From Halorussus ruber (GTDB lineage Archaea > Halobacteriota > Halobacteria > Halobacteriales > Haladaptataceae), in the NCBI RefSeq assembly GCF_004765785.1, contig NZ_SBIT01000020.1, forward strand, positions 1-55,837: a DNA stretch of 55,837 bases. Direction: 5' to 3'. The position numbers were made by a program, and so were the translations under genes. Shown one piece after another: positions 1 through 55,837 of this stretch. The notes under the pieces are model-generated. The model was not told the origin of the DNA. It worked only from the letters and a program-made list of their open reading frames with translations, and did not search any database. The number at the start of each line of letters is the position of its first letter. The first letter of the stretch is position 1.

Positions 1-2
1 TC

Positions 3-116
3 CGTTCACGCTCCACAAACTCCAAGTCAATCCAGTCACTACAACCGCTGAGGCGGGTGATTTTGGCCATGAATCAGCACAAAATCACTCCCGCCTCATC
101 CTTCACTCTTAACTAA
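3..116 (+). other. Possible 3' end of a gene or IS element cut by the window edge
   Basis: An open frame runs from the window edge to a TAA at 114-116, with about 37 residues including RRVILAMNQHK. I do not recognise it. It could be the end of a transposase, because an AT-rich TTAACTAAACAC sequence that might be an IS terminus follows and the other window edge also seems to enter an IS. This is an inference from context only; the stretch could also be non-coding. Confidence 0.2.
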
Positions 117-181
117 ACACGACCGTATGTGACGGTGTATCTTTAATCGGAGACGTATTGTTACCTTCCTATAGTGTTCCG

Positions 182-441
182 ATGGTGAGAAAGCTGTTTC
201 CGACGGTTTTCACGGTTGTCCTCCTGACCGCTTGGTCGATATACTTTCTGCGAACGAACGTCTGGATTGGCGGCGGGCTCTTACTCATAGCAGGATTGAC
301 AGCCATCGCGTACCTCTCGCCCTCCACTTCTATTCCAACGACCAACTCCAGCTCGCGCTAATCGCGTGGTTCTTCTCGGTAGCGACGGGGATACTGGTAG
401 CTATCGAAATTTGGCACGAACGGACGTTCGGAGAAACGTAG
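182..441 (+). pseudogene. Small three-helix membrane protein, probably frameshifted
   Basis: From the ATG at 182 (an in-frame ATG at 158 is possible) the frame encodes two hydrophobic segments, around VFTVVLLTAWSIYFL and GGGLLLIAGLTAIAYL, then runs into a short hydrophilic tail and a stop at 361. The neighbouring frame, open to 441, encodes a third hydrophobic segment (LALIAWFFSVATGILVAIEI) and a charged end. Adding one base near 318, so that CCTCTCG reads CCTCCTCG, joins the two into one continuous protein of about 87 residues with three membrane helices. This looks like a single-base deletion, either a real mutation or a sequencing error. No function can be assigned. Confidence 0.5.
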
Positions 442-535
442 TCGAGCGGCCGACCGGTCGCGGTCCGCTCCAGACATCTAATCAATTGTTAAGAAATCCT
501 CCACCCATGTTAAGAAAATATATAGTTATCTGAAG

Positions 536-1966
536 TCACGATTTACCGTTTCTCCCGCCCACCACCAGCACGCGCAGGTCGTTGACGTTCGTGCCGGTCG
601 AACCCGTCCGAATCGCGCACCCCGCGTCGGCCAGCGGAGCGAGCGCGTCGTTGTCCGCGAGCGCCTCGCGGGCCGCTTCCGCCGAAATTCGCCCGTCGGC
701 CGACGCCGCGGCGTCGGCCGACTTGATAACTGTTCCAGCATCCACCAGCGCGCCCGCCGCGTCGGTCCCGCCGTCGCGCCCGTCGGTGTCCACCGCGGCG
801 AGCGCAACCGGCGCGTCCTCCTCGGCGTCGAGGTCCAGCGCCCACGACAGCGCGAACTCCAAATTCGGCCCGCCGACCCCCTCTCCGCGGACCGTCACCG
901 TCGTCTCGCCGCCGGAGAGGAGGACCGCCGGTCCCTCGACCGGGTTTCCGGAGGCGCGACTCTCCTCGGCGACCGCGGCGTGGGTCTTGGCCGCCTCGCG
1001 GGCCTCGCCGCGGACCCGCGAGGAGAGGACCAGCGGGTCGAACCCCCGGTCCCGAGCGCGCTCCGCGGCGGCGTCGAGCGCGGTCAGGCCGTCGGCGAGG
1101 ACGTGAATCGACACGCGCTCGAAGGCCGGATGCCCCGATTTCGGCGTCTCTCCGATTTCGCCCCGCTCGCCGCCTTCTCCCGCCCGAGCGCCCCGCTCCA
1201 AACGCTGGCGGACCGCGGCGGGCGCGTCGATTCCGTAGCGGTCCAGCACGTCGAGGGCGTCCCCGAAGGTCGTCTCGTCGGGCGAGAGCGGCCCGCTGGC
1301 GATGGTTCCGAGGTCGTTGCCCACCACGTCGCTCAGCACGAGGCCGACGACCCGGGCCGGGGCGGCGCGCTCGGCGAGTCGGCCGCCCTTGAGCGCCGAG
1401 AGGTGTTTCCGGACCGCGTTGATTTCGCCGATGTCCGCGCCGCTGGCGAGCAACTCGTCGGTGACGCCGCGGAGGTCCGCCAGCGAGACGCCCTCGGCCG
1501 GGGCGGGCAGGAGCGCGCTCCCGCCGCCGGTCACGACCGCGAGGACGAGGGTGTCCTCGCCCGCCGAGTCGGCGAGTTCGAGGACCTCGCGCGCTCCCTC
1601 GACGCCGCGCTCGCTCGGAATCGGGTGGTCGCCCTCGCGGACCGCGATTTCTAGTGTATCTGGACCAGCGCCATCGTCGGTCACGACCGCGCCGCGGTCG
1701 ATGCGCTCGCCGAGGAGGGATTCGAGCGCGCTGGCGACGGGAACCGCGGCCTTGCCGCCGCCGAGGACCAGAATCTCCGCGTAGTCGTCGAGGTCGAAGG
1801 ACTCGCCCGCGACCGAGAAGTGGCCGTCGTCGCCGAGTTCGACCTCCTCGCGGACGACTCGGTCGGGGCGGGCGGCCGCGAGGCCCGCCTCGACGCAGTC
1901 GAGTGCGAGACCTCGAATTCCCTCCTCGTCCCCGCTCCCGACCAGTTCGTCGCGGTTCCGTATCAT
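536..1966 (-). CDS. gck: Glycerate 2-kinase (MOFRL family)
   Basis: The 476-residue product matches the GckA/TtuD-type glycerate kinases, which phosphorylate D-glycerate to 2-phosphoglycerate in the cytoplasm. Family features seen are an N-terminal helical part with LVLGGGKAAVPVA, the glycine-rich VVTGGGSALLPAP, NAVRKHLSALKGGRLA, and a C-terminal MOFRL domain with LLSGGETTVTVRG and AAVDTDGRDGGTDAAG, ending TGSTGTNVNDLRVLVVG. Length is slightly above the usual 430-450 residues because of a Glu/Gly-rich insert near the middle. It is transcribed away from the tnpB element and stands alone. In haloarchaea this enzyme fits glycerate entry into lower glycolysis. The family call is secure; the phosphorylation position (2 versus 3) is inferred from the family. 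Confidence 0.9.
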   Translation of the reverse strand: MIRNRDELVGSGDEEGIRGLALDCVEAGLAAARPDRVVREEVELGDDGHFSVAGESFDLDDYAEILVLGGGKAAVPVASALESLLGERIDRGAVVTDDGAGPDTLEIAVREGDHPIPSERGVEGAREVLELADSAGEDTLVLAVVTGGGSALLPAPAEGVSLADLRGVTDELLASGADIGEINAVRKHLSALKGGRLAERAAPARVVGLVLSDVVGNDLGTIASGPLSPDETTFGDALDVLDRYGIDAPAAVRQRLERGARAGEGGERGEIGETPKSGHPAFERVSIHVLADGLTALDAAAERARDRGFDPLVLSSRVRGEAREAAKTHAAVAEESRASGNPVEGPAVLLSGGETTVTVRGEGVGGPNLEFALSWALDLDAEEDAPVALAAVDTDGRDGGTDAAGALVDAGTVIKSADAAASADGRISAEAAREALADNDALAPLADAGCAIRTGSTGTNVNDLRVLVVGGRNGKS

Positions 1967-2047
1967 CGTCGGGGATTCGCCTGCGGGACGGTTAAATCTC
2001 GGCGATGGACTCCGGGCGATGGCGGCTCAGCATTTTCGAGGTGGAGC

Positions 2048-2100
2048 CTCCGGCCTCAAGGAGCGACCGAGGCGTAGCGAAGGGAGCGAGTAGGCCGGAG
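2048..2100. repeat. Hairpin resembling the right end of an IS1341-type element
   Basis: A 9-bp perfect stem (CTCCGGCCT at 2048-2056, AGGCCGGAG at 2092-2100) encloses a loop beginning CAAGGAGCGACCGAGGCG and ending GGGAGCGAGT. The loop closely matches the hairpin at 3457-3505 on the other side of tnpB, but the stem sequence is different. It may be the left boundary of the element, or the remnant of another element's right end. Confidence 0.55.
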
Positions 2101-2157
2101 AGGAAACCGACATGGTACGACGCAACCGGCATACTGCGACAGACCGACTCCCGAACG

Positions 2158-2163
2158 TATAAG
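2158..2163 (+). promoter_or_regulatory. TATA-like box for tnpB
   Basis: TATAAG lies 24 bases before the tnpB ATG at 2187. That spacing fits a leaderless archaeal transcript starting at or near the start codon. Assigned by position and sequence only. Confidence 0.45.
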
Positions 2164-2186
2164 TACCGTTGGCTCTTCTCTGAAGT

Positions 2187-3434
2187 ATGGATGTGCGTCG
2201 AACCGCCGTCGTGAAACTCGTCGTTTCCGACGAGCAACGCGACGCACTCCACCGAACCGCCGAGCAATACCTGTACTGCGCGAACCGAACCGCTGACTAC
2301 TGTTGGTCCGACACCTCCTACACCGAATGCAAGACCAACAAACGGCAGGTACGGGACGCGCTCTACTCCGACCTCCGAGAGGAGACGGACCTACAGGCAC
2401 AACTCGTCCAAGCTGCCATCAAACGCGCCGTCGAAGCCGTCAAAGGCGTTATCGAACGCTGGAAGAAGGGACAGCGCGTCTCTTGTCCCACGTTCACCGC
2501 CGAGACGATGGACTACGATACGCGAAGCGCGACCTTCTACAGAAACAAGGTGTCGCTGGCAACTGTTGAGGGCCGGGTCGAACCGTCGTTCGTTCTTCCG
2601 GCAGACAGCCCCACGCCGTATGAGCGATACGTGTTGTCCGAGGAGTTTGAGTTCCGTGAGAGTACGCTTCGATACGACGCGGCAACCGACGAGTTCTACC
2701 TCAACATCTCGACTCGGCGGACAAACGGTAACGACGAGGTTCCGGCAGATACCGGGCACCCCGACCAAACGGTCCTCGGTATCGACCTCGGCGTCAACAG
2801 TCTCGCTGTCTCATCGACCGGCACGTTTTGGCAAGGAGACGACTACGACCATTGGTGCCGCAAATTCGAGAAGCGACGCGGCGAGATGCAACAGCGCGGC
2901 ACGCAAGCCGCTCACAACGCCTTGCTTCGCCTCGGAAAGCGCGAAGAAGCATGGCGGAAACAGTACATCCACACGGTCGCCAACGAACTCGTCGTGGAAG
3001 CCGTTGAACACGACTGCGATGTAATCGTGTTCGAGGACTTGACCGACATACGCGAGCGGTTGCCGCACGCGAAGTGGCACCATGTTTGGGCGTTCCGACG
3101 CCTGTACGAGTACGTCTCCTACAAAGCGCCCGAGCAGGGCGTCTCCGTGGAGCAAGTCGAGCCGAACCACACGTCCCAACGCTGTTCTCGGATGGACTGC
3201 GGATTCACGCACGAGGACAACCGCCACGGAGAACGCTTCTGTTGCCAGAAGTGCGGGTACGAGGTGAACGCGGACTACAACGGTGCGAAGAACATCGGGC
3301 TACGGTACGCCCGGAAGCGGACACACAGACTCCGTTCCTCGCCCAAGTCGGGGAGCGGAGACGCAGAAGTAGACCTGCGTGTGAATGGTGGGACGTTGAA
3401 CAGCGAGAGTCACCGGCCTATTGCTGGCGACTGA
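2187..3434 (+). CDS. tnpB: TnpB, RNA-guided nuclease of an IS200/IS605 (IS1341-type) element
   Basis: The 415-residue protein has the complete RuvC-like triad of TnpB: Asp200 in TVLGIDLGVNSLAV, Glu283 in IVFEDLTDI and Asp363 in NADYNGAKNIG. A four-cysteine zinc finger lies between the last two (Cys333 and Cys338 in RCSRMDC, Cys353 and Cys356 in CCQKCG). TnpB proteins cut DNA using a guide RNA made from the element's right end. No TnpA (Y1 transposase) gene is adjacent, so this is an IS1341-type element that would need TnpA in trans to move. Hairpins with similar loops lie at 2048-2100 and 3457-3505. The reading frame is intact with no early stop, so it may be active. The start is supported by the TATA-like box 24 bases upstream. 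Confidence 0.93.
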   Translation: MDVRRTAVVKLVVSDEQRDALHRTAEQYLYCANRTADYCWSDTSYTECKTNKRQVRDALYSDLREETDLQAQLVQAAIKRAVEAVKGVIERWKKGQRVSCPTFTAETMDYDTRSATFYRNKVSLATVEGRVEPSFVLPADSPTPYERYVLSEEFEFRESTLRYDAATDEFYLNISTRRTNGNDEVPADTGHPDQTVLGIDLGVNSLAVSSTGTFWQGDDYDHWCRKFEKRRGEMQQRGTQAAHNALLRLGKREEAWRKQYIHTVANELVVEAVEHDCDVIVFEDLTDIRERLPHAKWHHVWAFRRLYEYVSYKAPEQGVSVEQVEPNHTSQRCSRMDCGFTHEDNRHGERFCCQKCGYEVNADYNGAKNIGLRYARKRTHRLRSSPKSGSGDAEVDLRVNGGTLNSESHRPIAGD

Positions 3435-3456
3435 TTGCCGGGAGTCCACATCAAAG

Positions 3457-3513
3457 CCCCACCCTCAAGGACCGAGGCGCGGAGCGCCGAGGGAATAGGG
3501 TGGGGTAGTTTAC
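3457..3513 (+). repeat. Right-end hairpin of the tnpB element
   Basis: A 9-bp stem (CCCCACCCT at 3457-3465, AGGGTGGGG at 3497-3505) encloses a GC-rich loop that starts CAAGGACCGAGGCG. It is followed by TAGTTTAC, a terminus typical of haloarchaeal IS1341-type elements. It starts about 20 bases after the tnpB stop. In this family the region is the scaffold end of the omega (reRNA) transcript, with the guide read from the flank beyond it. The exact boundary, about 3513, is inferred. Confidence 0.6.
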
Positions 3514-3767
3514 ATGAAGCGACTGTACCGACACGACGAGCATCGCAGTTCGTCGTTGCGATGCACGAGGACGCCCCGCGAGCAGTTCGGGCACGGGCCG
3601 ACGACCGCCGACCCCTCGGTCTCGCTGTTGGCCCGAACCACCCGGCGAAGCCACCGGATTTCCGACTCCAACTGCTCGACGCGCGCTTCGAGTTCCCGAA
3701 CACGCCGCTCCCGGCGGCGGTTGCGCTCGCGGCGACCACCGCGCTCTCTGTCTGCTTCCCGAATCAC
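3510..3767 (-). CDS. Small coiled-coil zinc-ribbon protein
   Basis: An 85-residue protein. An Arg/Glu-rich N-terminus forms a likely coiled coil (RVRELEARVEQLESEIRWLR, residues about 22-41). A zinc ribbon follows, with CPNC and CSSC separated by about 15 residues, ending YSRFM. This layout suggests a small DNA- or RNA-binding or protein-binding factor, but I know no function. The TAA stop lies inside the TTTAC terminus of the tnpB element, so the IS insertion may supply the stop and could have replaced a few original C-terminal residues. The remaining domain looks complete. Confidence 0.7.
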   Translation of the reverse strand: MIREADRERGGRRERNRRRERRVRELEARVEQLESEIRWLRRVVRANSETEGSAVVGPCPNCSRGVLVHRNDELRCSSCRYSRFM

Positions 3768-3876
3768 GGCTTTTCACCGACTACCCGTACGCTGTCTGCC
3801 GTAGTAACCGTTCGCACACCTGCAAGTTCGCTTAGAGAAAGGACTTTGCCGCCTGTCAGCGTAGCGCCTCCGGACC

Positions 3877-3945
3877 ATGAGTTCCGAGACACGACCGGAG
3901 CGTTCCGACCGCGCCGTCGCTCGCCCCCGAGGTGAGCGCCGATGA
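3877..3945 (+). CDS. Possible 22-residue leader ORF
   Basis: ATG at 3877 opens a 22-codon frame rich in Arg, Ser and Glu. It ends in TGA at 3943-3945, overlapping the ATG of the next gene in an ATGA arrangement. Such overlaps often couple translation. It may be a leader peptide, or simply a chance frame in the 5' leader of the thiamine-binding gene. The overlap is seen; any function is inferred. Confidence 0.25.
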   Translation: MSSETRPERSDRAVARPRGERR

Positions 3946-4412
3946 GCGTCGTCGCCCGCCTCGAAGTCATCCCGACCCGCGAGGAGAGCATGTCCGACGC
4001 CGTCGCGGACGCAGTCGAGGCCCTCGAAGGGTTCGACGTGAGCTACGAGACGACGCCCACCGACACGGTCATCGAGGCCGAGAACGCCGGAGAGGTGTTC
4101 GCCGCCGCGGAGGCCGCCCACGCCGCGGTCGCAGACGACCGGGTCATCACCTCCTTGGAGGTGGACGACCAGCGCACCCGGAGCCAGCGCCGCCACGACC
4201 GCGTGGAGTCGGTCGAGCGCCGACTCGGCCGACCGGCCAAGCGCGAGCGCCCCGCCGGAGCGTCCCGAGGGCGAGAGACCGAAGGACGAGACCAAGAGAC
4301 CGGGACCCAGTCGGCCCTGTACGGCGGACCGCGCCGGTCGAAAGCCGCGCCCGCCGAGACCGGTCCGAGTCACTCGCGGTACCTGCGAGCCGAACGACCC
4401 CTCCCGCGCTAA
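3942..4412 (+). CDS. MTH1187-family thiamine-binding protein with a basic C-terminal tail
   Basis: Residues 1-100 (MSVVARLEVIPTREESMSDA onward, including VSYETTPTDTVIEAE and VITSLEVDDQRT) match the MTH1187/YkoF-like ferredoxin-fold family, which binds thiamine or related ligands and is usually about 100 residues. Here a further 56 residues rich in Arg, Gly, Ser and Glu follow, with no recognisable domain. The ATG overlaps the stop of a tiny upstream ORF. The gene ends three bases before rtcA, so the two are probably co-transcribed. Assignment of the first domain is good; the tail is unexplained and could be disordered or nucleic-acid-binding. Confidence 0.82.
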   Translation: MSVVARLEVIPTREESMSDAVADAVEALEGFDVSYETTPTDTVIEAENAGEVFAAAEAAHAAVADDRVITSLEVDDQRTRSQRRHDRVESVERRLGRPAKRERPAGASRGRETEGRDQETGTQSALYGGPRRSKAAPAETGPSHSRYLRAERPLPR

Positions 4413-4415
4413 TCC

Positions 4416-5594
4416 ATGAGAGACGGAAAGTCGCCGGGTGAGAAGTCGCCGGACGAGGAGTCGCCGGGCGAAGGGTCGCCGGACGAGGAGTCGCCGGGTG
4501 AGAAGTCGCCGGATGAGAAGTCGCCGAGCGAGGAGCCGCCGGACGAGGAGGTGCTGGAACTCGACGGCGAGGCTGGCGGCGGCCAACTGTTGCGGACCGC
4601 GCTCGCGCTCTCGATGGTGAGCCAGACGCCCTTCCGGATGGAGAACATCCGAGGCAATCGACCCACGCCCGGCCTCAAGTCACAGCACCTCACGGGCGTC
4701 CACGCCGCCGCCGAGGTCTGCGACGCCGCGGTCGAGGGCGCTGAGCCGGAGTCCGAGGAGCTGACTTTCCGGCCGGGAGCACCGACCGGAGGCCGAGTCG
4801 AAGTCGAAATCGGGACCGCGGGGAGCCTCCTCCTGCTGTTCGACGCGCTCGTGCCGATTGCGACCCGTCTCGACCGACCGCTGGCCGTCACCGCGACCGG
4901 CGGGACCGACGTGAAGTGGTCGCCGACGATGGCTCACTACCGGCGGGTGAAGCTCCCGCTGGTGCGAAACGCAGGTCTCTTTGGGACGGTCGAGTCCGCC
5001 CGGTCGGGCGGGACCGGGTTCTACCCCGCGGGCGGCGGCGAGGCGACCCTCCTGCTCGCGCCCTCCGAGATGGACCCCATCGAAGCGACCGACCGGGGGT
5101 CGCTCGAAGGCGTGCGAATCTACTCGAAGTCGTCCGCCGACCTCGCCGAGGCCGACGTGGCCGAGCGACAGGCCGCGGGCGCAGTCGAGGAGTTTCTGGC
5201 GGGTCTGGACGAGGAGATTCCGGTCACCGAGCGAACCGTCTCGGCGGTCGAAACCCTCTCGACGGGGTCGGCAATCGCGGTCGCGCTGGACTACGAGGAG
5301 ACGACCGCCGGGTTCGATGCGCTCGGCGAGAAGGGGAAACCGGCCGAGGAGGTCGGCGCGGAAGTCGCCGAGAAGGCCCTCGGGTTCCACGAGGGCGTCG
5401 GCGCGGTGGACGCCCACACCGCCGACCAACTCGTCGTCCTTCTCGCGCTGGCTGGCGGTCAGGTGGCGATTCCGGAGGTCACGGCCCACGTCCGGACCGG
5501 CGTGGACCTCGTGAACGAGTTCGGCTTCCCTGTCGAAATCGAGGAGGGCGAATCAGGCGAGCCAGCAATCCTGACTGCACCGAGGTCAGAGTAG
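4416..5594 (+). CDS. rtcA: RNA 3'-terminal phosphate cyclase
   Basis: RtcA converts an RNA 3'-phosphate to a 2',3'-cyclic phosphate through an adenylylated histidine. Conserved blocks are LDGEAGGGQLLRTALALS, IRGNRPTPGLKSQHLTG, GTAGSLLLLFDALVPIA, GGTDVKWSPTMAHYRRV, GFYPAGGGEA and the C-terminal VDAHTADQLVVLLALAGG, whose histidine is the expected nucleophile. The ATG at 4416 adds 45 residues of a five-residue repeat absent from the family. A GTG at 4551, just before the conserved LELDGEAGGGQ block and preceded by a GAGGAG, would give a normal-length protein of about 347 residues. Which start is used cannot be decided from sequence. The gene sits three bases after the thiamine-binding gene. Confidence 0.92.
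   Translation: MRDGKSPGEKSPDEESPGEGSPDEESPGEKSPDEKSPSEEPPDEEVLELDGEAGGGQLLRTALALSMVSQTPFRMENIRGNRPTPGLKSQHLTGVHAAAEVCDAAVEGAEPESEELTFRPGAPTGGRVEVEIGTAGSLLLLFDALVPIATRLDRPLAVTATGGTDVKWSPTMAHYRRVKLPLVRNAGLFGTVESARSGGTGFYPAGGGEATLLLAPSEMDPIEATDRGSLEGVRIYSKSSADLAEADVAERQAAGAVEEFLAGLDEEIPVTERTVSAVETLSTGSAIAVALDYEETTAGFDALGEKGKPAEEVGAEVAEKALGFHEGVGAVDAHTADQLVVLLALAGGQVAIPEVTAHVRTGVDLVNEFGFPVEIEEGESGEPAILTAPRSE
4428..4547 (+). repeat. 15-bp tandem repeat (eight units) at the 5' end of rtcA
   Basis: Eight consecutive 15-bp units encode five-residue blocks of the form (K/E/G)SP(G/D/S)E. Units differ at a few positions. They are in frame with rtcA but upstream of its conserved fold. Such a minisatellite can change copy number by slippage without breaking the frame. 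Confidence 0.85.
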
Positions 5595-5617
5595 CCAGCC
5601 GCCCTGATTTCTCGCAG

Positions 5618-5962
5618 TCACCGAATCCGGTGGTAATCGTACTGCCCGCGGATGTTCTCGTGGAAGTACGACCCGTGAGAGCGGGCGCTGAGGAACTCCT
5701 CGTAGGTGTCGCGGGCGACGTCGGCGTACCGGTAGACGCCGCCGCTCTCGAACTCGATTTCGAGTCGCTCGGCCTCGTCGTCGTAGCCGATGGACCGGAT
5801 GGAACTCGACGCGACGGGCGTTCTGGTCTCGGTGACGCAGTCGAGTCGCTCGTAGGGGACGTAGCCGACGATTCGGTCGGCGTGGTAGAGGACGAGGCCG
5901 TTGCGGCCCTCCTCGAGTTCGTCGCACTCGATTCGCTCGTCGCCCACCGTGATGGCTTTCAT
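5618..5962 (-). CDS. KTSC-domain protein
   Basis: A 114-residue protein. Its second half has the KTSC pattern: SSSIRSIGYDDEAERLEIEF, then GGVYRYADVARDTYEEFLSA and SHGSYFHENIRG. The KTSC domain, named after its occurrence at the C-terminus of some lysyl-tRNA synthetases, is usually 60-70 residues and is of uncertain function. The first 50 residues (ITVGDERIECDELEEG...IVGYVPYERLDCV) are not part of it and may form a small beta domain. It converges on rtcA with a 23-bp gap. Confidence 0.8.
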   Translation of the reverse strand: MKAITVGDERIECDELEEGRNGLVLYHADRIVGYVPYERLDCVTETRTPVASSSIRSIGYDDEAERLEIEFESGGVYRYADVARDTYEEFLSARSHGSYFHENIRGQYDYHRIR

Positions 5963-6107
5963 GTCGGGTGTTCGGCGGATTCGGTGGTCAAGCCATCGGC
6001 CGGGCGTCGGTCGAGGTCACACCGCGGACGCGTAGTCGGTCGAGGTCTCGCCGCGAGGCGTTGGCGGAGTCGGTACAACTACGACCCTCGCGTGCCTACC
6101 CGGTTCC

Positions 6108-6320
6108 ATGCCCGAACTGTACGGCGAGTACGACGGCGAGGCCGAGTCGCAATTCGCCGCGTGTGTCGTCTGCGGGAAGACCCTCGACCTGTTCGAGTCT
6201 CACCCGATGTTCCGCGACGAAGACGTGTCTGAGGTCGGTGACGTGGTCGCTCGAACCTACCACTTCTGTAGCGACAACTGCCTCGAAACGTGGCGGCGCG
6301 AGCGGGACATCGGGCAGTAA
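6108..6320 (+). CDS. Small Cys/His metal-binding protein
   Basis: A 70-residue protein with CVVC near residue 20 and HFCSDNC near residue 54, spaced like a TRASH/MYM-type metal-binding treble clef (C-x2-C ... F-C-S-x2-C). It ends ETWRRERDIGQ. Many haloarchaeal genomes have such proteins of unknown role. It converges on the arylsulfotransferase gene with a 22-bp gap. Confidence 0.7.
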   Translation: MPELYGEYDGEAESQFAACVVCGKTLDLFESHPMFRDEDVSEVGDVVARTYHFCSDNCLETWRRERDIGQ

Positions 6321-6342
6321 AAAAGGACGCTGTGTTGCTCTC

Positions 6343-7779
6343 TCAGGCGATGCGCCGTCTGACGCCGCTGGAGATGCGCTTGCGGTTGTAGAGCAGTTCG
6401 CCGAACACCCAACCGACGAGCAGGAGTCCGGCGGCGACAGCGCCGACGAAGTCCCACGGACCCATCCAGACCGGACGGACCCACGGCGCGATTTTCGACC
6501 ACTGGGTTGCGAACTCGCCCATCGGTTCGGCGATGGGCGTCCCGGCGAACGCGGCGGTCAGCCACTGCGAGAAGGTGAGTTTCTCGCCGGTGCCGGGCGT
6601 CAGGCCCGCGCTCCCGGTGATGGGATACTCTCCTCGGGCGTTCTGGTCGGCCATCGTGGGCCGGTCGGTGCCCATCGCTTCGTCGCCGAGGTGCATCCGT
6701 TCCACGTCGTAGGGTGCCCACGGCGCGTAGAACTCCCAGACGATTTCGCCCTGCGGGTTGACCTCGATGACGCGGTGGTTGTTCGAGTCAACGATGAGGG
6801 TGTTGCCGTTGGGTAGGCGGTCGGCGTCTCGGGGCCAGTTGAAGCTCTGCTGGGACCCGACCTGCCACGTCTGTTCCCATCCGTCGTCACGCTTGGCGTA
6901 CTCGACAACCCGGTCGCCGTGACTGTCGGCGACGAGGAGAGTGGGCGTCCCGTTCTCGCTCTCCATGTAGGTCGGGTTGTGCTGTTCGTTCATCACGTCG
7001 TAGTTGTTGTCGCTCCCGAGGCGCATGTCGATGTCCTTGGTGGAGCGATTGATGACCATCACCTGGTCGAAGTTCCGCGGCGAGACGAGATACTGGCCCT
7101 CGGCGATTTTGTCCACGTCGTTGACGTGGGTCCAGTCGTCGTTCGTGCCGTCACCGGCGTACGTGCCGCCCTGCTTTTTCGTCCAGTCGGTGTGGTTGCG
7201 GAACTGCCACTCCCAGACGATTTCGTCCTCGCCGCGGTCGTAGATGAAGATGCGGTCCTCGTTGACCTCCTTCTCGGGGTTGTAGTTCCGCATGTTGGCG
7301 ACCAGCAGTTGGTCGCCGTTGATGAGGTCGGCGTCGTGGGTGTCGTGGACACCGTCGAAGCGCTCCTTCCAGACGACTTCGTCGTCCTGCGGGTTGTACT
7401 CGTAGATGATGGTCCCGCCGCGAGCGGTCCCGGTAACGAGGACGTTGCTCCCGTTCACCGGGTCCACGTCGTAGAACCACGTCGCGTCCACGTTGGACCC
7501 GTTGTGGACCCACTTCACGTCGCCTCGGGGACCGACCCCGACGAGGCGGGCGGGCTTCTTCCCGTTGGCTTTGCCCTTGAACTTGAATCCCTGTATCGAG
7601 ATAACCGTCGTTCCGCCAGCGGGCGACTCGATGGTCCCTTTCTGGAGGTTCGTATCGCTCGGTTCGTACGTGAGGGCGGAGACCGCTGAGGGGGCAAGCA
7701 ACGACACGATGACCAACAACACCACGGCGCGTACCAGCCACGGCCGCGATAGGAATCGCGTCTTCGACTCGTTCGACAT
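6343..7779 (-). CDS. Arylsulfotransferase-like membrane-anchored beta-propeller protein
   Basis: A 478-residue protein. A hydrophobic segment at residues about 13-36 (VRAVVLLVIVSLLAPSAV) serves as signal or anchor, and there is another near the C-terminus (FVGAVAAGLLLVGWVFGELL) before a basic tail. Between them are propeller repeats typical of the arylsulfotransferase (ASST) family: DDEVVWKERFDGVHDTHDAD, EDEIVWEWQFRNHTDWTK, DDWTHVNDVD, NEQHNPTY and RLPNGNTLIVDSNNHRVIEV. Bacterial ASST moves sulfuryl groups between phenols using a catalytic histidine. Whether this protein keeps that chemistry is uncertain; the fold and an external location are well supported. Confidence 0.82.
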   Translation of the reverse strand: MSNESKTRFLSRPWLVRAVVLLVIVSLLAPSAVSALTYEPSDTNLQKGTIESPAGGTTVISIQGFKFKGKANGKKPARLVGVGPRGDVKWVHNGSNVDATWFYDVDPVNGSNVLVTGTARGGTIIYEYNPQDDEVVWKERFDGVHDTHDADLINGDQLLVANMRNYNPEKEVNEDRIFIYDRGEDEIVWEWQFRNHTDWTKKQGGTYAGDGTNDDWTHVNDVDKIAEGQYLVSPRNFDQVMVINRSTKDIDMRLGSDNNYDVMNEQHNPTYMESENGTPTLLVADSHGDRVVEYAKRDDGWEQTWQVGSQQSFNWPRDADRLPNGNTLIVDSNNHRVIEVNPQGEIVWEFYAPWAPYDVERMHLGDEAMGTDRPTMADQNARGEYPITGSAGLTPGTGEKLTFSQWLTAAFAGTPIAEPMGEFATQWSKIAPWVRPVWMGPWDFVGAVAAGLLLVGWVFGELLYNRKRISSGVRRRIA

Positions 7780-8279
7780 ACACTCCGATACATCTATCCG
7801 CGATATATGGGTTTTGTCCTCTTTCTCCTAGAAGGCGCTGGCAAACTACCATAAGTTGGCCGGGAATTTTACCCGGCTTCGACCCTGGTGCAGGTATCGC
7901 TGTCGGCAACGAGTTCGAGTGAGAGGAGGCAGAAAGAAATCAAAACAAAACCTTAAGAAATATATTTCATTCTTATAGACAACAGATTATTTCTTTTAGG
8001 TCCAGCTTACCGCCGGACGACTCGTCGGGCGCGCGGCCGAGCAACCGGCGGCAGGGGCACGGTGAAAGATTCCAACACCGAACGACCGGCAAACAGTTCA
8101 CGGGCGGGATGAAGGGGCCCGACCGGGCGGGGCTGCAACAAAGCAACGTCACACCGGTCCTGCCGTTCGGGATAATTCACGGTCACGTCGAGACGACCCG
8201 ACCGGACAGAACCGTTCGAGACGGAACTCCATCCTTCGGCTAGTTTTATGCCCGACGAGGTGGCCCACCTACCGAGAGC
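7780..8279. other. 500-bp intergenic region between divergent genes
   Basis: This holds the promoters of the arylsulfotransferase-like gene (minus strand) and the phosphoribosyltransferase gene (plus strand). AT-rich stretches around 7935-7995 could hold promoter elements. A GATGAAGGGGCCC sequence near 8107 resembles the outer arm of the hairpin family seen at 19366, 41918 and 47541, but the CCCTATC/GATAT core is missing. I see no convincing gene here. Confidence 0.5.
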
Positions 8280-8903
8280 ATGTTCCAGAATCGAACCGAC
8301 GCCGGACGGCAGTTGGCCGACCTGCTCGACGACCACGACGTGGACGCCGACGTGGTACTCGGAATCCCTCGCGGCGGCCTGCCTGTCGCGCGCCCCGTGG
8401 CCGACGCGCTCGACGCCCCGCTCGACGTCATCGTCGCGTCGAAGATCGGCGCGCCGAACAACCCCGAACTCGCCATCGGCGCGGTGGCCAGCGACGGGTC
8501 GGTGTGGCGCAACGACGACCTCATCGACCGCCTCGGGGTGGACGAGGAGTACGTCGAACGCGAGCGCCAGTCCGAAGCCGAGGCCGCGCGCGAGAAACTC
8601 GAACGGTACCGAGGGACCGACGACCCACCGGACTTGGAGGGCAAGCTCGTGGTGGTCGTGGACGACGGCCTCGCCACGGGCGCGACGACGACGGCGGCGC
8701 TCCGGCAGGTCCGCGAGGCCGGGGCGAGCCGCGTCGTCCTCGCCGTGCCGGTCGGGTCGCCCGACTCCGTCGAGCGACTCCAGTCCGAGGCCGACGAGGT
8801 GGTCGTCCTCGAAACGCCGCCGCACTTCAGCGCAGTCGGCCAGTTCTACGAGTCGTTCGCGCAGGTCTCCGACGAGGAGGCGATGGAGTATCTCGACGGC
8901 TGA
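8280..8903 (+). CDS. Phosphoribosyltransferase-family protein
   Basis: A 207-residue protein with the type I PRTase fold. The PRPP-binding loop is VVVVDDGLATGATTTAAL, at residues about 124-141. An N-terminal flavourless strand-loop LGIPRGGLPVARPVADAL and KIGAPNNPELAIGAV complete the signature of the predicted phosphoribosyltransferases related to ComFC/Hpt-like proteins. The sub-family (LGIPRGG...NPELAIGAV) is found alone or fused to alpha/beta hydrolases in bacteria and archaea and has no firm substrate. A helical insert at about residues 80-118 separates the two motifs. The last five codons are part of a 26-bp tandem duplication. Confidence 0.85.
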   Translation: MFQNRTDAGRQLADLLDDHDVDADVVLGIPRGGLPVARPVADALDAPLDVIVASKIGAPNNPELAIGAVASDGSVWRNDDLIDRLGVDEEYVERERQSEAEAAREKLERYRGTDDPPDLEGKLVVVVDDGLATGATTTAALRQVREAGASRVVLAVPVGSPDSVERLQSEADEVVVLETPPHFSAVGQFYESFAQVSDEEAMEYLDG

Positions 8904-8931
8904 GGGCGATGGAGTATCTCGACGGCTGAGG
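8880..8931 (+). repeat. 26-bp perfect tandem duplication at a gene end
   Basis: The 26 bp at 8880-8905 are repeated exactly at 8906-8931. The unit covers the last codons of the phosphoribosyltransferase gene (AMEYLDG), its stop and two further bases. The second copy lies outside the reading frame's stop and is probably silent. It looks like a recent slippage or duplication event. Confidence 0.9.
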
Positions 8932-9140
8932 ACGATGAAGTCCCTCGAAGGTTGGCGGCGCTTCGGCAGAAGAATATTGCAGAATTTCACAATACTGCTC
9001 GCACGAGGACATTCCAGCTAATCCGCGGTATTTACCGGCTTATATCCGGATAAATGGGGCGTTCAGGCGTCGAAATACGCGCGGCAGAACCGCTGGAAGA
9101 GGCGGCTTTGAGTGCGAGACTCATGCACGACAGCGAAACA

Positions 9141-9148
9141 TTTAAATA
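9141..9148 (+). promoter_or_regulatory. TATA box upstream of tfb
   Basis: TTTAAATA lies about 90 bp before the tfb ATG. With transcription starting about 25 bp downstream, the mRNA would have a leader of roughly 70 nt, unusual among mostly leaderless haloarchaeal genes. The box is clear; its use is inferred. Confidence 0.45.
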
Positions 9149-9238
9149 GTTACCGGCCTTACTGATGGTTAGGAAGCGAGGCCCGCGGAGATTCTTTAGG
9201 TTTTCTCCTCTCCCTGAGCCTCACCCAACCCATCCATC

Positions 9239-10240
9239 ATGACGAGTACACGCATCCAGAGCTACGACGAACAGAACGGTGTAACCGAGTCCGAGCGAAC
9301 CGACGAGCCCGAAACCGAGGAGACCGCCCGCGAGACCGAGGACCAGCAGGTATGCCCCGAGTGCGGCGGCGACCTCGCCACCCACGACAACGAGACCGTC
9401 TGCGAGGAGTGCGGTCTCGTGGTCGACGAGGACAACGTGGACCGCGGCCCGGAGTGGCGAGCGTTCGACTCCAAGGAGAAGGACCAGAAGAGTCGGGTCG
9501 GCGCACCGACGACGAAGATGATGCACGACAAGGGCCTCTCGACCAACATCGGCTGGCAGGACAAGGACGCCTACGGCAAGTCGCTCGGTAGCCGCCAGCG
9601 CCAGAAGATGCAGCGGCTCCGCAAGTGGAACGAGCGGTTCCGCACCCGCGACAGCAAGGAGCGAAACCTCAAGCAGGCGCTCGGCGAAATCGACCGCATG
9701 GGGAGCGCGCTCGGCCTCCCCGAGGAGGTCCGCGAGACCGCGTCGGTCATCTACCGCCGCGCGCTGGACGAGGACCTCCTGCCGGGACGCTCCATCGAGG
9801 GCGTCGCCACCGCCGCGGTCTACGCCGCCGCGCGCCAGACCGGGACTCCTCGGTCCATCGACGAGGTCGCTAACGTCAGCCGCATCGACGAGATGGAGTT
9901 CAAGCGGACCTACCGCTACGTCGTCCGAGAGCTGAACCTCCAGATTCAGCCCGCCGACCCCGAGGACTACGTCGCCCGCTTCGCCAGCGAACTCGGCATC
10001 TCCGACGAGGCCGAGCGCCGCGCCCGCGAACTCCTCCGGACCGCCAAGCGTCAGGGACTCCACAGCGGCAAGTCGCCGGTCGGCCTCGCCGCCGCCGCGG
10101 TCTACGCTGGCCCGCTCCTGACCAACGAGAAGGTCACGCAGGCGGAGGTCAGCGACGTGGCGCAGGTCAGCGAAGTGACGATTCGGAACCGCTACCACGA
10201 GCTTCTGGAGGCCTCCGAGAGCGGCGCGGTCCCGGCCTAA
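9239..10240 (+). CDS. tfb: Transcription initiation factor B (TFB)
   Basis: A 333-residue TFIIB homologue that bridges TBP at the promoter and RNA polymerase. After an acidic N-terminus, a zinc ribbon has Cys39, Cys42, Cys55 and Cys58. The B-reader/linker follows (GPEWRAFDSKEKDQKSRVGA, then DKGLSTNIGW). Two cyclin folds come next: about residues 140-230 with RSIEGVATAAVYAAARQTG, and about 235-325 with KSPVGLAAAAVYAGPLL. The C-terminal helix-turn-helix that reads BRE is in SEVTIRNRYHELLE. All parts are intact. Haloarchaea carry several TFBs; which paralogue this is cannot be told here. Confidence 0.96.
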   Translation: MTSTRIQSYDEQNGVTESERTDEPETEETARETEDQQVCPECGGDLATHDNETVCEECGLVVDEDNVDRGPEWRAFDSKEKDQKSRVGAPTTKMMHDKGLSTNIGWQDKDAYGKSLGSRQRQKMQRLRKWNERFRTRDSKERNLKQALGEIDRMGSALGLPEEVRETASVIYRRALDEDLLPGRSIEGVATAAVYAAARQTGTPRSIDEVANVSRIDEMEFKRTYRYVVRELNLQIQPADPEDYVARFASELGISDEAERRARELLRTAKRQGLHSGKSPVGLAAAAVYAGPLLTNEKVTQAEVSDVAQVSEVTIRNRYHELLEASESGAVPA

Positions 10241-10339
10241 ATTCGATTTCGACGGCCGGAAGAGCGGCTCTGGGGCGTGAAACCAGTTTTTCGGCGCTGT
10301 TTTAAAACGAAGGAGTAGCGATGCGGAGAGTTCAACCCA

Positions 10340-11785
10340 TCAGCAGAAGTTCTGGGTCGCGTACACCTTCCCCTCGCCGGTGACGAAGACGCCGATTCCC
10401 TCGTCGTCCCACGCCTCGGTCAGGATGTTCTCGCGGTGGCCCTGCGAGTTCATCCACCCCGTGACGATGCCCTGCGCCAGTTCGTCGGCGTTCGCGTACC
10501 GGACGATGTCGCCGTCGCCAGTCCGGACCCGCCGGTCGTAGTAGGTGTAGGCGATGTTCTCCGACCCCGTGTAGTAGGTGCCGTCGCCCGCGTCGGCCCG
10601 GCAGTCGTAGCCGAACTTGTCGTACCGGTCGCTCATGGTCTCACCGCTCGGCGAGGTGTGGGCGAAGTAGTCGTTTTTCGCCATGTCCTCGCTGTGATAG
10701 CGCGCGATTTCCCGGAGGTCGGTGTCGAAGTCGAGTTCCGCGAGACCGTGGTCGGCGCGGCGCTGGTTGACGTGGTGGTGAACCCGCCGCTCGACCCGAC
10801 CCCAGTCGAGGTCCGAGAGCGGGGTGTCGCCGCCCGATGCGTCGGCCCCCTCCACGACGAGATACCCGACTCGCTCGCCGAGATGGGCCGTCTCGCCGTC
10901 ACGGCTCCGTTCCTCCTCGACTTTCACCTCGACAGAGGAGTCAGTCAGATTGCGGTACCGGACCCCGCAGGTGTTCGCGCCCCGGAAGGTCTGGACGGCC
11001 GCGACGAGGGTCGGGTCGCTGTAGGTCCCGCCGAACTGGATGGTCCGCCACGACCCGACCACGTCGTCCCGCGTTCCGGCCTCGAACGCCCGACCGTTCA
11101 GCGTCCCCGAACCGGGTTCGACCGCGAGGTAGCCCACGTCCTCGACTCGGTGGGGCCCGCCCGCCTCCTCCTCTTGAAGTCGGGCCTCGAACCCCGAGGT
11201 CGAGATATTCCGCTGGCGAGCGACGACCGGTTGCGGCCCCTTCACGGTCTGGGCCTGCGAGAACACGACCGGCGCGGTCGAAAACGAGGCGGAGAACGAC
11301 TGGCTCGCCCAGCGGTGGTTCGTGCCGAAGCGACCGGCTTCGAGGGTCGTCCCGTCCGCGAGGCTGTGACTCCCGGCGTCGGCCGCGACCCATCCGAGCG
11401 TCTCCTGCCGGTGGGGCCCGTCGAGATAACGCCACTCCTCGACCGCGATTTCGAACGAGGAGCCTCCATCGGACCCGGCCACGTTCCGGAGTCGCGGCGT
11501 CGCGGGTTGCGGCCCCTGATAGGAGAGCGACGGCGCGAGGACGACGGGGGCCGAGTAGGAGCCGGACAGTTCGACCGTCGTCCACTCGTGGTTGGTCGTG
11601 ACCGCGCCGACCTCGGTCGGGACGCCGTCTGCGGTGGCGGCGCGTGCGGTGGTGTCGGCGGTAACAGACTCACCGACCGCACCGAGTCCGAGACTTCCGG
11701 CGAGGAGGCCAGTCGCTCGGAGGTAGTCGCGTCGGTCGAGCAGTGATGGCTCTGAGCCGCCGTCGGGGTCCTGGTCGTGCGCCAT
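10340..11785 (-). CDS. Tat-exported protein with lectin-like repeats and a C-terminal CAP (SCP-like) domain
   Basis: I chose the ATG at 11785 (MAHDQDPDGG) because a Tat-like signal follows at once (LDRRDYLRATGLLAGSLGLG). An upstream ATG at 11818 would only lengthen the N-terminus. Mature residues about 45-310 hold three related 80-residue units, each with a pattern such as VELSGSYSAPVVLAPSLSYQ...GPQPATPRLRN and ending LGWVAAD or VGYLAVE; these resemble H-type lectin or agglutinin-like folds. A CAP domain follows (IARYHSEDMAKNDYFAHTSP, SENIAYTYY, GWMNSQGHRENILTEAW). CAP proteins are extracellular with varied roles. The domain pairing suggests a surface-binding secreted factor; the exact activity is unknown. 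Confidence 0.8.
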   Translation of the reverse strand: MAHDQDPDGGSEPSLLDRRDYLRATGLLAGSLGLGAVGESVTADTTARAATADGVPTEVGAVTTNHEWTTVELSGSYSAPVVLAPSLSYQGPQPATPRLRNVAGSDGGSSFEIAVEEWRYLDGPHRQETLGWVAADAGSHSLADGTTLEAGRFGTNHRWASQSFSASFSTAPVVFSQAQTVKGPQPVVARQRNISTSGFEARLQEEEAGGPHRVEDVGYLAVEPGSGTLNGRAFEAGTRDDVVGSWRTIQFGGTYSDPTLVAAVQTFRGANTCGVRYRNLTDSSVEVKVEEERSRDGETAHLGERVGYLVVEGADASGGDTPLSDLDWGRVERRVHHHVNQRRADHGLAELDFDTDLREIARYHSEDMAKNDYFAHTSPSGETMSDRYDKFGYDCRADAGDGTYYTGSENIAYTYYDRRVRTGDGDIVRYANADELAQGIVTGWMNSQGHRENILTEAWDDEGIGVFVTGEGKVYATQNFC

Positions 11786-11858
11786 GCGCAGTTCAAGGTT
11801 CGAGTAAGACTTTATCAACGCTCTGCTCTGGGACGGACCCGCCTCGGGTTCGAGCGAA

Positions 11859-13118
11859 TCAGAGCATCCGAAGGAGGTAGAACCCGACCAGCGCGACCGA
11901 CGAGAGGAGACCGAGGACCGCCGTCACCGGCACCCATCCGACGTTGAACGGAACCTCGAACTCGGGCGACGCTCCGGTCGCCTCGGGGTTCCCGGCTTCC
12001 GTGGTTCTCCCGGCCTCCGCGGCCCCCGACCGCCGGAGGTTCAGAAGCGCGGCATTGACGAGTCCGAACAGCGTCAGCATTGCGAGGTTGGCCAGTTCGG
12101 CGACGGTGCCGATGTCGCCGAGGAGCGCGAACGGGACCGCACCGACCCCGACCAGCGCGACCGCGAAGTAGGGCGTCTTCCGGTCCGGATGCACCCGCGA
12201 GAGAACGGTCGGGAAGACGCGCTGGTCGGACTCGGCGACGCCGTAGACCAGCCGAGACGTGGAAATCAGGTTGATGAGCGCGGTGTTCGTGGTCGAGAAC
12301 AGCGCGACGACTGCGAGGAAGACCCCCGCGCTCGGGCCGAGACCGACCTGCGCGACCAGCGCCAGCGGCGAGTCGGACCCGCCGAGCGTCCGCCAGTCCA
12401 CGACGCCGACCGACGAGACGGCGACCAGCGCGTACAGCACGGTCGTCGTCAGGAGTGCGAAGACGATGGCCCGTGGCACGGTCACAGACGGGTTCTCGGT
12501 CTCCTCGGCGACGTTGACGAGGTCCTCGAACCCGACGTAGGCGAAGAAGACGAGGAAGGACGCCCGGAACAGGCCGGTTAAGTCGTTCGGCGTGCTGAAG
12601 GGGTCTACTGCGCCCCAGGACCCGATGCCGACCCAGATGACGACCAGCATGCCGACCACCCCGGCGGCGGCCATGAAGACGTTGAGTTTCGTCGAAACGT
12701 CGATGCCGACGAAGTTGACGACGGACAGCACCGCGACCAGCGCGAGCGCCGTCGGGACGATGGACACCGCTGCGAGCGACGAGAGGTAGCCTGCGAACGC
12801 GAGCGCAACCGTTGCAGCCGCGATGACGCCGACGAGCAGGCGGGCGACCGCGGTAAACTCCGCGACGAGGTCGCTGTCGAACGCTTCGCTGACGTAGGCG
12901 TAGTCGCCCGCAGCTGACGGGAGCCGCGAGGAGAGTTCGGCGTAGCTCAGGCCGGTGAACGACGCGACGACCGCCGAGAGGAGGAAGGCGACGACGATCG
13001 ATTCGCCGGTGAGTGCGACCGCCTCGCCGAGTATCGCGTAGATTCCCGCACCGAGGATTTGGCCGACGCCGTAGGCGGTCGCTCTCGGGAGGCCGATTTC
13101 GCGCTGGAGGTCCGGCAT
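11859..13118 (-). CDS. APC-family amino-acid permease
   Basis: A 419-residue integral membrane protein with about 12 hydrophobic segments. The start has the APC signature ATAYGVGQILGAGIYAILGE (helix 1 with a G-x-G-I-Y unwound region), then LSYAELSSRLPSAAGDYAYV in helix 2-3, and VFFAYVGFEDLVNVAEETENP in helix 6-7. These are typical of basic amino-acid/polyamine or cationic amino-acid permeases, which take up substrates with protons or sodium, or exchange them. There is no C-terminal USP domain here, although haloarchaeal relatives often carry one. Substrate cannot be assigned. It is divergent from the DJ-1-like gene, with a 59-bp gap. Confidence 0.9.
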   Translation of the reverse strand: MPDLQREIGLPRATAYGVGQILGAGIYAILGEAVALTGESIVVAFLLSAVVASFTGLSYAELSSRLPSAAGDYAYVSEAFDSDLVAEFTAVARLLVGVIAAATVALAFAGYLSSLAAVSIVPTALALVAVLSVVNFVGIDVSTKLNVFMAAAGVVGMLVVIWVGIGSWGAVDPFSTPNDLTGLFRASFLVFFAYVGFEDLVNVAEETENPSVTVPRAIVFALLTTTVLYALVAVSSVGVVDWRTLGGSDSPLALVAQVGLGPSAGVFLAVVALFSTTNTALINLISTSRLVYGVAESDQRVFPTVLSRVHPDRKTPYFAVALVGVGAVPFALLGDIGTVAELANLAMLTLFGLVNAALLNLRRSGAAEAGRTTEAGNPEATGASPEFEVPFNVGWVPVTAVLGLLSSVALVGFYLLRML

Positions 13119-13177
13119 ACGTGATTCGGCGATACCTATTTTCTCTCTGCCGCCGTATTTGCTTTCGGGGAGATACC

Positions 13178-13780
13178 ATGCCCGGCAAGAAACTCCTGAT
13201 GATAGTCGGCGACTTCGGGGAAGACTACGAGATTATGGTCCCGTTTCAGGCCCTGCAAGCGGTGGGCCACGAGGTAGACGCGGTCTGCCCGGAGAAAGAG
13301 GAGGGCGAGACGGTCAAGACCGCGGTCCACGACTTCCGAGGAGACCAGACGTACGTGGAGACTCGCGGTCACAACTTCCAGCTGACCGCCTCGATGGACG
13401 ACGTGGACCCCGCGGAGTACGACGGACTGGTCCTGCCCGGCGGGCGAGCGCCGGAGTACCTCCGGACCCACGACGAGGTGATTTCCGCGGTCCGGCACTT
13501 CTTCGAGGCGGACAAGCCGGTCGCGGCCATCTGTCACGCGGCCCAGATTCTGGCCGCGGCGGACGTCATCGAGGGCCGGACCTGCTCGGCGTACTCGGCG
13601 CTGGAGTCCGACGTGGAGGGCGCGGGCGGCACCTACTACGACGGCGTGACGACCGACGGGAACCTCGTGTCGGGGCGCGACTGGAGCGACCACGTGGAGT
13701 GGATTTCCCAGTTCCTCGACGTGCTGGGGACCGAGATTAGCCACGGCGAGGGCACGCAGGCCGAACCGGCGGAGGAATAA
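13178..13780 (+). CDS. DJ-1/PfpI-family protein
   Basis: A 200-residue cytosolic protein. I chose the ATG at 13178 because the core strand KKLLMIVGDFGEDYEIMVP begins there; longer frames upstream are Arg-rich non-coding sequence. The nucleophile elbow is VAAICHAAQILAAADVI, with the expected cysteine before histidine, and an acidic partner lies in the first motif (GDFGEDYE). DGLVLPGGRAPEYLRTHDEV completes the signature. This subgroup (close to PfpI/YhbO) contains proposed deglycases, proteases and stress proteins. The specific reaction is unproven. Confidence 0.9.
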   Translation: MPGKKLLMIVGDFGEDYEIMVPFQALQAVGHEVDAVCPEKEEGETVKTAVHDFRGDQTYVETRGHNFQLTASMDDVDPAEYDGLVLPGGRAPEYLRTHDEVISAVRHFFEADKPVAAICHAAQILAAADVIEGRTCSAYSALESDVEGAGGTYYDGVTTDGNLVSGRDWSDHVEWISQFLDVLGTEISHGEGTQAEPAEE

Positions 13781-13891
13781 ACAGCGGTTCCGAATTCGAC
13801 ACCCTCAAATCCGGTTCCGATTCTCGGAGTGTGGGAATTAATGGCAAGTTTCTCGGTCTCTTCCGTCGTCGTTCTACTCGGGGGAAGAACG

Positions 13892-14314
13892 ATGACAGTT
13901 CAAGACATCGCCAGAGACGAGGTCGTAACGACTCAGCCGAGCGCGTCCATCGCCGACGTGGCGGCGACGATGCGCGAGGAGAACGTGGGGTGCGTCGTGG
14001 TCGCCGAGGACGGCCGACCGACAGGCGTCGTGACCGACCGGGACGTAGCACTGCGAATCGTCGCCGACGGTGAGTCGCCCGAGGAGATGACCGCCGGAGA
14101 CGTGATGACCGGCGACCCGGCGACGATTCCGACCGACGCCGGGGTGTTCGAGTTGACCGAGGCCATGAGTGCGGCCGCGGTCCGGCGGATGCCGGTCGTG
14201 GACGACGGGGGGAGTCTCGCGGGCATCGTGACGCTGGACGACCTGAATCGCCTGCTCGTGGACGAGATGGGCGAGTTGGCCGACGTGGTCGAGGCCGAGT
14301 CGCCGCCCTACTGA
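13892..14314 (+). CDS. Two-CBS-domain protein
   Basis: A 140-residue protein made almost entirely of a CBS pair: VQDIARDEVVTTQPSASIAD... VVTDRDVALRIV, and AGDVMTGDPATIPTDAGVFE... GIVTLDDLNRLL. CBS pairs (Bateman modules) bind adenosyl ligands such as AMP, ATP or SAM and act as sensors. No effector domain is attached, so it may act by binding another protein. The ATG at 13892 places the first domain right at the N-terminus. The adjacent USP gene on the opposite strand suggests a stress-related neighbourhood. Confidence 0.9.
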   Translation: MTVQDIARDEVVTTQPSASIADVAATMREENVGCVVVAEDGRPTGVVTDRDVALRIVADGESPEEMTAGDVMTGDPATIPTDAGVFELTEAMSAAAVRRMPVVDDGGSLAGIVTLDDLNRLLVDEMGELADVVEAESPPY

Positions 14315-14344
14315 AACCACATTTTTCGCTATTCGTCAGTCGTC

Positions 14345-14791
14345 TCAGTCTCGCTCAGTCTCGTCGTCCTCGGCGTGGACCGTGAGGACCGGCGCGTCGG
14401 CGAGTCGGACGACCTTCTCGGTGACGCTCCCGAGGAGATAGCGGTCGATACCCGTCCGACCGTGGGTCCCCATCACGACGAGGTCCACGCCGTTCTCGTC
14501 GGCGTAGTCGAGGATGGTCCGGTGCGGAGTACCGTGACCGACTGTGGTCTGGACGCGCTCGACGCCCGCCTCCTCGGCGCGCTCGGCGGCCGAGGTGGTG
14601 GTTTTCTCGGCGTAGCGGTCGAGTCGCTCCTCGACCGAGGCGGCCTCGATTTCGTTCGGGACCGACGCGACGTCGACGACGAACAGGAGGTGGATTTCGG
14701 CGTCGTAGGTCTCGGCGAGGTCCAGCGCGTGGTCGAGAGCGCGGTCGGCCTGCTGGCTTCCGTCGATGGGGACGAGGATTCGCTCGTACAT
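14345..14791 (-). CDS. Universal stress protein A family
   Basis: A 148-residue UspA-fold protein starting MYERILVPIDGSQQADRALD and ending with the ATP-binding pattern VVMGTHGRTGIDRYLLGSVT followed by APVLTV. The G-x2-G-x9-G-(S/T) motif suggests nucleotide binding. It is about 70% identical by eye to the USP at 16052-16504, so the two are recent paralogues. Role: stress resistance of unknown mechanism in the cytoplasm. Confidence 0.94.
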   Translation of the reverse strand: MYERILVPIDGSQQADRALDHALDLAETYDAEIHLLFVVDVASVPNEIEAASVEERLDRYAEKTTTSAAERAEEAGVERVQTTVGHGTPHRTILDYADENGVDLVVMGTHGRTGIDRYLLGSVTEKVVRLADAPVLTVHAEDDETERD

Positions 14792-14953
14792 GCTCTCCTC
14801 TTCGCGGGGAACCCACAGAAAAGGGCCAGTCAGTTCTCAGATTTCGGGAACGAACTCGGGGAAATCGAATCGCTGGCGCGTCCGGCGTCTCCTCGTCGCT
14901 GTCGTGGCCGTCTGTCACCACACCTTTGGCAATCGGCGTCGTGAGTCCGGACG

Positions 14954-15241
14954 ATGCCTCCGGTCCGCCGAATCGTGGCCGACGTGCTGAAGCCCCACGA
15001 ACCGACGCTGGTCGAGTTCGCCGAGCAGATGGCCGCCGTCGAGGGAATCGCCGGAGCGAACGCGACGGTCATCGAACTCGACATGGAGGTCCAGAACGTC
15101 AAGTTGACCGTCGAGGGCGAGGACGTGTCGGCCGACAGACTGCGCGAGGCCATCGAGAACATCGGCGGGAGTCTCCACTCCATCGACGAGGTGTCGTGCG
15201 GCGAGTACGTCGTCGAGGACCGCCAAACGCCACAGGATTAG
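14954..15241 (+). CDS. DUF211 protein
   Basis: A 95-residue protein matching DUF211 (PPVRRIVADVLKPHEPTLVE, then GANATVIELDMEVQNVKLTV and AIENIGGSLHSIDEVSCGEY). These are small ferredoxin-like-fold proteins of archaea, with some structural evidence for oligomeric rings and ligand or metal binding. The stop is one base before the GTG of the VIT1-like gene, so they form an operon. The pairing suggests a role with the transporter. Confidence 0.87.
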   Translation: MPPVRRIVADVLKPHEPTLVEFAEQMAAVEGIAGANATVIELDMEVQNVKLTVEGEDVSADRLREAIENIGGSLHSIDEVSCGEYVVEDRQTPQD

Positions 15242-15242
15242 C

Positions 15243-15821
15243 GTGAACCCGATTCGTCGCTTTCTCCGTCTGCTTCGGCACGAGGACGTGCAGGCCATCT
15301 CCCGGCGGTACTTCATCTCCAACGGGTTCGACGGGACCCTGACCAGCATCGGCGTCGTCCTCGGCGCGGTCCTCTCTGGCGTGCCCGACGGCGTCACGGT
15401 CGTCAAAATCGGCGTCGGCGCGGGGGTCGGACTGGGGACCTCGGGCGTCTGGAGCGTCTGGGAAATCGAGCGCGCCGAGACCAAGGCCGCGATTCGCCGG
15501 ACCGAGCGGGCGATGCTCACGGACTTAGACGACACCGGATTCGAGCGCCGCCAGCAGAGCGTGCGGACGGTCCACGCCATCGCCAGCGGGATTGGACCGC
15601 TCATCGGGATTCTCCTCCCCCTGCTCCCGTTCCTAGTCGAAGGCGTCCTGCTGTCGCTCTGGCAGGCCGCTGCGGTTTCGGTCGCGCTCGGGGTGGGGCT
15701 GCTGGCCTCGTTCGGGGCCTACATGGGGTCGATTTCGGGCCAGCGGTGGTACGTCGCGGCCTTCCGGATGGGACTGGCGGGACTGGTCGTCGCGCTCATC
15801 AACCTGTTTCTGCCGGGGTAG
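15243..15821 (+). CDS. VIT1/CCC1-family membrane protein
   Basis: A 192-residue membrane protein with a GTG start placed directly after the DUF211 stop. It begins with SRRYFISNGFDGTLTSIGVV, the start of the VIT1/CCC1 iron/manganese transporter fold, and has about five hydrophobic segments including LIGILLPLLPFLVEGVLL and MGLAGLVVALINLFL. Haloarchaeal members are shorter than yeast Ccc1 and their ions are unproven. Co-transcription with DUF211 is very likely. Confidence 0.86.
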   Translation: MNPIRRFLRLLRHEDVQAISRRYFISNGFDGTLTSIGVVLGAVLSGVPDGVTVVKIGVGAGVGLGTSGVWSVWEIERAETKAAIRRTERAMLTDLDDTGFERRQQSVRTVHAIASGIGPLIGILLPLLPFLVEGVLLSLWQAAAVSVALGVGLLASFGAYMGSISGQRWYVAAFRMGLAGLVVALINLFLPG

Positions 15822-16051
15822 CGGAGATTCGGGGCCGCACAGATTCGGAGGTGCGCGGGTTTCGATGGCGGTCGAAATTCGCCCGGAAGTGACTTTTTTC
15901 TCTGTTTTAAACATCCAAACCCATTTTTAAGCATTGTTTTACGTCTTTTAGACGATGCCGAAGGCTTTCAGACGGAAGACGGCAGACCGGCCGGTGGGAC
16001 GCGCCCCGGAGTTTCGAGGTGACGAAGGACGTGGCCGAGCAGATTTCGTAA

Positions 16052-16504
16052 TCAGGTCTCCGCGCCTTCAGTCTCTTCCTCCCCACCGCGGACCGTCAGC
16101 ACGGGCGCGTCGGATAGTCGGACGACCTTCTCAGTGACGCTCCCCAACAGGTAGCGGTCGATACCGGTCCGGCCGTGGGTGCCCATGACCACGAGGTCCG
16201 CGTCGTTCTCGTCGGCGTAGTCGAGGATAGTGCGGTGGGGGACGCCCTCCACGACCGCAGTTTCGACGCGCTCGACACCGGCCTCCGCGGCGCGCTCGCG
16301 GAGTCGGTCGGTTATCTTACTCCCGGCCTCCTCGAGTTGGTCGATGACCGTCACGGCGTCGAACTCTGCCGCTAAGGCCGACACGTCAACGACGTAGAGG
16401 AGGTGGATTTCGGCGTCGTAGGTCTCGGCGAGGTCGAGCGCCTGCTCGAAGGCGCGGTCGGCCTGCTGGCTTCCGTCGGTCGGCACGAGGATTCGGTCGT
16501 ACAT
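16052..16504 (-). CDS. Universal stress protein A family (second copy)
   Basis: A 150-residue UspA-fold protein. I took the ATG at 16504 (MYDRILVPTDGSQQADRAFE) because it aligns with the start of the USP at 14345-14791. The nucleotide-binding pattern VVMGTHGRTGIDRYLLGSVT is identical in the two. They differ mainly in the central helices (residues 45-75). The pair brackets the DUF211-VIT1 operon, suggesting local duplication. The 230 bp upstream of the preceding gene end hold AT-rich motifs (TTTTTAAGC near 15925) but no gene. Confidence 0.94.
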   Translation of the reverse strand: MYDRILVPTDGSQQADRAFEQALDLAETYDAEIHLLYVVDVSALAAEFDAVTVIDQLEEAGSKITDRLRERAAEAGVERVETAVVEGVPHRTILDYADENDADLVVMGTHGRTGIDRYLLGSVTEKVVRLSDAPVLTVRGGEEETEGAET

Positions 16505-16604
16505 ACCCGTCTGTTCGACGGGGACTGACAAGAAGACTCGGCCGATTCCCCGGAGATGGGAATCCGCCGTTACGTATTTTCCGTAACCCGTGGTAGACCC
16601 GCAC

Positions 16605-17000
16605 ATGAAGTACGACGACTTCATGGGCCAAGTCCAGAATCGACTCGAACTGCCAGACACCGGCCGGACGGTCCGGGCGACCCGCGCGGTCCTCCAGACG
16701 CTGGCCGAGCGACTGCAAGAGGGTGAGGCCGAGGACCTCGCCTCGCCGCTCCCGATGGAGGTAGACTACTACCTGCTGTCGGCCGACTCGGGCCAGCGGT
16801 TCGACTACGACGAGTTCCTCACTCGCGTCGAGGACCGCGCGAACGTCGAGCGCTCCGACGCCGCCTACTACGGAAAAGTGGTGGTCGGCCTCGTCAGCGA
16901 ACTCGTTCCGGCGGGCGAACTCGAACAAGTCCGGGCGCAACTCCCCGACGACTTCGACACCCTGTTCGACCTCGTGGACGCCGAGGAGGTCGAGGAGTAG
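16605..17000 (+). CDS. DUF2267 protein
   Basis: A 131-residue protein beginning MKYDDFMGQVQNRLELPDTG and containing TRAVLQTLAERLQEGEAEDL and ASPLPMEVDYYL, typical of DUF2267, which is common in haloarchaea and bacteria. The second half (FDYDEFLTRVEDRANVE...YYGKVVVGLVSELV) repeats the first, giving a two-unit helical protein. Biological function is unknown. An in-frame GTG at 16590 is less likely as a start than the ATG at 16605. Confidence 0.87.
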   Translation: MKYDDFMGQVQNRLELPDTGRTVRATRAVLQTLAERLQEGEAEDLASPLPMEVDYYLLSADSGQRFDYDEFLTRVEDRANVERSDAAYYGKVVVGLVSELVPAGELEQVRAQLPDDFDTLFDLVDAEEVEE

Positions 17001-17046
17001 CGAGAAACGGGAGACCAGACCGTCAGCCAGTTAGCCCGTCAGCCAG

Positions 17047-18105
17047 TCAGACCGTCATCTGCATCTCCGACATCTTCACGAAGGCGGTCTCGTAACCCTC
17101 GTGACGGGCGATTTGCGGCGGCGCGTCCACGACGACAGAGAGTTCGTCGCCCGACTGGAGGCTGTCCACCGCCGCGCCGTAGTGGTACCCGAACTCCGGA
17201 CTGAGCGCAGGCCGGAGGATGTCGTCGAAGACCGTCTCTCCGTCCCGCGTCACGTTCGCCGACAGCGACATGAACGGGAGCGGGTAGCGGTTGTACGGCG
17301 TCCGAGGCGAGACTGCGAGATAGGAGTTCCCGTCGGGAACGAAGTGCGGGTTCTCGTCGGGCGCGAAGACCGCGAACTTGACGTCGCCGGTGGAGGCCAT
17401 GCCGACGGTGTTGGGCAGCGCGTCGGGCTTGGGCACCTGCGCGATGGGCATCTTCATGTCCATCGGGTCGAGCGCGCCGGGGGTACCCTTCTTGTCGGGG
17501 AGTTGCTCGTAGGGAAGCCCGCCGAGTTTCTCGCGGGTGTGTTCGAACTCCACGTCGATGGTGGTCTGCTCGCCGAACGCGCCCTCGAAGGGACCCATCC
17601 CGCGGGCCTGCATCGCGCCGATAGAGAGCTTCGCGGTGTAGGTCCCGTCGCCGTCGAGTGTCACGTTGTCGCCGAAGTGGTATCCCATGTTCTGCGAGAG
17701 CATGGGCCACAGCGACCGGGAATCGACTTCCTCGCCGTCTTTCAGCACCTTCGCCGAGACGTTCGCAGTCGGGAGGACGGTCTCGGTCTCCGTGTCCCAG
17801 ATGGACGCCATCAGATGGGCGGTGGCCTCCTCGCCGACCTGCGCGAGGTTGGTGTCGGTGCCCGTAATCGTCCAGAAGGCGTGGGGCGCGCTGTACATCA
17901 GGCCGACCTTGTACCGGTCCTTCCCGCCCATCCCGACCATCTCCATCCCGTCGATGTGGGTGGGGTAGTAGACCTGCTCCTTGCGGTTTTCGACCGTGGT
18001 GAACTGGCTCGAAGTCGCCGACCGGGTCTCGAACATCCCGGTACACCCGGCGAGACCCGCGAGGCCGAGGGTCGCACCAGCGCGGAGGAAATCGCGGCGT
18101 TGCAT
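17047..18105 (-). CDS. Tat lipoprotein of the DUF7350/iron-transport-associated type
   Basis: A 352-residue protein with a twin-arginine lipoprotein signal (RRDFLRAGATLGLAGLAGC; lipobox LAGC). The mature part has two beta-rich units with histidine- and methionine-rich segments: HIDGMEMVGMGGKDRYKVGL, MLSQNMGYHFGDNVTL and later GYHYGAAVDSL. I recall haloarchaeal relatives being annotated DUF7350 and resembling Tp34/P19-type periplasmic metal-binding proteins, but I cannot confirm this here. It would sit on the outer face of the membrane. Metal handling is an inference from the Met/His pattern. Confidence 0.7.
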   Translation of the reverse strand: MQRRDFLRAGATLGLAGLAGCTGMFETRSATSSQFTTVENRKEQVYYPTHIDGMEMVGMGGKDRYKVGLMYSAPHAFWTITGTDTNLAQVGEEATAHLMASIWDTETETVLPTANVSAKVLKDGEEVDSRSLWPMLSQNMGYHFGDNVTLDGDGTYTAKLSIGAMQARGMGPFEGAFGEQTTIDVEFEHTREKLGGLPYEQLPDKKGTPGALDPMDMKMPIAQVPKPDALPNTVGMASTGDVKFAVFAPDENPHFVPDGNSYLAVSPRTPYNRYPLPFMSLSANVTRDGETVFDDILRPALSPEFGYHYGAAVDSLQSGDELSVVVDAPPQIARHEGYETAFVKMSEMQMTV

Positions 18106-18170
18106 TGCTGGGAGCTAGTGGAGTCGGGAAAATACGGGTTCTGGTACGGGCGTCGAAAAGAGGTGTCAGT

Positions 18171-18926
18171 CTATTCGTCGTTATCTCGGGTGAGGACGAT
18201 GTGGAGGTCATTTATAAATGCGATGTTGCGTGCCTTCCAGAATTTCCGGCCAGCATAAAGGGAAAGGAGGAAAGCAAAAATAACTAGCCAAAAAGCAAGG
18301 GTTTCCCATTTACTGAACGCATTTAGATTTGTATTCAAGCTAGTTCCAGAACACTGCAAGATGGCAAATTCGACAAGAAGAACGATGGGCAGTAACAAAA
18401 TACTTCTGAAGAAATTTACAATTGCTTCGTATTTCGAATAAAGAGTTGCTTCACGATACAGAAGTGTCTCACCGTATTTTTTAGCCTCTTCATTTTCATA
18501 TTCTGCTCTTAGCCTTCTGCGGAAGTAGCGGTCTAAATCTTCTAAAACTTTGGTTGATACTTTATTAGGAATTTTATTTTTGTCAATGTTTGATCGGTGG
18601 CTACTCTCTTCAATTAATTCTTTAATGCAGTAGTCGGGATTCTCCTTGTTCTTTGAAAACGAAGGGAGGGAACCATCGCGTTCGATAACTCCAGTAATCC
18701 TACTATTTATCCATTTTAGACAGGGGGAAATTATCGACCCAACCGAGTGGATTAGACGGCCGACAAAATATGCTAATACAAAAAACGCAGTCCCGGCTAT
18801 CAGGGTTGAGTTCGATAGCGAATCAATTTGAGGTACATCATAAAAAATAAAGGATAAGACAAGAGCTATTGCGCCGGGTATTATATCCGCTAATAAATCA
18901 TATAGTGTAAAATTTCTAGTCGCCAT
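18171..18926 (-). CDS. Foreign-looking AT-rich membrane protein of unknown function
   Basis: A 251-residue protein with codon and base use unlike its neighbours: this stretch is clearly AT-rich with many Lys, Asn and Ile codons, in a window that is otherwise very GC-rich. Hydrophobic segments lie at about 15-30, 40-60, 165-190 and 210-228. A charged central region (residues 80-160) includes RYFRRRLRAEYENEEAKKYG. It resembles in layout the orphan membrane proteins found in defence or mobile islands, but I recognise no family. The AT-rich character also covers the short flanks. Probably acquired by transfer. Confidence 0.7.
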   Translation of the reverse strand: MATRNFTLYDLLADIIPGAIALVLSFIFYDVPQIDSLSNSTLIAGTAFFVLAYFVGRLIHSVGSIISPCLKWINSRITGVIERDGSLPSFSKNKENPDYCIKELIEESSHRSNIDKNKIPNKVSTKVLEDLDRYFRRRLRAEYENEEAKKYGETLLYREATLYSKYEAIVNFFRSILLLPIVLLVEFAILQCSGTSLNTNLNAFSKWETLAFWLVIFAFLLSLYAGRKFWKARNIAFINDLHIVLTRDNDE

Positions 18927-18979
18927 ATCACGAAATAGGGAAACCCCGGATTAAATTTCTGTCCTTTTTACTGGTGGTT

Positions 18980-19216
18980 TTATAATTCGTCCTGAAACAG
19001 CACCGATTCCTTGTCCCCGCACCCCTCTCGACCGCAGACTCCCGCCTCGTCACCAGCACGCTCGACGCCTTCAGAAAGCCGATCAAGCTCCCAGACCGCC
19101 TCGTGGCCGGTCTCGGTCCGGTGGTCCTCGATGCACTCGCGGGCCGCCGCGAGTTTCTCGAACTCCTCGTCGAGGTCGCAGTCGGGACAGGTGACGGTGG
19201 CGCGTTTGTTCGCCAT
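18980..19216 (-). CDS. Small zinc-finger protein
   Basis: A 78-residue protein starting MANKRATVTCPDCDLDEEFE, with CPDC followed by C-x5-HRTETGH, giving a C2H2-like metal site. A second pair (VCGREGCGDK) lies near the C-terminus. The first part suggests an archaeal C2H2-type finger; the family is unknown to me. I preferred the ATG at 19216 over one at 19312 because the longer N-terminus has no motif. Confidence 0.65.
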   Translation of the reverse strand: MANKRATVTCPDCDLDEEFEKLAAARECIEDHRTETGHEAVWELDRLSEGVERAGDEAGVCGREGCGDKESVLFQDEL

Positions 19217-19302
19217 CGTTCGGAGTGAGGAGTCGGGAGGATAAAATCCCTCCGGGGTCGCGCTCGGGCCATCTTCCACCAGCGAACGCTCGATGAAACA
19301 GT

Positions 19303-19346
19303 CCACCGACAAACGCCCGGCCGACCACCGACAAACGCCCGGCCGA
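19303..19346 (+). repeat. 22-bp direct repeat, two units
   Basis: A 22-bp unit containing CCGACAAACGCCCGGCCGA occurs twice in tandem (19303-19324 and 19325-19346), just upstream of the hairpin element at 19366. It lies between two minus-strand genes and is not coding. Confidence 0.8.
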
Positions 19347-19365
19347 CCACTCCACCACGGAGTGG

Positions 19366-19481
19366 ATGAAGGGGCCGACCGGTCGCGTTCAGTTTAGTCG
19401 TCTCCGGCGGCCCTATCTTCGCGGGCGGTGCCGAGAGCGAAGATATCCGCCGGAACGACCGCGAGCGGTCGGGGGCTTCAA
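19366..19481 (+). ncRNA. Structured hairpin element, copy 1 of 3
   Basis: A two-arm hairpin. Outer arms are GAAGGGGCCGACCGGTCGCG and a matching CGGTCGGGGGCTTC. The inner stem is TCCGGCGG / CCGCCGGA, then an internal loop of CCC opposite T, then TATCTTCGC / GCGAAGATA closing a short loop. Two other copies (41918-42033, 47541-47653) share the CCC-TATC / GATA-T core and the trailing CGACCGCGA...GGGCTTC, but change the flanking stem on both sides so that pairing is kept. That pattern indicates selection on the folded form. Strand is assigned from the conserved core. It lies just 3' of the FAH-family gene. Confidence 0.5.
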
Positions 19482-19534
19482 GAAGCCTTCTTCGACACCT
19501 TGGTTGTAGCTCCCCTCGCAGTACCTTTGATTCC

Positions 19535-20266
19535 TCACTCCCGTCGAACGTCGTGGCGAAGCGTCCCGACGCCCTCGACTTCGACCTCGACCTCGTCGCC
19601 GTCTTCGAGGGGCGCGACCCCCGAGGGCGTCCCGGTCGAAACCACGTCGCCGGGTTCGAGCGTGAGGTACGTCGTAATCTCTTCGAGGAGTTCCGGCACG
19701 GACCAGATGAACTCGGCGCGCGAGGAGGACTGGCGCACCTCGCCGTTGACGCGCAACTCGACCCCGGCGTCGTCGGGGACCTCCTCGGGCGTGGCGAGGA
19801 CCGGCCCGAGCGGCGCGGAGTTGTCGAAGGCCTTGCCGCGGACCCAGTTCTGCTCGCGGTCTTGGTCGTCGCGGTTCGACACGTCGTTCATGCAGGTGAA
19901 GCCAGCGACGTAGTCCATCGCCTCGTCCGCCGAGACGTTCCGGGCCTGCTCGCCGACGACGACCGCGATTTCGGCCTCGTGGTCCACGCGCTCTTTGCCC
20001 GCCGGGAGCGGGACGGTGTCGCCGTGGCCCGAGAGGGTGTTCGGGGGCTTGAGAAAGAGGAGCGGTCGAGCTGGAACGTCCTTGTTTCGCTCCTCGGCGT
20101 GGTCGTGGTAGTTCAGCCCCACGCAGACGATTTTCGAGGGGTCGGTCGGCGGGAGGAGGTCCACGTCCTCCTCGTCGTAGCTCCGTCCGGCGGCCTCGAT
20201 GCCGTCGTCGGTCCACTCGCCGGTTCGGACGCTCCCGGCCGGGTCGCGGAATCTGACTTTGCGCAT
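19535..20266 (-). CDS. Fumarylacetoacetate hydrolase family protein
   Basis: A 243-residue protein with the FAH C-terminal fold: KIVCVGLNYHDHAEERN, KPPNTLSGHGDTVPLPAG, VDHEAEIAVVVGEQARNVS and then YVAGFTCMNDVSNRDDQ and GKAFDNSAPLGPVL. Metal ligands (E-x-E in HEAEIAVV and Asp in NDVSNRD) are present. Relatives include acylpyruvate hydrolases, oxaloacetate decarboxylases and 2-hydroxyhepta-2,4-diene-1,7-dioate isomerases acting on dicarbonyl acids with Mg or Mn. I chose the ATG at 20266; the frame stays open far upstream but crosses the repeat and AT-rich spacer, which is not coding. Confidence 0.9.
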   Translation of the reverse strand: MRKVRFRDPAGSVRTGEWTDDGIEAAGRSYDEEDVDLLPPTDPSKIVCVGLNYHDHAEERNKDVPARPLLFLKPPNTLSGHGDTVPLPAGKERVDHEAEIAVVVGEQARNVSADEAMDYVAGFTCMNDVSNRDDQDREQNWVRGKAFDNSAPLGPVLATPEEVPDDAGVELRVNGEVRQSSSRAEFIWSVPELLEEITTYLTLEPGDVVSTGTPSGVAPLEDGDEVEVEVEGVGTLRHDVRRE

Positions 20267-20376
20267 GTCAGGGGGTGTGTCGGGAGGGGGTAAAGAGGTT
20301 CCCGAATCCGCAACCCTGTGGGTGTTCTTCGGGCCGAGGATGAGAATCAACGACCAAAACGAACGTGGACAACGAC

Positions 20377-20533
20377 GAGGAGCTAGCTTCAGACTTGAGC
20401 CAAGCCGTCTGCCGCACAGCACCGCACCGCTCCGCGACAGCCTCACGCCTCCCCAACCTCGGCGGCCGCGCGAGGCGGCCGCCTCCCTCGCGCGGTTGGC
20501 GGGGCGCACGAGAGCGCCCCGCCAGCGCGCGCC
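20377..20533 (+). repeat. Palindrome-rich interspersed repeat, copy A
   Basis: It starts GAGGAGCTAGCTTCAG and passes through CCGCACAGCACCGC and CTCCCCAACCTC, then two strong palindromes (GGCGGCCGCGCGAGGCGGCCGCC and GGCGGGGCG...CGCCCCGCC), and ends AGCGCGCGCC. Copies B (42095-42359) and C (46785-47008, reversed) share the beginning and end. It lies 92 bp from the stop of the DyP-like gene, on its 3' side; the gap is AT-rich. No coding frame is supported. Confidence 0.7.
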
Positions 20534-20625
20534 GGGTAGGTAAAACACAAATCGAGCGCGAGAGAAAGGAAAGAACGCTATATATTTTCTATAGAAATAA
20601 TTATAATTCTCTAATATAGAATAAG

Positions 20626-21951
20626 TTAGTTCCCGTCCGGCGTCGGCAACGCCCGCTTCTCCCGGGGCGGAAGCAGGAAGTTCCCCCGTCTCAGCACCTC
20701 CATGTACTGCAAGATGCCGTTGTTGTTCTTCTGGCCGACCGCAGATCGCTCCGCGAGGTCCTCGCCGTTCATCGCCTCGCGGGTGTCCACGAAGTCCGAA
20801 ATCGTGCGCTGGAGCGAGACGAAGTGCAGACCCGCGTGGCCGCCGTCGGTCGAGTCGAAGTCCCGGCGAATCATCACCGGCGAACCGTCCTTCCTCGCTC
20901 GGGCCGACTTCTGGGAGTGGCCGACCATGCCTCGGGTCCGGGCGTGGTCCTCCGCGTGGGCGGGACAGCCCTTCTCTTCCATCTTCGCCGAGTCGCCGAG
21001 GTTGTCGCCCGCGCCCTCCACGAGGTCCTCCTCGGCGTGGACCGGGCAGAACATCTTGCCGACGCGCTGGCTCCGACTGTCCTGTTCGTACCACTGTTCG
21101 AGATTGAGTTGAATCCGTGAAATCTGGGAGGTGGTGCCGCCAGCGAACGGCCCCTCCCGAATCGTCACGCTGTCCTCGCTGGCCTGATTCTTCTCGAACC
21201 CGGACTTGAAACCCATGTAGAGGGGAGCCTCGTCGTCCACCGGCCCGGAGTCCGGAATCCCGTCCACGTCCTGATGGTCGGCGGGCAGGCCGTCGCCGAC
21301 GAACCCAGTTCGGCGGTCGGCCTTCTCGAAGGTTCCGGAGAGGTCGCCCTCCATCTCGACGCCGTTGATTTTCGATTGCTTCCCGAGGAGGGCCTCCTCG
21401 GCGGCCAGCACGACCTCGGCGTGGTCGCTGGCGAGGTGGACCACGGCGTCCTGCGTATCCAACTCGGGCTCCTCGAACGGCGCGAGCGCCCTCGGCTTCT
21501 GCAAGTCAACCGAGTCGGGCAGGTCGGCGTCGAACCGCTCGAAGTACGACCGCGAGTAGCCGACCGTGAACAGCAGGCCCTGATTCCCCCGTTCGTAGGC
21601 GCGTTCGAGGCTCCGGAAGGCCGACTCGACGCTCTCGCGGTCCGATTCCGTCGGCGGCCCGTCGCCCGCGTAATTCAACAGGAGGAGGACCCGATGCCGA
21701 GGCGGTTCGACGTTGCCGTGGTCGTCCGTACTGAGATACTCGTCCCAGGCGTGCTGGCGGTCGGGGAGCGTCGAGAGGTCGTCGGGACCGGTCGCCACGT
21801 CGAGGTCGTCGCCGCGGCTCATGCAGGCCGACAGCGCCGACGCGCCCCCGATTGCGACCGCGGCCTTGGCGAACTGGCGGCGAGACAGTCCTCCTCGTTC
21901 GCTCGGTCCGCCTTCGCCGGGTTCGCCGTCGCTCGGTCCGGTGTCGTCCAT
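20626..21951 (-). CDS. Tat-exported Dyp-type peroxidase-like protein
   Basis: A 441-residue protein from the ATG at 21951. The Tat signal LSRRQFAKAAVAIGGASALS precedes ACMS, which may be a lipobox. The later part matches the Dyp-type fold: FVGDGLPADHQDVDGIPDSG, GTTSQISRIQLNLEQWYEQD, and PVMIRRDFDSTDGGHAGLHF, then VSLQRTISDFVDTREAMN. It also has unusual CPVHAEEDLVEGAG and CPAHAEDHART pairs. The canonical GxxDG haem-side motif is only partly kept, so true haem peroxidase activity is uncertain. Location is the outer face of the membrane. The gene is divergent from the S9 peptidase, with a hairpin between. Confidence 0.72.
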   Translation of the reverse strand: MDDTGPSDGEPGEGGPSERGGLSRRQFAKAAVAIGGASALSACMSRGDDLDVATGPDDLSTLPDRQHAWDEYLSTDDHGNVEPPRHRVLLLLNYAGDGPPTESDRESVESAFRSLERAYERGNQGLLFTVGYSRSYFERFDADLPDSVDLQKPRALAPFEEPELDTQDAVVHLASDHAEVVLAAEEALLGKQSKINGVEMEGDLSGTFEKADRRTGFVGDGLPADHQDVDGIPDSGPVDDEAPLYMGFKSGFEKNQASEDSVTIREGPFAGGTTSQISRIQLNLEQWYEQDSRSQRVGKMFCPVHAEEDLVEGAGDNLGDSAKMEEKGCPAHAEDHARTRGMVGHSQKSARARKDGSPVMIRRDFDSTDGGHAGLHFVSLQRTISDFVDTREAMNGEDLAERSAVGQKNNNGILQYMEVLRRGNFLLPPREKRALPTPDGN

Positions 21952-22055
21952 CGCGGGTGAGTAAGGACGGGAGGTGAAAGGGGGTTCTGGTTCGCGCGTC
22001 GAAACGCTCGGGTCGGTCGGCGAGAACCAATTACGGACTAATCCCACGACGTTTT

Positions 22056-22093
22056 GCTATCTCGGGCGCGCAGTTCTGCGCGCCCGGGATAGC
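22056..22093. other. Near-perfect 38-bp inverted repeat between divergent genes
   Basis: GCTATCTCGGGCGCGCAG and CTGCGCGCCCGGGATAGC face each other with a two-base loop. One mismatch breaks the palindrome. It lies between the DyP-like gene (minus) and the S9 peptidase (plus). It could be an operator for a dimeric regulator, a transcription barrier, or an IS end. No neighbouring feature explains it. Confidence 0.7.
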
Positions 22094-22268
22094 GTTCTGG
22101 AAGAAGCTCTCGCCGCCGAAGACGCTCCGGCACAGGGAACGGAGGAACCCGCCCGTGGCGTTGTACTGTCGGGGAAAACGGTTCGGGGCGAGAGCGCGAA
22201 CCTATCAGGTATCCAATTGAAAAACGTTTCTGCGAACCCTTTTGTGACTCGCAATCGCTTCTCGAAAC

Positions 22269-24116
22269 GTGACCGACGAAAATCTCGACATTCTGGAAGA
22301 ACTCGCGGGGCTTCCGACATTCCACCACCCGACGGTGTCGCCCGACGGCGACGAGATTGCGCTGTACTACGACGTCTCGGGCCGGAACGAACTCCACTTC
22401 GCGGACGCCGAGACCGGCGAGTTGACGCAGGTCAGCGACGGCGAGGTGCCGCGGAACGCTCGGTGGTATATCAAGTGGAGCGCCGACGGAAGTCGGGTCT
22501 TCTTCCACGACGACCACGGCGGCGACGAGCAGAACGACGTCTTCGCCATCGACCGCGACGGGAACGTCGAGTCGGTGGTCGAACTCGAGGGCCAGACGGT
22601 CCTCTCTGACGTGGGCGAGGACGGCGAGACCCTGCTGGTAGCCTCGCCCGAGAGCGGCCAGATGAACTTCTACCGCCACGATTTGGCGACCGGCGAGACG
22701 ACCCAGCTCACCGACTACGAGCGGGCGGTCCGGGCCGGAAAGCTCTCGCCGGACTGCGAGCGCATCGCCTACGCCACCAACGAGGCCGACGACTACGACA
22801 ACGTGGACACCTACGTGGCGAACGCAGACGGGAGCGAGGCCCGCAATCTCGAAATCGGCGAAATCGGGGCCGAGGCCTGGCCCGCCGACTGGGGACCGGC
22901 GGGCGAGCGCCTGTTGGTCTCGGACAACACCGAGAACTTCTCGCGGGCCGGAGTCTACGACCTCGACAGCGACGAGGTGACGTGGTACGGGAATCTCGAC
23001 GCCGAGGAGGACCCAGTCGGCTTCCTTCCCAGCGGCGACCGGTTCGTCGTCCAGCGCACCCGAGACGCCCAAGTCGTGCCGGTGGTCTACGACGTTGCGT
23101 CGGGCGAGGGACGCGAACTCGACCTGCCGGAGGGGGTCGCCAGCGTCTCCCAGACCGGCGAGTTCGCGCTGGACGACGACCGGATTGTCGTGACCCACAC
23201 CTCCTCGAACCGGCGGCCCGAACTGCTGGTCTACGACCTCGACAGCGACGAGTACGAGACGCTGGTCGAGGCCGAGTACGGCGAGTTCGACCCCGAGCGA
23301 TTCGCGGAAGCCGAGTACTTCACCTTCGAATCGCACGACGGGCTGGAAATCGGCGCGCTCATCTACGACTCCGGGGAGCGGCCCTCGCCGCTGGTGGTCA
23401 ACCCTCACGGCGGCCCGCGCCACGCCGACAGCCTCTCGTGGGACCTCTACACCCAGTTCCTCGTCTCGCGGGGCTACAGCGTCCTGCAGGTCAACTACCG
23501 GGGTTCGACCGGCCGCGGCCGGGAGTTCGTGGAACGGCTCTACGACGACTGGGGCGGCGGCGAGCAGGAGGACGTGGCCGAAGCCACCCGCCAACTGATG
23601 GCGGAAGACTGGATAGACGACGAGCGCGTGGTCGTCTTCGGCGGTTCCTACGGCGGCTATTCGGCCTACTGGCAGATGGTCCAGTATCCGGAACTCTACG
23701 CGGCGGGCATCGCGTGGATAGGGTTGACGGACTTGGAGGAGATGTACGAGACCACGATGCCCCACTTCCGGACCGAACTCATGGAGAAGCAGCTCGGGTC
23801 GCCCGAGGAGAACCCGGACCTCTACCGGGAGCGCAGTCCCATCGAACACGTCGAGAACCTCGACGCGCCCCTGCTGATGGTCCACGGCGTCAACGACTCG
23901 CGGGTCCCGGTCTCGCAGGCCCGACTGTTCCGCGAGGCGTTGCTCGATGCCGGATACCGAGAGGGCGAGGACGGCGACTTCGAGTACGTCGAACTCGGCG
24001 AGGAGGGCCACGCCTCCTCGGACATCGACCAGAAGATTCGGCTGTTCGAGACGCTGGACGACTTCCTCAAGCGTCGATTGCCGGAGGCGACGGCGAGCGT
24101 CGAGCAGACGGACTGA
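22269..24116 (+). CDS. S9 family (prolyl oligopeptidase-type) serine peptidase
   Basis: A 615-residue protein with a GTG start, no signal peptide and probably cytosolic. The first 350 residues form a WD40-like/TolB-type propeller (FHHPTVSPDGDEIALYYDVS, YIKWSADGSRVFFHDDHGG and similar). The C-terminal alpha/beta hydrolase domain has the nucleophile in VVFGGSYGGYSAYW near residue 460, the acid in MVHGVNDSRVPVSQARLFRE near 543, and the histidine in GEEGHASSDID near 580. Such enzymes cut short peptides or acylated amino acids. The propeller restricts access to small substrates. Exact specificity is unknown. Confidence 0.93.
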   Translation: MTDENLDILEELAGLPTFHHPTVSPDGDEIALYYDVSGRNELHFADAETGELTQVSDGEVPRNARWYIKWSADGSRVFFHDDHGGDEQNDVFAIDRDGNVESVVELEGQTVLSDVGEDGETLLVASPESGQMNFYRHDLATGETTQLTDYERAVRAGKLSPDCERIAYATNEADDYDNVDTYVANADGSEARNLEIGEIGAEAWPADWGPAGERLLVSDNTENFSRAGVYDLDSDEVTWYGNLDAEEDPVGFLPSGDRFVVQRTRDAQVVPVVYDVASGEGRELDLPEGVASVSQTGEFALDDDRIVVTHTSSNRRPELLVYDLDSDEYETLVEAEYGEFDPERFAEAEYFTFESHDGLEIGALIYDSGERPSPLVVNPHGGPRHADSLSWDLYTQFLVSRGYSVLQVNYRGSTGRGREFVERLYDDWGGGEQEDVAEATRQLMAEDWIDDERVVVFGGSYGGYSAYWQMVQYPELYAAGIAWIGLTDLEEMYETTMPHFRTELMEKQLGSPEENPDLYRERSPIEHVENLDAPLLMVHGVNDSRVPVSQARLFREALLDAGYREGEDGDFEYVELGEEGHASSDIDQKIRLFETLDDFLKRRLPEATASVEQTD

Positions 24117-24190
24117 GCGCGCGACGCCACCGCCGAAACAGCGGAAACGCCGGTGTCGAACGGCGCGGGTGTCGCCCAGCGCAGTATGAC

Positions 24191-24331
24191 TCAGACGAGG
24201 CGCGGGTCCGGAGCCTCGACCGCGTGGCCGCACCGCGGGCACCGGTAGCGCGCGCCGTCCTCCTCGGCGAACTTCCGCGTCGGGCCGACGTACCCGCACT
24301 CCGGACAGCGGCGAATCGGGAGGCGAATCAC
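24191..24331 (-). CDS. 46-residue zinc-ribbon microprotein
   Basis: From a GTG at 24331 the frame encodes RLPIRRCPECGYVGPTRKF... RCPRCGHAVE, a two-knuckle zinc ribbon (C-x2-C, 18-residue spacer, C-x2-C). Such microproteins are common in haloarchaea. No ATG lies near; the frame is open far upstream, but that part has no motif and runs through a degenerate repeat. The start is therefore inferred. Confidence 0.55.
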   Translation of the reverse strand: MIRLPIRRCPECGYVGPTRKFAEEDGARYRCPRCGHAVEAPDPRLV

Positions 24332-24447
24332 GTCCGACGCGACGGCCCGGACGAACAAAAGCGGGTCGCCGTCTCGCGCGAGACGGCGTTCCCCGGCGGT
24401 CGAGTTGCCGACTCGACCGCGACCCACGAGGGAATCCCGACCGCCTC

Positions 24448-24630
24448 GAAAACAGCGGAAATCGCGGTATGGCCGAAGACAGCGGAAAGGCCGGGGTGAC
24501 GAGTGCCGGAGGCCGGACGGCGGAAAGGCCGGTGTGACGAACAACGGAAACGATGGCGTGACGGTGCGGCGAACAGCGGAAACCCCGGTGTGGCGGGAGA
24601 CAGCGGAAACGACGGGGTGGCGCGGTGGAG
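24448..24630 (+). repeat. Degenerate direct-repeat array (about six units)
   Basis: The word CAGCGGAAA or a close variant recurs at 24453, 24480, 24518, 24542, 24574 and 24601, each followed by a CCGGTGTGGCG-like tail; spacing is 24-38 bp. A lone further copy is at 24139. Units are too divergent and too unevenly spaced for CRISPR. The region 24332-24805 holds no other gene that I can support, and its 3' part (24660-24735) is AT-rich. Confidence 0.65.
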
Positions 24631-25219
24631 GAGGGTCGAAGCGTCGCAACGCCGCGACGGACAGCGTGATTCTAAAGCAATCAGGACAATTTATAAACAC
24701 CAGTATTTAATTCTTTAAGACAAGATATTATTCTTCTCGAGGAGACCGTAGCGTCGGTTCCCCCGGAGCGCGGGACTGATTACCCTCCAACCCCCAAAAC
24801 CGGTGATGGCGGTCCGAAAGAGAGACGGGATTCGAATCACCGACGCCGACCGGACCTACGTCGCCGACGCCGCCAGCGCGGTCGGCGACGTGAATATCGT
24901 GAGCCACGCTCACGCGGACCACACCTTCCGGAAGACTCCGGAAGCGGTTGTCTGTTCGGCCGAGACCGCCGCGCTGGTCGAGGCCCGGACCGGCGCGTCG
25001 CTCCCGGAGTTCCGCGAGGAGACCGACGAGATTACGCTCCTGCCCTCGGGTCACGTGGTCGGGTCGCGGGCCGCGCTGGTCGAGGCCGACGGTGAAAACC
25101 GCCCAGACGGGGCCGACCGGCGCTACCTCTACACGGGCGACTTCTCGACGCGCGACCGACTCTACTTGGAGGGGTTCGACCCCGTGGACGCCGACGTGCT
25201 GGTGATGGAGACGACTTAC

Positions 25220-25585
25220 AGAAGTGCAAGGAGAAAGCCCCATGCTTTAGCGCGGGGATGAATCCGACAATTCCTCCACCGACCACGTGTGAACGGATGT
25301 TTTAAGTTGTCAGATACTGTAGTGATAGTCAACCGAGGCGGCCTGTCCGCCCTGCCAATCGGACAATATCGGAATTCTCCGATTCCGCGCAGAAAGAACC
25401 CCTTTCTGTATCGGAACACGGGGTGAAGTCAGAAAAGTATCTCCGAATCCCATGCCGGGATAGGAGTAACGGCTGGTTGGCACAGCCAGTAGTCGTCTTT
25501 CGAGGCGACTACAAACCGTAACCATCCCAACCCAGCGGTGCGGTGCCGTGGGAATCCTCGCCCTTCAGGGCGGGGAGGATGTCAA
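25220..25585 (+). mobile_element. 366-bp non-autonomous IS200/IS605-type element
   Basis: The insert begins directly after TTAC (25216-25219) and ends TCAA (25582-25585), the same target and right cleavage tetranucleotides as IS608. Removing it restores ETTY-GTPTY in frame with no target duplication, as expected of Y1-transposase elements. Its left end has an imperfect hairpin (AAGCCCCATGCTTTAGCGCGGGG) and its right end a run of hairpins ending CCTCGCCCTTCAGGGCGGGGAGG. It encodes no TnpA or TnpB. Movement would depend on TnpA in trans; none lies in this window. The right end differs from that of the tnpB element at 2187, so it belongs to another subgroup. Confidence 0.88.
25471..25585 (+). 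ncRNA. Omega-RNA (reRNA)-like right end of the element
   Basis: Four hairpins follow one another: GGCTGGTTGGCACAGCC (25471-25487), TAGTCGTC...GCGACTA (25490-25511), CCCAGCGGTGCGGTGCCGTGGG (25531-25552, written as arms CCCAGCGG and CCGTGGG) and CCTCGCCC...GGGCGGGGAGG (25556-25578). This is the architecture of the scaffold part of the RNA that guides TnpB, as found at the 3' ends of haloarchaeal tnpB genes. Here tnpB itself is absent. If transcribed beyond TCAA, the guide would be the host exonuclease sequence at 25586 onward. Transcription is not shown. Confidence 0.55.
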
Positions 25586-26274
25586 GGGACGCCGACCTAC
25601 CGATTTCCCCCGGAAACGGAGCTTCAGGGCCGGATTCGGGACTGGCTGGCGGACCACGACGACCGACCGCTCGTGCTGTTCGGCTACTCGCTCGGCAGGG
25701 CCCAGAAGCTCCAGCGCCTCGCCCGACAGGCGACGAACCGCCAAATCGTGGTCCACGACGCGATTCGGACCGTCAACGACGCCATCGAGGAGGCGACGGA
25801 CCTCGACTTTCCGGCCGGGCCGATTCCGTCGTCGCTGTCGGCGGGAGACGACAGCGACGACGGAATTGACCTCGCGGGCGACGAAATCCTGATTCTCCCG
25901 ACCAACCTCTCGCGGAGCGACTGGGTGGAAACTCTCACCGAGCGCCACGACGCGCTGAAGGCCGGGTTCTCGGGGTGGGCCGTCGAGGAGTCCTTCCGCT
26001 ACCGGGGCGGCTACGACGCCACCTTCCCGCTGACCGACCACTGCGACTTCGACGAGTTGGTCGCGGTCGTGGAGGCGGTGGACCCCGAGGTGGTCTACAC
26101 CCACCACGGGTTCGACGAGGAGTTCGCGGACCTCCTCGCCACCCGGTACGACTACGACGCCCGGCCGCTGCTTGGCGACCAGACGCGATTAGACGACTTC
26201 TGCTGACGGGAGTCCAGACAGTTTGATTCGATAACAACCCAATCTATTTCCGGTTAGGCTGTCGGGATTCCGAC

Positions 26275-26736
26275 ATGGTCTCCCGCGACGGACGCTCGCG
26301 CTTCCGTTCCCGACGCGGCCTCACGACGTTCGGAGCTATCACCGCGCTCCTCTTCGGCGCGGCGTATCTCGACTTCGGCACCGGACTGACCGGCGAAACG
26401 AGCCTCCTGCGACTCCTCGTCGGCGTCGCCGCCGCCGGAACGCTCCTGACCGCACCGTGGCTGAACTGGCGACAGCGCGCCGCGTCGCTCGCGGTGGTCG
26501 TCGGACTCGCCGCCTTTCTGTTCGGCGTCTACGGCGGTGCCGTCAGTTGCCACGAAGCGGAGTACGGAGTGCCGACCGACGACCACGGCGTCGAGTACGA
26601 CTGGTGGACCAACACGCTCCACTTCGGCGAGAACGTGGACGGGTCGAACTACCGATGTCTGGGAACGCCGAGCCGGACCGCCACGCTCGCCGGATACGCC
26701 CTGACGAGTGCTGGCGCTCTCGAACTCCTGACTTAA
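26275..26736 (+). CDS. Small membrane protein of unknown function
   Basis: A 153-residue protein. Hydrophobic segments are at about residues 18-33 (FGAITALLFGAAYLDFG), 42-60 (LLRLLVGVAAAGTLLTAP), 67-88 (AASLAVVVGLAAFLFGVYG) and 137-152 (LAGYALTSAGALELL). Between the third and fourth is an external or internal loop with two cysteines (SCHEAEYG, NYRCLG) that could form a disulphide. I do not recognise it. It precedes the FAD oxidoreductase by 68 bp on the same strand. Confidence 0.7.
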   Translation: MVSRDGRSRFRSRRGLTTFGAITALLFGAAYLDFGTGLTGETSLLRLLVGVAAAGTLLTAPWLNWRQRAASLAVVVGLAAFLFGVYGGAVSCHEAEYGVPTDDHGVEYDWWTNTLHFGENVDGSNYRCLGTPSRTATLAGYALTSAGALELLT

Positions 26737-26804
26737 CCGGACCCCTCACGGCCGAACCTTCCGGGGCATCAACGTTTACGTCGATACCCGTCGTGCCATG
26801 AGCC

Positions 26805-27428
26805 ATGCCGACAGTTGCCATCGTCGGGGGCGGCCCCGCCGGACTCAGCGCCGGACTGTTCACCGCGAAGAACGGCCTCGAAACCGTCGTGTTCGACACC
26901 GACGAGACGTGGATGCACAAGGCACACCTGTTCAACTACCTCGGCGTCCGGAGCCTCGGCGGCGACGAGTTCATGACCATCGCCCGCGGGCAGGTCGAGG
27001 ACCGCGGCGTGGACCTCCGGATGGGCGAGGCGGTCACGGAAGTCGAGGAGAGCGACGAGGGCTTCACTATCACCACCGAAGACGCCGAGTACGACGCCCA
27101 GTACGTCGTCTTCGCCACGGGGACCGACACCGAACTGCCCGAGCAGTTGGGATGCGAGTTCGACGACGAGGAACTCGTGGCCGTGGACCTCTCGATGGAG
27201 ACCAGCGTCGAGAACGCCTACGCCACCGGCGCGATGATTCGCAATCAGGAGTGGCAGGCGGTCATCTCGGCGGGCGACGGCGGCGCGGCCGCTCTCGACA
27301 TCCTGAGCAACGAGAAGGGCGAGAAGTTCCACGACTTCGACACTCCCGCCGACGTGCCGAGTCTGAGCGATTTGCCCGACGAGAAGGCAGGAGGGGAAGA
27401 CGACGAGGAAGAAGCGGAAGACGAGTAG
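26805..27428 (+). CDS. FAD-dependent oxidoreductase (short thioredoxin-reductase-like)
   Basis: A 207-residue protein with an N-terminal Rossmann dinucleotide motif (VAIVGGGPAGLSAGLFTAKN) and a downstream second FAD contact (ENAYATGAMIRNQEWQAVIS). It lacks the CxxC active site and the NADPH domain of full thioredoxin reductases, and ends in an acidic tail (GGEDDEEEAEDE) typical of haloarchaeal solubility. The short single-FAD-domain form occurs widely in haloarchaea; substrate unknown. An ATG at 26798 in another frame is not relevant. Confidence 0.86.
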   Translation: MPTVAIVGGGPAGLSAGLFTAKNGLETVVFDTDETWMHKAHLFNYLGVRSLGGDEFMTIARGQVEDRGVDLRMGEAVTEVEESDEGFTITTEDAEYDAQYVVFATGTDTELPEQLGCEFDDEELVAVDLSMETSVENAYATGAMIRNQEWQAVISAGDGGAAALDILSNEKGEKFHDFDTPADVPSLSDLPDEKAGGEDDEEEAEDE

Positions 27429-27489
27429 GATTGAGTCCCCGTCTCACAGCACCGAGAACCTTTTTGACTGGCGGGTTTTCTGTCAGGTC

Positions 27490-28686
27490 ATGACGGAAAC
27501 TACTTCTTCTCTCGAAGGCTCCAACCTCGAAACCCCGGAACTCGAATCGTCCCTCTCGAAACTCGGATCGTATCTCTCGGCGGAACTCGGCGCGGACGTG
27601 ACCGAAATCGAGATACTGGAGGAAGGTCTGAATCTCATCGCCTCGATTTCGACCGCGGAGGACGAGAGATACATCCTCCGACAGCCGAACAAGTTGCGAG
27701 ACGCCGGGTACATGATAGGGATAGAGCGGGAGTGGGAGGTGATGCGACGACTCGACGCGACCGAACTTCCCACTCCGGAGCCAGTGGTGTTCTGCGACGA
27801 CGAGTCGATTCTCGGCGACCCGTTTTTCGTCATGACCCGCCTCGACGGCGAGACCGTTCCCCTCGGCTCGGACCTCCCCGAGCGATTCCGGAGTCCGGAC
27901 TCGCGCGAGCAGTTCGCCAACTGTCTCGTAGACACGCTCGCAGCGATGCACTCGCTGGACGCGGAACCGTTCGCGGGCCTCCTCGAACGAAAACCGCCGC
28001 GGGAGAAAGTCGCTCGCGCGTCGGACCGACTGGACGAGGCGACGAACGTGACGGGACGCGAGTTCACGAGACTTCGGTCGGTCGGGGACTGGCTTCGGGA
28101 AAATGCTCTCGCGGACTCGAACACGACGCTGGTCCACGGCGATTTCAGGCCCGGCAACCTCCTGTTCGCGGAAACCGACCGGCCCCAAATCAACGGCGTC
28201 CTCGACTGGGAGTCCGCGCTGTTGGGCGATCCGCTGACGGGACTGGGCTACCTCCTGCTCCGGTGGCGCGACGAGGGCGACCCGACGCCCTCGCTCGACC
28301 GACTCGAAGCCGAATACTCGAACGAGGAGGAACTCCGGCACCTCCGGGAGGTCAACCAACACGGGTTGGCTCCCTTCACGTCGAGACCCGGCAGTCCGAC
28401 CCGGCGGGAGCTTATCGCTCGCTACGAGGAGCAAACGGGCTTCTCCTTCGAGAACGGGCAGTTCTACGTGGCGCTCGCGGCGTATCTGCTGGCGACGGTC
28501 TGGGCGGACCTCTACCGCGAGCAAGTCGAGTCCCGGAAGGAGGCGGCGTCCGGGGAGGACGGGGCAGAGACAGCATCTGAGGCAGAGTCAGAGACAAAAT
28601 CAGAAGCCGAGTCCGACAGGCTACCGCACATCGACTACGTGACGACGCTCGCCGAGAGCGTCGTCAGCGGGGCGTTCGAGGTGTAG
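27490..28686 (+). CDS. Aminoglycoside-phosphotransferase-like kinase
   Basis: A 398-residue APH/ChoK-fold kinase. Seen are an N-lobe with EDERYILRQPNKLRDAGYMI (Arg in place of the usual Lys/Arg-bearing strand), FFVMTRLDGETVPLG as the hinge, the catalytic loop LVHGDFRPGNLLF, and the metal-binding NGVLDWESALLGDPLTGLGYL. Members phosphorylate small molecules such as sugars, choline, homoserine or antibiotics. Relatives near acyl-CoA dehydrogenases act on hydroxyacyl groups, but no such context exists here. The C-terminus has an acidic Glu/Ser/Lys repeat (ETASEAESETKSEAES) and then a short helix. Confidence 0.88.
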   Translation: MTETTSSLEGSNLETPELESSLSKLGSYLSAELGADVTEIEILEEGLNLIASISTAEDERYILRQPNKLRDAGYMIGIEREWEVMRRLDATELPTPEPVVFCDDESILGDPFFVMTRLDGETVPLGSDLPERFRSPDSREQFANCLVDTLAAMHSLDAEPFAGLLERKPPREKVARASDRLDEATNVTGREFTRLRSVGDWLRENALADSNTTLVHGDFRPGNLLFAETDRPQINGVLDWESALLGDPLTGLGYLLLRWRDEGDPTPSLDRLEAEYSNEEELRHLREVNQHGLAPFTSRPGSPTRRELIARYEEQTGFSFENGQFYVALAAYLLATVWADLYREQVESRKEAASGEDGAETASEAESETKSEAESDRLPHIDYVTTLAESVVSGAFEV

Positions 28687-28716
28687 AGAGAAGATGAGAT
28701 GTGGAACGGGACAGAT

Positions 28717-29121
28717 TCACACGTCGTGGCCGTACAGCGGCGGGTCGCTGGCGGTGTCCACGACCACGAGGGGTTCGGCCCCCTCCGAGAACATCCCGTC
28801 GAGGGCCTCGCGTCCGTCTCGGTCCTCGGCGGAGGCAACCATCTCGCGGCGGTGGACCTCGCGGGCGGCCTCGGCCTCGTCGTCGGACAGCGAGAGTTCC
28901 GACCGGAGCGTCTCCCAGATGCCGTCGCCGTAGAGGTAGTAGGCCTCCTCGTCGCGCCACCCGAAGTTGTGCTGTGAAGAGTACTCGTACTCGTCGTCGT
29001 TTCGTGAAACTGCGTCCTGAATCCGGGCGAGCGCGTCGTCGAGGGACTCCTCGCTCACGCCGCGTTCGTCGGCGACCGCCGCGATTCGGTCCTCGGAGAA
29101 CGGATGGTTGGTATCGCTCAT
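28717..29121 (-). CDS. Haloarchaeal conserved protein of unknown function
   Basis: A 134-residue acidic protein: an N-terminal helical part (FSEDRIAAVADERGVSEESL... LARIQDAVSRND), then QHNFGWRDEEAYYLYGDGIW, and a C-terminal helix followed by EPLVVVDTASDPPLYGHDV. The first 40 residues resemble a helix-turn-helix or UBA-like bundle. I do not recognise the family and no function can be given. Confidence 0.7.
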   Translation of the reverse strand: MSDTNHPFSEDRIAAVADERGVSEESLDDALARIQDAVSRNDDEYEYSSQHNFGWRDEEAYYLYGDGIWETLRSELSLSDDEAEAAREVHRREMVASAEDRDGREALDGMFSEGAEPLVVVDTASDPPLYGHDV

Positions 29122-29179
29122 GGCTTTCGGGGTGCTACGACGGAGGGGTTTAGAGGTTTGATGGCTCCTCGGTCCCCGG

Positions 29180-30487
29180 TCAGTTCGACCGCTTCTCTGG
29201 CTCCTCTTCGCTCGCCAACTTGTCGGCCAGCGACTTCGAGACGCCAGAGAGGTACGCCCCGCCCCAGACCGCGACCAGCACCCCGCCGACCAAATCGAAC
29301 ACCAAGTCGCTCATCGTGTTCGCCAGACTCACCTGCGCGAGGACGCTCTCGGTTCCCGTCATCGAGGCCATCCCGTCGAGGCCGAACTCCAGCAGTTCCC
29401 AGAGGACGCCGAACGCGAGCGTGAAGATGAGGATGAACCCGGCCACGAACTTCCGCGGGAGGTAGACCAGCGGGTCGTGAACGTCGAACGCCCGGACCGT
29501 GGCGTAGCCCGCCGCCGCGACCAGCGACGACGAGAGCGCGTGGGTGAGGTTGTCCCAGAGTCCGAACATCCCGTAGAGTCCGAGCGATCCGATAGCGTGG
29601 AGGAAGACCGGAATCACGATCCAGAGCGTGAGGCGGGCGTCGATTGGCAACCCGAAGTCGCGTTCGAGGAGGCCGGGCAGTTCCATCACCGCGAGCGCGA
29701 CGAGGGCGTTGACGACCACGCCGACGTTCAACTCGTAGAGGCCGACCGCGAGGACGCCGACCAGCGCGAGTTGGAAGGCGCGGACGACCCGGCGCTGGTC
29801 GCGGTCGGAGAGGCCGAGCCAATCGTCGGCGGAGTCGGCGTCGGCGGAGTCAGCGTCGCCCTTCGAAGCCGAGGACTCGGTGGCCGACGACTTGCGCTCC
29901 CTCCCAGTCCAGAAGCCGAGGCGCTCGCGGTCCACGCGCCGGAAGTAGACCGTGAACAGCAGTCCCGCGAAGACGCCGACCCCCGTCGCGGCGGTCAGCG
30001 ACCACATCACCCAGTAGAGTCCCCGGAGGTTGCTCGTCCCGAGCGCGAGGTCCACGGTCCACTGGACCACCGCCCACGCTCCCGCGGCGGCCATCGTGGT
30101 GGTCACGACGAACAGCACGGCGAACCCGGGCGACATCTCGACCACGGTGAAGGTGTCGAACTCGACCGCGACGGCCAGCGCGAGCGCCGGGACGACCAGA
30201 AACGCCGCGACCGACCGCGGCAAGAGCAGGTCGAACGACTCGAGGACGTAGGGAACGGCGACGAACAGCGACACCTCCCACGGGAGCGTCGCCGACCAGC
30301 GCCGGTAGGCCGCGACCGGCACCGCTGCGATGGCAATCGACGCGAGGCCGAGACCGGTCCAGAGGAAGTCGCCGCGGCTGGTGCTGACGAGCGCGGCGAC
30401 GCCGATGCAGGCGAGCAAGACCCACGTTGCGACCGCGTTTCGTCGTCGCGCGACGATGCCGTCCGCGGCTTTGGTCTCTCCGGGCAC
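29180..30487 (-). CDS. Polytopic membrane protein with a DUF2238/YjdF-like C-terminal half
   Basis: A 435-residue protein with about ten hydrophobic segments. The N-terminal half has four to five helices. A charged linker rich in Ala, Asp and Ser (residues 200-225) separates it from a second half that contains GLYGMFGLWDNLTHALSSSL, AFGVLWELLEFGLDGMASMT and LANTMSDLVFDLVGGVLVAV. The D-x2-TH and SDL-x-D patterns resemble the YjdF/DUF2238 fold, whose function is not established. No signal peptide is visible. Confidence 0.72.
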   Translation of the reverse strand: MPGETKAADGIVARRRNAVATWVLLACIGVAALVSTSRGDFLWTGLGLASIAIAAVPVAAYRRWSATLPWEVSLFVAVPYVLESFDLLLPRSVAAFLVVPALALAVAVEFDTFTVVEMSPGFAVLFVVTTTMAAAGAWAVVQWTVDLALGTSNLRGLYWVMWSLTAATGVGVFAGLLFTVYFRRVDRERLGFWTGRERKSSATESSASKGDADSADADSADDWLGLSDRDQRRVVRAFQLALVGVLAVGLYELNVGVVVNALVALAVMELPGLLERDFGLPIDARLTLWIVIPVFLHAIGSLGLYGMFGLWDNLTHALSSSLVAAAGYATVRAFDVHDPLVYLPRKFVAGFILIFTLAFGVLWELLEFGLDGMASMTGTESVLAQVSLANTMSDLVFDLVGGVLVAVWGGAYLSGVSKSLADKLASEEEPEKRSN

Positions 30488-30562
30488 AATCGGGATACGG
30501 CGGGGACAGGTAAAAGCGTGGAGCAGGGCGAAATTGGCAGATTACATATCGCAGAATGGAGT

Positions 30563-31849
30563 TTATTCTACCTCTCCCTCGAACGCCTCGGCGAGTTCCG
30601 CGCGCATGAACTCCCGGCGGACCCGGCGAGCGCGCTCCTCCGAGAGGTAATTCGACATGACGACGCGGGGGTCGTCGCTCCCCTGTTCGGCCGCGATGCC
30701 CTCCAGTTCGTCCAGCACGCCCTCCAGAACCGAGGTGTAGGTGTCGTACCAGTACCGCCGACAGAGCTGTGGACTCGGGCGCTCGCCGTCGATTTCCTCG
30801 GGGAGGCCTGCGCGCTCGGCGAGGGTTCGAAACCACGACCAAATCGTCTCGCGGGCCGCGTGAGGGTCAGCGCCCTGCCGGGAGGGGAAGAGGTAGCCCG
30901 ACCAGTCCGCGTCCTCGCCCGCGAGGTCCTCGATTCTGTCGTCGAGCGCGTTCAGTCCGTAGACGAGGTTGACCTCGCCCGGCCCGTTCTTTCGCTCCTC
31001 GAACGTGACGTAGGGCGCTTCGTCCGGTCCCACGTCGCGGACGATTTGGGAGACGTGGAGGCTGGCGACCTCGTTCGCTCGGAGTCCCCACGCCGCGAGG
31101 GCGACGACCAGCAGGCGCTCGCGGGGCGAGTCGGCCGCCGAGGAGAGGTCTTGGACGTGGCGAGCGGAGAGGAGCGACGGGTCGGACTCCTCGGCCTGCC
31201 ACTTGAACTCGTCGTAGAGGCCGGTCGCGGGGTTGACCGCGGCGAGTCGGCGACCCACGAGGTGCTGGTACCAGTCGTCCACCACGCTTCGGACCCGGAC
31301 TTTCGTTCGGGCGCTGTACTCGCGGTCGTTCAGCCAGTCGAATGCCGCGTAACAGGCGTTGACGGCGTCGTACACCGGAACATCGGACTCGCGGGCGACG
31401 GCCGACAGCAGGTCGTCGGTGTCGTTGGCCTCGCGGTACGCTCGGACGTAGAGGTTGAGCCGACGGCGTTTCGCGTCGATAGACGATTTCCGGAGCGAGT
31501 GGCGGGAGCGCCGCCGATCGAGGAAGTTCCGGAGCGCGTCTCGGGTCTCGGAGTGGTCGGTCTCCCAGTCGTAGCCGTCGCCGCCGCCCAAACCGAGGTC
31601 CTCGCGCCAGAAGTCGCCGAACGAGCGGTCGTGGTGTCTGCGGAGGGCGGCGACGAAGGCGCGAAGCCCTTCGTTGCGGAACCACTGATGGGTCGGACGG
31701 TGGTTCTCCGGGTCCTTTCCCTCGGCTTCGAGCCGCGGGGCGACGGCCTCCCAGTAGAGGTCACAGAAATCTTCGAGCGAACACGTCGTCCAGCGAACGT
31801 CGGCGAAGGGGTCGCCACCCTGACCGTCCTGTTTCGTCGTTTCAGTCAC
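30563..31849 (-). CDS. Tyrosine-recombinase-family protein
   Basis: A 428-residue protein. An N-terminal alpha-helical part (residues 20-120) may bind DNA. A SAM-like core-binding region follows. The catalytic half has AAWGLRANEVASLHVSQI (expected Arg I), ERKNGPGEVNLV (possible Lys), SPQLCRRYWYDTYTSV in place of the canonical H-x-x-R box (Gln for His, Arg kept), and VVMSNYLSEERARRV carrying a tyrosine in the expected C-terminal position. It might be an active site-specific recombinase with an altered box II, or a domesticated DNA-binding form. No attachment sites, tRNA gene or phage genes are adjacent, so a mobile element is not supported. Confidence 0.78.
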   Translation of the reverse strand: MTETTKQDGQGGDPFADVRWTTCSLEDFCDLYWEAVAPRLEAEGKDPENHRPTHQWFRNEGLRAFVAALRRHHDRSFGDFWREDLGLGGGDGYDWETDHSETRDALRNFLDRRRSRHSLRKSSIDAKRRRLNLYVRAYREANDTDDLLSAVARESDVPVYDAVNACYAAFDWLNDREYSARTKVRVRSVVDDWYQHLVGRRLAAVNPATGLYDEFKWQAEESDPSLLSARHVQDLSSAADSPRERLLVVALAAWGLRANEVASLHVSQIVRDVGPDEAPYVTFEERKNGPGEVNLVYGLNALDDRIEDLAGEDADWSGYLFPSRQGADPHAARETIWSWFRTLAERAGLPEEIDGERPSPQLCRRYWYDTYTSVLEGVLDELEGIAAEQGSDDPRVVMSNYLSEERARRVRREFMRAELAEAFEGEVE

Positions 31850-32196
31850 GGGTTCGGTCCTCCCGTCGCGTCGAACCGGCGGTAGACGCCGTCTGCGTTG
31901 GATGGCGCGAATCTAAGACCGTCATATCTGGTCGTTTCGCCGGTTCTCACGCTTTGCTTATAATTTTATGGAAATAACGGACTGGTGGAGTCTGTTATCC
32001 CCACGGAATATTCGGCGCGAGCGACGGGAAAACGAATAAACTGTATCTCGATATATAAAATTCCCGGGTCGAGTCGTGGCGAGCGGGAGACGATTGACTC
32101 GCTGAATCAATCGACTTTGCCACTCGAAAGGACGCTGAGGCCCATCTAAGCCAACTATCTAATTTCTAAAGAAAGGTAATTGTTTTCGAAGCAATG
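31850..32196. other. 347-bp intergenic region, no gene seen
   Basis: The first part carries the promoter of the recombinase gene (minus strand), with AT-rich stretches such as CTTATAATTTTATGG near 31959. The middle has GATATATAAAATTCCC near 32050. The end (32150-32195) is AT-rich and precedes the stop of the next minus-strand gene. I see no ORF, repeat or RNA that I can support. Confidence 0.5.
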
Positions 32197-32730
32197 CTAG
32201 ACCAACGTCTCTGGTCGGTCGCCGAGGTAGTCGAAGACGGCCCCGAGGGTGAACCCGTAGGAGAAGTGCGCCCCGAGCGTCAGCACGAGGTACAGCACCA
32301 GCGCCAGTCCGGTGTAGCCCTCGTAGAACGCGGGTGCGAACCCGGTCCAGAGGACGAATCCGAACGGGAGGCCCTTGGTCGCGTACTTCTCTCCCGGCAG
32401 GTACGCCCCGATGGACGCGAACAGCAGGGGCCACATCACCATCCCGGTCAGCAGGAACAGGACGAACCCGACCGCGGTCGGACTCAGCGGTAAAATGGCG
32501 TTGAATCCGGTGAGTTCGGACAGCGTCCCGAAGCTCTCGATTTGGAACGCCCCGAGCGACGCCGCGATGAGCAGTCCCACCGTCAGCGCGCCGGTCCCAA
32601 CCAGTCCTCCGACCGCGCCGATGAGACCGTCCACGACGATTCCCCATAGGTGATCAAAGTCCGGTTCCGCGGCCGCTTCGGCCACGTCTTCGCGCATTTC
32701 GGCCCCGATGTCTCTCTCTTCCCCATCCAT
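32197..32730 (-). CDS. Membrane protein of the oxidase-associated DUF6789 type
   Basis: I chose the ATG at 32730 (MDGEERDIGA); a GTG at 32745 is an alternative that adds five residues. The 177-residue protein has four helices: VVDGLIGAVGGLVGTGALTV, an alpha segment with SPTAVGFVLFLLTGMVMWPL, LPFGFVLWTGFAPAFYEGYT and LVLYLVLTLGAHFSYGFTLG. I recall proteins like this next to cytochrome oxidase genes in haloarchaea under the name DUF6789. It is divergent from coxB with a short shared promoter region, consistent with a role in oxidase assembly or function, but this is inferred from position. Confidence 0.75.
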   Translation of the reverse strand: MDGEERDIGAEMREDVAEAAAEPDFDHLWGIVVDGLIGAVGGLVGTGALTVGLLIAASLGAFQIESFGTLSELTGFNAILPLSPTAVGFVLFLLTGMVMWPLLFASIGAYLPGEKYATKGLPFGFVLWTGFAPAFYEGYTGLALVLYLVLTLGAHFSYGFTLGAVFDYLGDRPETLV

Positions 32731-32790
32731 GTGGGTAGTTACCACCTCACGAACGATAAGCCTTCCTCAACGTTCACGAAAGTTTGTCCA

Positions 32791-32800
32791 AAATAGATAA
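32791..32800 (+). promoter_or_regulatory. TATA-like element for coxB
   Basis: AAATAGATAA lies about 27-36 bp upstream of the coxB ATG at 32827. The spacing fits a leaderless transcript starting at that ATG, which supports it over the ATG at 32812. Confidence 0.4.
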
Positions 32801-32826
32801 GTCCACGCGTCATGTTATCAACCACC

Positions 32827-33645
32827 ATGAAGCTGGGGGCCGGGGACTACGCGCACGTAGTCCTCCAGCAGGGGGGAATCGTACCGAAGGGAACCCGCGT
32901 CGAAGTGTTCCGACAGATATTCACGGTCTTTCTGGCGCTGGGGACGCTGGTCGGGGTCGTCGTCGTCGGCTACATGGTGTACAACGCCTACAAGTACCGC
33001 GACGGCGACGGTCGGGGCGACGACCCGGACGCGCCGCGCCTCGGGGAACTCCCGACCGGAGGAGGCGGCGGTCGGAAACTCTTCCTCTCGTTCGGTCTCA
33101 GCACCATCATCGTGGTCTCGCTCATCGCGTGGACCTACGGGACGCTGCTCTACGTCGAGGAGAACCCGCCGGGCGAGGAGGGAGAGACCACCAACATCGA
33201 AGTGGTCGGGTTCCGGTTCGGGTGGGAGTTCGTCTACCCGAACGGCCACTCCGCCTCCACTTTGCGCGTACCTGAGAACGAGACGATTCGCCTGAGCGTG
33301 ACCTCAGACGACGTGTTCCACACCTTCGGGGTGCCCGACTTACGCGTCAAGACCGACGCGATTCCGGGCCAGACGACCGACACGTGGCTCCGCGCCGACG
33401 AGACCGGGACCTACGAGGCCCGGTGTTTCGAACTCTGCGGCGCGGGCCACTCCTACATGACCGCCGAGGTCGTCGTGATGGAACCCGACGAGTACGAGGC
33501 GTGGTACGCCAACACCAGCGGCCCGAACGGAAATTCGAACAGCAGTAGCGCGGGCGACGCGCCGGACGGTTCGTCCGCGCTCGGAGCGCCGACCGGCGCT
33601 CCGAGCGTGCCAGCGGCCGCGAGTTCGCTGGAGGTGGTTGCATGA
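32827..33645 (+). CDS. coxB: Cytochrome c oxidase subunit II
   Basis: A 272-residue protein with two membrane helices (IFTVFLALGTLVGVVVVGYM and SFGLSTIIVVSLIAWTYGTLL) and an external cupredoxin domain. CuA ligands are present: His in DDVFHTFGVPDL and C-x3-C-x3-H-x2-M in CFELCGAGHSYM. It would take electrons from a copper protein or cytochrome c and pass them to haem a. The C-terminus has a Ser/Asn/Ala-rich tail. Its stop overlaps the start of the next gene (ATGA), so translation is coupled. An ATG at 32812 would add five residues. Confidence 0.95.
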   Translation: MKLGAGDYAHVVLQQGGIVPKGTRVEVFRQIFTVFLALGTLVGVVVVGYMVYNAYKYRDGDGRGDDPDAPRLGELPTGGGGGRKLFLSFGLSTIIVVSLIAWTYGTLLYVEENPPGEEGETTNIEVVGFRFGWEFVYPNGHSASTLRVPENETIRLSVTSDDVFHTFGVPDLRVKTDAIPGQTTDTWLRADETGTYEARCFELCGAGHSYMTAEVVVMEPDEYEAWYANTSGPNGNSNSSSAGDAPDGSSALGAPTGAPSVPAAASSLEVVA

Positions 33646-36203
33646 CGGACGAAAATACGAAAGCCGACGGCGGAGTAGCCGACGCGACCCACGGCGCGGA
33701 CCACCACCACGACCTGCCCGACCCCGGTCACGTCAAGCGATGGCTGGTCACGACCAACCACAAGGACATCGGCGTCCTCTACACCATCACGGCGCTGTTC
33801 TTCCTCGTGTTCGGGGGCGTGCTGGCGCTGCTGATGCGCCTCCAGTTGTGGACGCCGGGCGTGAGCCTCCTCGAACCGCTCCAGTACAATCAGGCCGTCT
33901 CTGCACACGGCCTCCTCATGATTTTCTGGTTCCTCTCGCCGTTCGCGTTCGGGTTCGCAAACTACGTGGTGCCCCTGCAAATCGGCGCGAAGGACCTCGC
34001 TTTCCCCCGACTCAACGCGCTGTCGTACTGGCTCTACCTGTTCTCGGGGATTCTGATGGGCGTCTCGTTCTTTCAGGGCGGCACCTTCTCCGGCGGGTGG
34101 ACGATGTACGCCCCGCTCAACCTGCCGGTCTACACGCCCAACATCGGCGCGAGTACGGCGGTGCTGGCGCTCACGATGTTCACCGCCTCCGTCACGGTCG
34201 GGTCGGTCAACTTCCTGACGACGATGCACCGGATGCGCGCCGAGGGGCTGACTCTGCGCCGGATGCCGCTTTTCACGTGGACCATCCTGCTCACGACGTG
34301 GATGATGCTGTTCGCGTTCGCCGCCCTGCTGGCGGCGCTGATGATTCTGTCCGCAGATAGGCTCCTCGGGACGACCTACTTCTCGGCGACCGGCCACGCT
34401 GGCTCGCTGCTGTGGGCGCACCTGTTCTGGTTCTTCGGCCATCCCGAGGTCTACATCGTCTTCTTCCCGGCGCTGGGCGTGATGGCCGAGTGCTTCCAGA
34501 CCTTCACGGGGCGTCGGCTCGTGGGCCGCAAGTGGTTCATCGCCGCGATGGTGCTGGTCGCGCTCCAGAGCTTCCTCGTCTGGATGCACCACATGTTCCT
34601 GACGAGCATCAACCTCCAAATCAAGACGCTGTTCATGGCGACTACCATCGGCATCTCGCTGCCCTTCGACCTGATGGTGTTCGCGCTCATCTACACCACG
34701 GTCAAGGGGAAGGTCCGGTTCACCACGCCCTTCCTGTTCTCCTTCGGCGCGCTGATGCTGTTCATCCTCGGAGGCATCACGGGCGTCTTCCTCGGCGCGG
34801 TGGTGCTGGACTACGAGTTCCGTGGCACCTACTGGGTGGTCGCGCACTTCCACTACGTGATGGTCGGCGGCGTGACCGCGCTGGTCGGCGGCCTCTACTA
34901 CTGGTACCCCAAGATGACGGGGAAGATGTACGACGAATTTTTGGGCAAGGTCCACTTCGCGCTCTACTTCGTCGGGTTCAACCTGCTTTACTTCCCGATG
35001 TTCGTCGCGTGGGAGACTCCTCGGCGGGACTTCGTGTATCCGGAGGTCTTCGTCGGGTGGCACCAAGTCGCCACAGTCGGCGGATTCGTACTCGGAGCCT
35101 CCTTCCTCGTGATGTTCTACAACCTGTTCGTGAGCCTCTGGCGGGGCGAGGAGGCCGACGACAACCCGTGGCAGTACTCGACCACGACCGAGTGGGCGAT
35201 TCCCTCGCCCCCGCCGCTGGAGAACTTCCCCGGCAAGCCGACTTTCCGCGACGGGTCGCTGAAGTTCCTGCCGGGGGCCGGTAGCAGGACCGGCGGCACG
35301 GGCGGGAGCGTGGCCGACGGCGGGGAGTTCACGGTCGAGGAGGCCACGGACGGCGGCGCGTCAGTCTCGCAGGCCGCCGACACCCACGCAGCGGACGAAC
35401 CCGAGAGCCACGCGAGCATCTGGCCGTTCGCCATCGGCGTCGCGTCGTTCGTCCTGCTGTTCGGCCTCTCGGGTCTCCAGAACGCCAGCTTCCCGTCCGG
35501 AATCGAAGGCGGGTTCTACGCCGCGCTGACGGTCGGCGGACTGGTCGGCGGGCTGGCCGCGCTCGTTGCGATGGCGACCGAGGAGTTCCACGCGCTGACC
35601 GGCCCCTTCGGCGAGAGCTGGCCGTTCGAGGGCGTCGAGAACACCAAGCTCGGGGTCTGGATATTCCTCGCCAGCGACGTGGTGCTGTTCGGCGCGTTCG
35701 TCGGCTCCTACGCCTTCATCCGGGTCGCGGAGGGGTGGACGAACTGGCACCACCTGATTCCCGAGGCCCACGTCCCTCTGCCCGGACTCATCAACACGTA
35801 CATCCTCCTCACGAGCAGTTTCACGGTGGTGCTGGCGCTCGTGGCGGCGGAGAAAGGGAGTCGCTGGGGACTGGTCGGGTCGCTGGCGACCACCTTCGTC
35901 CTCGGGATGGCGTTCCTCGTCAACAAGGCGCTGGAGTGGTTGCACCTGTTCCACGTCCACACCGAGGCCTTTCCGCAGGGGTGGAACATCGGGACCAACA
36001 TCGCGTCCTCGACGTTCTACCTGACGACGGGTCTGCACGGCCTGCACGTCATCGCGGGGCTAATCGTGACGCTGTACCTCCTCGTGCGAGCGTGGAACGG
36101 GGCGTATCTGGACGACGACCGGCCGGTGGAGTACTTCGGCCTCTACTGGCACTTCGTGGACATCGTGTGGCTGTTCCTGTTCCCGCTGTTCTACATCCTG
36201 TGA
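33642..36203 (+). CDS. coxAC: Cytochrome c oxidase subunit I+III fusion
   Basis: An 853-residue protein fusing the haem-copper catalytic subunit with subunit III. Subunit I (residues about 30-530) shows TTNHKDIGVLYTITALFF, SAHGLLMIFWFLSPFAF (haem a His), WFFGHPEVYIVFFPALG (CuB His, Glu of the D-channel end and the cross-linked Tyr), VWMHHMFLTSI (two CuB His) and YWVVAHFHYVMVGG (haem ligands). A Gly/Ser/Thr linker (about 555-600) leads to subunit III (residues 605-853), with EGWTNWHHLIPEA and FYLTTGLHGLHVIAGL, and a C-terminus ending HFVDIVWLFLFPLFYIL. It pumps protons while reducing oxygen. The start overlaps the coxB stop. Confidence 0.96.
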   Translation: MTDENTKADGGVADATHGADHHHDLPDPGHVKRWLVTTNHKDIGVLYTITALFFLVFGGVLALLMRLQLWTPGVSLLEPLQYNQAVSAHGLLMIFWFLSPFAFGFANYVVPLQIGAKDLAFPRLNALSYWLYLFSGILMGVSFFQGGTFSGGWTMYAPLNLPVYTPNIGASTAVLALTMFTASVTVGSVNFLTTMHRMRAEGLTLRRMPLFTWTILLTTWMMLFAFAALLAALMILSADRLLGTTYFSATGHAGSLLWAHLFWFFGHPEVYIVFFPALGVMAECFQTFTGRRLVGRKWFIAAMVLVALQSFLVWMHHMFLTSINLQIKTLFMATTIGISLPFDLMVFALIYTTVKGKVRFTTPFLFSFGALMLFILGGITGVFLGAVVLDYEFRGTYWVVAHFHYVMVGGVTALVGGLYYWYPKMTGKMYDEFLGKVHFALYFVGFNLLYFPMFVAWETPRRDFVYPEVFVGWHQVATVGGFVLGASFLVMFYNLFVSLWRGEEADDNPWQYSTTTEWAIPSPPPLENFPGKPTFRDGSLKFLPGAGSRTGGTGGSVADGGEFTVEEATDGGASVSQAADTHAADEPESHASIWPFAIGVASFVLLFGLSGLQNASFPSGIEGGFYAALTVGGLVGGLAALVAMATEEFHALTGPFGESWPFEGVENTKLGVWIFLASDVVLFGAFVGSYAFIRVAEGWTNWHHLIPEAHVPLPGLINTYILLTSSFTVVLALVAAEKGSRWGLVGSLATTFVLGMAFLVNKALEWLHLFHVHTEAFPQGWNIGTNIASSTFYLTTGLHGLHVIAGLIVTLYLLVRAWNGAYLDDDRPVEYFGLYWHFVDIVWLFLFPLFYIL

Positions 36204-36237
36204 CCACGACCAGAAAATCAACCACCGACATCCAACC

Positions 36238-36501
36238 ATGACCCGAGTCAAACTATACACCGCGATTTACGTCGTACTGTTCGCGTTCGCAACAGCGCAG
36301 GTCCTCGTCGAGCAGTCGGGCGGCCTGCCCTACTGGACCGCGTTCTGGGCCATCATCGCGCTGTCGTTCGTGAAGGCGCTGATGGTAGCGTGGTACTACC
36401 AGCACCTCAAGTGGGAGCCGCGGTCGGTGACGTTCACGATGTTCGTCGGCCTGCTGGCCGCGCTGGCGCTGACGACCGCGGCGGCGTACTCGATACTCTG
36501 A
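36238..36501 (+). CDS. Cytochrome c oxidase subunit IV-like protein
   Basis: An 87-residue protein with three helices: AIYVVLFAFATAQVLVEQ, YWTAFWAIIALSFVKALM followed by VAWYYQHLKWEP, and FTMFVGLLAALALTTAAAYS. The WYYQHLKWE motif between helices 2 and 3 is typical of prokaryotic oxidase subunit IV (CyoD/CtaF type), which aids assembly around CuB. It follows the subunit I+III gene by 34 bp on the same strand and is part of that operon. Confidence 0.9.
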   Translation: MTRVKLYTAIYVVLFAFATAQVLVEQSGGLPYWTAFWAIIALSFVKALMVAWYYQHLKWEPRSVTFTMFVGLLAALALTTAAAYSIL

Positions 36502-36586
36502 CCCGGCGGGATCTCGACCTTCACGTAAAATTTTTTACCGGAGACTCGGACGAACGACGCACGGCCGAAAAAGACGTTCGAGTGAC

Positions 36587-36730
36587 GTGTCCGTACTGCG
36601 ACGGGAAGACGGGGTGTCGATTCCCGCGCGCCGGTCCGTCCGGCGCGTCCACGAGGAGTACAGCGGCCGGAAGGTCCGCGACGGGTTCTGCAACCAGTGC
36701 GGCGAGGAGTTCGCGGTCAGGTACGAGTAG
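36587..36730 (+). CDS. Possible 47-residue zinc-ribbon microprotein, frame uncertain
   Basis: From a GTG at 36587 a frame encodes a basic N-terminus and then VHEEYSGRKVRDGFCNQCGE, ending AVRYE. Only one C-x2-C pair is in this frame. In the frame used from the GTG at 36582 the first residues are VTCPYCDGKTGC, giving another C-x2-C. Joining the two by a frameshift near 36630 would make a classical four-cysteine ribbon. It is either a small protein with one knuckle or a frameshifted zinc ribbon. It sits between subunit IV and an opposite-strand finger protein. Confidence 0.4.
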   Translation: MSVLRREDGVSIPARRSVRRVHEEYSGRKVRDGFCNQCGEEFAVRYE

Positions 36731-36744
36731 CCCGCTTTCTCGAT

Positions 36745-37095
36745 TCATCCCGGCGTCTGCATCGCCGAGGCGGCCATGTACGCCAGCAGAAGCAGGGCGT
36801 ATATCGCCACGAGCGCCGCGACGACCTTGAGGTGGAACAGAAACAGGTCCTCGCGCTCGGCCTCGCGGGCCTCGTCGTACGCCACTCGCTGGTCGTCGGT
36901 GGACTCCTCGGCGTGAACGTCGCCGAGGTGGAGCGCGCGCAGTCGCTCGGTCCGGAAGGGTCGAGCGCAGTAGGGGCACCGCGGGGGCGTCTCGCCGTCT
37001 GGCACCCGGACCTCGGGGAACTCGGAAGTCCCCGGGGGTTCGGGGGTCTCGGGAGACTCGGGAATCTCCGGAGATTTGGGGGACTCGACCGCCAT
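36745..37095 (-). CDS. C2H2-type finger plus membrane helix protein (oxidase accessory)
   Basis: A 116-residue protein. A Pro/Glu/Ser-rich N-terminus comes first (VESPKSPEIPESPETPEPPG). A C-x2-C...H-x4-H finger follows (CPYCARPFRTERLRALHLGDVH), then a single membrane helix (HLKVVAALVAIYALLLLAYMA). I recall this arrangement as DUF7410 near haloarchaeal oxidases, not confirmed. Its start is directly next to the stop of the 152-residue membrane protein, so the two minus-strand genes are one operon. A role in oxidase biogenesis is inferred from position. Confidence 0.72.
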   Translation of the reverse strand: MAVESPKSPEIPESPETPEPPGTSEFPEVRVPDGETPPRCPYCARPFRTERLRALHLGDVHAEESTDDQRVAYDEAREAEREDLFLFHLKVVAALVAIYALLLLAYMAASAMQTPG

Positions 37096-37554
37096 CTATC
37101 CGGCGAGGACGAGTTTGACGGCGATTCCGGTGACGAACAGCGTGCCAAAGAGCCACGCACTCACCAGCGCGGCGTGGGCGCTCGGCAGGCCCCGGAAGCG
37201 AGCGGAGTTGTAGGTCCCCCAGAGCAGGAACGCGCCGAGGAGGACGCCGAAGACGACCGCGAGCGCGAGCCAGCTTCCGACCGCGCTGGCTACTCCGGCG
37301 TCGCTGACGAGCAGGACCGCGCCGCCGCCCGCGATAGCGACCAGCGCGAGGAACCCCGCGACCCACGCGCCGACCGAGTCGTCACCGGACGCCCGGGCGG
37401 AGCGCCCGCCGTCCGCACTTGCTCGCCCGCCGGTCCCTGCGACGCCAGCGAGTTCGTACCGCCGCCAGTTCTCGATTCGGAGGACGAGCGTCCCGACCGC
37501 GAGCAGGAGCGCCCCGGTCAGGATGGCGCTCACCAGATAGGTTGTTTCGGCCAT
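37096..37554 (-). CDS. Four-helix membrane protein near the oxidase genes
   Basis: I chose the ATG at 37554 because it begins MAETTYLVSAILTGALLLAV, a membrane helix; the frame's further upstream part is not hydrophobic. The 152-residue protein has helices at about 7-25, 65-85, 90-115 and 130-150. The first (ILTGALLLAVGTLVLRIENWRRYE) is very like the N-terminus of the subunit I at 53599 (AIPVLLVAVIAYILRIEDWQSY-type pattern). That shared N-terminal helix supports an oxidase-linked role. I recall the name DUF7321 for it, not certain. Confidence 0.7.
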   Translation of the reverse strand: MAETTYLVSAILTGALLLAVGTLVLRIENWRRYELAGVAGTGGRASADGGRSARASGDDSVGAWVAGFLALVAIAGGGAVLLVSDAGVASAVGSWLALAVVFGVLLGAFLLWGTYNSARFRGLPSAHAALVSAWLFGTLFVTGIAVKLVLAG

Positions 37555-37721
37555 ACGAACCAGTCCATAACAATTGTTAGTTATTAACAGGCATAAGCTT
37601 TGACCTCGACTGAGCGCGGACGTTCGAGATTCGTTTCCGTCTCGGGAAGCCTGTCGAGTGCCGACGGAAACTCCCGCTCGCCAGCCACACACCTTTCCGG
37701 CTGGAGACCCTGTATTTAGGA

Positions 37722-38321
37722 ATGGCAGACGACAAAACAGGCCGGAACAAGCAAGCCGACGACGCCGAGCGACGCCAACGAGAGCGTGACCTCGCCGCGG
37801 AACTAGAGCGCAGCGACGAGACGGAACCGCAGGTAGACGCCGCGGAACTCACCGAGTTCGAGGAGGAACTCGAATCCGTGTCCTTCCCGGCGACCGGGAG
37901 CGAGGTCGTCGCAGCGGTCGGCGACCGGACGGTCGAATCGACCGCCGAGAGCCACACGGTAGAAGAGTTGGTGCCGGACACCGACGAGGAGACGTTCGAC
38001 TCACCTGCGGCAGTCCGAATGCGGGTGCAACGACCGACGGTCGCCGCGGCGATGAAGCGAATCGTAGAAGCGACTGCGACGCTCCAGAACGCGAGCCTCG
38101 GTGGCTCGCAGCGCGACGCCTACGAGAAGACCCTTCGGGAACTCAAAGCAATCGACGCCGACGACGACGACGAAGGGATTCGGGTCATCACCGACTGGAT
38201 AGTCGAGCGAATCCGCGACAAGAAGAAGCTACCGGAGTCCCGAGCGGTCCGCCGCCAAGCGGCGAAGTTCTGCCGGTCGAACGGCTATCAGGTCCGGAAC
38301 GACGAGTGGCTGGGAATCTAG
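37722..38321 (+). CDS. DUF5789-family protein
   Basis: A 199-residue acidic soluble protein. The N-terminal half has VSFPATGSEVVAAVGDRTVE and VEELVPDTDEETFDSPAAVR, characteristic of DUF5789, a short haloarchaeal family. The second half is helical (RPTVAAAMKRIVEATATLQN; AIDADDDDEGIRVITDWIVE) and ends RQAAKFCRSNGYQVRNDEWL. Function unknown. A TATA-like TTTAGG precedes the ATG closely. Confidence 0.75.
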   Translation: MADDKTGRNKQADDAERRQRERDLAAELERSDETEPQVDAAELTEFEEELESVSFPATGSEVVAAVGDRTVESTAESHTVEELVPDTDEETFDSPAAVRMRVQRPTVAAAMKRIVEATATLQNASLGGSQRDAYEKTLRELKAIDADDDDEGIRVITDWIVERIRDKKKLPESRAVRRQAAKFCRSNGYQVRNDEWLGI

Positions 38322-38438
38322 ACGACGCGAAGATGCCCGTCATACGTTAGCACAGTTCAGTCAGTTTTAATAGATAACCGATTATAGCCAAAGACACTCC
38401 GTCGCCCGGCACGACCGGGCGCGCGAGGTGATTCACCC

Positions 38439-38615
38439 ATGAGCAATCCACCACTCCGGGCCCGCACTTTCGGCAATACTGCCGAGAGCGGCCAGTCCGG
38501 TATCCCGGCTTGCGAGCGTTATGCCGGGACTATCTGGGCGTTCGAGCGCGCCGGAGGGGTGGATTCTGTGGGTGATATGACCTATCGCCTCGAACGGACC
38601 ACCCCGACCGCGTAA
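38439..38615 (+). CDS. Possible 58-residue small protein
   Basis: ATG at 38439 to TAA at 38613. The product has no motif: a Pro/Arg N-terminus, then ESGQSGIPACERYAGTIWAF and GDMTYRLERTT. A TATA-like region (TTTTAATAGATAACC) lies near 38365 and a GC hairpin (CGCCCGG/CCGGGCG) at 38403-38421. It may be real, but nothing proves it. The rest of the 38322-38906 gap holds no other gene that I can support. Confidence 0.3.
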   Translation: MSNPPLRARTFGNTAESGQSGIPACERYAGTIWAFERAGGVDSVGDMTYRLERTTPTA

Positions 38616-38906
38616 GGCGTCTCGGGCGCGAACTCGGTGGACTCTGTCTCCGAGTTCGCGCGGACCGGAACGCCGGGTCGGCTCGCTTCCTCTCGATTTC
38701 GACTCGGAAGCGAGCGGCGTGCGTCGGGAAGGTGGTCCGTTCGGCCACGTCCTTCTCCGGCGCACCGACTCGGTAGCACGGCGCGCGTCTCCCGCGAGTC
38801 GGCACCCACCGACCAGAGGCATCTCCGCGCTCCCGTAGCGTCGCGTCTCGCGCTCGGGAGACGGGCAGGCATCGACTGCAAACGACACACTCAGAACACC
38901 ACAACA

Positions 38907-39212
38907 ATGAACGCACGCGAAATCGACGCGACCGCCGACCTCGAAATCCAAGTGCCCCGCGGCGACGACGGCACCCTGCAGGACGGTATCGTCACCGTCC
39001 TCGGCCGGAGCGCCGCGGTCGACCGCACCGAGGTCGTGGACATCTCGGGCGTCACCCCGACGCTCAACGACCTCCGCGTGGACGCCGAAGTTCGCCTGCG
39101 CGTCCACCTCGACGACTCGGTCGAGGACGAGCGGGCCGCCGTCCGCGAGACCGTCGCCGACCAGTTCGGCGTCCGCACGGTCAGCGCGGTCGAGACCGAC
39201 CGCTCGTCGTGA
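38907..39212 (+). CDS. Small haloarchaeal protein of unknown function
   Basis: A 101-residue acidic protein beginning MNAREIDATADLEIQVPRGD and ending TVADQFGVRTVSAVETDRSS. The alternation of strands (DLEIQV, GIVTVLGRSAAV, EVVDISGVTPTLNDLRVDAE, VRLRVHLD) with a helix near the end suggests an alpha/beta sandwich. I do not recognise it. The ATG is the first Met of a long open frame whose upstream part has non-coding composition. Confidence 0.6.
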   Translation: MNAREIDATADLEIQVPRGDDGTLQDGIVTVLGRSAAVDRTEVVDISGVTPTLNDLRVDAEVRLRVHLDDSVEDERAAVRETVADQFGVRTVSAVETDRSS

Positions 39213-39293
39213 GGAGCGGACTCCTCGTCCCGACGCATCGACACACCAACTCGACGTACCGACGAACCACCGAACCCGACCCAATCCAGACCC

Positions 39294-39593
39294 ATGCGAT
39301 ACACGAAGTACACCGCGAAACTGCCGACGAAGACGACACTCCGAGACGCGGCGACCCGAACTCGCCGCGCCGCGAGTGGCTACGCCGCAGGCGCACTCGT
39401 CGCTGGCGCGGCGATAGCGACCCTCGGCGCGGGTGCGACGGCCGCCGTCGTCGCGCTCGCCGTCCTGCTTGCGACCCTGCCCGCCAATCCCTTCGCCCTC
39501 CTCGCGGCCGTCGCGGCGGTCGTCGCCGCGGCCCGCGCGGTCCCCCTGCTGGCGCTCTACGCGGCCCGTCTCGCGGCCCGGACGCTCGACTGA
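39294..39593 (+). CDS. Small two-helix membrane protein
   Basis: A 99-residue protein: a basic start (MRYTKYTAKLPTKTTLRDAA), then two hydrophobic stretches, ASGYAAGALVAGAAIATLGA with ATAAVVALAVLLATLPA, and PFALLAAVAAVVAAARAVPL. It follows the 101-residue gene by 81 bp on the same strand. The Ala-rich composition could arise in any GC-rich frame, so its reality rests on the coherent helices and gene-like spacing. Confidence 0.5.
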   Translation: MRYTKYTAKLPTKTTLRDAATRTRRAASGYAAGALVAGAAIATLGAGATAAVVALAVLLATLPANPFALLAAVAAVVAAARAVPLLALYAARLAARTLD

Positions 39594-39746
39594 CCCGCGA
39601 ATTAGCCATCTTTTATCTCCTGTTTCTGTAGCATTTTATCGTTGACAACAGTCCGAGTAGGCGGTCGCAAACGGCGCGAAGGCCCTCCTTACGCCGGAGC
39701 AAGGCCCGCCATAACAATGGAAACGTGGCCCAGAGAACCCGATGTC

Positions 39747-40100
39747 ATGGACGTACTGAAAGACATCACGGACGGCCTGCGGGGAAGCGACGGCGACGAG
39801 AGCGAGGAGAGCGACCGGACCGGCACGGACGCTCGCCGCGAGGGCGCGGCACGCTCCTCGACCGCCGACTCGGCGGGCGATTCGGCGAGCAATTCGGCAG
39901 GCGACTCGGCGGGCGACTCGGGCGCAAACGGCGGCGATAGCGACGAATCGGGGTCGAATGCGTCGGGCAAATCGACCTCCTCGACCGAATCGGCCCCCGA
40001 GGAGATTCACGTCTGTTCGTTCTGCGAAACCGAGTTCGACGCCGGGCGCGACGCCTGCCCGGAGTGCGACGCGAAAATCGTCCTCCGGGGTGCGAGATAG
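39747..40100 (+). CDS. Ser/Asp/Gly-rich linker protein with a C-terminal zinc ribbon
   Basis: A 117-residue protein from the ATG at 39747 (MDVLKDITDGLRGSDGDE). A low-complexity middle has repeated DSAGDSASNSAGDSAGD units. A zinc ribbon ends it: HVCSFCETEFDAGRDACPEC, spaced C-x2-C-x10-C-x2-C. The N-terminal amphipathic helix plus long flexible linker suggests a tethered ribbon. The stop lies within a 19-bp direct repeat. Function unknown. Confidence 0.65.
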   Translation: MDVLKDITDGLRGSDGDESEESDRTGTDARREGAARSSTADSAGDSASNSAGDSAGDSGANGGDSDESGSNASGKSTSSTESAPEEIHVCSFCETEFDAGRDACPECDAKIVLRGAR

Positions 40101-40137
40101 TCCGTCCGGAGCGAGATAGTCCGTCCGGAGCGAGATA
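40092..40137 (+). repeat. 19-bp direct repeat, two and a half units
   Basis: GCGAGATAGTCCGTCCGGA at 40092-40110 is repeated at 40111-40129, and its first 8 bases again at 40130-40137. The first unit contains the stop codon of the upstream gene. It lies in the upstream region of the GH5-like gene. Confidence 0.85.
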
Positions 40138-40234
40138 CCATCCCCCTAAACACGAGATTACACAGTTTGACACGCGGCACTTATCGCGCAACGTAAGTGC
40201 ACTTTTACACCGGATGGTATCGTGGCGAGCGTCA

Positions 40235-41452
40235 ATGACCAGACGGTACACTCGACGCGAGTTTCTGGGAGCAACCACGGTCGCCGGAGTAGCCGGAATC
40301 GGCGGCTGCGCCGCTCCGACCGGAAGCAGGCGCGGCGACGCCGACACCGCGGACTCGAAGGGGAACGGGTCCGGGCCAGCCACGGTGACCGAGACGACGC
40401 CCGAGGAGATGGCGCAGGCCAACGCCGACCCCATCGACGTGCGGGGCGCGCTCTACGTCCCGGCTCGGGCGTGGAACACCTTCCAGATGTGGCACAACTA
40501 CGACGAGAGCGTCATCGAGCGCGACCTCGGCTACGCCGAGCGGGTGAACATCAACGCCATCCGGACGTGGGTCAGTTTCGAGCAGTGGCACGAGGACCCC
40601 GAGAAGTTAGAGCAGTCCATCGACCACTTCCTGAACGCGGCCGACGACCGCGGGATACGGGTCCTGTTCGGCCTGTTCGAGAGCGTGGGCAAAGAGCCGA
40701 GCGAGAAGAACCTCCACGACCAGGACCCGCTGACGGCCCCGCCGGTCCAGTCGCCCTCGAGCGACGTCATCGTCAACGAGGACAAGTGGGACGAACCCCG
40801 CGAGTTCGTCCGGTGGTTCATGGACCGCTGGAAGGACGACGACCGCCTGCTCGCCGTTGAGGCGATGAACGAACCGGGCTGGCTCCCGAACATGAAGAAG
40901 TTCGCCGCCGGGATGTTCGAGACCATCGCCGAGAACCGCGGGTCGGTCCCGCTGACGGTCGGCTCGACCAGCCTCGCCAACAACGCCGACTACGTCGATT
41001 GGGGCGCGGACATCCTCCAGTTCCACTACAACTTCCCGAGCAACAAGCAGGTGTACCACGACCTGCTCCCGGACGCCAAGCAACTCGGCGAGGACCTCGA
41101 CATGCCGGTCTACCTCACCGAGTGGCAGCGCATCGCCAACTACGGGTGGGGTAGCACCAAGACGGTAGACCAGTGGCAACCTGACTACGCCTCCATCGCG
41201 CCGACCATCCACCAACACGGCATCGGCAACTTCTTCTGGTCGCTGATGGTGAAACCGGCCTACGTCCGGTACATGCGAAAGCGGGGCATCATCAACGGCC
41301 TGTTCCACGAGGACGGCGCGGTCTGGAACAAGGACGACGCCGAGGCCATCAAGGCGATGTCCGGCGAGTCGGACGTGAGCGACATCGAACAGCGCCAAGA
41401 GTGGCCCGAGTGGGCGATGAAAGTCAAGCGTCACGCCCACAGCGGCGGGTAA
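40235..41452 (+). CDS. Tat lipoprotein glycoside hydrolase (GH5/cellulase-like)
   Basis: A 405-residue protein. The ATG at 40235 gives a Tat lipoprotein signal (RREFLGATTVAGVAGIGGC). The mature protein has a (beta/alpha)8 pattern: GALYVPARAWNTFQMWHNYD, RVNINAIRTWVSFEQW, DRGIRVLFGLFESVG, LLAVEAMNEPGWLPN (acid/base Glu in NEP) and DMPVYLTEWQRIANYGWGST (nucleophile Glu in TEW), then FFWSLMV (typical terminal Trp). It probably cleaves beta-linked glycans at the cell surface, but its substrate is unknown. A long Ser/Gly/Thr linker follows the lipobox. Confidence 0.85.
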   Translation: MTRRYTRREFLGATTVAGVAGIGGCAAPTGSRRGDADTADSKGNGSGPATVTETTPEEMAQANADPIDVRGALYVPARAWNTFQMWHNYDESVIERDLGYAERVNINAIRTWVSFEQWHEDPEKLEQSIDHFLNAADDRGIRVLFGLFESVGKEPSEKNLHDQDPLTAPPVQSPSSDVIVNEDKWDEPREFVRWFMDRWKDDDRLLAVEAMNEPGWLPNMKKFAAGMFETIAENRGSVPLTVGSTSLANNADYVDWGADILQFHYNFPSNKQVYHDLLPDAKQLGEDLDMPVYLTEWQRIANYGWGSTKTVDQWQPDYASIAPTIHQHGIGNFFWSLMVKPAYVRYMRKRGIINGLFHEDGAVWNKDDAEAIKAMSGESDVSDIEQRQEWPEWAMKVKRHAHSGG

Positions 41453-41473
41453 AGTCGAGGAGGGAGGGCGGCC

Positions 41474-41797
41474 TCAGTAGAGTTCCCCGCCCAGCGGGAC
41501 CCCCTCGTCCGGCGCGACGAGGACGGGATGGCCCTCCTCGTCGGGGACGCCCACGGTCAGGACCTCGGACTCGTAGCCCGCGATGCGGACCGAGCCGAGA
41601 TTCGTCGCGCAGAGGACCTGCCGACCGACGAGTTCGGCGGGGTCGTAGTTGTACCCGGTCTGGGCGACCGACTGGACCTCCTCGTCGCCGAGGTCGATTT
41701 TCAGCTTGGCCATCTCGGGCTTGTTCGTCGCGGGGAACTCCTCGGCGTCTGTGACCTCGCCGACGCGGAAGGTGGTGTCGAACGGACCTTCGGACAT
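41474..41797 (-). CDS. tRNA-binding-domain (CsaA/MetRS-C-like) protein
   Basis: A 107-residue OB-fold protein: FDTTFRVGEVTDAEEFPATN, AKLKIDLGDEEVQSVAQTGY, then LVGRQVLCATNLGSVRIAGY and ESEVLTVGVPDEEG. This is the stand-alone version of the tRNA-binding domain in methionyl- and phenylalanyl-tRNA synthetases and in CsaA. Members bind tRNA or other RNA. The start at MSEGPFDTT fits the family. Confidence 0.9.
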   Translation of the reverse strand: MSEGPFDTTFRVGEVTDAEEFPATNKPEMAKLKIDLGDEEVQSVAQTGYNYDPAELVGRQVLCATNLGSVRIAGYESEVLTVGVPDEEGHPVLVAPDEGVPLGGELY

Positions 41798-41917
41798 GGG
41801 GACTGCTTGTGCGGCATCTGACTTAAGTATCGAGTCGGAGGCAGACCGTGGTGGTCGGATTTGGGTGACAAATCTCCGGAATCGCTCGGTGGAACAATCT
41901 ACGCTCCTTGGCGGACT

Positions 41918-42033
41918 GAAAGGGCGAGCGCGGTTCGCATTTACGTGGTCGTCTCAGCGACCCCTATCGGAGGCGAATCGAAGGTGAGCCGGAGATATGT
42001 CGCTGAGCGACCGCGAACCGCGCGAGGGCTTTC
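41918..42033 (+). ncRNA. Structured hairpin element, copy 2 of 3
   Basis: Outer arms GAAAGGGCGAGCGCGGTTCGC and GCGAACCGCGCGAGGGCTTTC (arms of about 20 bp with small slips). The inner stem CTCAGCGAC / GTCGCTGAG is followed by the CCC opposite T loop and the TATC / GATA helix shared with copies 1 and 3. The apical part is longer than in copy 1. The region 41798-42094 contains no gene. It sits 120 bp upstream of the tRNA-binding gene start and 60 bp from repeat copy B. Confidence 0.55.
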
Positions 42034-42094
42034 GAAACTACAGCTTGCGATTCGACTGACTTCTCCGAACACTCCGGAAACTACGGAGGAAGGA

Positions 42095-42359
42095 AACAGG
42101 AAGCTAGCTTCAGGCGTGAGCCGAGGCGTCTCCCGCAACCGCCCCGCACTGCGACCGCACCTCGTCCTCCCCAGCCTCCTCCTTCGCTCCTTGCAGTCGC
42201 TCAGTCGTCCACCGTCAGAGGCAAGCTCTGACGAGCCTTGCCTCGCTACGCTCGGCAAGACCTCGCGCGACGGTGGTGTGGCACGGAGGCACCGGCGGAC
42301 AACCCGCGTCCGCCGAGCAGTCACTCGCTACGCTCGTGACGACCGCGCCAGCGCGCGCC
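42095..42359 (+). repeat. Palindrome-rich interspersed repeat, copy B
   Basis: Starts AACAGGAAGCTAGCTTCAGG and shares CCGCCCCGCACTGCGACCGC and CTCCCCAGCCTC with copies A and C. The last 80 bp (42280-42359) are identical to the complement of 46785-46864 in copy C. Internal palindromes include GTCACTCGC/GCTCGTGAC and GGCGGAC...GTCCGCC. It ends 87 bp from the stop of the beta-helix gene at 42447, on its 3' side; the spacer is AT-rich. Confidence 0.8.
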
Positions 42360-42446
42360 GGAGTAGAAGGGGGAGGTTAGCCCCTCCTAAGAAATATTAC
42401 TATATGTTTTAGCAATATATACAATTACTAAACATATATATTCATA

Positions 42447-43502
42447 TCAAGCCGGAACGCTGTTGTTCTCGCTCCCACGAGCAGTCACGAAGTTCCGCCG
42501 GTTGTCCCGAACGACGTTCGCCCGGAAGCGGTTGTCGCTGGAGGCCAGCAGGGAGACTCCTCGCCGGTTGCCCGTCACGCGGTTCTCGACCACCGAGTTG
42601 CGGTCGCTCTCGATGAACAGCAGCCCGTCGCGGTTGCCCGTCGCCAGATTTCCCCGGAGGTGGTTCCCGTCGCTGTTCCGGAGGCGGAACCCGACCGCGT
42701 TGTCCCGGGCGCGGTTCCCCCGGAGCGTGTTGTTCGCCGCGTCGTCGGCCAGAAAGACGCCGTAGAAGCGGTTTCGGAGGCGGAGGTCCGCGACCAGATT
42801 CGCGTCCGCCGCCGAGAGCCAGACGCCCGCGATGCGGTTGCCGGTCGCGCTTCCGCCGACCACTCGGTTCTCGTCCGCGCCGACCGCCACGACGCCGTAC
42901 TCGTTACTTCGGGCGGTCACGTTCCGAATCCGGTTGCCCGACGAGTCGGCCCCGAGGTGGACGCCGAAGAGCGCGTTTCCGACAGCAGAGAGATTCTCGC
43001 CGCGGTTTCGGTCGCTGTCGTCAACCAGCGAGACGCCGTGGACCGCGTTGTCGGCGGCGCGCACGTCGGCGAGGCGATTCTCGCTCGCGCTGTAGAGGCG
43101 AACACCGACCCGGCTCTCGGTGGCGGTCACGTCGTCGAGTCGGCCCCGGTCGGCCTCGGTCAGGCGCACCGCGTCGTCCCACTCGGCGACCGTGAGATTG
43201 CGGATTGTGACGTTCGAGACGCTCCGCGCCCACGTGCCGACCGTGACTCCTGCGGTGCCGAAGGCTCCGCGTCCGTCCACGAGGTGACCCCTGCCGTTCA
43301 GAGTCACGTCGCTGGCCCGGATTCGGATGCACTGGCCCGCCGCGGCGTTCCGGATGTCGGCGGTGAGCGCGTAGGTTCCGGGTTCGGAGAGAGTCGTGCA
43401 GGAGTCGATGGTCGCGGGTTCGGTCGGTCGTTCGGCGGGAACAGTCGGCGAACCAGCCGCCGGAAGCGCGACGAGCAGGACGACGAGGAGCGCGCGGCGC
43501 AT
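42447..43502 (-). CDS. Secreted right-handed beta-helix (NosD/CASH-type) protein
   Basis: A 351-residue protein from the ATG at 43502, with a signal peptide (MRRALLVVLLVALPAAGSPT). The mature N-terminus IDSCTTLSEPGTYALTADIR and CIRIRASDVTLNGRGHLVDG is followed by many 22-residue beta-helix coils with an N-x-(I/V)-x-G pattern (SENRLADVRAADNAVHGVSL, ADENRVVGGSATGNRIAGVW and similar). Such folds occur in carbohydrate-active or surface proteins. It shares its N-terminal block with the gene at 46139. The frame stays open far upstream, but that part overlaps rad25 antisense and is not coding. Confidence 0.82.
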   Translation of the reverse strand: MRRALLVVLLVALPAAGSPTVPAERPTEPATIDSCTTLSEPGTYALTADIRNAAAGQCIRIRASDVTLNGRGHLVDGRGAFGTAGVTVGTWARSVSNVTIRNLTVAEWDDAVRLTEADRGRLDDVTATESRVGVRLYSASENRLADVRAADNAVHGVSLVDDSDRNRGENLSAVGNALFGVHLGADSSGNRIRNVTARSNEYGVVAVGADENRVVGGSATGNRIAGVWLSAADANLVADLRLRNRFYGVFLADDAANNTLRGNRARDNAVGFRLRNSDGNHLRGNLATGNRDGLLFIESDRNSVVENRVTGNRRGVSLLASSDNRFRANVVRDNRRNFVTARGSENNSVPA

Positions 43503-43621
43503 ACCGGACGTTCGTTTCTGCCAACTATCGTTATTCGGCCGATTCCGTGGCGTAACGCGGATTATCGACGGGGAATCTCGCTCCGACTCGGTTACGGTCG
43601 GCGTCCTCGGCGGGCGGTCAG

Positions 43622-45577
43622 CTACGGCCTGCGGTCTTCCACGGCCTCCGCGCTCCGCTCGGTCACTCGGACCCCCTTCGCCGAGAGGTGTTGCATCCGT
43701 CGGCGCGCGAAGTCCTCCTCGGTCGTGCCCCGGGTGGCGAGGACGTACATCCGGGCGCTCCCCGTCGGGCGCATCGTCCGGCCAGCGCGCTGTGCGCCCT
43801 GTCGGCGCGACCCGCCGAGGCCCGAGGCGACGATTGCCAACTCGGCGTCGGGCAGGTCGATGCCCTCGTCGCCGACCCGCGAGACGACGAGCGTGTCGCG
43901 CTCGCCCGACTTGAACTCCTGAAGCAGGTGCTGTCTGCGGGCGTGGCGCATCTCGCCCGAGATGAACGGGACGCCGAGCGCCTCGGCCAGTTCGTCGCCT
44001 TGGTCGAGGTACTCCACGAAAATCAGGGTCTTGGCGTGGGGATGCTCCCCGCGCAGGTGGCGAATCTCGTCCAACTTGGCCGGGTTGCTCGCGGCGATCT
44101 GGCGCTTCTCGTGGCCCTCGGCGGTGCCGTACTCGTGGCGGTAGGTCTCGTCGTCCCACGGGACGTAGCGAATCTGGACCTCGGGTTCTTGGACGTATCC
44201 GGCCTCGAACAGCGCGTCCCAGTCGGTCCCGATGGGCGGGCCGATGAGGGTGAAGATTTCCTCCTCCTTGTCGTCCTCGCGGACCGGCGTGGCCGAGAGG
44301 CCGAGGCGGTGCTTGCTCTGGAGTTCCACGGAGCGGCGGAAGACCCGACTCGGCACGTGATGGACCTCGTCGTAGATGATGAGACCCCACTCGCGCTGGT
44401 CGAAAAGCTGGCGATGGCGGTCCATCCCGGCGGTCTGGTAGGTGGCGATGGTGACGGGTCGCACGTCCTTCTCGCCGCCGTGGTACTCACCGATTTGGTC
44501 GGGCGAGAGATTCGTGTGGGCCAGCAGCTCCTCGCGCCACTGATTTGCGAGTTCCCTCCCCGGCACCAGAATCAGGGTCTCGCCGCCGACCGCCTCGATT
44601 GCGCCCATCCCGGCGACGGTCTTGCCGCTTCCGGGCGGGCCGACGAGGACGCCCGCCTTCTGCTGGACGAACTGGTTGACCCACTCCTGCTGGTAGCGCC
44701 GGAGGTCGAGGCCGAGGTCCACGTCCAACTCCTCGCCGGTTTCGAGGTCCCGCTCGTCGCTGACGGGGTATCCGGCCTCGTAGAGGATGCGCTTGACCTC
44801 GGCGACGGACTCCTCGGCGACCCAACTTTCGGTATCCGAGAGGGGCGCGCGGAGTTGGCCCGAGTCGAGTTTCTGGCGCGCGACGTTGCCCATCAGGTCC
44901 TCGCTTGCGGCTTCGAGGACGACGTAGCCGTCCTCGTCGTCGGTTCGGAGGACGAACTGGCGGGCGCGCTTCCACTGGCCCTCTATCCACTCTTCGAGGT
45001 GGGGCGACCGCTCGGGGAGCACGTCCCTGACGGTGCCGATGAGGTCCTCGAAGTCGTCGAAGGGCGCGGCCCAGACGTCCTCTTGGCGAATCTCGTACAT
45101 GTACCCGCCGTCGCGGGTGGTGTCCACGAGGTGGGCGAACTGCGAGAGTTGCGCCCGGGTGAACTGGGTCGGTTGGTCCACGACCAACTCGCGGCGCTTG
45201 GGGAAGACGACCACGCGCTCGCGGTCGGCGAGTTCGCCCCAGTCGGTCGGGTACCAGACCACGGGGTCGTTGGACACGTCGAGGCGCTCGACGCCCTTGC
45301 CCTCGCCCTCCGAGAGGCCCGAGAGGGCGTCGTCAGTTTCGGCTTGGGACCGGTCGAGCGCGCGGGCGACCTCCTCGGCGGTGACGACCGGGCGTCCGAA
45401 CTCCTCGACGGCGTCGTGGAACTCCTCGACGTCCACCGAGGAGGAGGCGTCGTCGCTTTCGGTGGAGTCGGTCGGGTCGCTCTCGGCGGGGACAGTCTGG
45501 TCGTCCGGTGATTCTCTGCTCTCGGACTCGTCGCTCGGGGGGTCCGCTGGGCCAACGTCGTCCTCGGAATCAGTCAT
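43622..45577 (-). CDS. rad25: XPB/Rad25-type DNA helicase
   Basis: A 651-residue superfamily 2 helicase. An acidic N-terminus (residues 1-50) leads to a winged-helix region, then an XPB-type damage-recognition area. The helicase core has GVLVGPPGSGKTVAGMG (Walker A, about 311-318), ATYQTAGM, LIIYDEVHHVPS (DEVHH, about 403), GLSATPVREDD (motif III), and in the second domain LVVSRVGDEGIDLPDAEL and RQGAQRAGRTMRP (motif VI). Archaeal XPB homologues unwind DNA with 3'-5' polarity and work with Bax1-like nucleases, though no such gene is adjacent here. It lies between two paralogous beta-helix genes. Confidence 0.93.
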   Translation of the reverse strand: MTDSEDDVGPADPPSDESESRESPDDQTVPAESDPTDSTESDDASSSVDVEEFHDAVEEFGRPVVTAEEVARALDRSQAETDDALSGLSEGEGKGVERLDVSNDPVVWYPTDWGELADRERVVVFPKRRELVVDQPTQFTRAQLSQFAHLVDTTRDGGYMYEIRQEDVWAAPFDDFEDLIGTVRDVLPERSPHLEEWIEGQWKRARQFVLRTDDEDGYVVLEAASEDLMGNVARQKLDSGQLRAPLSDTESWVAEESVAEVKRILYEAGYPVSDERDLETGEELDVDLGLDLRRYQQEWVNQFVQQKAGVLVGPPGSGKTVAGMGAIEAVGGETLILVPGRELANQWREELLAHTNLSPDQIGEYHGGEKDVRPVTIATYQTAGMDRHRQLFDQREWGLIIYDEVHHVPSRVFRRSVELQSKHRLGLSATPVREDDKEEEIFTLIGPPIGTDWDALFEAGYVQEPEVQIRYVPWDDETYRHEYGTAEGHEKRQIAASNPAKLDEIRHLRGEHPHAKTLIFVEYLDQGDELAEALGVPFISGEMRHARRQHLLQEFKSGERDTLVVSRVGDEGIDLPDAELAIVASGLGGSRRQGAQRAGRTMRPTGSARMYVLATRGTTEEDFARRRMQHLSAKGVRVTERSAEAVEDRRP

Positions 45578-45740
45578 CGAACCGCGATAGGGGCGTGAGA
45601 ATTAAACGATTTGCGCTATTAAAATCGATTCTTTTACATTGAACGGCGGGGTTGAATTTCCAACTAATGGCCACAAGATTTATTTCTGTATATTGACAGC
45701 CAGAGTAAAGCTTGAGTAGTGTGGGTTTGACGGGGGTCAC

Positions 45741-45884
45741 ATGGACACGGGAATCGCGGCCATTGAACGCTGTGCGTACTGCCGGGAGTACGTTCCGATT
45801 ACAGTCTTACCAGTCGCTCCGAAGGACGGCCCAATTTCGGCGGAAGTGGCCGTCTGCGAAGAGTGCCGCACCGACGGTCGCTGA
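45741..45884 (+). CDS. 47-residue zinc-ribbon microprotein
   Basis: ATG at 45741 to TGA at 45882. The product has RCAYCREYVPI and VCEECRTDGR, a C-x2-C...C-x2-C zinc ribbon with a 25-residue spacer. It was too short for long-ORF searches. AT-rich sequence (45600-45720) upstream may hold its promoter. Nothing else is seen in the 45578-46138 gap beyond the two short flanks. Confidence 0.6.
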   Translation: MDTGIAAIERCAYCREYVPITVLPVAPKDGPISAEVAVCEECRTDGR

Positions 45885-46138
45885 GGCCGCGAGTGCAGAA
45901 CCGGGTCGGTAGTAGAGCGGACGTGCGCCGAATCGGTCCGGCCGGTCGGCGAGTCGGCCGTCGAGTTGGTCGGTCCGGACCGAGGTCGGTTCGCCACGCG
46001 GGACGGAGAGCGCCTGCCAGAGCGGCGAAAAGCCGGTTGCCGTTCGCCCGCGATTAGTCGCCCCTTACTGTTTCGTTTACGGCAGTTCGGCGTCGAACCG
46101 CCGCGAGGTATAACTGCCCCTCTGTCGTTGCTGGGAAC

Positions 46139-46720
46139 GTGACTTCCCGAGACGTTCGCACGCTCGGCGTACTCTTCGTCGCGCTCGCGCTGGCCGTCGG
46201 CGGTGGTGCCGTCGTCGGCGCTGGCCTGACCGGCGCGGCGAGTCCGACCGACGCGGCCCAGAACAGCATCGACTCGTGTACCACCATCGACCAATCGGGC
46301 ACCTACGTCCTGACCAAAGACATCGAGAACGGCGGCAAGACCCCCATCTCGAAGTCCTGCATCACGATTACCGCCGACGACGTGACCTTCGACGGCGACG
46401 GCCACCGCATCGACGGCCGCGGCGTCAGCCACACCAAGGCCATCGCGGTCAAAGACGCTGAGGGCGTCACCGTCGAGAACGTCGAGGTCAACGACTGGCA
46501 CGCTGGCCTCCTCGTCAAACAGGGGTCGGCCACGCTCCAGAACGTGACGACGTTCTCGAACGCCTACGGCGTCCGACTGGAGCAGCCCAACGACGTCCGA
46601 CTCGAGAACAGCAACGTCTCGGACAACCTCGTCGGCGTCTACACCGACAACCGGAGTCTGACCCTCGACGGGACGAAGTTCTCGGAGAACGAACTGAAGA
46701 TTCAACGCGACGGCGGGTAA
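46139..46720 (+). CDS. Short secreted right-handed beta-helix protein, paralogue of 42447
   Basis: A 193-residue protein with a GTG start (46139) and a signal peptide (TLGVLFVALALAVGGGAVVG). The mature N-terminus NSIDSCTTIDQSGTYVLTKD and CITITADDVTFDGDGHRIDG match the longer gene at 42447, but here only about four coils follow (KAIAVKDAEGVTVENVEVND, LLVKQGSATLQNVTTFSNAY and so on). It ends DGTKFSENELKIQRDGG. It could be a short functional version or the truncated relic of a longer protein. It mirrors the other copy across rad25. Confidence 0.8.
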   Translation: MTSRDVRTLGVLFVALALAVGGGAVVGAGLTGAASPTDAAQNSIDSCTTIDQSGTYVLTKDIENGGKTPISKSCITITADDVTFDGDGHRIDGRGVSHTKAIAVKDAEGVTVENVEVNDWHAGLLVKQGSATLQNVTTFSNAYGVRLEQPNDVRLENSNVSDNLVGVYTDNRSLTLDGTKFSENELKIQRDGG

Positions 46721-46784
46721 GCGAAGCAAGAGCAGTTTTCGGCGACTCTTCGCGGGATTTGTGAGTACTCGATTATAGTTGTTT

Positions 46785-47008
46785 GGCGCGCGCTGGCGCG
46801 GTCGTCACGAGCGTAGCGAGTGACTGCTCGGCGGACGCGGGTTGTCCGCCGGTGCCTCCGTGCCGCGCCATCGTCGCGCGAGGGATGAGTAGCGCAGGAG
46901 CGAAGCGACGAGCAACGCAATCGGTTGGGGAGGGTGTGGCCCGCGGTCGCGGGGCGGTGCTGTGCGGTGACTCCTCGGCTTCGGCAATAGTTAACTCCGT
47001 TTCCTGTT
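46785..47008 (-). repeat. Palindrome-rich interspersed repeat, copy C
   Basis: Read on the minus strand it starts AACAGGAAACGGAGTTAACT, passes CCGCACAGCACCGCCCCGCG and CTCCCCAACCG, and ends with the same 80 bp as copy B. It is therefore inverted with respect to B, and lies 64 bp from the stop of the beta-helix gene at 46139, on its 3' side. No coding frame is supported in the 46721-47141 gap. Confidence 0.8.
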
Positions 47009-47096
47009 CGACTCTACTTAGCGAGGAGGCCAAAAATCGTATTACCCCGCGAGGACGCTAAAAGTTCGACTCTACTTAGCGAGGAGACCAAAAATC
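47006..47096 (+). repeat. 33-bp direct repeat, two copies 58 bp apart
   Basis: A 33-bp segment starting GTTCGACTCTACTTAGCGAG and ending CCAAAAATC occurs at 47006-47038 and, with about one change, at 47064-47096. It lies at the edge of repeat copy C. The gap between the two contains CCCCGCGAGGACGC. It might be a duplicated target or element end. Confidence 0.8.
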
Positions 47097-47141
47097 AGCA
47101 ATACTAGCGTTCGGAACTGCCACGAACGCAAATCCGAGGTC

Positions 47142-47441
47142 TCACCCGGTCGGAAGCTTCTCTTCGACGTCACTCGCTACCGACTGAAACCGTTCCTCGA
47201 ACTGGTCTTTCAGGGTCGCGGCCTCGTCCTCGAACCGCTCGACCTCGCGCTCGACGTAGTAGACCTTCTCAGAGGGGATGCGCCGCACCGTGTCGTTGCC
47301 CGCGTCGTCCTCGCCGGTCTTGACCAGCCAGTGGTCTTGGAAGTAGACCACGTGTTCGTTCTGAACCGTGAGTTCGCTCGGGTCCTCCTCGTGGGGGTCG
47401 TCGTAGACGACCGTCGCCTCTCCGAGTTCGCGTTCGACCAT
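47142..47441 (-). CDS. Haloarchaeal conserved small acidic protein
   Basis: A 99-residue protein: MVERELGEATVVYDDPHEED, then NEHVVYFQDHWLVKTGEDDA (two beta-strands), RRIPSEKVYYVEREVERFED and a C-terminal helix EAATLKDQFEERFQSVASDV. The last part could form a coiled coil. No family is recognised. It lies between repeat copy C and hairpin copy 3 on the strand that both are read from. Confidence 0.7.
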   Translation of the reverse strand: MVERELGEATVVYDDPHEEDPSELTVQNEHVVYFQDHWLVKTGEDDAGNDTVRRIPSEKVYYVEREVERFEDEAATLKDQFEERFQSVASDVEEKLPTG

Positions 47442-48070
47442 ACGTCACCTCCGACAGCGAGGAGGTTAACGAATGGGGCCGAAGTTCGAGATGAATCGTG
47501 GTTTTGCGTTCGGGGAGAGTCGTGACTGTAAACGCTTCTCGAAGCCCCCACGCGGTCGCGGTCGCTCCTCGACATATCCGACGGACGTGGTTGCGACGGA
47601 TAGGGGTCGAGGAGCGACCAAGCCTCCGGCGCGATCGCGCGGCCCCTTCATCCCTCCCTGTCAGTTAGTGAGTCGAGCGTTTACCGGTGGTTCGTAGCGC
47701 CGAGCGCCGCCATGGCGACTTGCCAGTCGAGTGCCCCCATCGGTCGGACGTTCCACCGAGCGCATCCGCGGCGGCTGGTCGGCCTGCCATCGCAGAGGAG
47801 TACCGCCGGTCGCCCGCCAGCGCGTATCTCGAACCCCGGCGAGAGAGCAAAGAAACCCAACCCGTTGTTTAAGCAATATTTTTGCTCGGGAAAGAATAAA
47901 TTATATTTCCCTGTACCCACGCGAACGGCGTGTAAGCGACTCCTATCGGGGGTTACCCGCCTGCTGTCTTTCTGGTACGTTCGGTCTGCGAGAACGTAGC
48001 GAACTCCAGAATTCACGCAAGAGAGTCCATAACAAAGGGAAATACCGGAATACGGTGGGGTAGTAGCGTA
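47442..48070. other. 629-bp intergenic region
   Basis: The first half holds hairpin copy 3 (47541-47653). The second half contains no gene that I can support. An AT-rich stretch (47870-47905, with AATATTTTTGC and AATAAATTATATTTCC) and the last 100 bp, up to the ATG at 48071, probably hold the promoter of the large PKD protein gene. Confidence 0.5.
47541..47653 (-). ncRNA. Structured hairpin element, copy 3 of 3
   Basis: Read on the minus strand: GAAGGGGCCGCGCGATCGCG, then the inner stem CTCCTCGAC / GTCGAGGAG, the CCC opposite T loop, TATCCG / CGGATA closing a 16-base loop, then CGACCGCGACCGCG and GGGGGCTTC. Flanking-stem pairs differ from both other copies on both strands while pairing is kept. 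It lies 100 bp upstream of the 99-residue gene. Confidence 0.55.
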
Positions 48071-51000
48071 ATGGATACCGATAAAACCACGATATTGAGT
48101 CTCGCGCTGACGGTGCTGTTAGTCACGTCGGCGCTTCCGGCAGGCATCGTCGGGCTGGTCGGCACGGCCAGCGCGCAGGACGCCAGCGGAGCGTGGTACA
48201 CCGTCCGGCAACCCGAAGCTGGCGTGTGCCACGAGGTCCGCGCGTTCTCGCACGACCATCCGAAGATGGAACCAGAGGTAGACGTCCGCGGGAGTATCCC
48301 CCACTTCACGGAGCCGCGAGAGGCGGACGTGTACGGGGACTTCCGCGACCCCGACTGGGGCGGATTCGAGTCCATCGAGTCCATCATGGACTACCGCTAC
48401 CGGTACTATCCGGAGGGCCCCAGCGAGAGCCACGCCGTCGGGCAGACGTCCTACTACGCGCCGTACCTCAACGACCAGTACCGCCACGAGGGGTGGGACT
48501 ACGGCACCTACGGCCTCTACAACTGGTCGGACAACGGCGAGAGCCACATGTTCTTCTACGAGAATCCCAACGGCGAGGTCAGCCTCGTCATCCGCCACGA
48601 CCGGATTTACGAGGAGACCGGCACGTCCTCGCACAACCCCTACAACGGGATTTACGGACCCGGCGACGGCTTCTTCGAGGAGTCGCCGGGCGGCGGGGCC
48701 GCCGAGTGGCAGTTCCGCAACCTCCCGAACGGCGAGTGGGCGTACATCGACGACATGTATCCCCGCGAGGACATGGACGACGAGTACTACGACGCGAGCG
48801 GAACCCGGTACGGCCACCGCGAGGCCGAGTACGACTCCGAGCCGCTCGAATCCTTCCACCCGAGCGAAGACGGTCGGTTCTTCGAGATAAACTGGTTCTG
48901 GGGGTCGGGCGGCACCGACGGCGGTGCCTACCGCGGCTTCGAGAACCTCGGCGGGCGAGAGACCGTCATCGAACCCTCGTTCTCGAACATCGACGCGTGG
49001 CAGGTCCGGACCAACGACGGGAGCACGAACGGCCAGCAGTTGGGCCTCGACATGAGCAGCGAACTCGTCATCCAGCGCGGTCAGCACTGCCCGGACGTGA
49101 GTCTCGGCACTCGCCCGAGCGACAACCCGCCTGAAGCGGGCGAGACCGTGACCTTCACCGCGAACGTGGACGAGAGCATCGAGACCTACTACTGGGACAT
49201 CGACGGCGACGGCGAAGCCGAGGAGACCACCTCCAGCGGGACCTTCGACTACACGTACAACTCCGCCCAGAGCGGGACCGTGAGCGTGACGGTCGAGACG
49301 CCCGACGGCATCCGCGACAGCGACAGCATCTCCTTCGAGGTCGCCCAGAACCTCCCACCGACCGCGAGAGTACACGTTGACCCCGGCGAGAAGGGCCTGC
49401 CCGAGTACCACGTCGTCGGCGAGCGAATCGTCCTCGACGCGAGCGAGAGTACCGACAACAGCGGCCCGCCGTCCGACGAATACGAGTGGGACTTCGGCGA
49501 CGGGACGAACGGAACGAGCGACTCGCGGGTCGCCCACACCTACGACGAGACCGGTACCTACGAGGTCACGGTGGAGGTCAGCGACCCCGCCGGAAACACC
49601 GACACCGAGACCATCACCGTCGAAATCGTCGAGGAGGACACCGAGTCGCCCACCGCCAGAGCCGACCTCCCCGACGAAATCGAGGCGGGCGCGACCCTGA
49701 CCTTCGACGGCGGCGATAGCGACGACAACCGCGGCATCCAGACCTACCGGTGGGACTACAACGGCGACGGAAGCTACGAGAACCGGACTGGACGGGCGAC
49801 CCACGAGGCCGCGCCCTTCGATTCGCAGGGGCAAGCCAACGTCACCCTCCAAGTCGAGGACGGCGGCGGCAACGTCGATAACACGACGGTCCCGGTGACG
49901 GTCCACCGGGGCCTGGACCCGAACGTCACCGAGGTCTCGGTCCCCGACGAGGTCTCGGCGAACGAGGAGTTCGAGGTCTCCTCGCGGGTCGAGGACAACG
50001 GTCGCGTGGCGAGCGTGACCTATCGGTTCAGCGACGGCGAGACCGAGACGATAGAAGCCGACTCCTCGACCGACACCTTCGAGAGTAGCGCCACCCACGC
50101 CTTCGGCAGCACGGGCACGCCGACGGTCTGGGTCGTGGCCCGCGACGCGGCGGGCAACGAGGTCTCCTCGGACCAGTACACCGTCAACGTCACCGACGCG
50201 CCGAACGCGGTCCTCTCGGCCTCGACCAACGAGACCGAGGCGGGCGAGCCGGTGACGCTCGACGCCAGCGGAAGTAGCGACGCCAGCGGTCAGGTCGTGG
50301 AGTACCAGTGGGACTTCGACGGCGACGGCAGGCCCGAGGAGACGACGAACTCCTCTCGGCCGAGCGTGAACGCGACCTACGACGACGGCGACACCTACGA
50401 CGCGACCGTGACGGTCGTGGACGACACGGGCCGGATCGACACCGCGTCGGTCGAAATCGAGGTCGAGGACGACGAAGACGAGCGCGCCGCGATCGGTGGC
50501 GGCGGAGGCGGCGGTGCCAGCCTCGGCCCGCCGCCGGTCTCGACCGACGTCGAGAAATCGGGGTCGAACGCGGCGAAAATCGACGTGCGGAACGCCCAGT
50601 CCGACCAGACGATTACGGCCGGTCTGCCCGCCAGCGCGACCAGCAACCAGACCGGCGTGCAGTTCGAGCGCGTTGCCATCGACGTGCGGCGCGACGACCC
50701 CCACGTCGTCTTCCAGACCGCCGCGAGCGCCGAGTCGCCCAGCGGCGTCACGCAACTGACCGAGGCCGACGAGGCGATGGCGTACCTCCAGATGGACGCC
50801 AAGTACCTCGACAGGGGCGTGCGGAACGCGACCGTCGAGTTCACGGTCCAGAAGTCCGCGCTCGGCGCGCTGGGGTCGGCCGACGACGTGTCGGTCCACC
50901 AGTACGACGACGGCTGGACGGAACTCAACGCGACGGTCGTGAAGACGACCGGCGACGCGGTGCAACTGAAGGCGACGGCCCACAGCCTCGGCACACTCGC

Positions 51001-51676
51001 GGTCGGCGCGAGCAACTCGCTGTCGGTGGCCGAGGCCGGGCTGGCGACCGACACCGTGGCGACGGGAGACGACGTGACCGCGAACGCGACGGTCGAAAAC
51101 GCCGGGTCCGCGGCCCGGAGCGCGACGGTGAACCTCACCGTCGGCGACACCGTGGCGGCCTCGAAGACGGTCGAGGTCGCGGCGGGTCAGACCGCGAACG
51201 TGACCCTGACCGGGACCGCCACGACCACCGGAAGCTACGAGGTCTCGGTCGGCGGCGTCTCGGCGGGCAACCTCACCGTGAAGGAGACGCTCCCGGCCGA
51301 GACCGCGGTCAGCGACGTGTCGCTGAACGAATCGACTATCGCGGCGGGCGAGACGGTCGAAATCACCGCGGCGGTCGAGAACACGGGCGGTTCGGCGGGC
51401 GAGCAGAACGTCACGCTGACCATGTTCGGCAAGGAGCTAGCGACCGAGACGGTGGAGGTGCCCGCTGGCGAGACGAAGGAGGTCACCTTCGTCCGGAAAG
51501 TCGATGCGGCGGGCAACTACACGGTCGAGGTCAGCGGCCAGACCGCGGACCTCGGCGTCACCGAGTCGGACGACGGCGGCTTCGGAGACAGGGCTCCCGA
51601 CGTGCCCGGATTCGGCGTCGGCGCGGCGCTGGTCGCGCTGCTGGCGGCCGCGCTGTTGGCCCGGATGCGGGACTGA
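48071..51676 (+). CDS. Large surface protein with PKD domains and a PGF-CTERM anchor
   Basis: A 1201-residue exported protein. A signal peptide (ILSLALTVLLVTSALPAGIVG, cut near ASAQDAS) precedes a 300-residue Tyr/Trp/Gly-rich N-terminal domain that I do not recognise. From about residue 340 come four PKD-like units (examples YYWDIDGDGEAEETTSSG, YEWDFGDGTNGTSDSRVAHT, YRWDYNGDGSYENRTGRA, YQWDFDGDGRPEETTNSS). A PGF-pre-PGF domain spans about 825-970, then two CARDB-like units. It ends VPGFGVGAALVALLAAALLA with MRD: the PGF-CTERM signal processed by archaeosortase ArtA and replaced by a lipid. It is therefore a lipid-anchored cell-surface protein. Confidence 0.87.
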   Translation: MDTDKTTILSLALTVLLVTSALPAGIVGLVGTASAQDASGAWYTVRQPEAGVCHEVRAFSHDHPKMEPEVDVRGSIPHFTEPREADVYGDFRDPDWGGFESIESIMDYRYRYYPEGPSESHAVGQTSYYAPYLNDQYRHEGWDYGTYGLYNWSDNGESHMFFYENPNGEVSLVIRHDRIYEETGTSSHNPYNGIYGPGDGFFEESPGGGAAEWQFRNLPNGEWAYIDDMYPREDMDDEYYDASGTRYGHREAEYDSEPLESFHPSEDGRFFEINWFWGSGGTDGGAYRGFENLGGRETVIEPSFSNIDAWQVRTNDGSTNGQQLGLDMSSELVIQRGQHCPDVSLGTRPSDNPPEAGETVTFTANVDESIETYYWDIDGDGEAEETTSSGTFDYTYNSAQSGTVSVTVETPDGIRDSDSISFEVAQNLPPTARVHVDPGEKGLPEYHVVGERIVLDASESTDNSGPPSDEYEWDFGDGTNGTSDSRVAHTYDETGTYEVTVEVSDPAGNTDTETITVEIVEEDTESPTARADLPDEIEAGATLTFDGGDSDDNRGIQTYRWDYNGDGSYENRTGRATHEAAPFDSQGQANVTLQVEDGGGNVDNTTVPVTVHRGLDPNVTEVSVPDEVSANEEFEVSSRVEDNGRVASVTYRFSDGETETIEADSSTDTFESSATHAFGSTGTPTVWVVARDAAGNEVSSDQYTVNVTDAPNAVLSASTNETEAGEPVTLDASGSSDASGQVVEYQWDFDGDGRPEETTNSSRPSVNATYDDGDTYDATVTVVDDTGRIDTASVEIEVEDDEDERAAIGGGGGGGASLGPPPVSTDVEKSGSNAAKIDVRNAQSDQTITAGLPASATSNQTGVQFERVAIDVRRDDPHVVFQTAASAESPSGVTQLTEADEAMAYLQMDAKYLDRGVRNATVEFTVQKSALGALGSADDVSVHQYDDGWTELNATVVKTTGDAVQLKATAHSLGTLAVGASNSLSVAEAGLATDTVATGDDVTANATVENAGSAARSATVNLTVGDTVAASKTVEVAAGQTANVTLTGTATTTGSYEVSVGGVSAGNLTVKETLPAETAVSDVSLNESTIAAGETVEITAAVENTGGSAGEQNVTLTMFGKELATETVEVPAGETKEVTFVRKVDAAGNYTVEVSGQTADLGVTESDDGGFGDRAPDVPGFGVGAALVALLAAALLARMRD

Positions 51677-51750
51677 GCGACGAGACGACGAACGACTTCC
51701 CTTTTTCTGCCCGTTGGCGTTTTCCGTCTCAGGACCCTACTACTGCCGGG

Positions 51751-52932
51751 ATGAGCGGGGGGCCGGGGAGCGACCCGACCAGCGAGGAGGCCGCAGACGA
51801 GGAGTCCGGAGTCGGTGGCGAAGGGTCCGAGAGCGGTGGCGAGAAGTCCGGAGTCGGTGGCGCGTCCGCAGTCGAGGACCAGAGCGGGGCGTCGTCGGTC
51901 AAAGACGGACTGGCGGTCGAGAGCGGGCAATCGTCGGACGACGGCGACCACGAGGAGTCGGCGAGTCAGATGGCGGACCTGAGCGAGAAGACGACCGACC
52001 TGCGCGAGTGGTTCCTCCTCGACGGGAATCGACTGGGGATTGCGGCCATCCTGCTGGTCGCGCTGGTGGGCCTCCTCGGGGTGGCCGAGCGAGTCGGCTG
52101 GATACCGATGGCCGACAGCCAGCCGATGTTCTACGTGCTGAGTTCGCTCATCAGCGGGAATCTCACGCTGATTACGGTCGTGGTGTCCATCAACCAGCTC
52201 CTGCTCTCGCGGGAGATGAGTTCGCCCGGCGAACTCGAATCGCAGATTCAGAACGTCATCGAGTACCGCGAGGACGTCGAGGGCCACGCCGGGGAGATTG
52301 CGCCGGTCAAACCACTCGGCTTCCTCGAACTCCTGTTCTCGAACACGCGACAGGAGGCCCAGCGAATCGGCGGGATGACCTTCGGCGCGGTCGGCGAGGA
52401 GATTCGCGGCGAAGTGGACGACACCGTGGAGGCGCTGACCGAACACGCGGACCACGTCGAGGAGATTCTCGACGCCTCGGACGCCAACACCTTCCGGGTG
52501 CTGTCGGTAACGCTGACGACCAACTACGCCCAGCAGATAAACGAAATCCGGCGAATCCGCGCGATTCACGGCGAGGAGCTACCCGAGACCGTGATGGACG
52601 CGCTCGACAACCTCATCGAACACCTCCAGAAGGTGGACATCGCGCGACAGTACTTCAAGTCGCTATACCTGCAAGAGGAACTCTCGTCGCTCTCGCGGGT
52701 GTTGCTCTACGCTGGATTCCCCGCCGAGGCGTTCCTCGTGCTGATGCTGTTGGGGTTCACCGCCGAGGAGCCGACCGCGGTGACCCAGCACAGCAGTCTG
52801 CTGATACCGGTCATCGTCGGCATCGCGTTCACGCCCTTGGCGCTCCTGTTCGCGTTCATCGTCCGGATTGCGACCGTGACCGAGCGGACCGCCGCGACGA
52901 TTCCGTTCACGACGCCGAAACAGGAGCAATGA
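51751..52932 (+). CDS. Haloarchaeal membrane protein of unknown function
   Basis: A 393-residue protein. The first 85 residues are a Ser/Gly/Glu/Asp-rich disordered region with repeated GVGGE/SGGEKSG units. Helices follow at about 98-118 (LGIAAILLVALVGLLGVAER), 130-155 (YVLSSLISGNLTLITVVVSI), 310-335 and 345-370. A helical soluble part (residues 160-300) has LESQIQNVIEYREDVEGHAG and LLFSNTRQEAQRIGG. The layout suggests a membrane-embedded signalling or sensor protein, but no known family is visible. The ATG at 51751 is the natural start, 75 bp after the PKD gene stop. Confidence 0.7.
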   Translation: MSGGPGSDPTSEEAADEESGVGGEGSESGGEKSGVGGASAVEDQSGASSVKDGLAVESGQSSDDGDHEESASQMADLSEKTTDLREWFLLDGNRLGIAAILLVALVGLLGVAERVGWIPMADSQPMFYVLSSLISGNLTLITVVVSINQLLLSREMSSPGELESQIQNVIEYREDVEGHAGEIAPVKPLGFLELLFSNTRQEAQRIGGMTFGAVGEEIRGEVDDTVEALTEHADHVEEILDASDANTFRVLSVTLTTNYAQQINEIRRIRAIHGEELPETVMDALDNLIEHLQKVDIARQYFKSLYLQEELSSLSRVLLYAGFPAEAFLVLMLLGFTAEEPTAVTQHSSLLIPVIVGIAFTPLALLFAFIVRIATVTERTAATIPFTTPKQEQ

Positions 52933-53108
52933 CGTATACTCAGGCGTTTTAGAACAGCTATACAAACAATAGGGGAATAACCATGTGCTTTAGTAGCGAA
53001 CGCTCTCGAACTGGCGGAACGATTCGGTGGGATTGATTAGCAACTCACACGGTGGAACTGCGCCGCTGGTAATAAGAGCTATTAACCATAGACGCCCGAG
53101 TTAACAGC

Positions 53109-53534
53109 ATGACCGTCGTCAGCATCTCGATGCCCGACGAACTGCTGGACCGCGTGGACGACTTCGCCGACGAACACGGCTACACCGGTCGGAGCGAAGT
53201 CTTCCGAGAGGCCGCCCGGAACCTGCTGGGAGAGTTCGAGGACAAGAAGTTAGAGGAGCGCGAGCTGATGGGCGTCGTCACGGTGCTGTTCAACTACGAG
53301 AGTTCCGGCGTCGAACAGCGCATGATGGAGTTGCGCCACGAGTACGACGGGTTAGTCGCCTCGAACGTCCACAACCACGTCGGCGACCACTACTGCATGG
53401 AACTGTTCATCCTCGAAGGCGGCCTGACCGACATCTCGACGTTCGTCGGCAAGATTCGGGCCACGCAGGACACCCTCACGGTCGATTACTCCGTGATTCC
53501 GGTGGACGAGGTCGGACCGTTCGCTGGCGAGTAG
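53109..53534 (+). CDS. nikR: NikR nickel-responsive regulator
   Basis: A 141-residue ribbon-helix-helix regulator. The DNA-binding part is [20 protein letters not shown] with [14 protein letters not shown]. The C-terminal ACT-like domain has the nickel ligands His77, His88, His90 and Cys96, which align with His76, His87, His89 and Cys95 of E. coli NikR with an offset of one. With nickel bound it normally represses nickel uptake genes. No nickel transporter is adjacent. The short AT-rich region upstream may hold its own promoter. Confidence 0.95.
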
Positions 53535-53598
53535 TTGGTCAGGGTGGAAGAGAGCGGTCGAGAGACCAGTAGACGCCGAACGAGGAGTAGAGCAGGGG

Positions 53599-55413
53599 CT
53601 AGTTGTTAGAGTCGGACGCGTCTTCGCCGCCCTCAGACACGTTCTCACCGCCGTCGGTCATCGCGTCCTCGCCGCCGTCAGTCACGGCCTCGTCGCCACC
53701 GTCGGTGACTGCGGTCTCTCGCTTGCGCTCGAACCAAGTCCACTCCTTGGTCTTCATGCCGTCGTCTTCGAGGTTCCACGGGTCGGCGCTCTCGACTCTC
53801 CGGCCTTCGAGCCACGAGGTGACGAGGTTCCAGACGAAGACGAGTTGGCCGAAGGCGATGAGGAACGCGCCCACAGTCGCCACGACGTGGAGCGTCTGGA
53901 ACTGCGGGAGGTAGGTGGCGTAGCGCCGGGGCATCCCGCCGTATCCCAGCAACAGCAGGGCGAAGAACGTGACGTTGACGCCGATGATAGAGGTCCAGAA
54001 GTGGAGTTTCGCCAGCGTCTTCTGGTACATCCGACCGGTGAACATCGGGAACCAGTAGTAGACGCCAGCGAACACGCCGAACGGGATGACTCCCATGATG
54101 ATGAAGTGGAAGTGCCCGACGACGTAGTAGGTGTCGTGAAGCACGAGGTTCACGGGGATGGACGCGAGGAAGACCCCGGTCACGCCCCCGATGATGAAGT
54201 TCTGGACGAACCCGATGCAGAACAGCATCGGGGCCGTGAGCCGAAGCCTGCCGTTCCACATCGTGGTGATCCAGTTAAAGACCTTCACCGCGCTCGGGAC
54301 CGCGATTGCCAAGGAGACCGCCATGAAGCTAGCCCGGATGCGGGGGTCGATGCCCGTGCTGAACATGTGGTGTGCCCACACGCCGAAGGAAAGGACGCCG
54401 ATCGCCAGCGTCGAGTAGACGACGAACTTGAACCCGAACAGCTTCCGGCCCGAGAAGCGAGGCAGGATGAGGCTGACCAGCCCCATCGGCGGCAAGACGA
54501 GGATATAGACCTCGGGGTGGCCGAAGAACCAGAACAGGTGCTGCCACAGCAGCGGGCCGCCGCCTTCCGAGAGGAAGAACGTCGTGGCGAAGTTCCGGTC
54601 CAGCAGGAGCATCACGAACGCGCTCCCCAGAAGCGGGAAGGCGAACAGGATGAGGCCCGACTGGGTCAGCATGGTCCACGAGAAGATGTCGAGGCTCTCC
54701 CAGCCCACGTCGTCGCCGCGCTCGGTGAAGATGGTTGCGATGAAGTTAATCGCACCCATCGTCGCCGAGACACCGGAGAGGTGCAGACCCAGCAACATCA
54801 GGTCCACGCCGGGATTGGTCTGCTCCGCGGAAAGCGGCGTGTACATCGTCCACGAGGTCTGTGAGGGCTGGATGTCACCCGCGGTCAGCGTCGCCAGCGG
54901 GAAGCCCGCCCAGATGAGGAGCGCCGCGGGCGGAAGCAACCAGAACGCGATGGCGTTGATTCGCGGGAAGGCCATGTCGTCCGCGCCGATGAGTAAGGGA
55001 ATGAAGTAGTTGCCGAACGCCGCCAGTATCGGCGTCCCGAACAGGAACAGCATCGTGATGCCGTGGGTCGTCAGCAGGGCGTTGTAGAAGTTCGCCCCGA
55101 TGATGGCCGAATCCGGCGTCATCAGTTCGGTCCGCATCAGGAGAATTGCGACCCCGCCCCAGATGAACGCGATGAGTCCGTAGAGACCGTACAGGTACCC
55201 GATGTCCTTGTGGTCCACGGTGGTCAGCCATCTGGCGAGACCGCCGGGTTTCTCCTCGTGACCGGCTTCCGCCCCTTCGCCGTACCCACCGCCACCTCCT
55301 CCTGCGAGCGGTGTGTACGATTGCCAGTCCTCGATGCGCAAGATGTACGCGATGACCGCGACGAGGAGGACCCCCATGACGACGGTAAGTGCGAGTTGCC
55401 CTGCATCAACCAT
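53599..55413 (-). CDS. coxA: Haem-copper oxidase subunit I (second oxidase)
   Basis: A 604-residue protein from the ATG at 55413 (MVDAGQLALTVVMGVLLVAV); upstream residues are non-hydrophobic and leave the frame open by chance. The N-terminal helix is followed by a Gly-rich loop and then the subunit I core: WLTTVDHKDIGYLYGLYGLI, TTHGITMLFLFGTPILAAFG (haem a His), WFFGHPEVYILVLPPMGLVS (CuB His, Glu, cross-linked Tyr), VWAHHMFSTGI and YYVVGHFHFIIMG. All haem and copper ligands are present. It is a stand-alone subunit, separate from the coxB-coxAC cluster at 32.8-36.5 kb, and its subunit II is not next to it here. The tail has VTDGG repeats. Confidence 0.95.
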   Translation of the reverse strand: MVDAGQLALTVVMGVLLVAVIAYILRIEDWQSYTPLAGGGGGGYGEGAEAGHEEKPGGLARWLTTVDHKDIGYLYGLYGLIAFIWGGVAILLMRTELMTPDSAIIGANFYNALLTTHGITMLFLFGTPILAAFGNYFIPLLIGADDMAFPRINAIAFWLLPPAALLIWAGFPLATLTAGDIQPSQTSWTMYTPLSAEQTNPGVDLMLLGLHLSGVSATMGAINFIATIFTERGDDVGWESLDIFSWTMLTQSGLILFAFPLLGSAFVMLLLDRNFATTFFLSEGGGPLLWQHLFWFFGHPEVYILVLPPMGLVSLILPRFSGRKLFGFKFVVYSTLAIGVLSFGVWAHHMFSTGIDPRIRASFMAVSLAIAVPSAVKVFNWITTMWNGRLRLTAPMLFCIGFVQNFIIGGVTGVFLASIPVNLVLHDTYYVVGHFHFIIMGVIPFGVFAGVYYWFPMFTGRMYQKTLAKLHFWTSIIGVNVTFFALLLLGYGGMPRRYATYLPQFQTLHVVATVGAFLIAFGQLVFVWNLVTSWLEGRRVESADPWNLEDDGMKTKEWTWFERKRETAVTDGGDEAVTDGGEDAMTDGGENVSEGGEDASDSNN

Positions 55414-55765
55414 ACCCCAAACCAAGGCCGAGAGATACGTGTCTCCTCGGTTGGCGCACGCCAACTCCACTCGAAAATCGGATAATTTCGGGATATCGAC
55501 CCGCTCTCGGCTTACTTTCTGTACATCTCCGATAAATAGCTTATCAATTCGAAGGTTCATTCGGTGGCCCGGCGAGGGTGAAAGCGAAGTTGTGGATGCG
55601 ACCGAAGAAACCGGACTAGTCGGCGACTCCTCGCCGCGACGGCGGCGAGCAGTCGCGCAGATTCAAGTTAGGTGGTCATTTGTCTTAGCAATATTTCTAT
55701 TTTCTAGAGAGGCACTGTCTAGTTAGCGCAGTTTAAGAAGTGAGCAGGTTGTAGCGGTTGTGTCC
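55414..55765. other. Intergenic region upstream of coxA to the edge element
   Basis: This 352-bp region holds the coxA promoter, probably around the AAATAGCTTATC sequence near 55533-55545 (minus strand), then a GC-rich part, an AT-rich stretch (55680-55705, TTAGCAATATTTCTATTTTC) and ACTGTCTAGTTAGCGCAG near 55714, which may be the left terminus of the IS that follows. No gene is seen. Confidence 0.45.
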
Positions 55766-55786
55766 ATGCAAGCCGCAAACCTGCTC
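55741..55786. promoter_or_regulatory. Hairpin covering the start codon of the edge ORF
   Basis: GAGCAGGTT and AACCTGCTC (9 bp) with inner GCGGTT / AAGCCGC arms can fold over the ATG at 55766. Such a hairpin in the mRNA would hide the start codon, as found in several IS elements to prevent read-through expression of transposase. The structure is seen; its role is inferred. Confidence 0.5.
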
Positions 55787-55837
55787 AAAAGGACGTTAGA
55801 CACCGCGACTCTTGAATGTTGGCAGCGGGAGCGGACG
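55766..55837 (+). CDS. Partial N-terminus, possibly of a transposase
   Basis: From the ATG at 55766 the frame stays open to the window end (24 codons, MQAANLLKRTLDTATLECW and so on). The sequence is not enough for a family. A start-codon hairpin and a TAGTTA-type sequence near 55721 that could be a terminal repeat suggest an IS element. The product may equally be another protein. Confidence 0.3.
   Translation, partial: MQAANLLKRTLDTATLECWQRERT

What the first reader, a model, noticed from the sequence alone, without database searches (positions are those of the whole stretch)
19366..19481. A three-copy hairpin family with compensatory stem changes
Seen: copies at 19366-19481 (+), 41918-42033 (+) and 47541-47653 (-) share a CCC opposite T internal loop beside a TATC/GATA helix and a trailing CGACCGCGA...GGGCTTC. 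The adjacent stem is TCCGGCGG/CCGCCGGA, CTCAGCGAC/GTCGCTGAG and CTCCTCGAC/GTCGAGGAG respectively: both strands change and pairing is kept. Inference: selection on a fold, either as RNA or as single-stranded DNA. The asymmetric 3:1 loop next to an invariant helix resembles a protein-binding site. I believe similar sequences occur in other haloarchaea, but I cannot name a described family.
Basis: partly seen in the sequence, partly recalled or inferred. Interest (0 to 1): 0.85.

Follow-up and report, generated by a model that had tools for sequence, protein, structure and literature searches.

The report
Haloarchaeal dispersed structured DNA hairpin repeat
The three hairpins belong to a family of about 110-base repeats, roughly 150 in this one genome and present in many salt-loving archaea, whose fold is kept while the sequence changes; the pattern of change and the presence or absence of copies point to a mobile piece of DNA with unknown machinery rather than to an ordinary RNA gene.

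Summary
Across genomes 31 of 38 base pairs change on both sides, while the unpaired bases (CNC opposite T; GGG opposite GGG) are nearly invariant.

The constraint looks DNA-level, not RNA-level. G-U pairs are 1-2% of pairs (11% in SRP RNA of related genomes), and double-sided changes outnumber one-sided ones seven- to tenfold. At one locus the apical hairpin is inverted between two species; at another the interior is swapped for an unrelated hairpin with the same ends.

The elements are intergenic, vary from 0 to about 149 copies within the genus, and differ in presence at syntenic sites (one clean 170-bp empty site). IS200-type transposase is missing from six copy-rich genomes; reverse transcriptase from all 17 tested.

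Best reading: a transposase-free mobile hairpin repeat, nearest to the SMR/PATE elements of Haloquadratum, but with fixed architecture and variable sequence. The mobilising machinery and any host function are not shown.

The parts
19368..19479 (+). Copy 1, full hairpin, variant A ends (GAAGGGG...GGGGCTTC)
   Evidence: read directly; folds at z -4.8; model match 104.4 bits
19411..19417 (+). Copy 1: CCC side of the 3:1 internal loop (19411-19413) and TATC strand of the conserved helix (19414-19417)
   Evidence: loop bases near-invariant across genomes
19442..19446 (+). Copy 1: GATA strand (19442-19445) and the single T opposite CCC (19446)
41918..42032 (+). Copy 2, full hairpin, variant B ends (GAAAGGGCGAGCG...CGCGAGGGCTTT)
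   Evidence: z -4.8; model match 86.0 bits
41962..41968 (+). Copy 2: CCC (41962-41964) and TATC (41965-41968)
41994..41998 (+). Copy 2: GATA and the single T opposite CCC
47541..47649 (-). Copy 3, full hairpin, variant A ends
   Evidence: z -3.0; model match 103.3 bits
47599..47605 (-). Copy 3: CCC (47605-47603) and TATC (47602-47599), read on the minus strand
19260..19367 (+). 5' leader of copy 1: repeated short units of the CGCCCGGCCGACCACC type ending in GGAGTGGAT before the hairpin; such leaders recur before many copies
   Evidence: seen directly in 52 aligned upstream stretches; membership in the mobile unit not proven
19480..19515 (+). 3' trailer of copy 1 (AAGAAGCCTTCTTCGACACC...), weakly conserved for about 30 nt after the hairpin in many copies, sometimes tandemly repeated with the 3' arm
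   Evidence: positional information over 52 copies

Best explanation
The copies are members of a dispersed, transposase-free mobile DNA repeat of haloarchaea whose conserved unit is a folded DNA shape rather than a sequence. Shown: high and very variable copy number, intergenic placement, presence/absence at syntenic sites, a fold kept by double-sided changes with almost no G-U, near-invariant unpaired bases, one in-place inversion of the apical hairpin and one en bloc swap of the interior. Inferred: the element folds in the cell (as single-stranded DNA during replication, or as a cruciform), a protein reads the CNC/T and GGG/GGG loops and the shared ends TGAAAGGG...GGGCTTTC, and this recognition lets copies spread, flip and exchange interiors. 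Which protein does this is unknown; by presence/absence neither a Y1 (IS200/IS605) transposase nor a reverse transcriptase is generally required.
For: 149 copies here, 0 to >=63 in congeners, 112/391 genomes of the order. Covariation far above controls; loops conserved where helices vary. G-U 1.3-2.4% against 11% in SRP RNA, and one-sided:double-sided changes 29:297 and 39:270 against 119:193. Clean 170-bp empty site in G108, in-place inversion of the apical hairpin (G098 against G148) and interior swap at another locus (G098 against G108). Copy 2 of the window has no counterpart at the syntenic site of G014, G008, G016 and G005. 51 of 53 copies intergenic, both orientations. No RT in 17 genomes; no Y1 transposase in six genomes with 29 to >=63 copies.
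Against: No new insertion was observed and no target duplication or exact border could be fixed; a clean loss is as compatible with one empty site as a gain. Haloarcula species share one syntenic copy, which fits long-term retention. Folding in vivo and a binding protein are inferred. The low G-U rate rests on one RNA control with a predicted structure. Recent-looking near-identical copies are few (best pair in this genome 97.6%, median 65%), so most copies are old.
Confidence: 0.6

Rival explanations
1. A multicopy structured non-coding RNA (regulatory or protein-binding) whose fold is selected at the RNA level.
For: Elaborate fold with internal loops, bulge and optional extra hairpins, tandem G-A motifs in variant B, strong covariation; one syntenic copy kept in at least six Haloarcula species.
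Against: G-U is nearly absent compared with SRP RNA, and no commoner than A-C. Copy number runs from 0 to about 149 inside one genus. The apical hairpin is reverse-complemented in place in one species pair. No Rfam match. No consistent orientation to genes.
Confidence: 0.17
2. A non-autonomous element moved in trans by an IS200/IS605-type (Y1, RAYT-like) transposase acting on single-stranded DNA, as proposed for REPs and PATEs; the enzyme has since been lost from some genomes.
For: Hairpin-based, intergenic, head-to-head pairs occur; seven Y1 matches in the own genome; one Y1 locus has GGGTGGGATGAAG in its upstream palindrome, the same string as the element's 5' edge (L371).
Against: Y1 is absent from G001, G002, G003, G010, G011 and G016, which have 29 to >=63 copies. 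The shared leader palindrome is not above shuffled sequence. The other three Y1 loci looked at lack the motif.
Confidence: 0.13
3. Old repeats kept palindromic only by mutation: template switching between the arms (quasi-palindrome correction) and gene conversion produce the compensated changes without selection.
For: Low G-U, en bloc arm changes, inversion of an apical module and nested hairpin inserts are expected from template switching.
Against: Such correction would erase the internal loops, yet CNC/T and GGG/GGG are the best-kept positions; the architecture persists across families of the order at 62% median identity.
Confidence: 0.08

Closest known systems
Small mobile repeats type A (SMR-A: HqIRS42, HqIRS43, HqIRS55) of Haloquadratum walsbyi (PMC3119063)
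   Same: Haloarchaeal, about 110 bp, prominent inverted repeats at the ends, no coding capacity, tens of copies, strain-specific presence, same position may hold a different repeat or the same one reversed, mobilisation unexplained.
   Different: SMR copies of one type are reported as commonly >95% identical and insert into palindromes of PATEs and IS605 elements; here median identity is 65%, the helices covary throughout, and no such target preference was shown.
Palindrome-associated transposable elements (PATEs) of Haloquadratum (PMC3119063)
   Same: Transposase-free, palindromic, no target duplication, sequence-heterogeneous, present where Y1 transposase is missing or broken.
   Different: PATEs lack terminal inverted repeats and have palindromes near both ends related to IS605 elements; here the whole element is one long hairpin and an IS605 relation was not confirmed.
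REP / REPIN elements of bacteria (GTAG and CGTC families; PMC3733652, PMC3116915)
   Same: High-copy intergenic palindromes with subfamilies that carry alternative complementary stems, and head-to-head pairs.
   Different: REPs are 20-40 bp with GTAG or CGTC tags and G-T pairs are often seen in their stems; here about 110 bp, other ends, G-T rare, and Y1 transposase absent from several copy-rich genomes.

Membership tests
SMR-A (Haloquadratum small mobile repeats) | about 110 bp, too short to code | tested here: met
   hairpins mostly 102-127 nt; nested variants up to about 230 nt
SMR-A (Haloquadratum small mobile repeats) | prominent inverted terminal repeats | tested here: met
   foot and outer helix pair in nearly all copies
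SMR-A (Haloquadratum small mobile repeats) | no target duplication | tested here: inconclusive
   none visible at the one clean empty site, but flanks there are about 89% identical and the borders uncertain
SMR-A (Haloquadratum small mobile repeats) | high sequence conservation within a type (commonly >95%) | tested here: not met
   median pairwise identity 65% in one genome, nearest neighbour median 88%
SMR-A (Haloquadratum small mobile repeats) | insertion into near-terminal palindromes of PATEs or IS605-type transposons | tested here: inconclusive
   one shared 13-mer with a Y1 locus; leader palindromes not above shuffled sequence
SMR-A (Haloquadratum small mobile repeats) | sequence similarity to HqIRS42, 43 or 55 | not tested
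   those sequences were not to hand
PATE | no terminal inverted repeats | tested here: not met
   the foot and outer helix are terminal inverted repeats
PATE | palindromes related to IS605-type ends | tested here: inconclusive
REP/REPIN moved by RAYT | 20-40 bp hairpin with GTAG or CGTC tag | tested here: not met
   size and ends differ
REP/REPIN moved by RAYT | Y1 transposase of the RAYT kind in the genome | tested here: not met
   PF01797 absent in 8 of 17 Halorussus genomes, six of them copy-rich
Structured non-coding RNA | covarying fold with G-U accepted as a pair | tested here: not met
   covariation met but G-U 1.3-2.4% against 11% in SRP RNA
Structured non-coding RNA | transcription | not testable with these tools
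   no expression data
Structured non-coding RNA | match to a described RNA family | tested here: not met
   no Rfam match at gathering score in the window
Retrotransposed (SINE-like) element | reverse transcriptase in the genome | tested here: not met
   PF00078 absent in all 17 Halorussus genomes searched; control genomes rang

The most novel reading that the evidence does not exclude
A class of mobile DNA in which the replicating and recognised unit is a DNA shape: ends and loop bases are fixed, every helix is freely rewritten, interiors are exchanged or flipped in place, and spread needs neither a Y1 transposase nor a reverse transcriptase but an unidentified hairpin-reading system of haloarchaea.
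Probability: 0.3. Interest if true: 0.85.

Novelty: new variant of a known kind. Interest (0 to 1): 0.62.

Why it matters
How the transposase-free repeats of haloarchaea move was called enigmatic when SMRs were described (PMC3119063). This family gives a tractable handle: a copy-rich genus with relatives that have none, a fold with a few near-invariant unpaired bases that can be mutated, and a clear prediction (a protein that binds the folded DNA). It also shows that strong covariation between genes of an archaeon need not mean RNA: the G-U rate can separate the two, which is a caution for covariance-based discovery of non-coding RNAs.

Tried and rejected
Rfam: nothing. Strict pattern in viral contigs: nothing. 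The strict pattern over the genome collection returned mostly chance matches in 257 Gb and helped only to name Halorussus. A gene shared between tail-to-tail pairs (spacing about 670-710 bp): the genes between are unrelated. IS200/RAYT and reverse transcriptase as general movers. A leader palindrome shared with IS605 ends: no better than shuffled sequence. A fixed gene orientation: mixed (23 >E>, 15 <E<, 8 <E>, 6 >E<). Plain duplication: excluded by 65% median identity with kept pairing. One attempt to tabulate loop bases by regular expression was out of register (end) and was replaced by alignment columns. Resemblance of GTGGGATTGAAAG to haloarchaeal CRISPR repeat ends was recalled from memory and not tested.

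Full report
OBSERVATION. The three copies were read directly. The strict core pattern occurs three times in the window, with 0.00 expected in shuffles. All three fold far below their shuffles (-69.0, -64.6, -66.1 kcal/mol). The full unit is a hairpin of 109-115 nt here: a GAAG/CTTC or GAAAG/CTTTC foot, a GGG/GGG internal loop (in variant B, GG/GG plus tandem G-A), an outer helix, a one-sided bulge, an inner stem, CCC opposite T, TATC/GATA, and a variable apical hairpin.

COPY NUMBER AND RANGE. The strict pattern has 49 hits in the own genome and none for the reversed control. A covariance model (from 19 copies) finds 149 matches at E<=0.01 in 4.32 Mb; 150 candidates were scored, so this may be a lower bound. 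The genus is taken to be Halorussus from named records with the same pattern or element. In the order, 112 of 391 genomes (35 of 87 genera) match at E<=1e-6. In a phylum-level sample of 295 genomes, all 13 with a match belong to the same order. Plasmids of Haloarcula, Halorussus and Haladaptatus carry matches with no listed gene under them (gene tables there are incomplete).

FOLD UNDER CONSTRAINT. In 54 rows, mostly one per genome, 95.2% of cells pair, 31 of 38 pairs show changes on both sides, and 286 cells are double-sided (shuffle mean 70.7; 0 of 500 shuffles reach any measure; slid partners give at most 45). Four of the rows are reverse-strand matches of copies already present; leaving them out (50 rows) gives 31 pairs and 270 cells. 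The alignment was fitted to the structure, which inflates the paired percentage, but the MAFFT seed alignment shows the same in weaker form. The unpaired bases are the best-kept part: C 50/50 and C 48/50 around a free base, T 49/50 opposite, GGG and GGG 44-49/50. The model rewards these bases, so the set is biased towards them; a search by ends and outer stem alone also recovered mainly the CNC/TAT type (100 of 148 distinct elements).

DNA OR RNA. In the element, G-U is 1.3% (66 distinct copies of this genome) and 2.4% (cross-genome) of standard pairs; one-sided changes number 29 and 39, double-sided 297 and 270. In SRP RNA from 30 related genomes G-U is 11.2%, one-sided 119 and double-sided 193. 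G-U is about as common as A-C in the element's helices (30:35 and 37:25) but 320:25 in SRP. Caveats: SRP is one control with a predicted structure, and many of the A-C cells probably sit at the pair next to the bulge (12 unpaired cells there). Taken together this favours constraint on DNA, where G-T and A-C are mirror mismatches. Pure template-switch homogenisation would also give low G-U but should erase the loops.

MOBILITY. At the window's copy 2 the syntenic intergenic site in G014, G008, G016 and G005 has no such element, but intergenic DNA is too diverged to show borders. In another genus (g26, unnamed) there is a clean case: G098 and G148 hold an element that G108 lacks, 170 bp, with both flanks aligned. 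A 366-bp stretch of G098, two head-to-head elements with 3' ends outward, is missing from G136; a short CGAAAAGCCCC remains in G136, so a deletion is also possible. At L252/L377 the flanks match at 89% and 94% while the interior is the R1 hairpin in G098 and an unrelated hairpin with the same ends in G108. At L387/L393 the outer arms are alike and the apical hairpin is reverse-complemented between G098 and G148. Within this genome extra hairpins sit inside the loop, the junction or the bulge of several copies. Copies are intergenic in 51 of 53 cases by a simple codon-bias gene caller, with mixed orientation.

MACHINERY. Y1 transposase (PF01797) is absent from G001, G002, G003, G010, G011 and G016 despite 29 to >=63 copies; reverse transcriptase (PF00078) is absent from all 17 genomes. 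So neither explains the family in general, although past activity of a lost enzyme cannot be excluded.

COMPARISON. Haloquadratum SMR-A elements are about 110 bp, have inverted terminal repeats, cause no target duplications, reach 54 copies, and their mobilisation is 'enigmatic'; the same paper lists SwitchRepeats, where one position holds different repeats or the same one reversed (PMC3119063). The present family works like these but fails one reported trait (>95% identity within a type) and others were inconclusive, so it is filed as a variant of the kind, not a member. REPs differ in size, tags and frequent G-T pairs (PMC3733652).

VERDICT. A real, widespread, structure-conserved and probably mobile DNA hairpin family. 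Shown: copies, fold, covariation, loop conservation, presence/absence, flip and swap. Inferred: folding in the cell, protein recognition, mobility mechanism. Not addressed: expression and function for the host.

Noticed in passing
L377 12248-12344, L093, L095, L101, L250, L252, L391: A second hairpin class with the same ends (TGAAAGGGGC...GGGGCTTT) but another interior, around GACGAAG-CGACGYAAGCACCGCAG...GAGGAGCRCAGCGAG; often on the opposite strand next to the first class.
   Followed up: partly
L001, L015, L026 (junction); L016, L025, L366, L367 (apical loop); L028 (bulge): A foreign hairpin module, CGGAAGACGCGGTTTGTCTTCCGG with a neighbour, is inserted inside loops of the element at three different places, leaving the fold intact.
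   Followed up: partly
upstream of most variant A copies, e.g. window 19260-19367, L063, L086: Arrays of short units of the CGCTCGGTGGAACAACCACCGG type precede the hairpin, up to several in a row.
   Followed up: no
L031, L008, L033 downstream of the element: The 3' arm plus a 36-60 nt trailer is tandemly repeated, each repeat matching the element's own arm variant.
   Followed up: no
L066, L069, L081, L082, L083 upstream; L046, L050, L054: A recurrent stretch GGAGGTTGGGGAGGCGTGAGGC (or ...GGCTGGGGAGG-TGTGGC) lies further 5' of many copies, also in other genera.
   Followed up: no
window 42098-42270: Another repetitive stretch beside copy 2 that matches several congeners at 74-87% (query 1899-2162).
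   Followed up: no
L052, L240-L244, L218: In at least six genomes of genus g21 (probably Haloarcula) one copy is syntenic next to a conserved structured-looking 5' stretch; the L243 neighbour gene encodes a protein that looks like an OB-fold/zinc-finger DNA-binding protein.
   Followed up: partly
G148:C1 1993719-1995663 and 2026637-2028334 against L247: The two flanks of a G098 element lie about 31 kb apart and inverted in G148, an inversion with a breakpoint at the element.
   Followed up: no
L248 and L254, about 130-330 bp after the element: The element lies beside a tRNA-like sequence with a partial duplicate of it, as left by an integrative element.
   Followed up: no
L371 about 1350-1380: The palindrome upstream of a Y1 transposase gene contains GGGTGGGATGAAG, the same string as the 5' edge of variant A elements.
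   Followed up: partly
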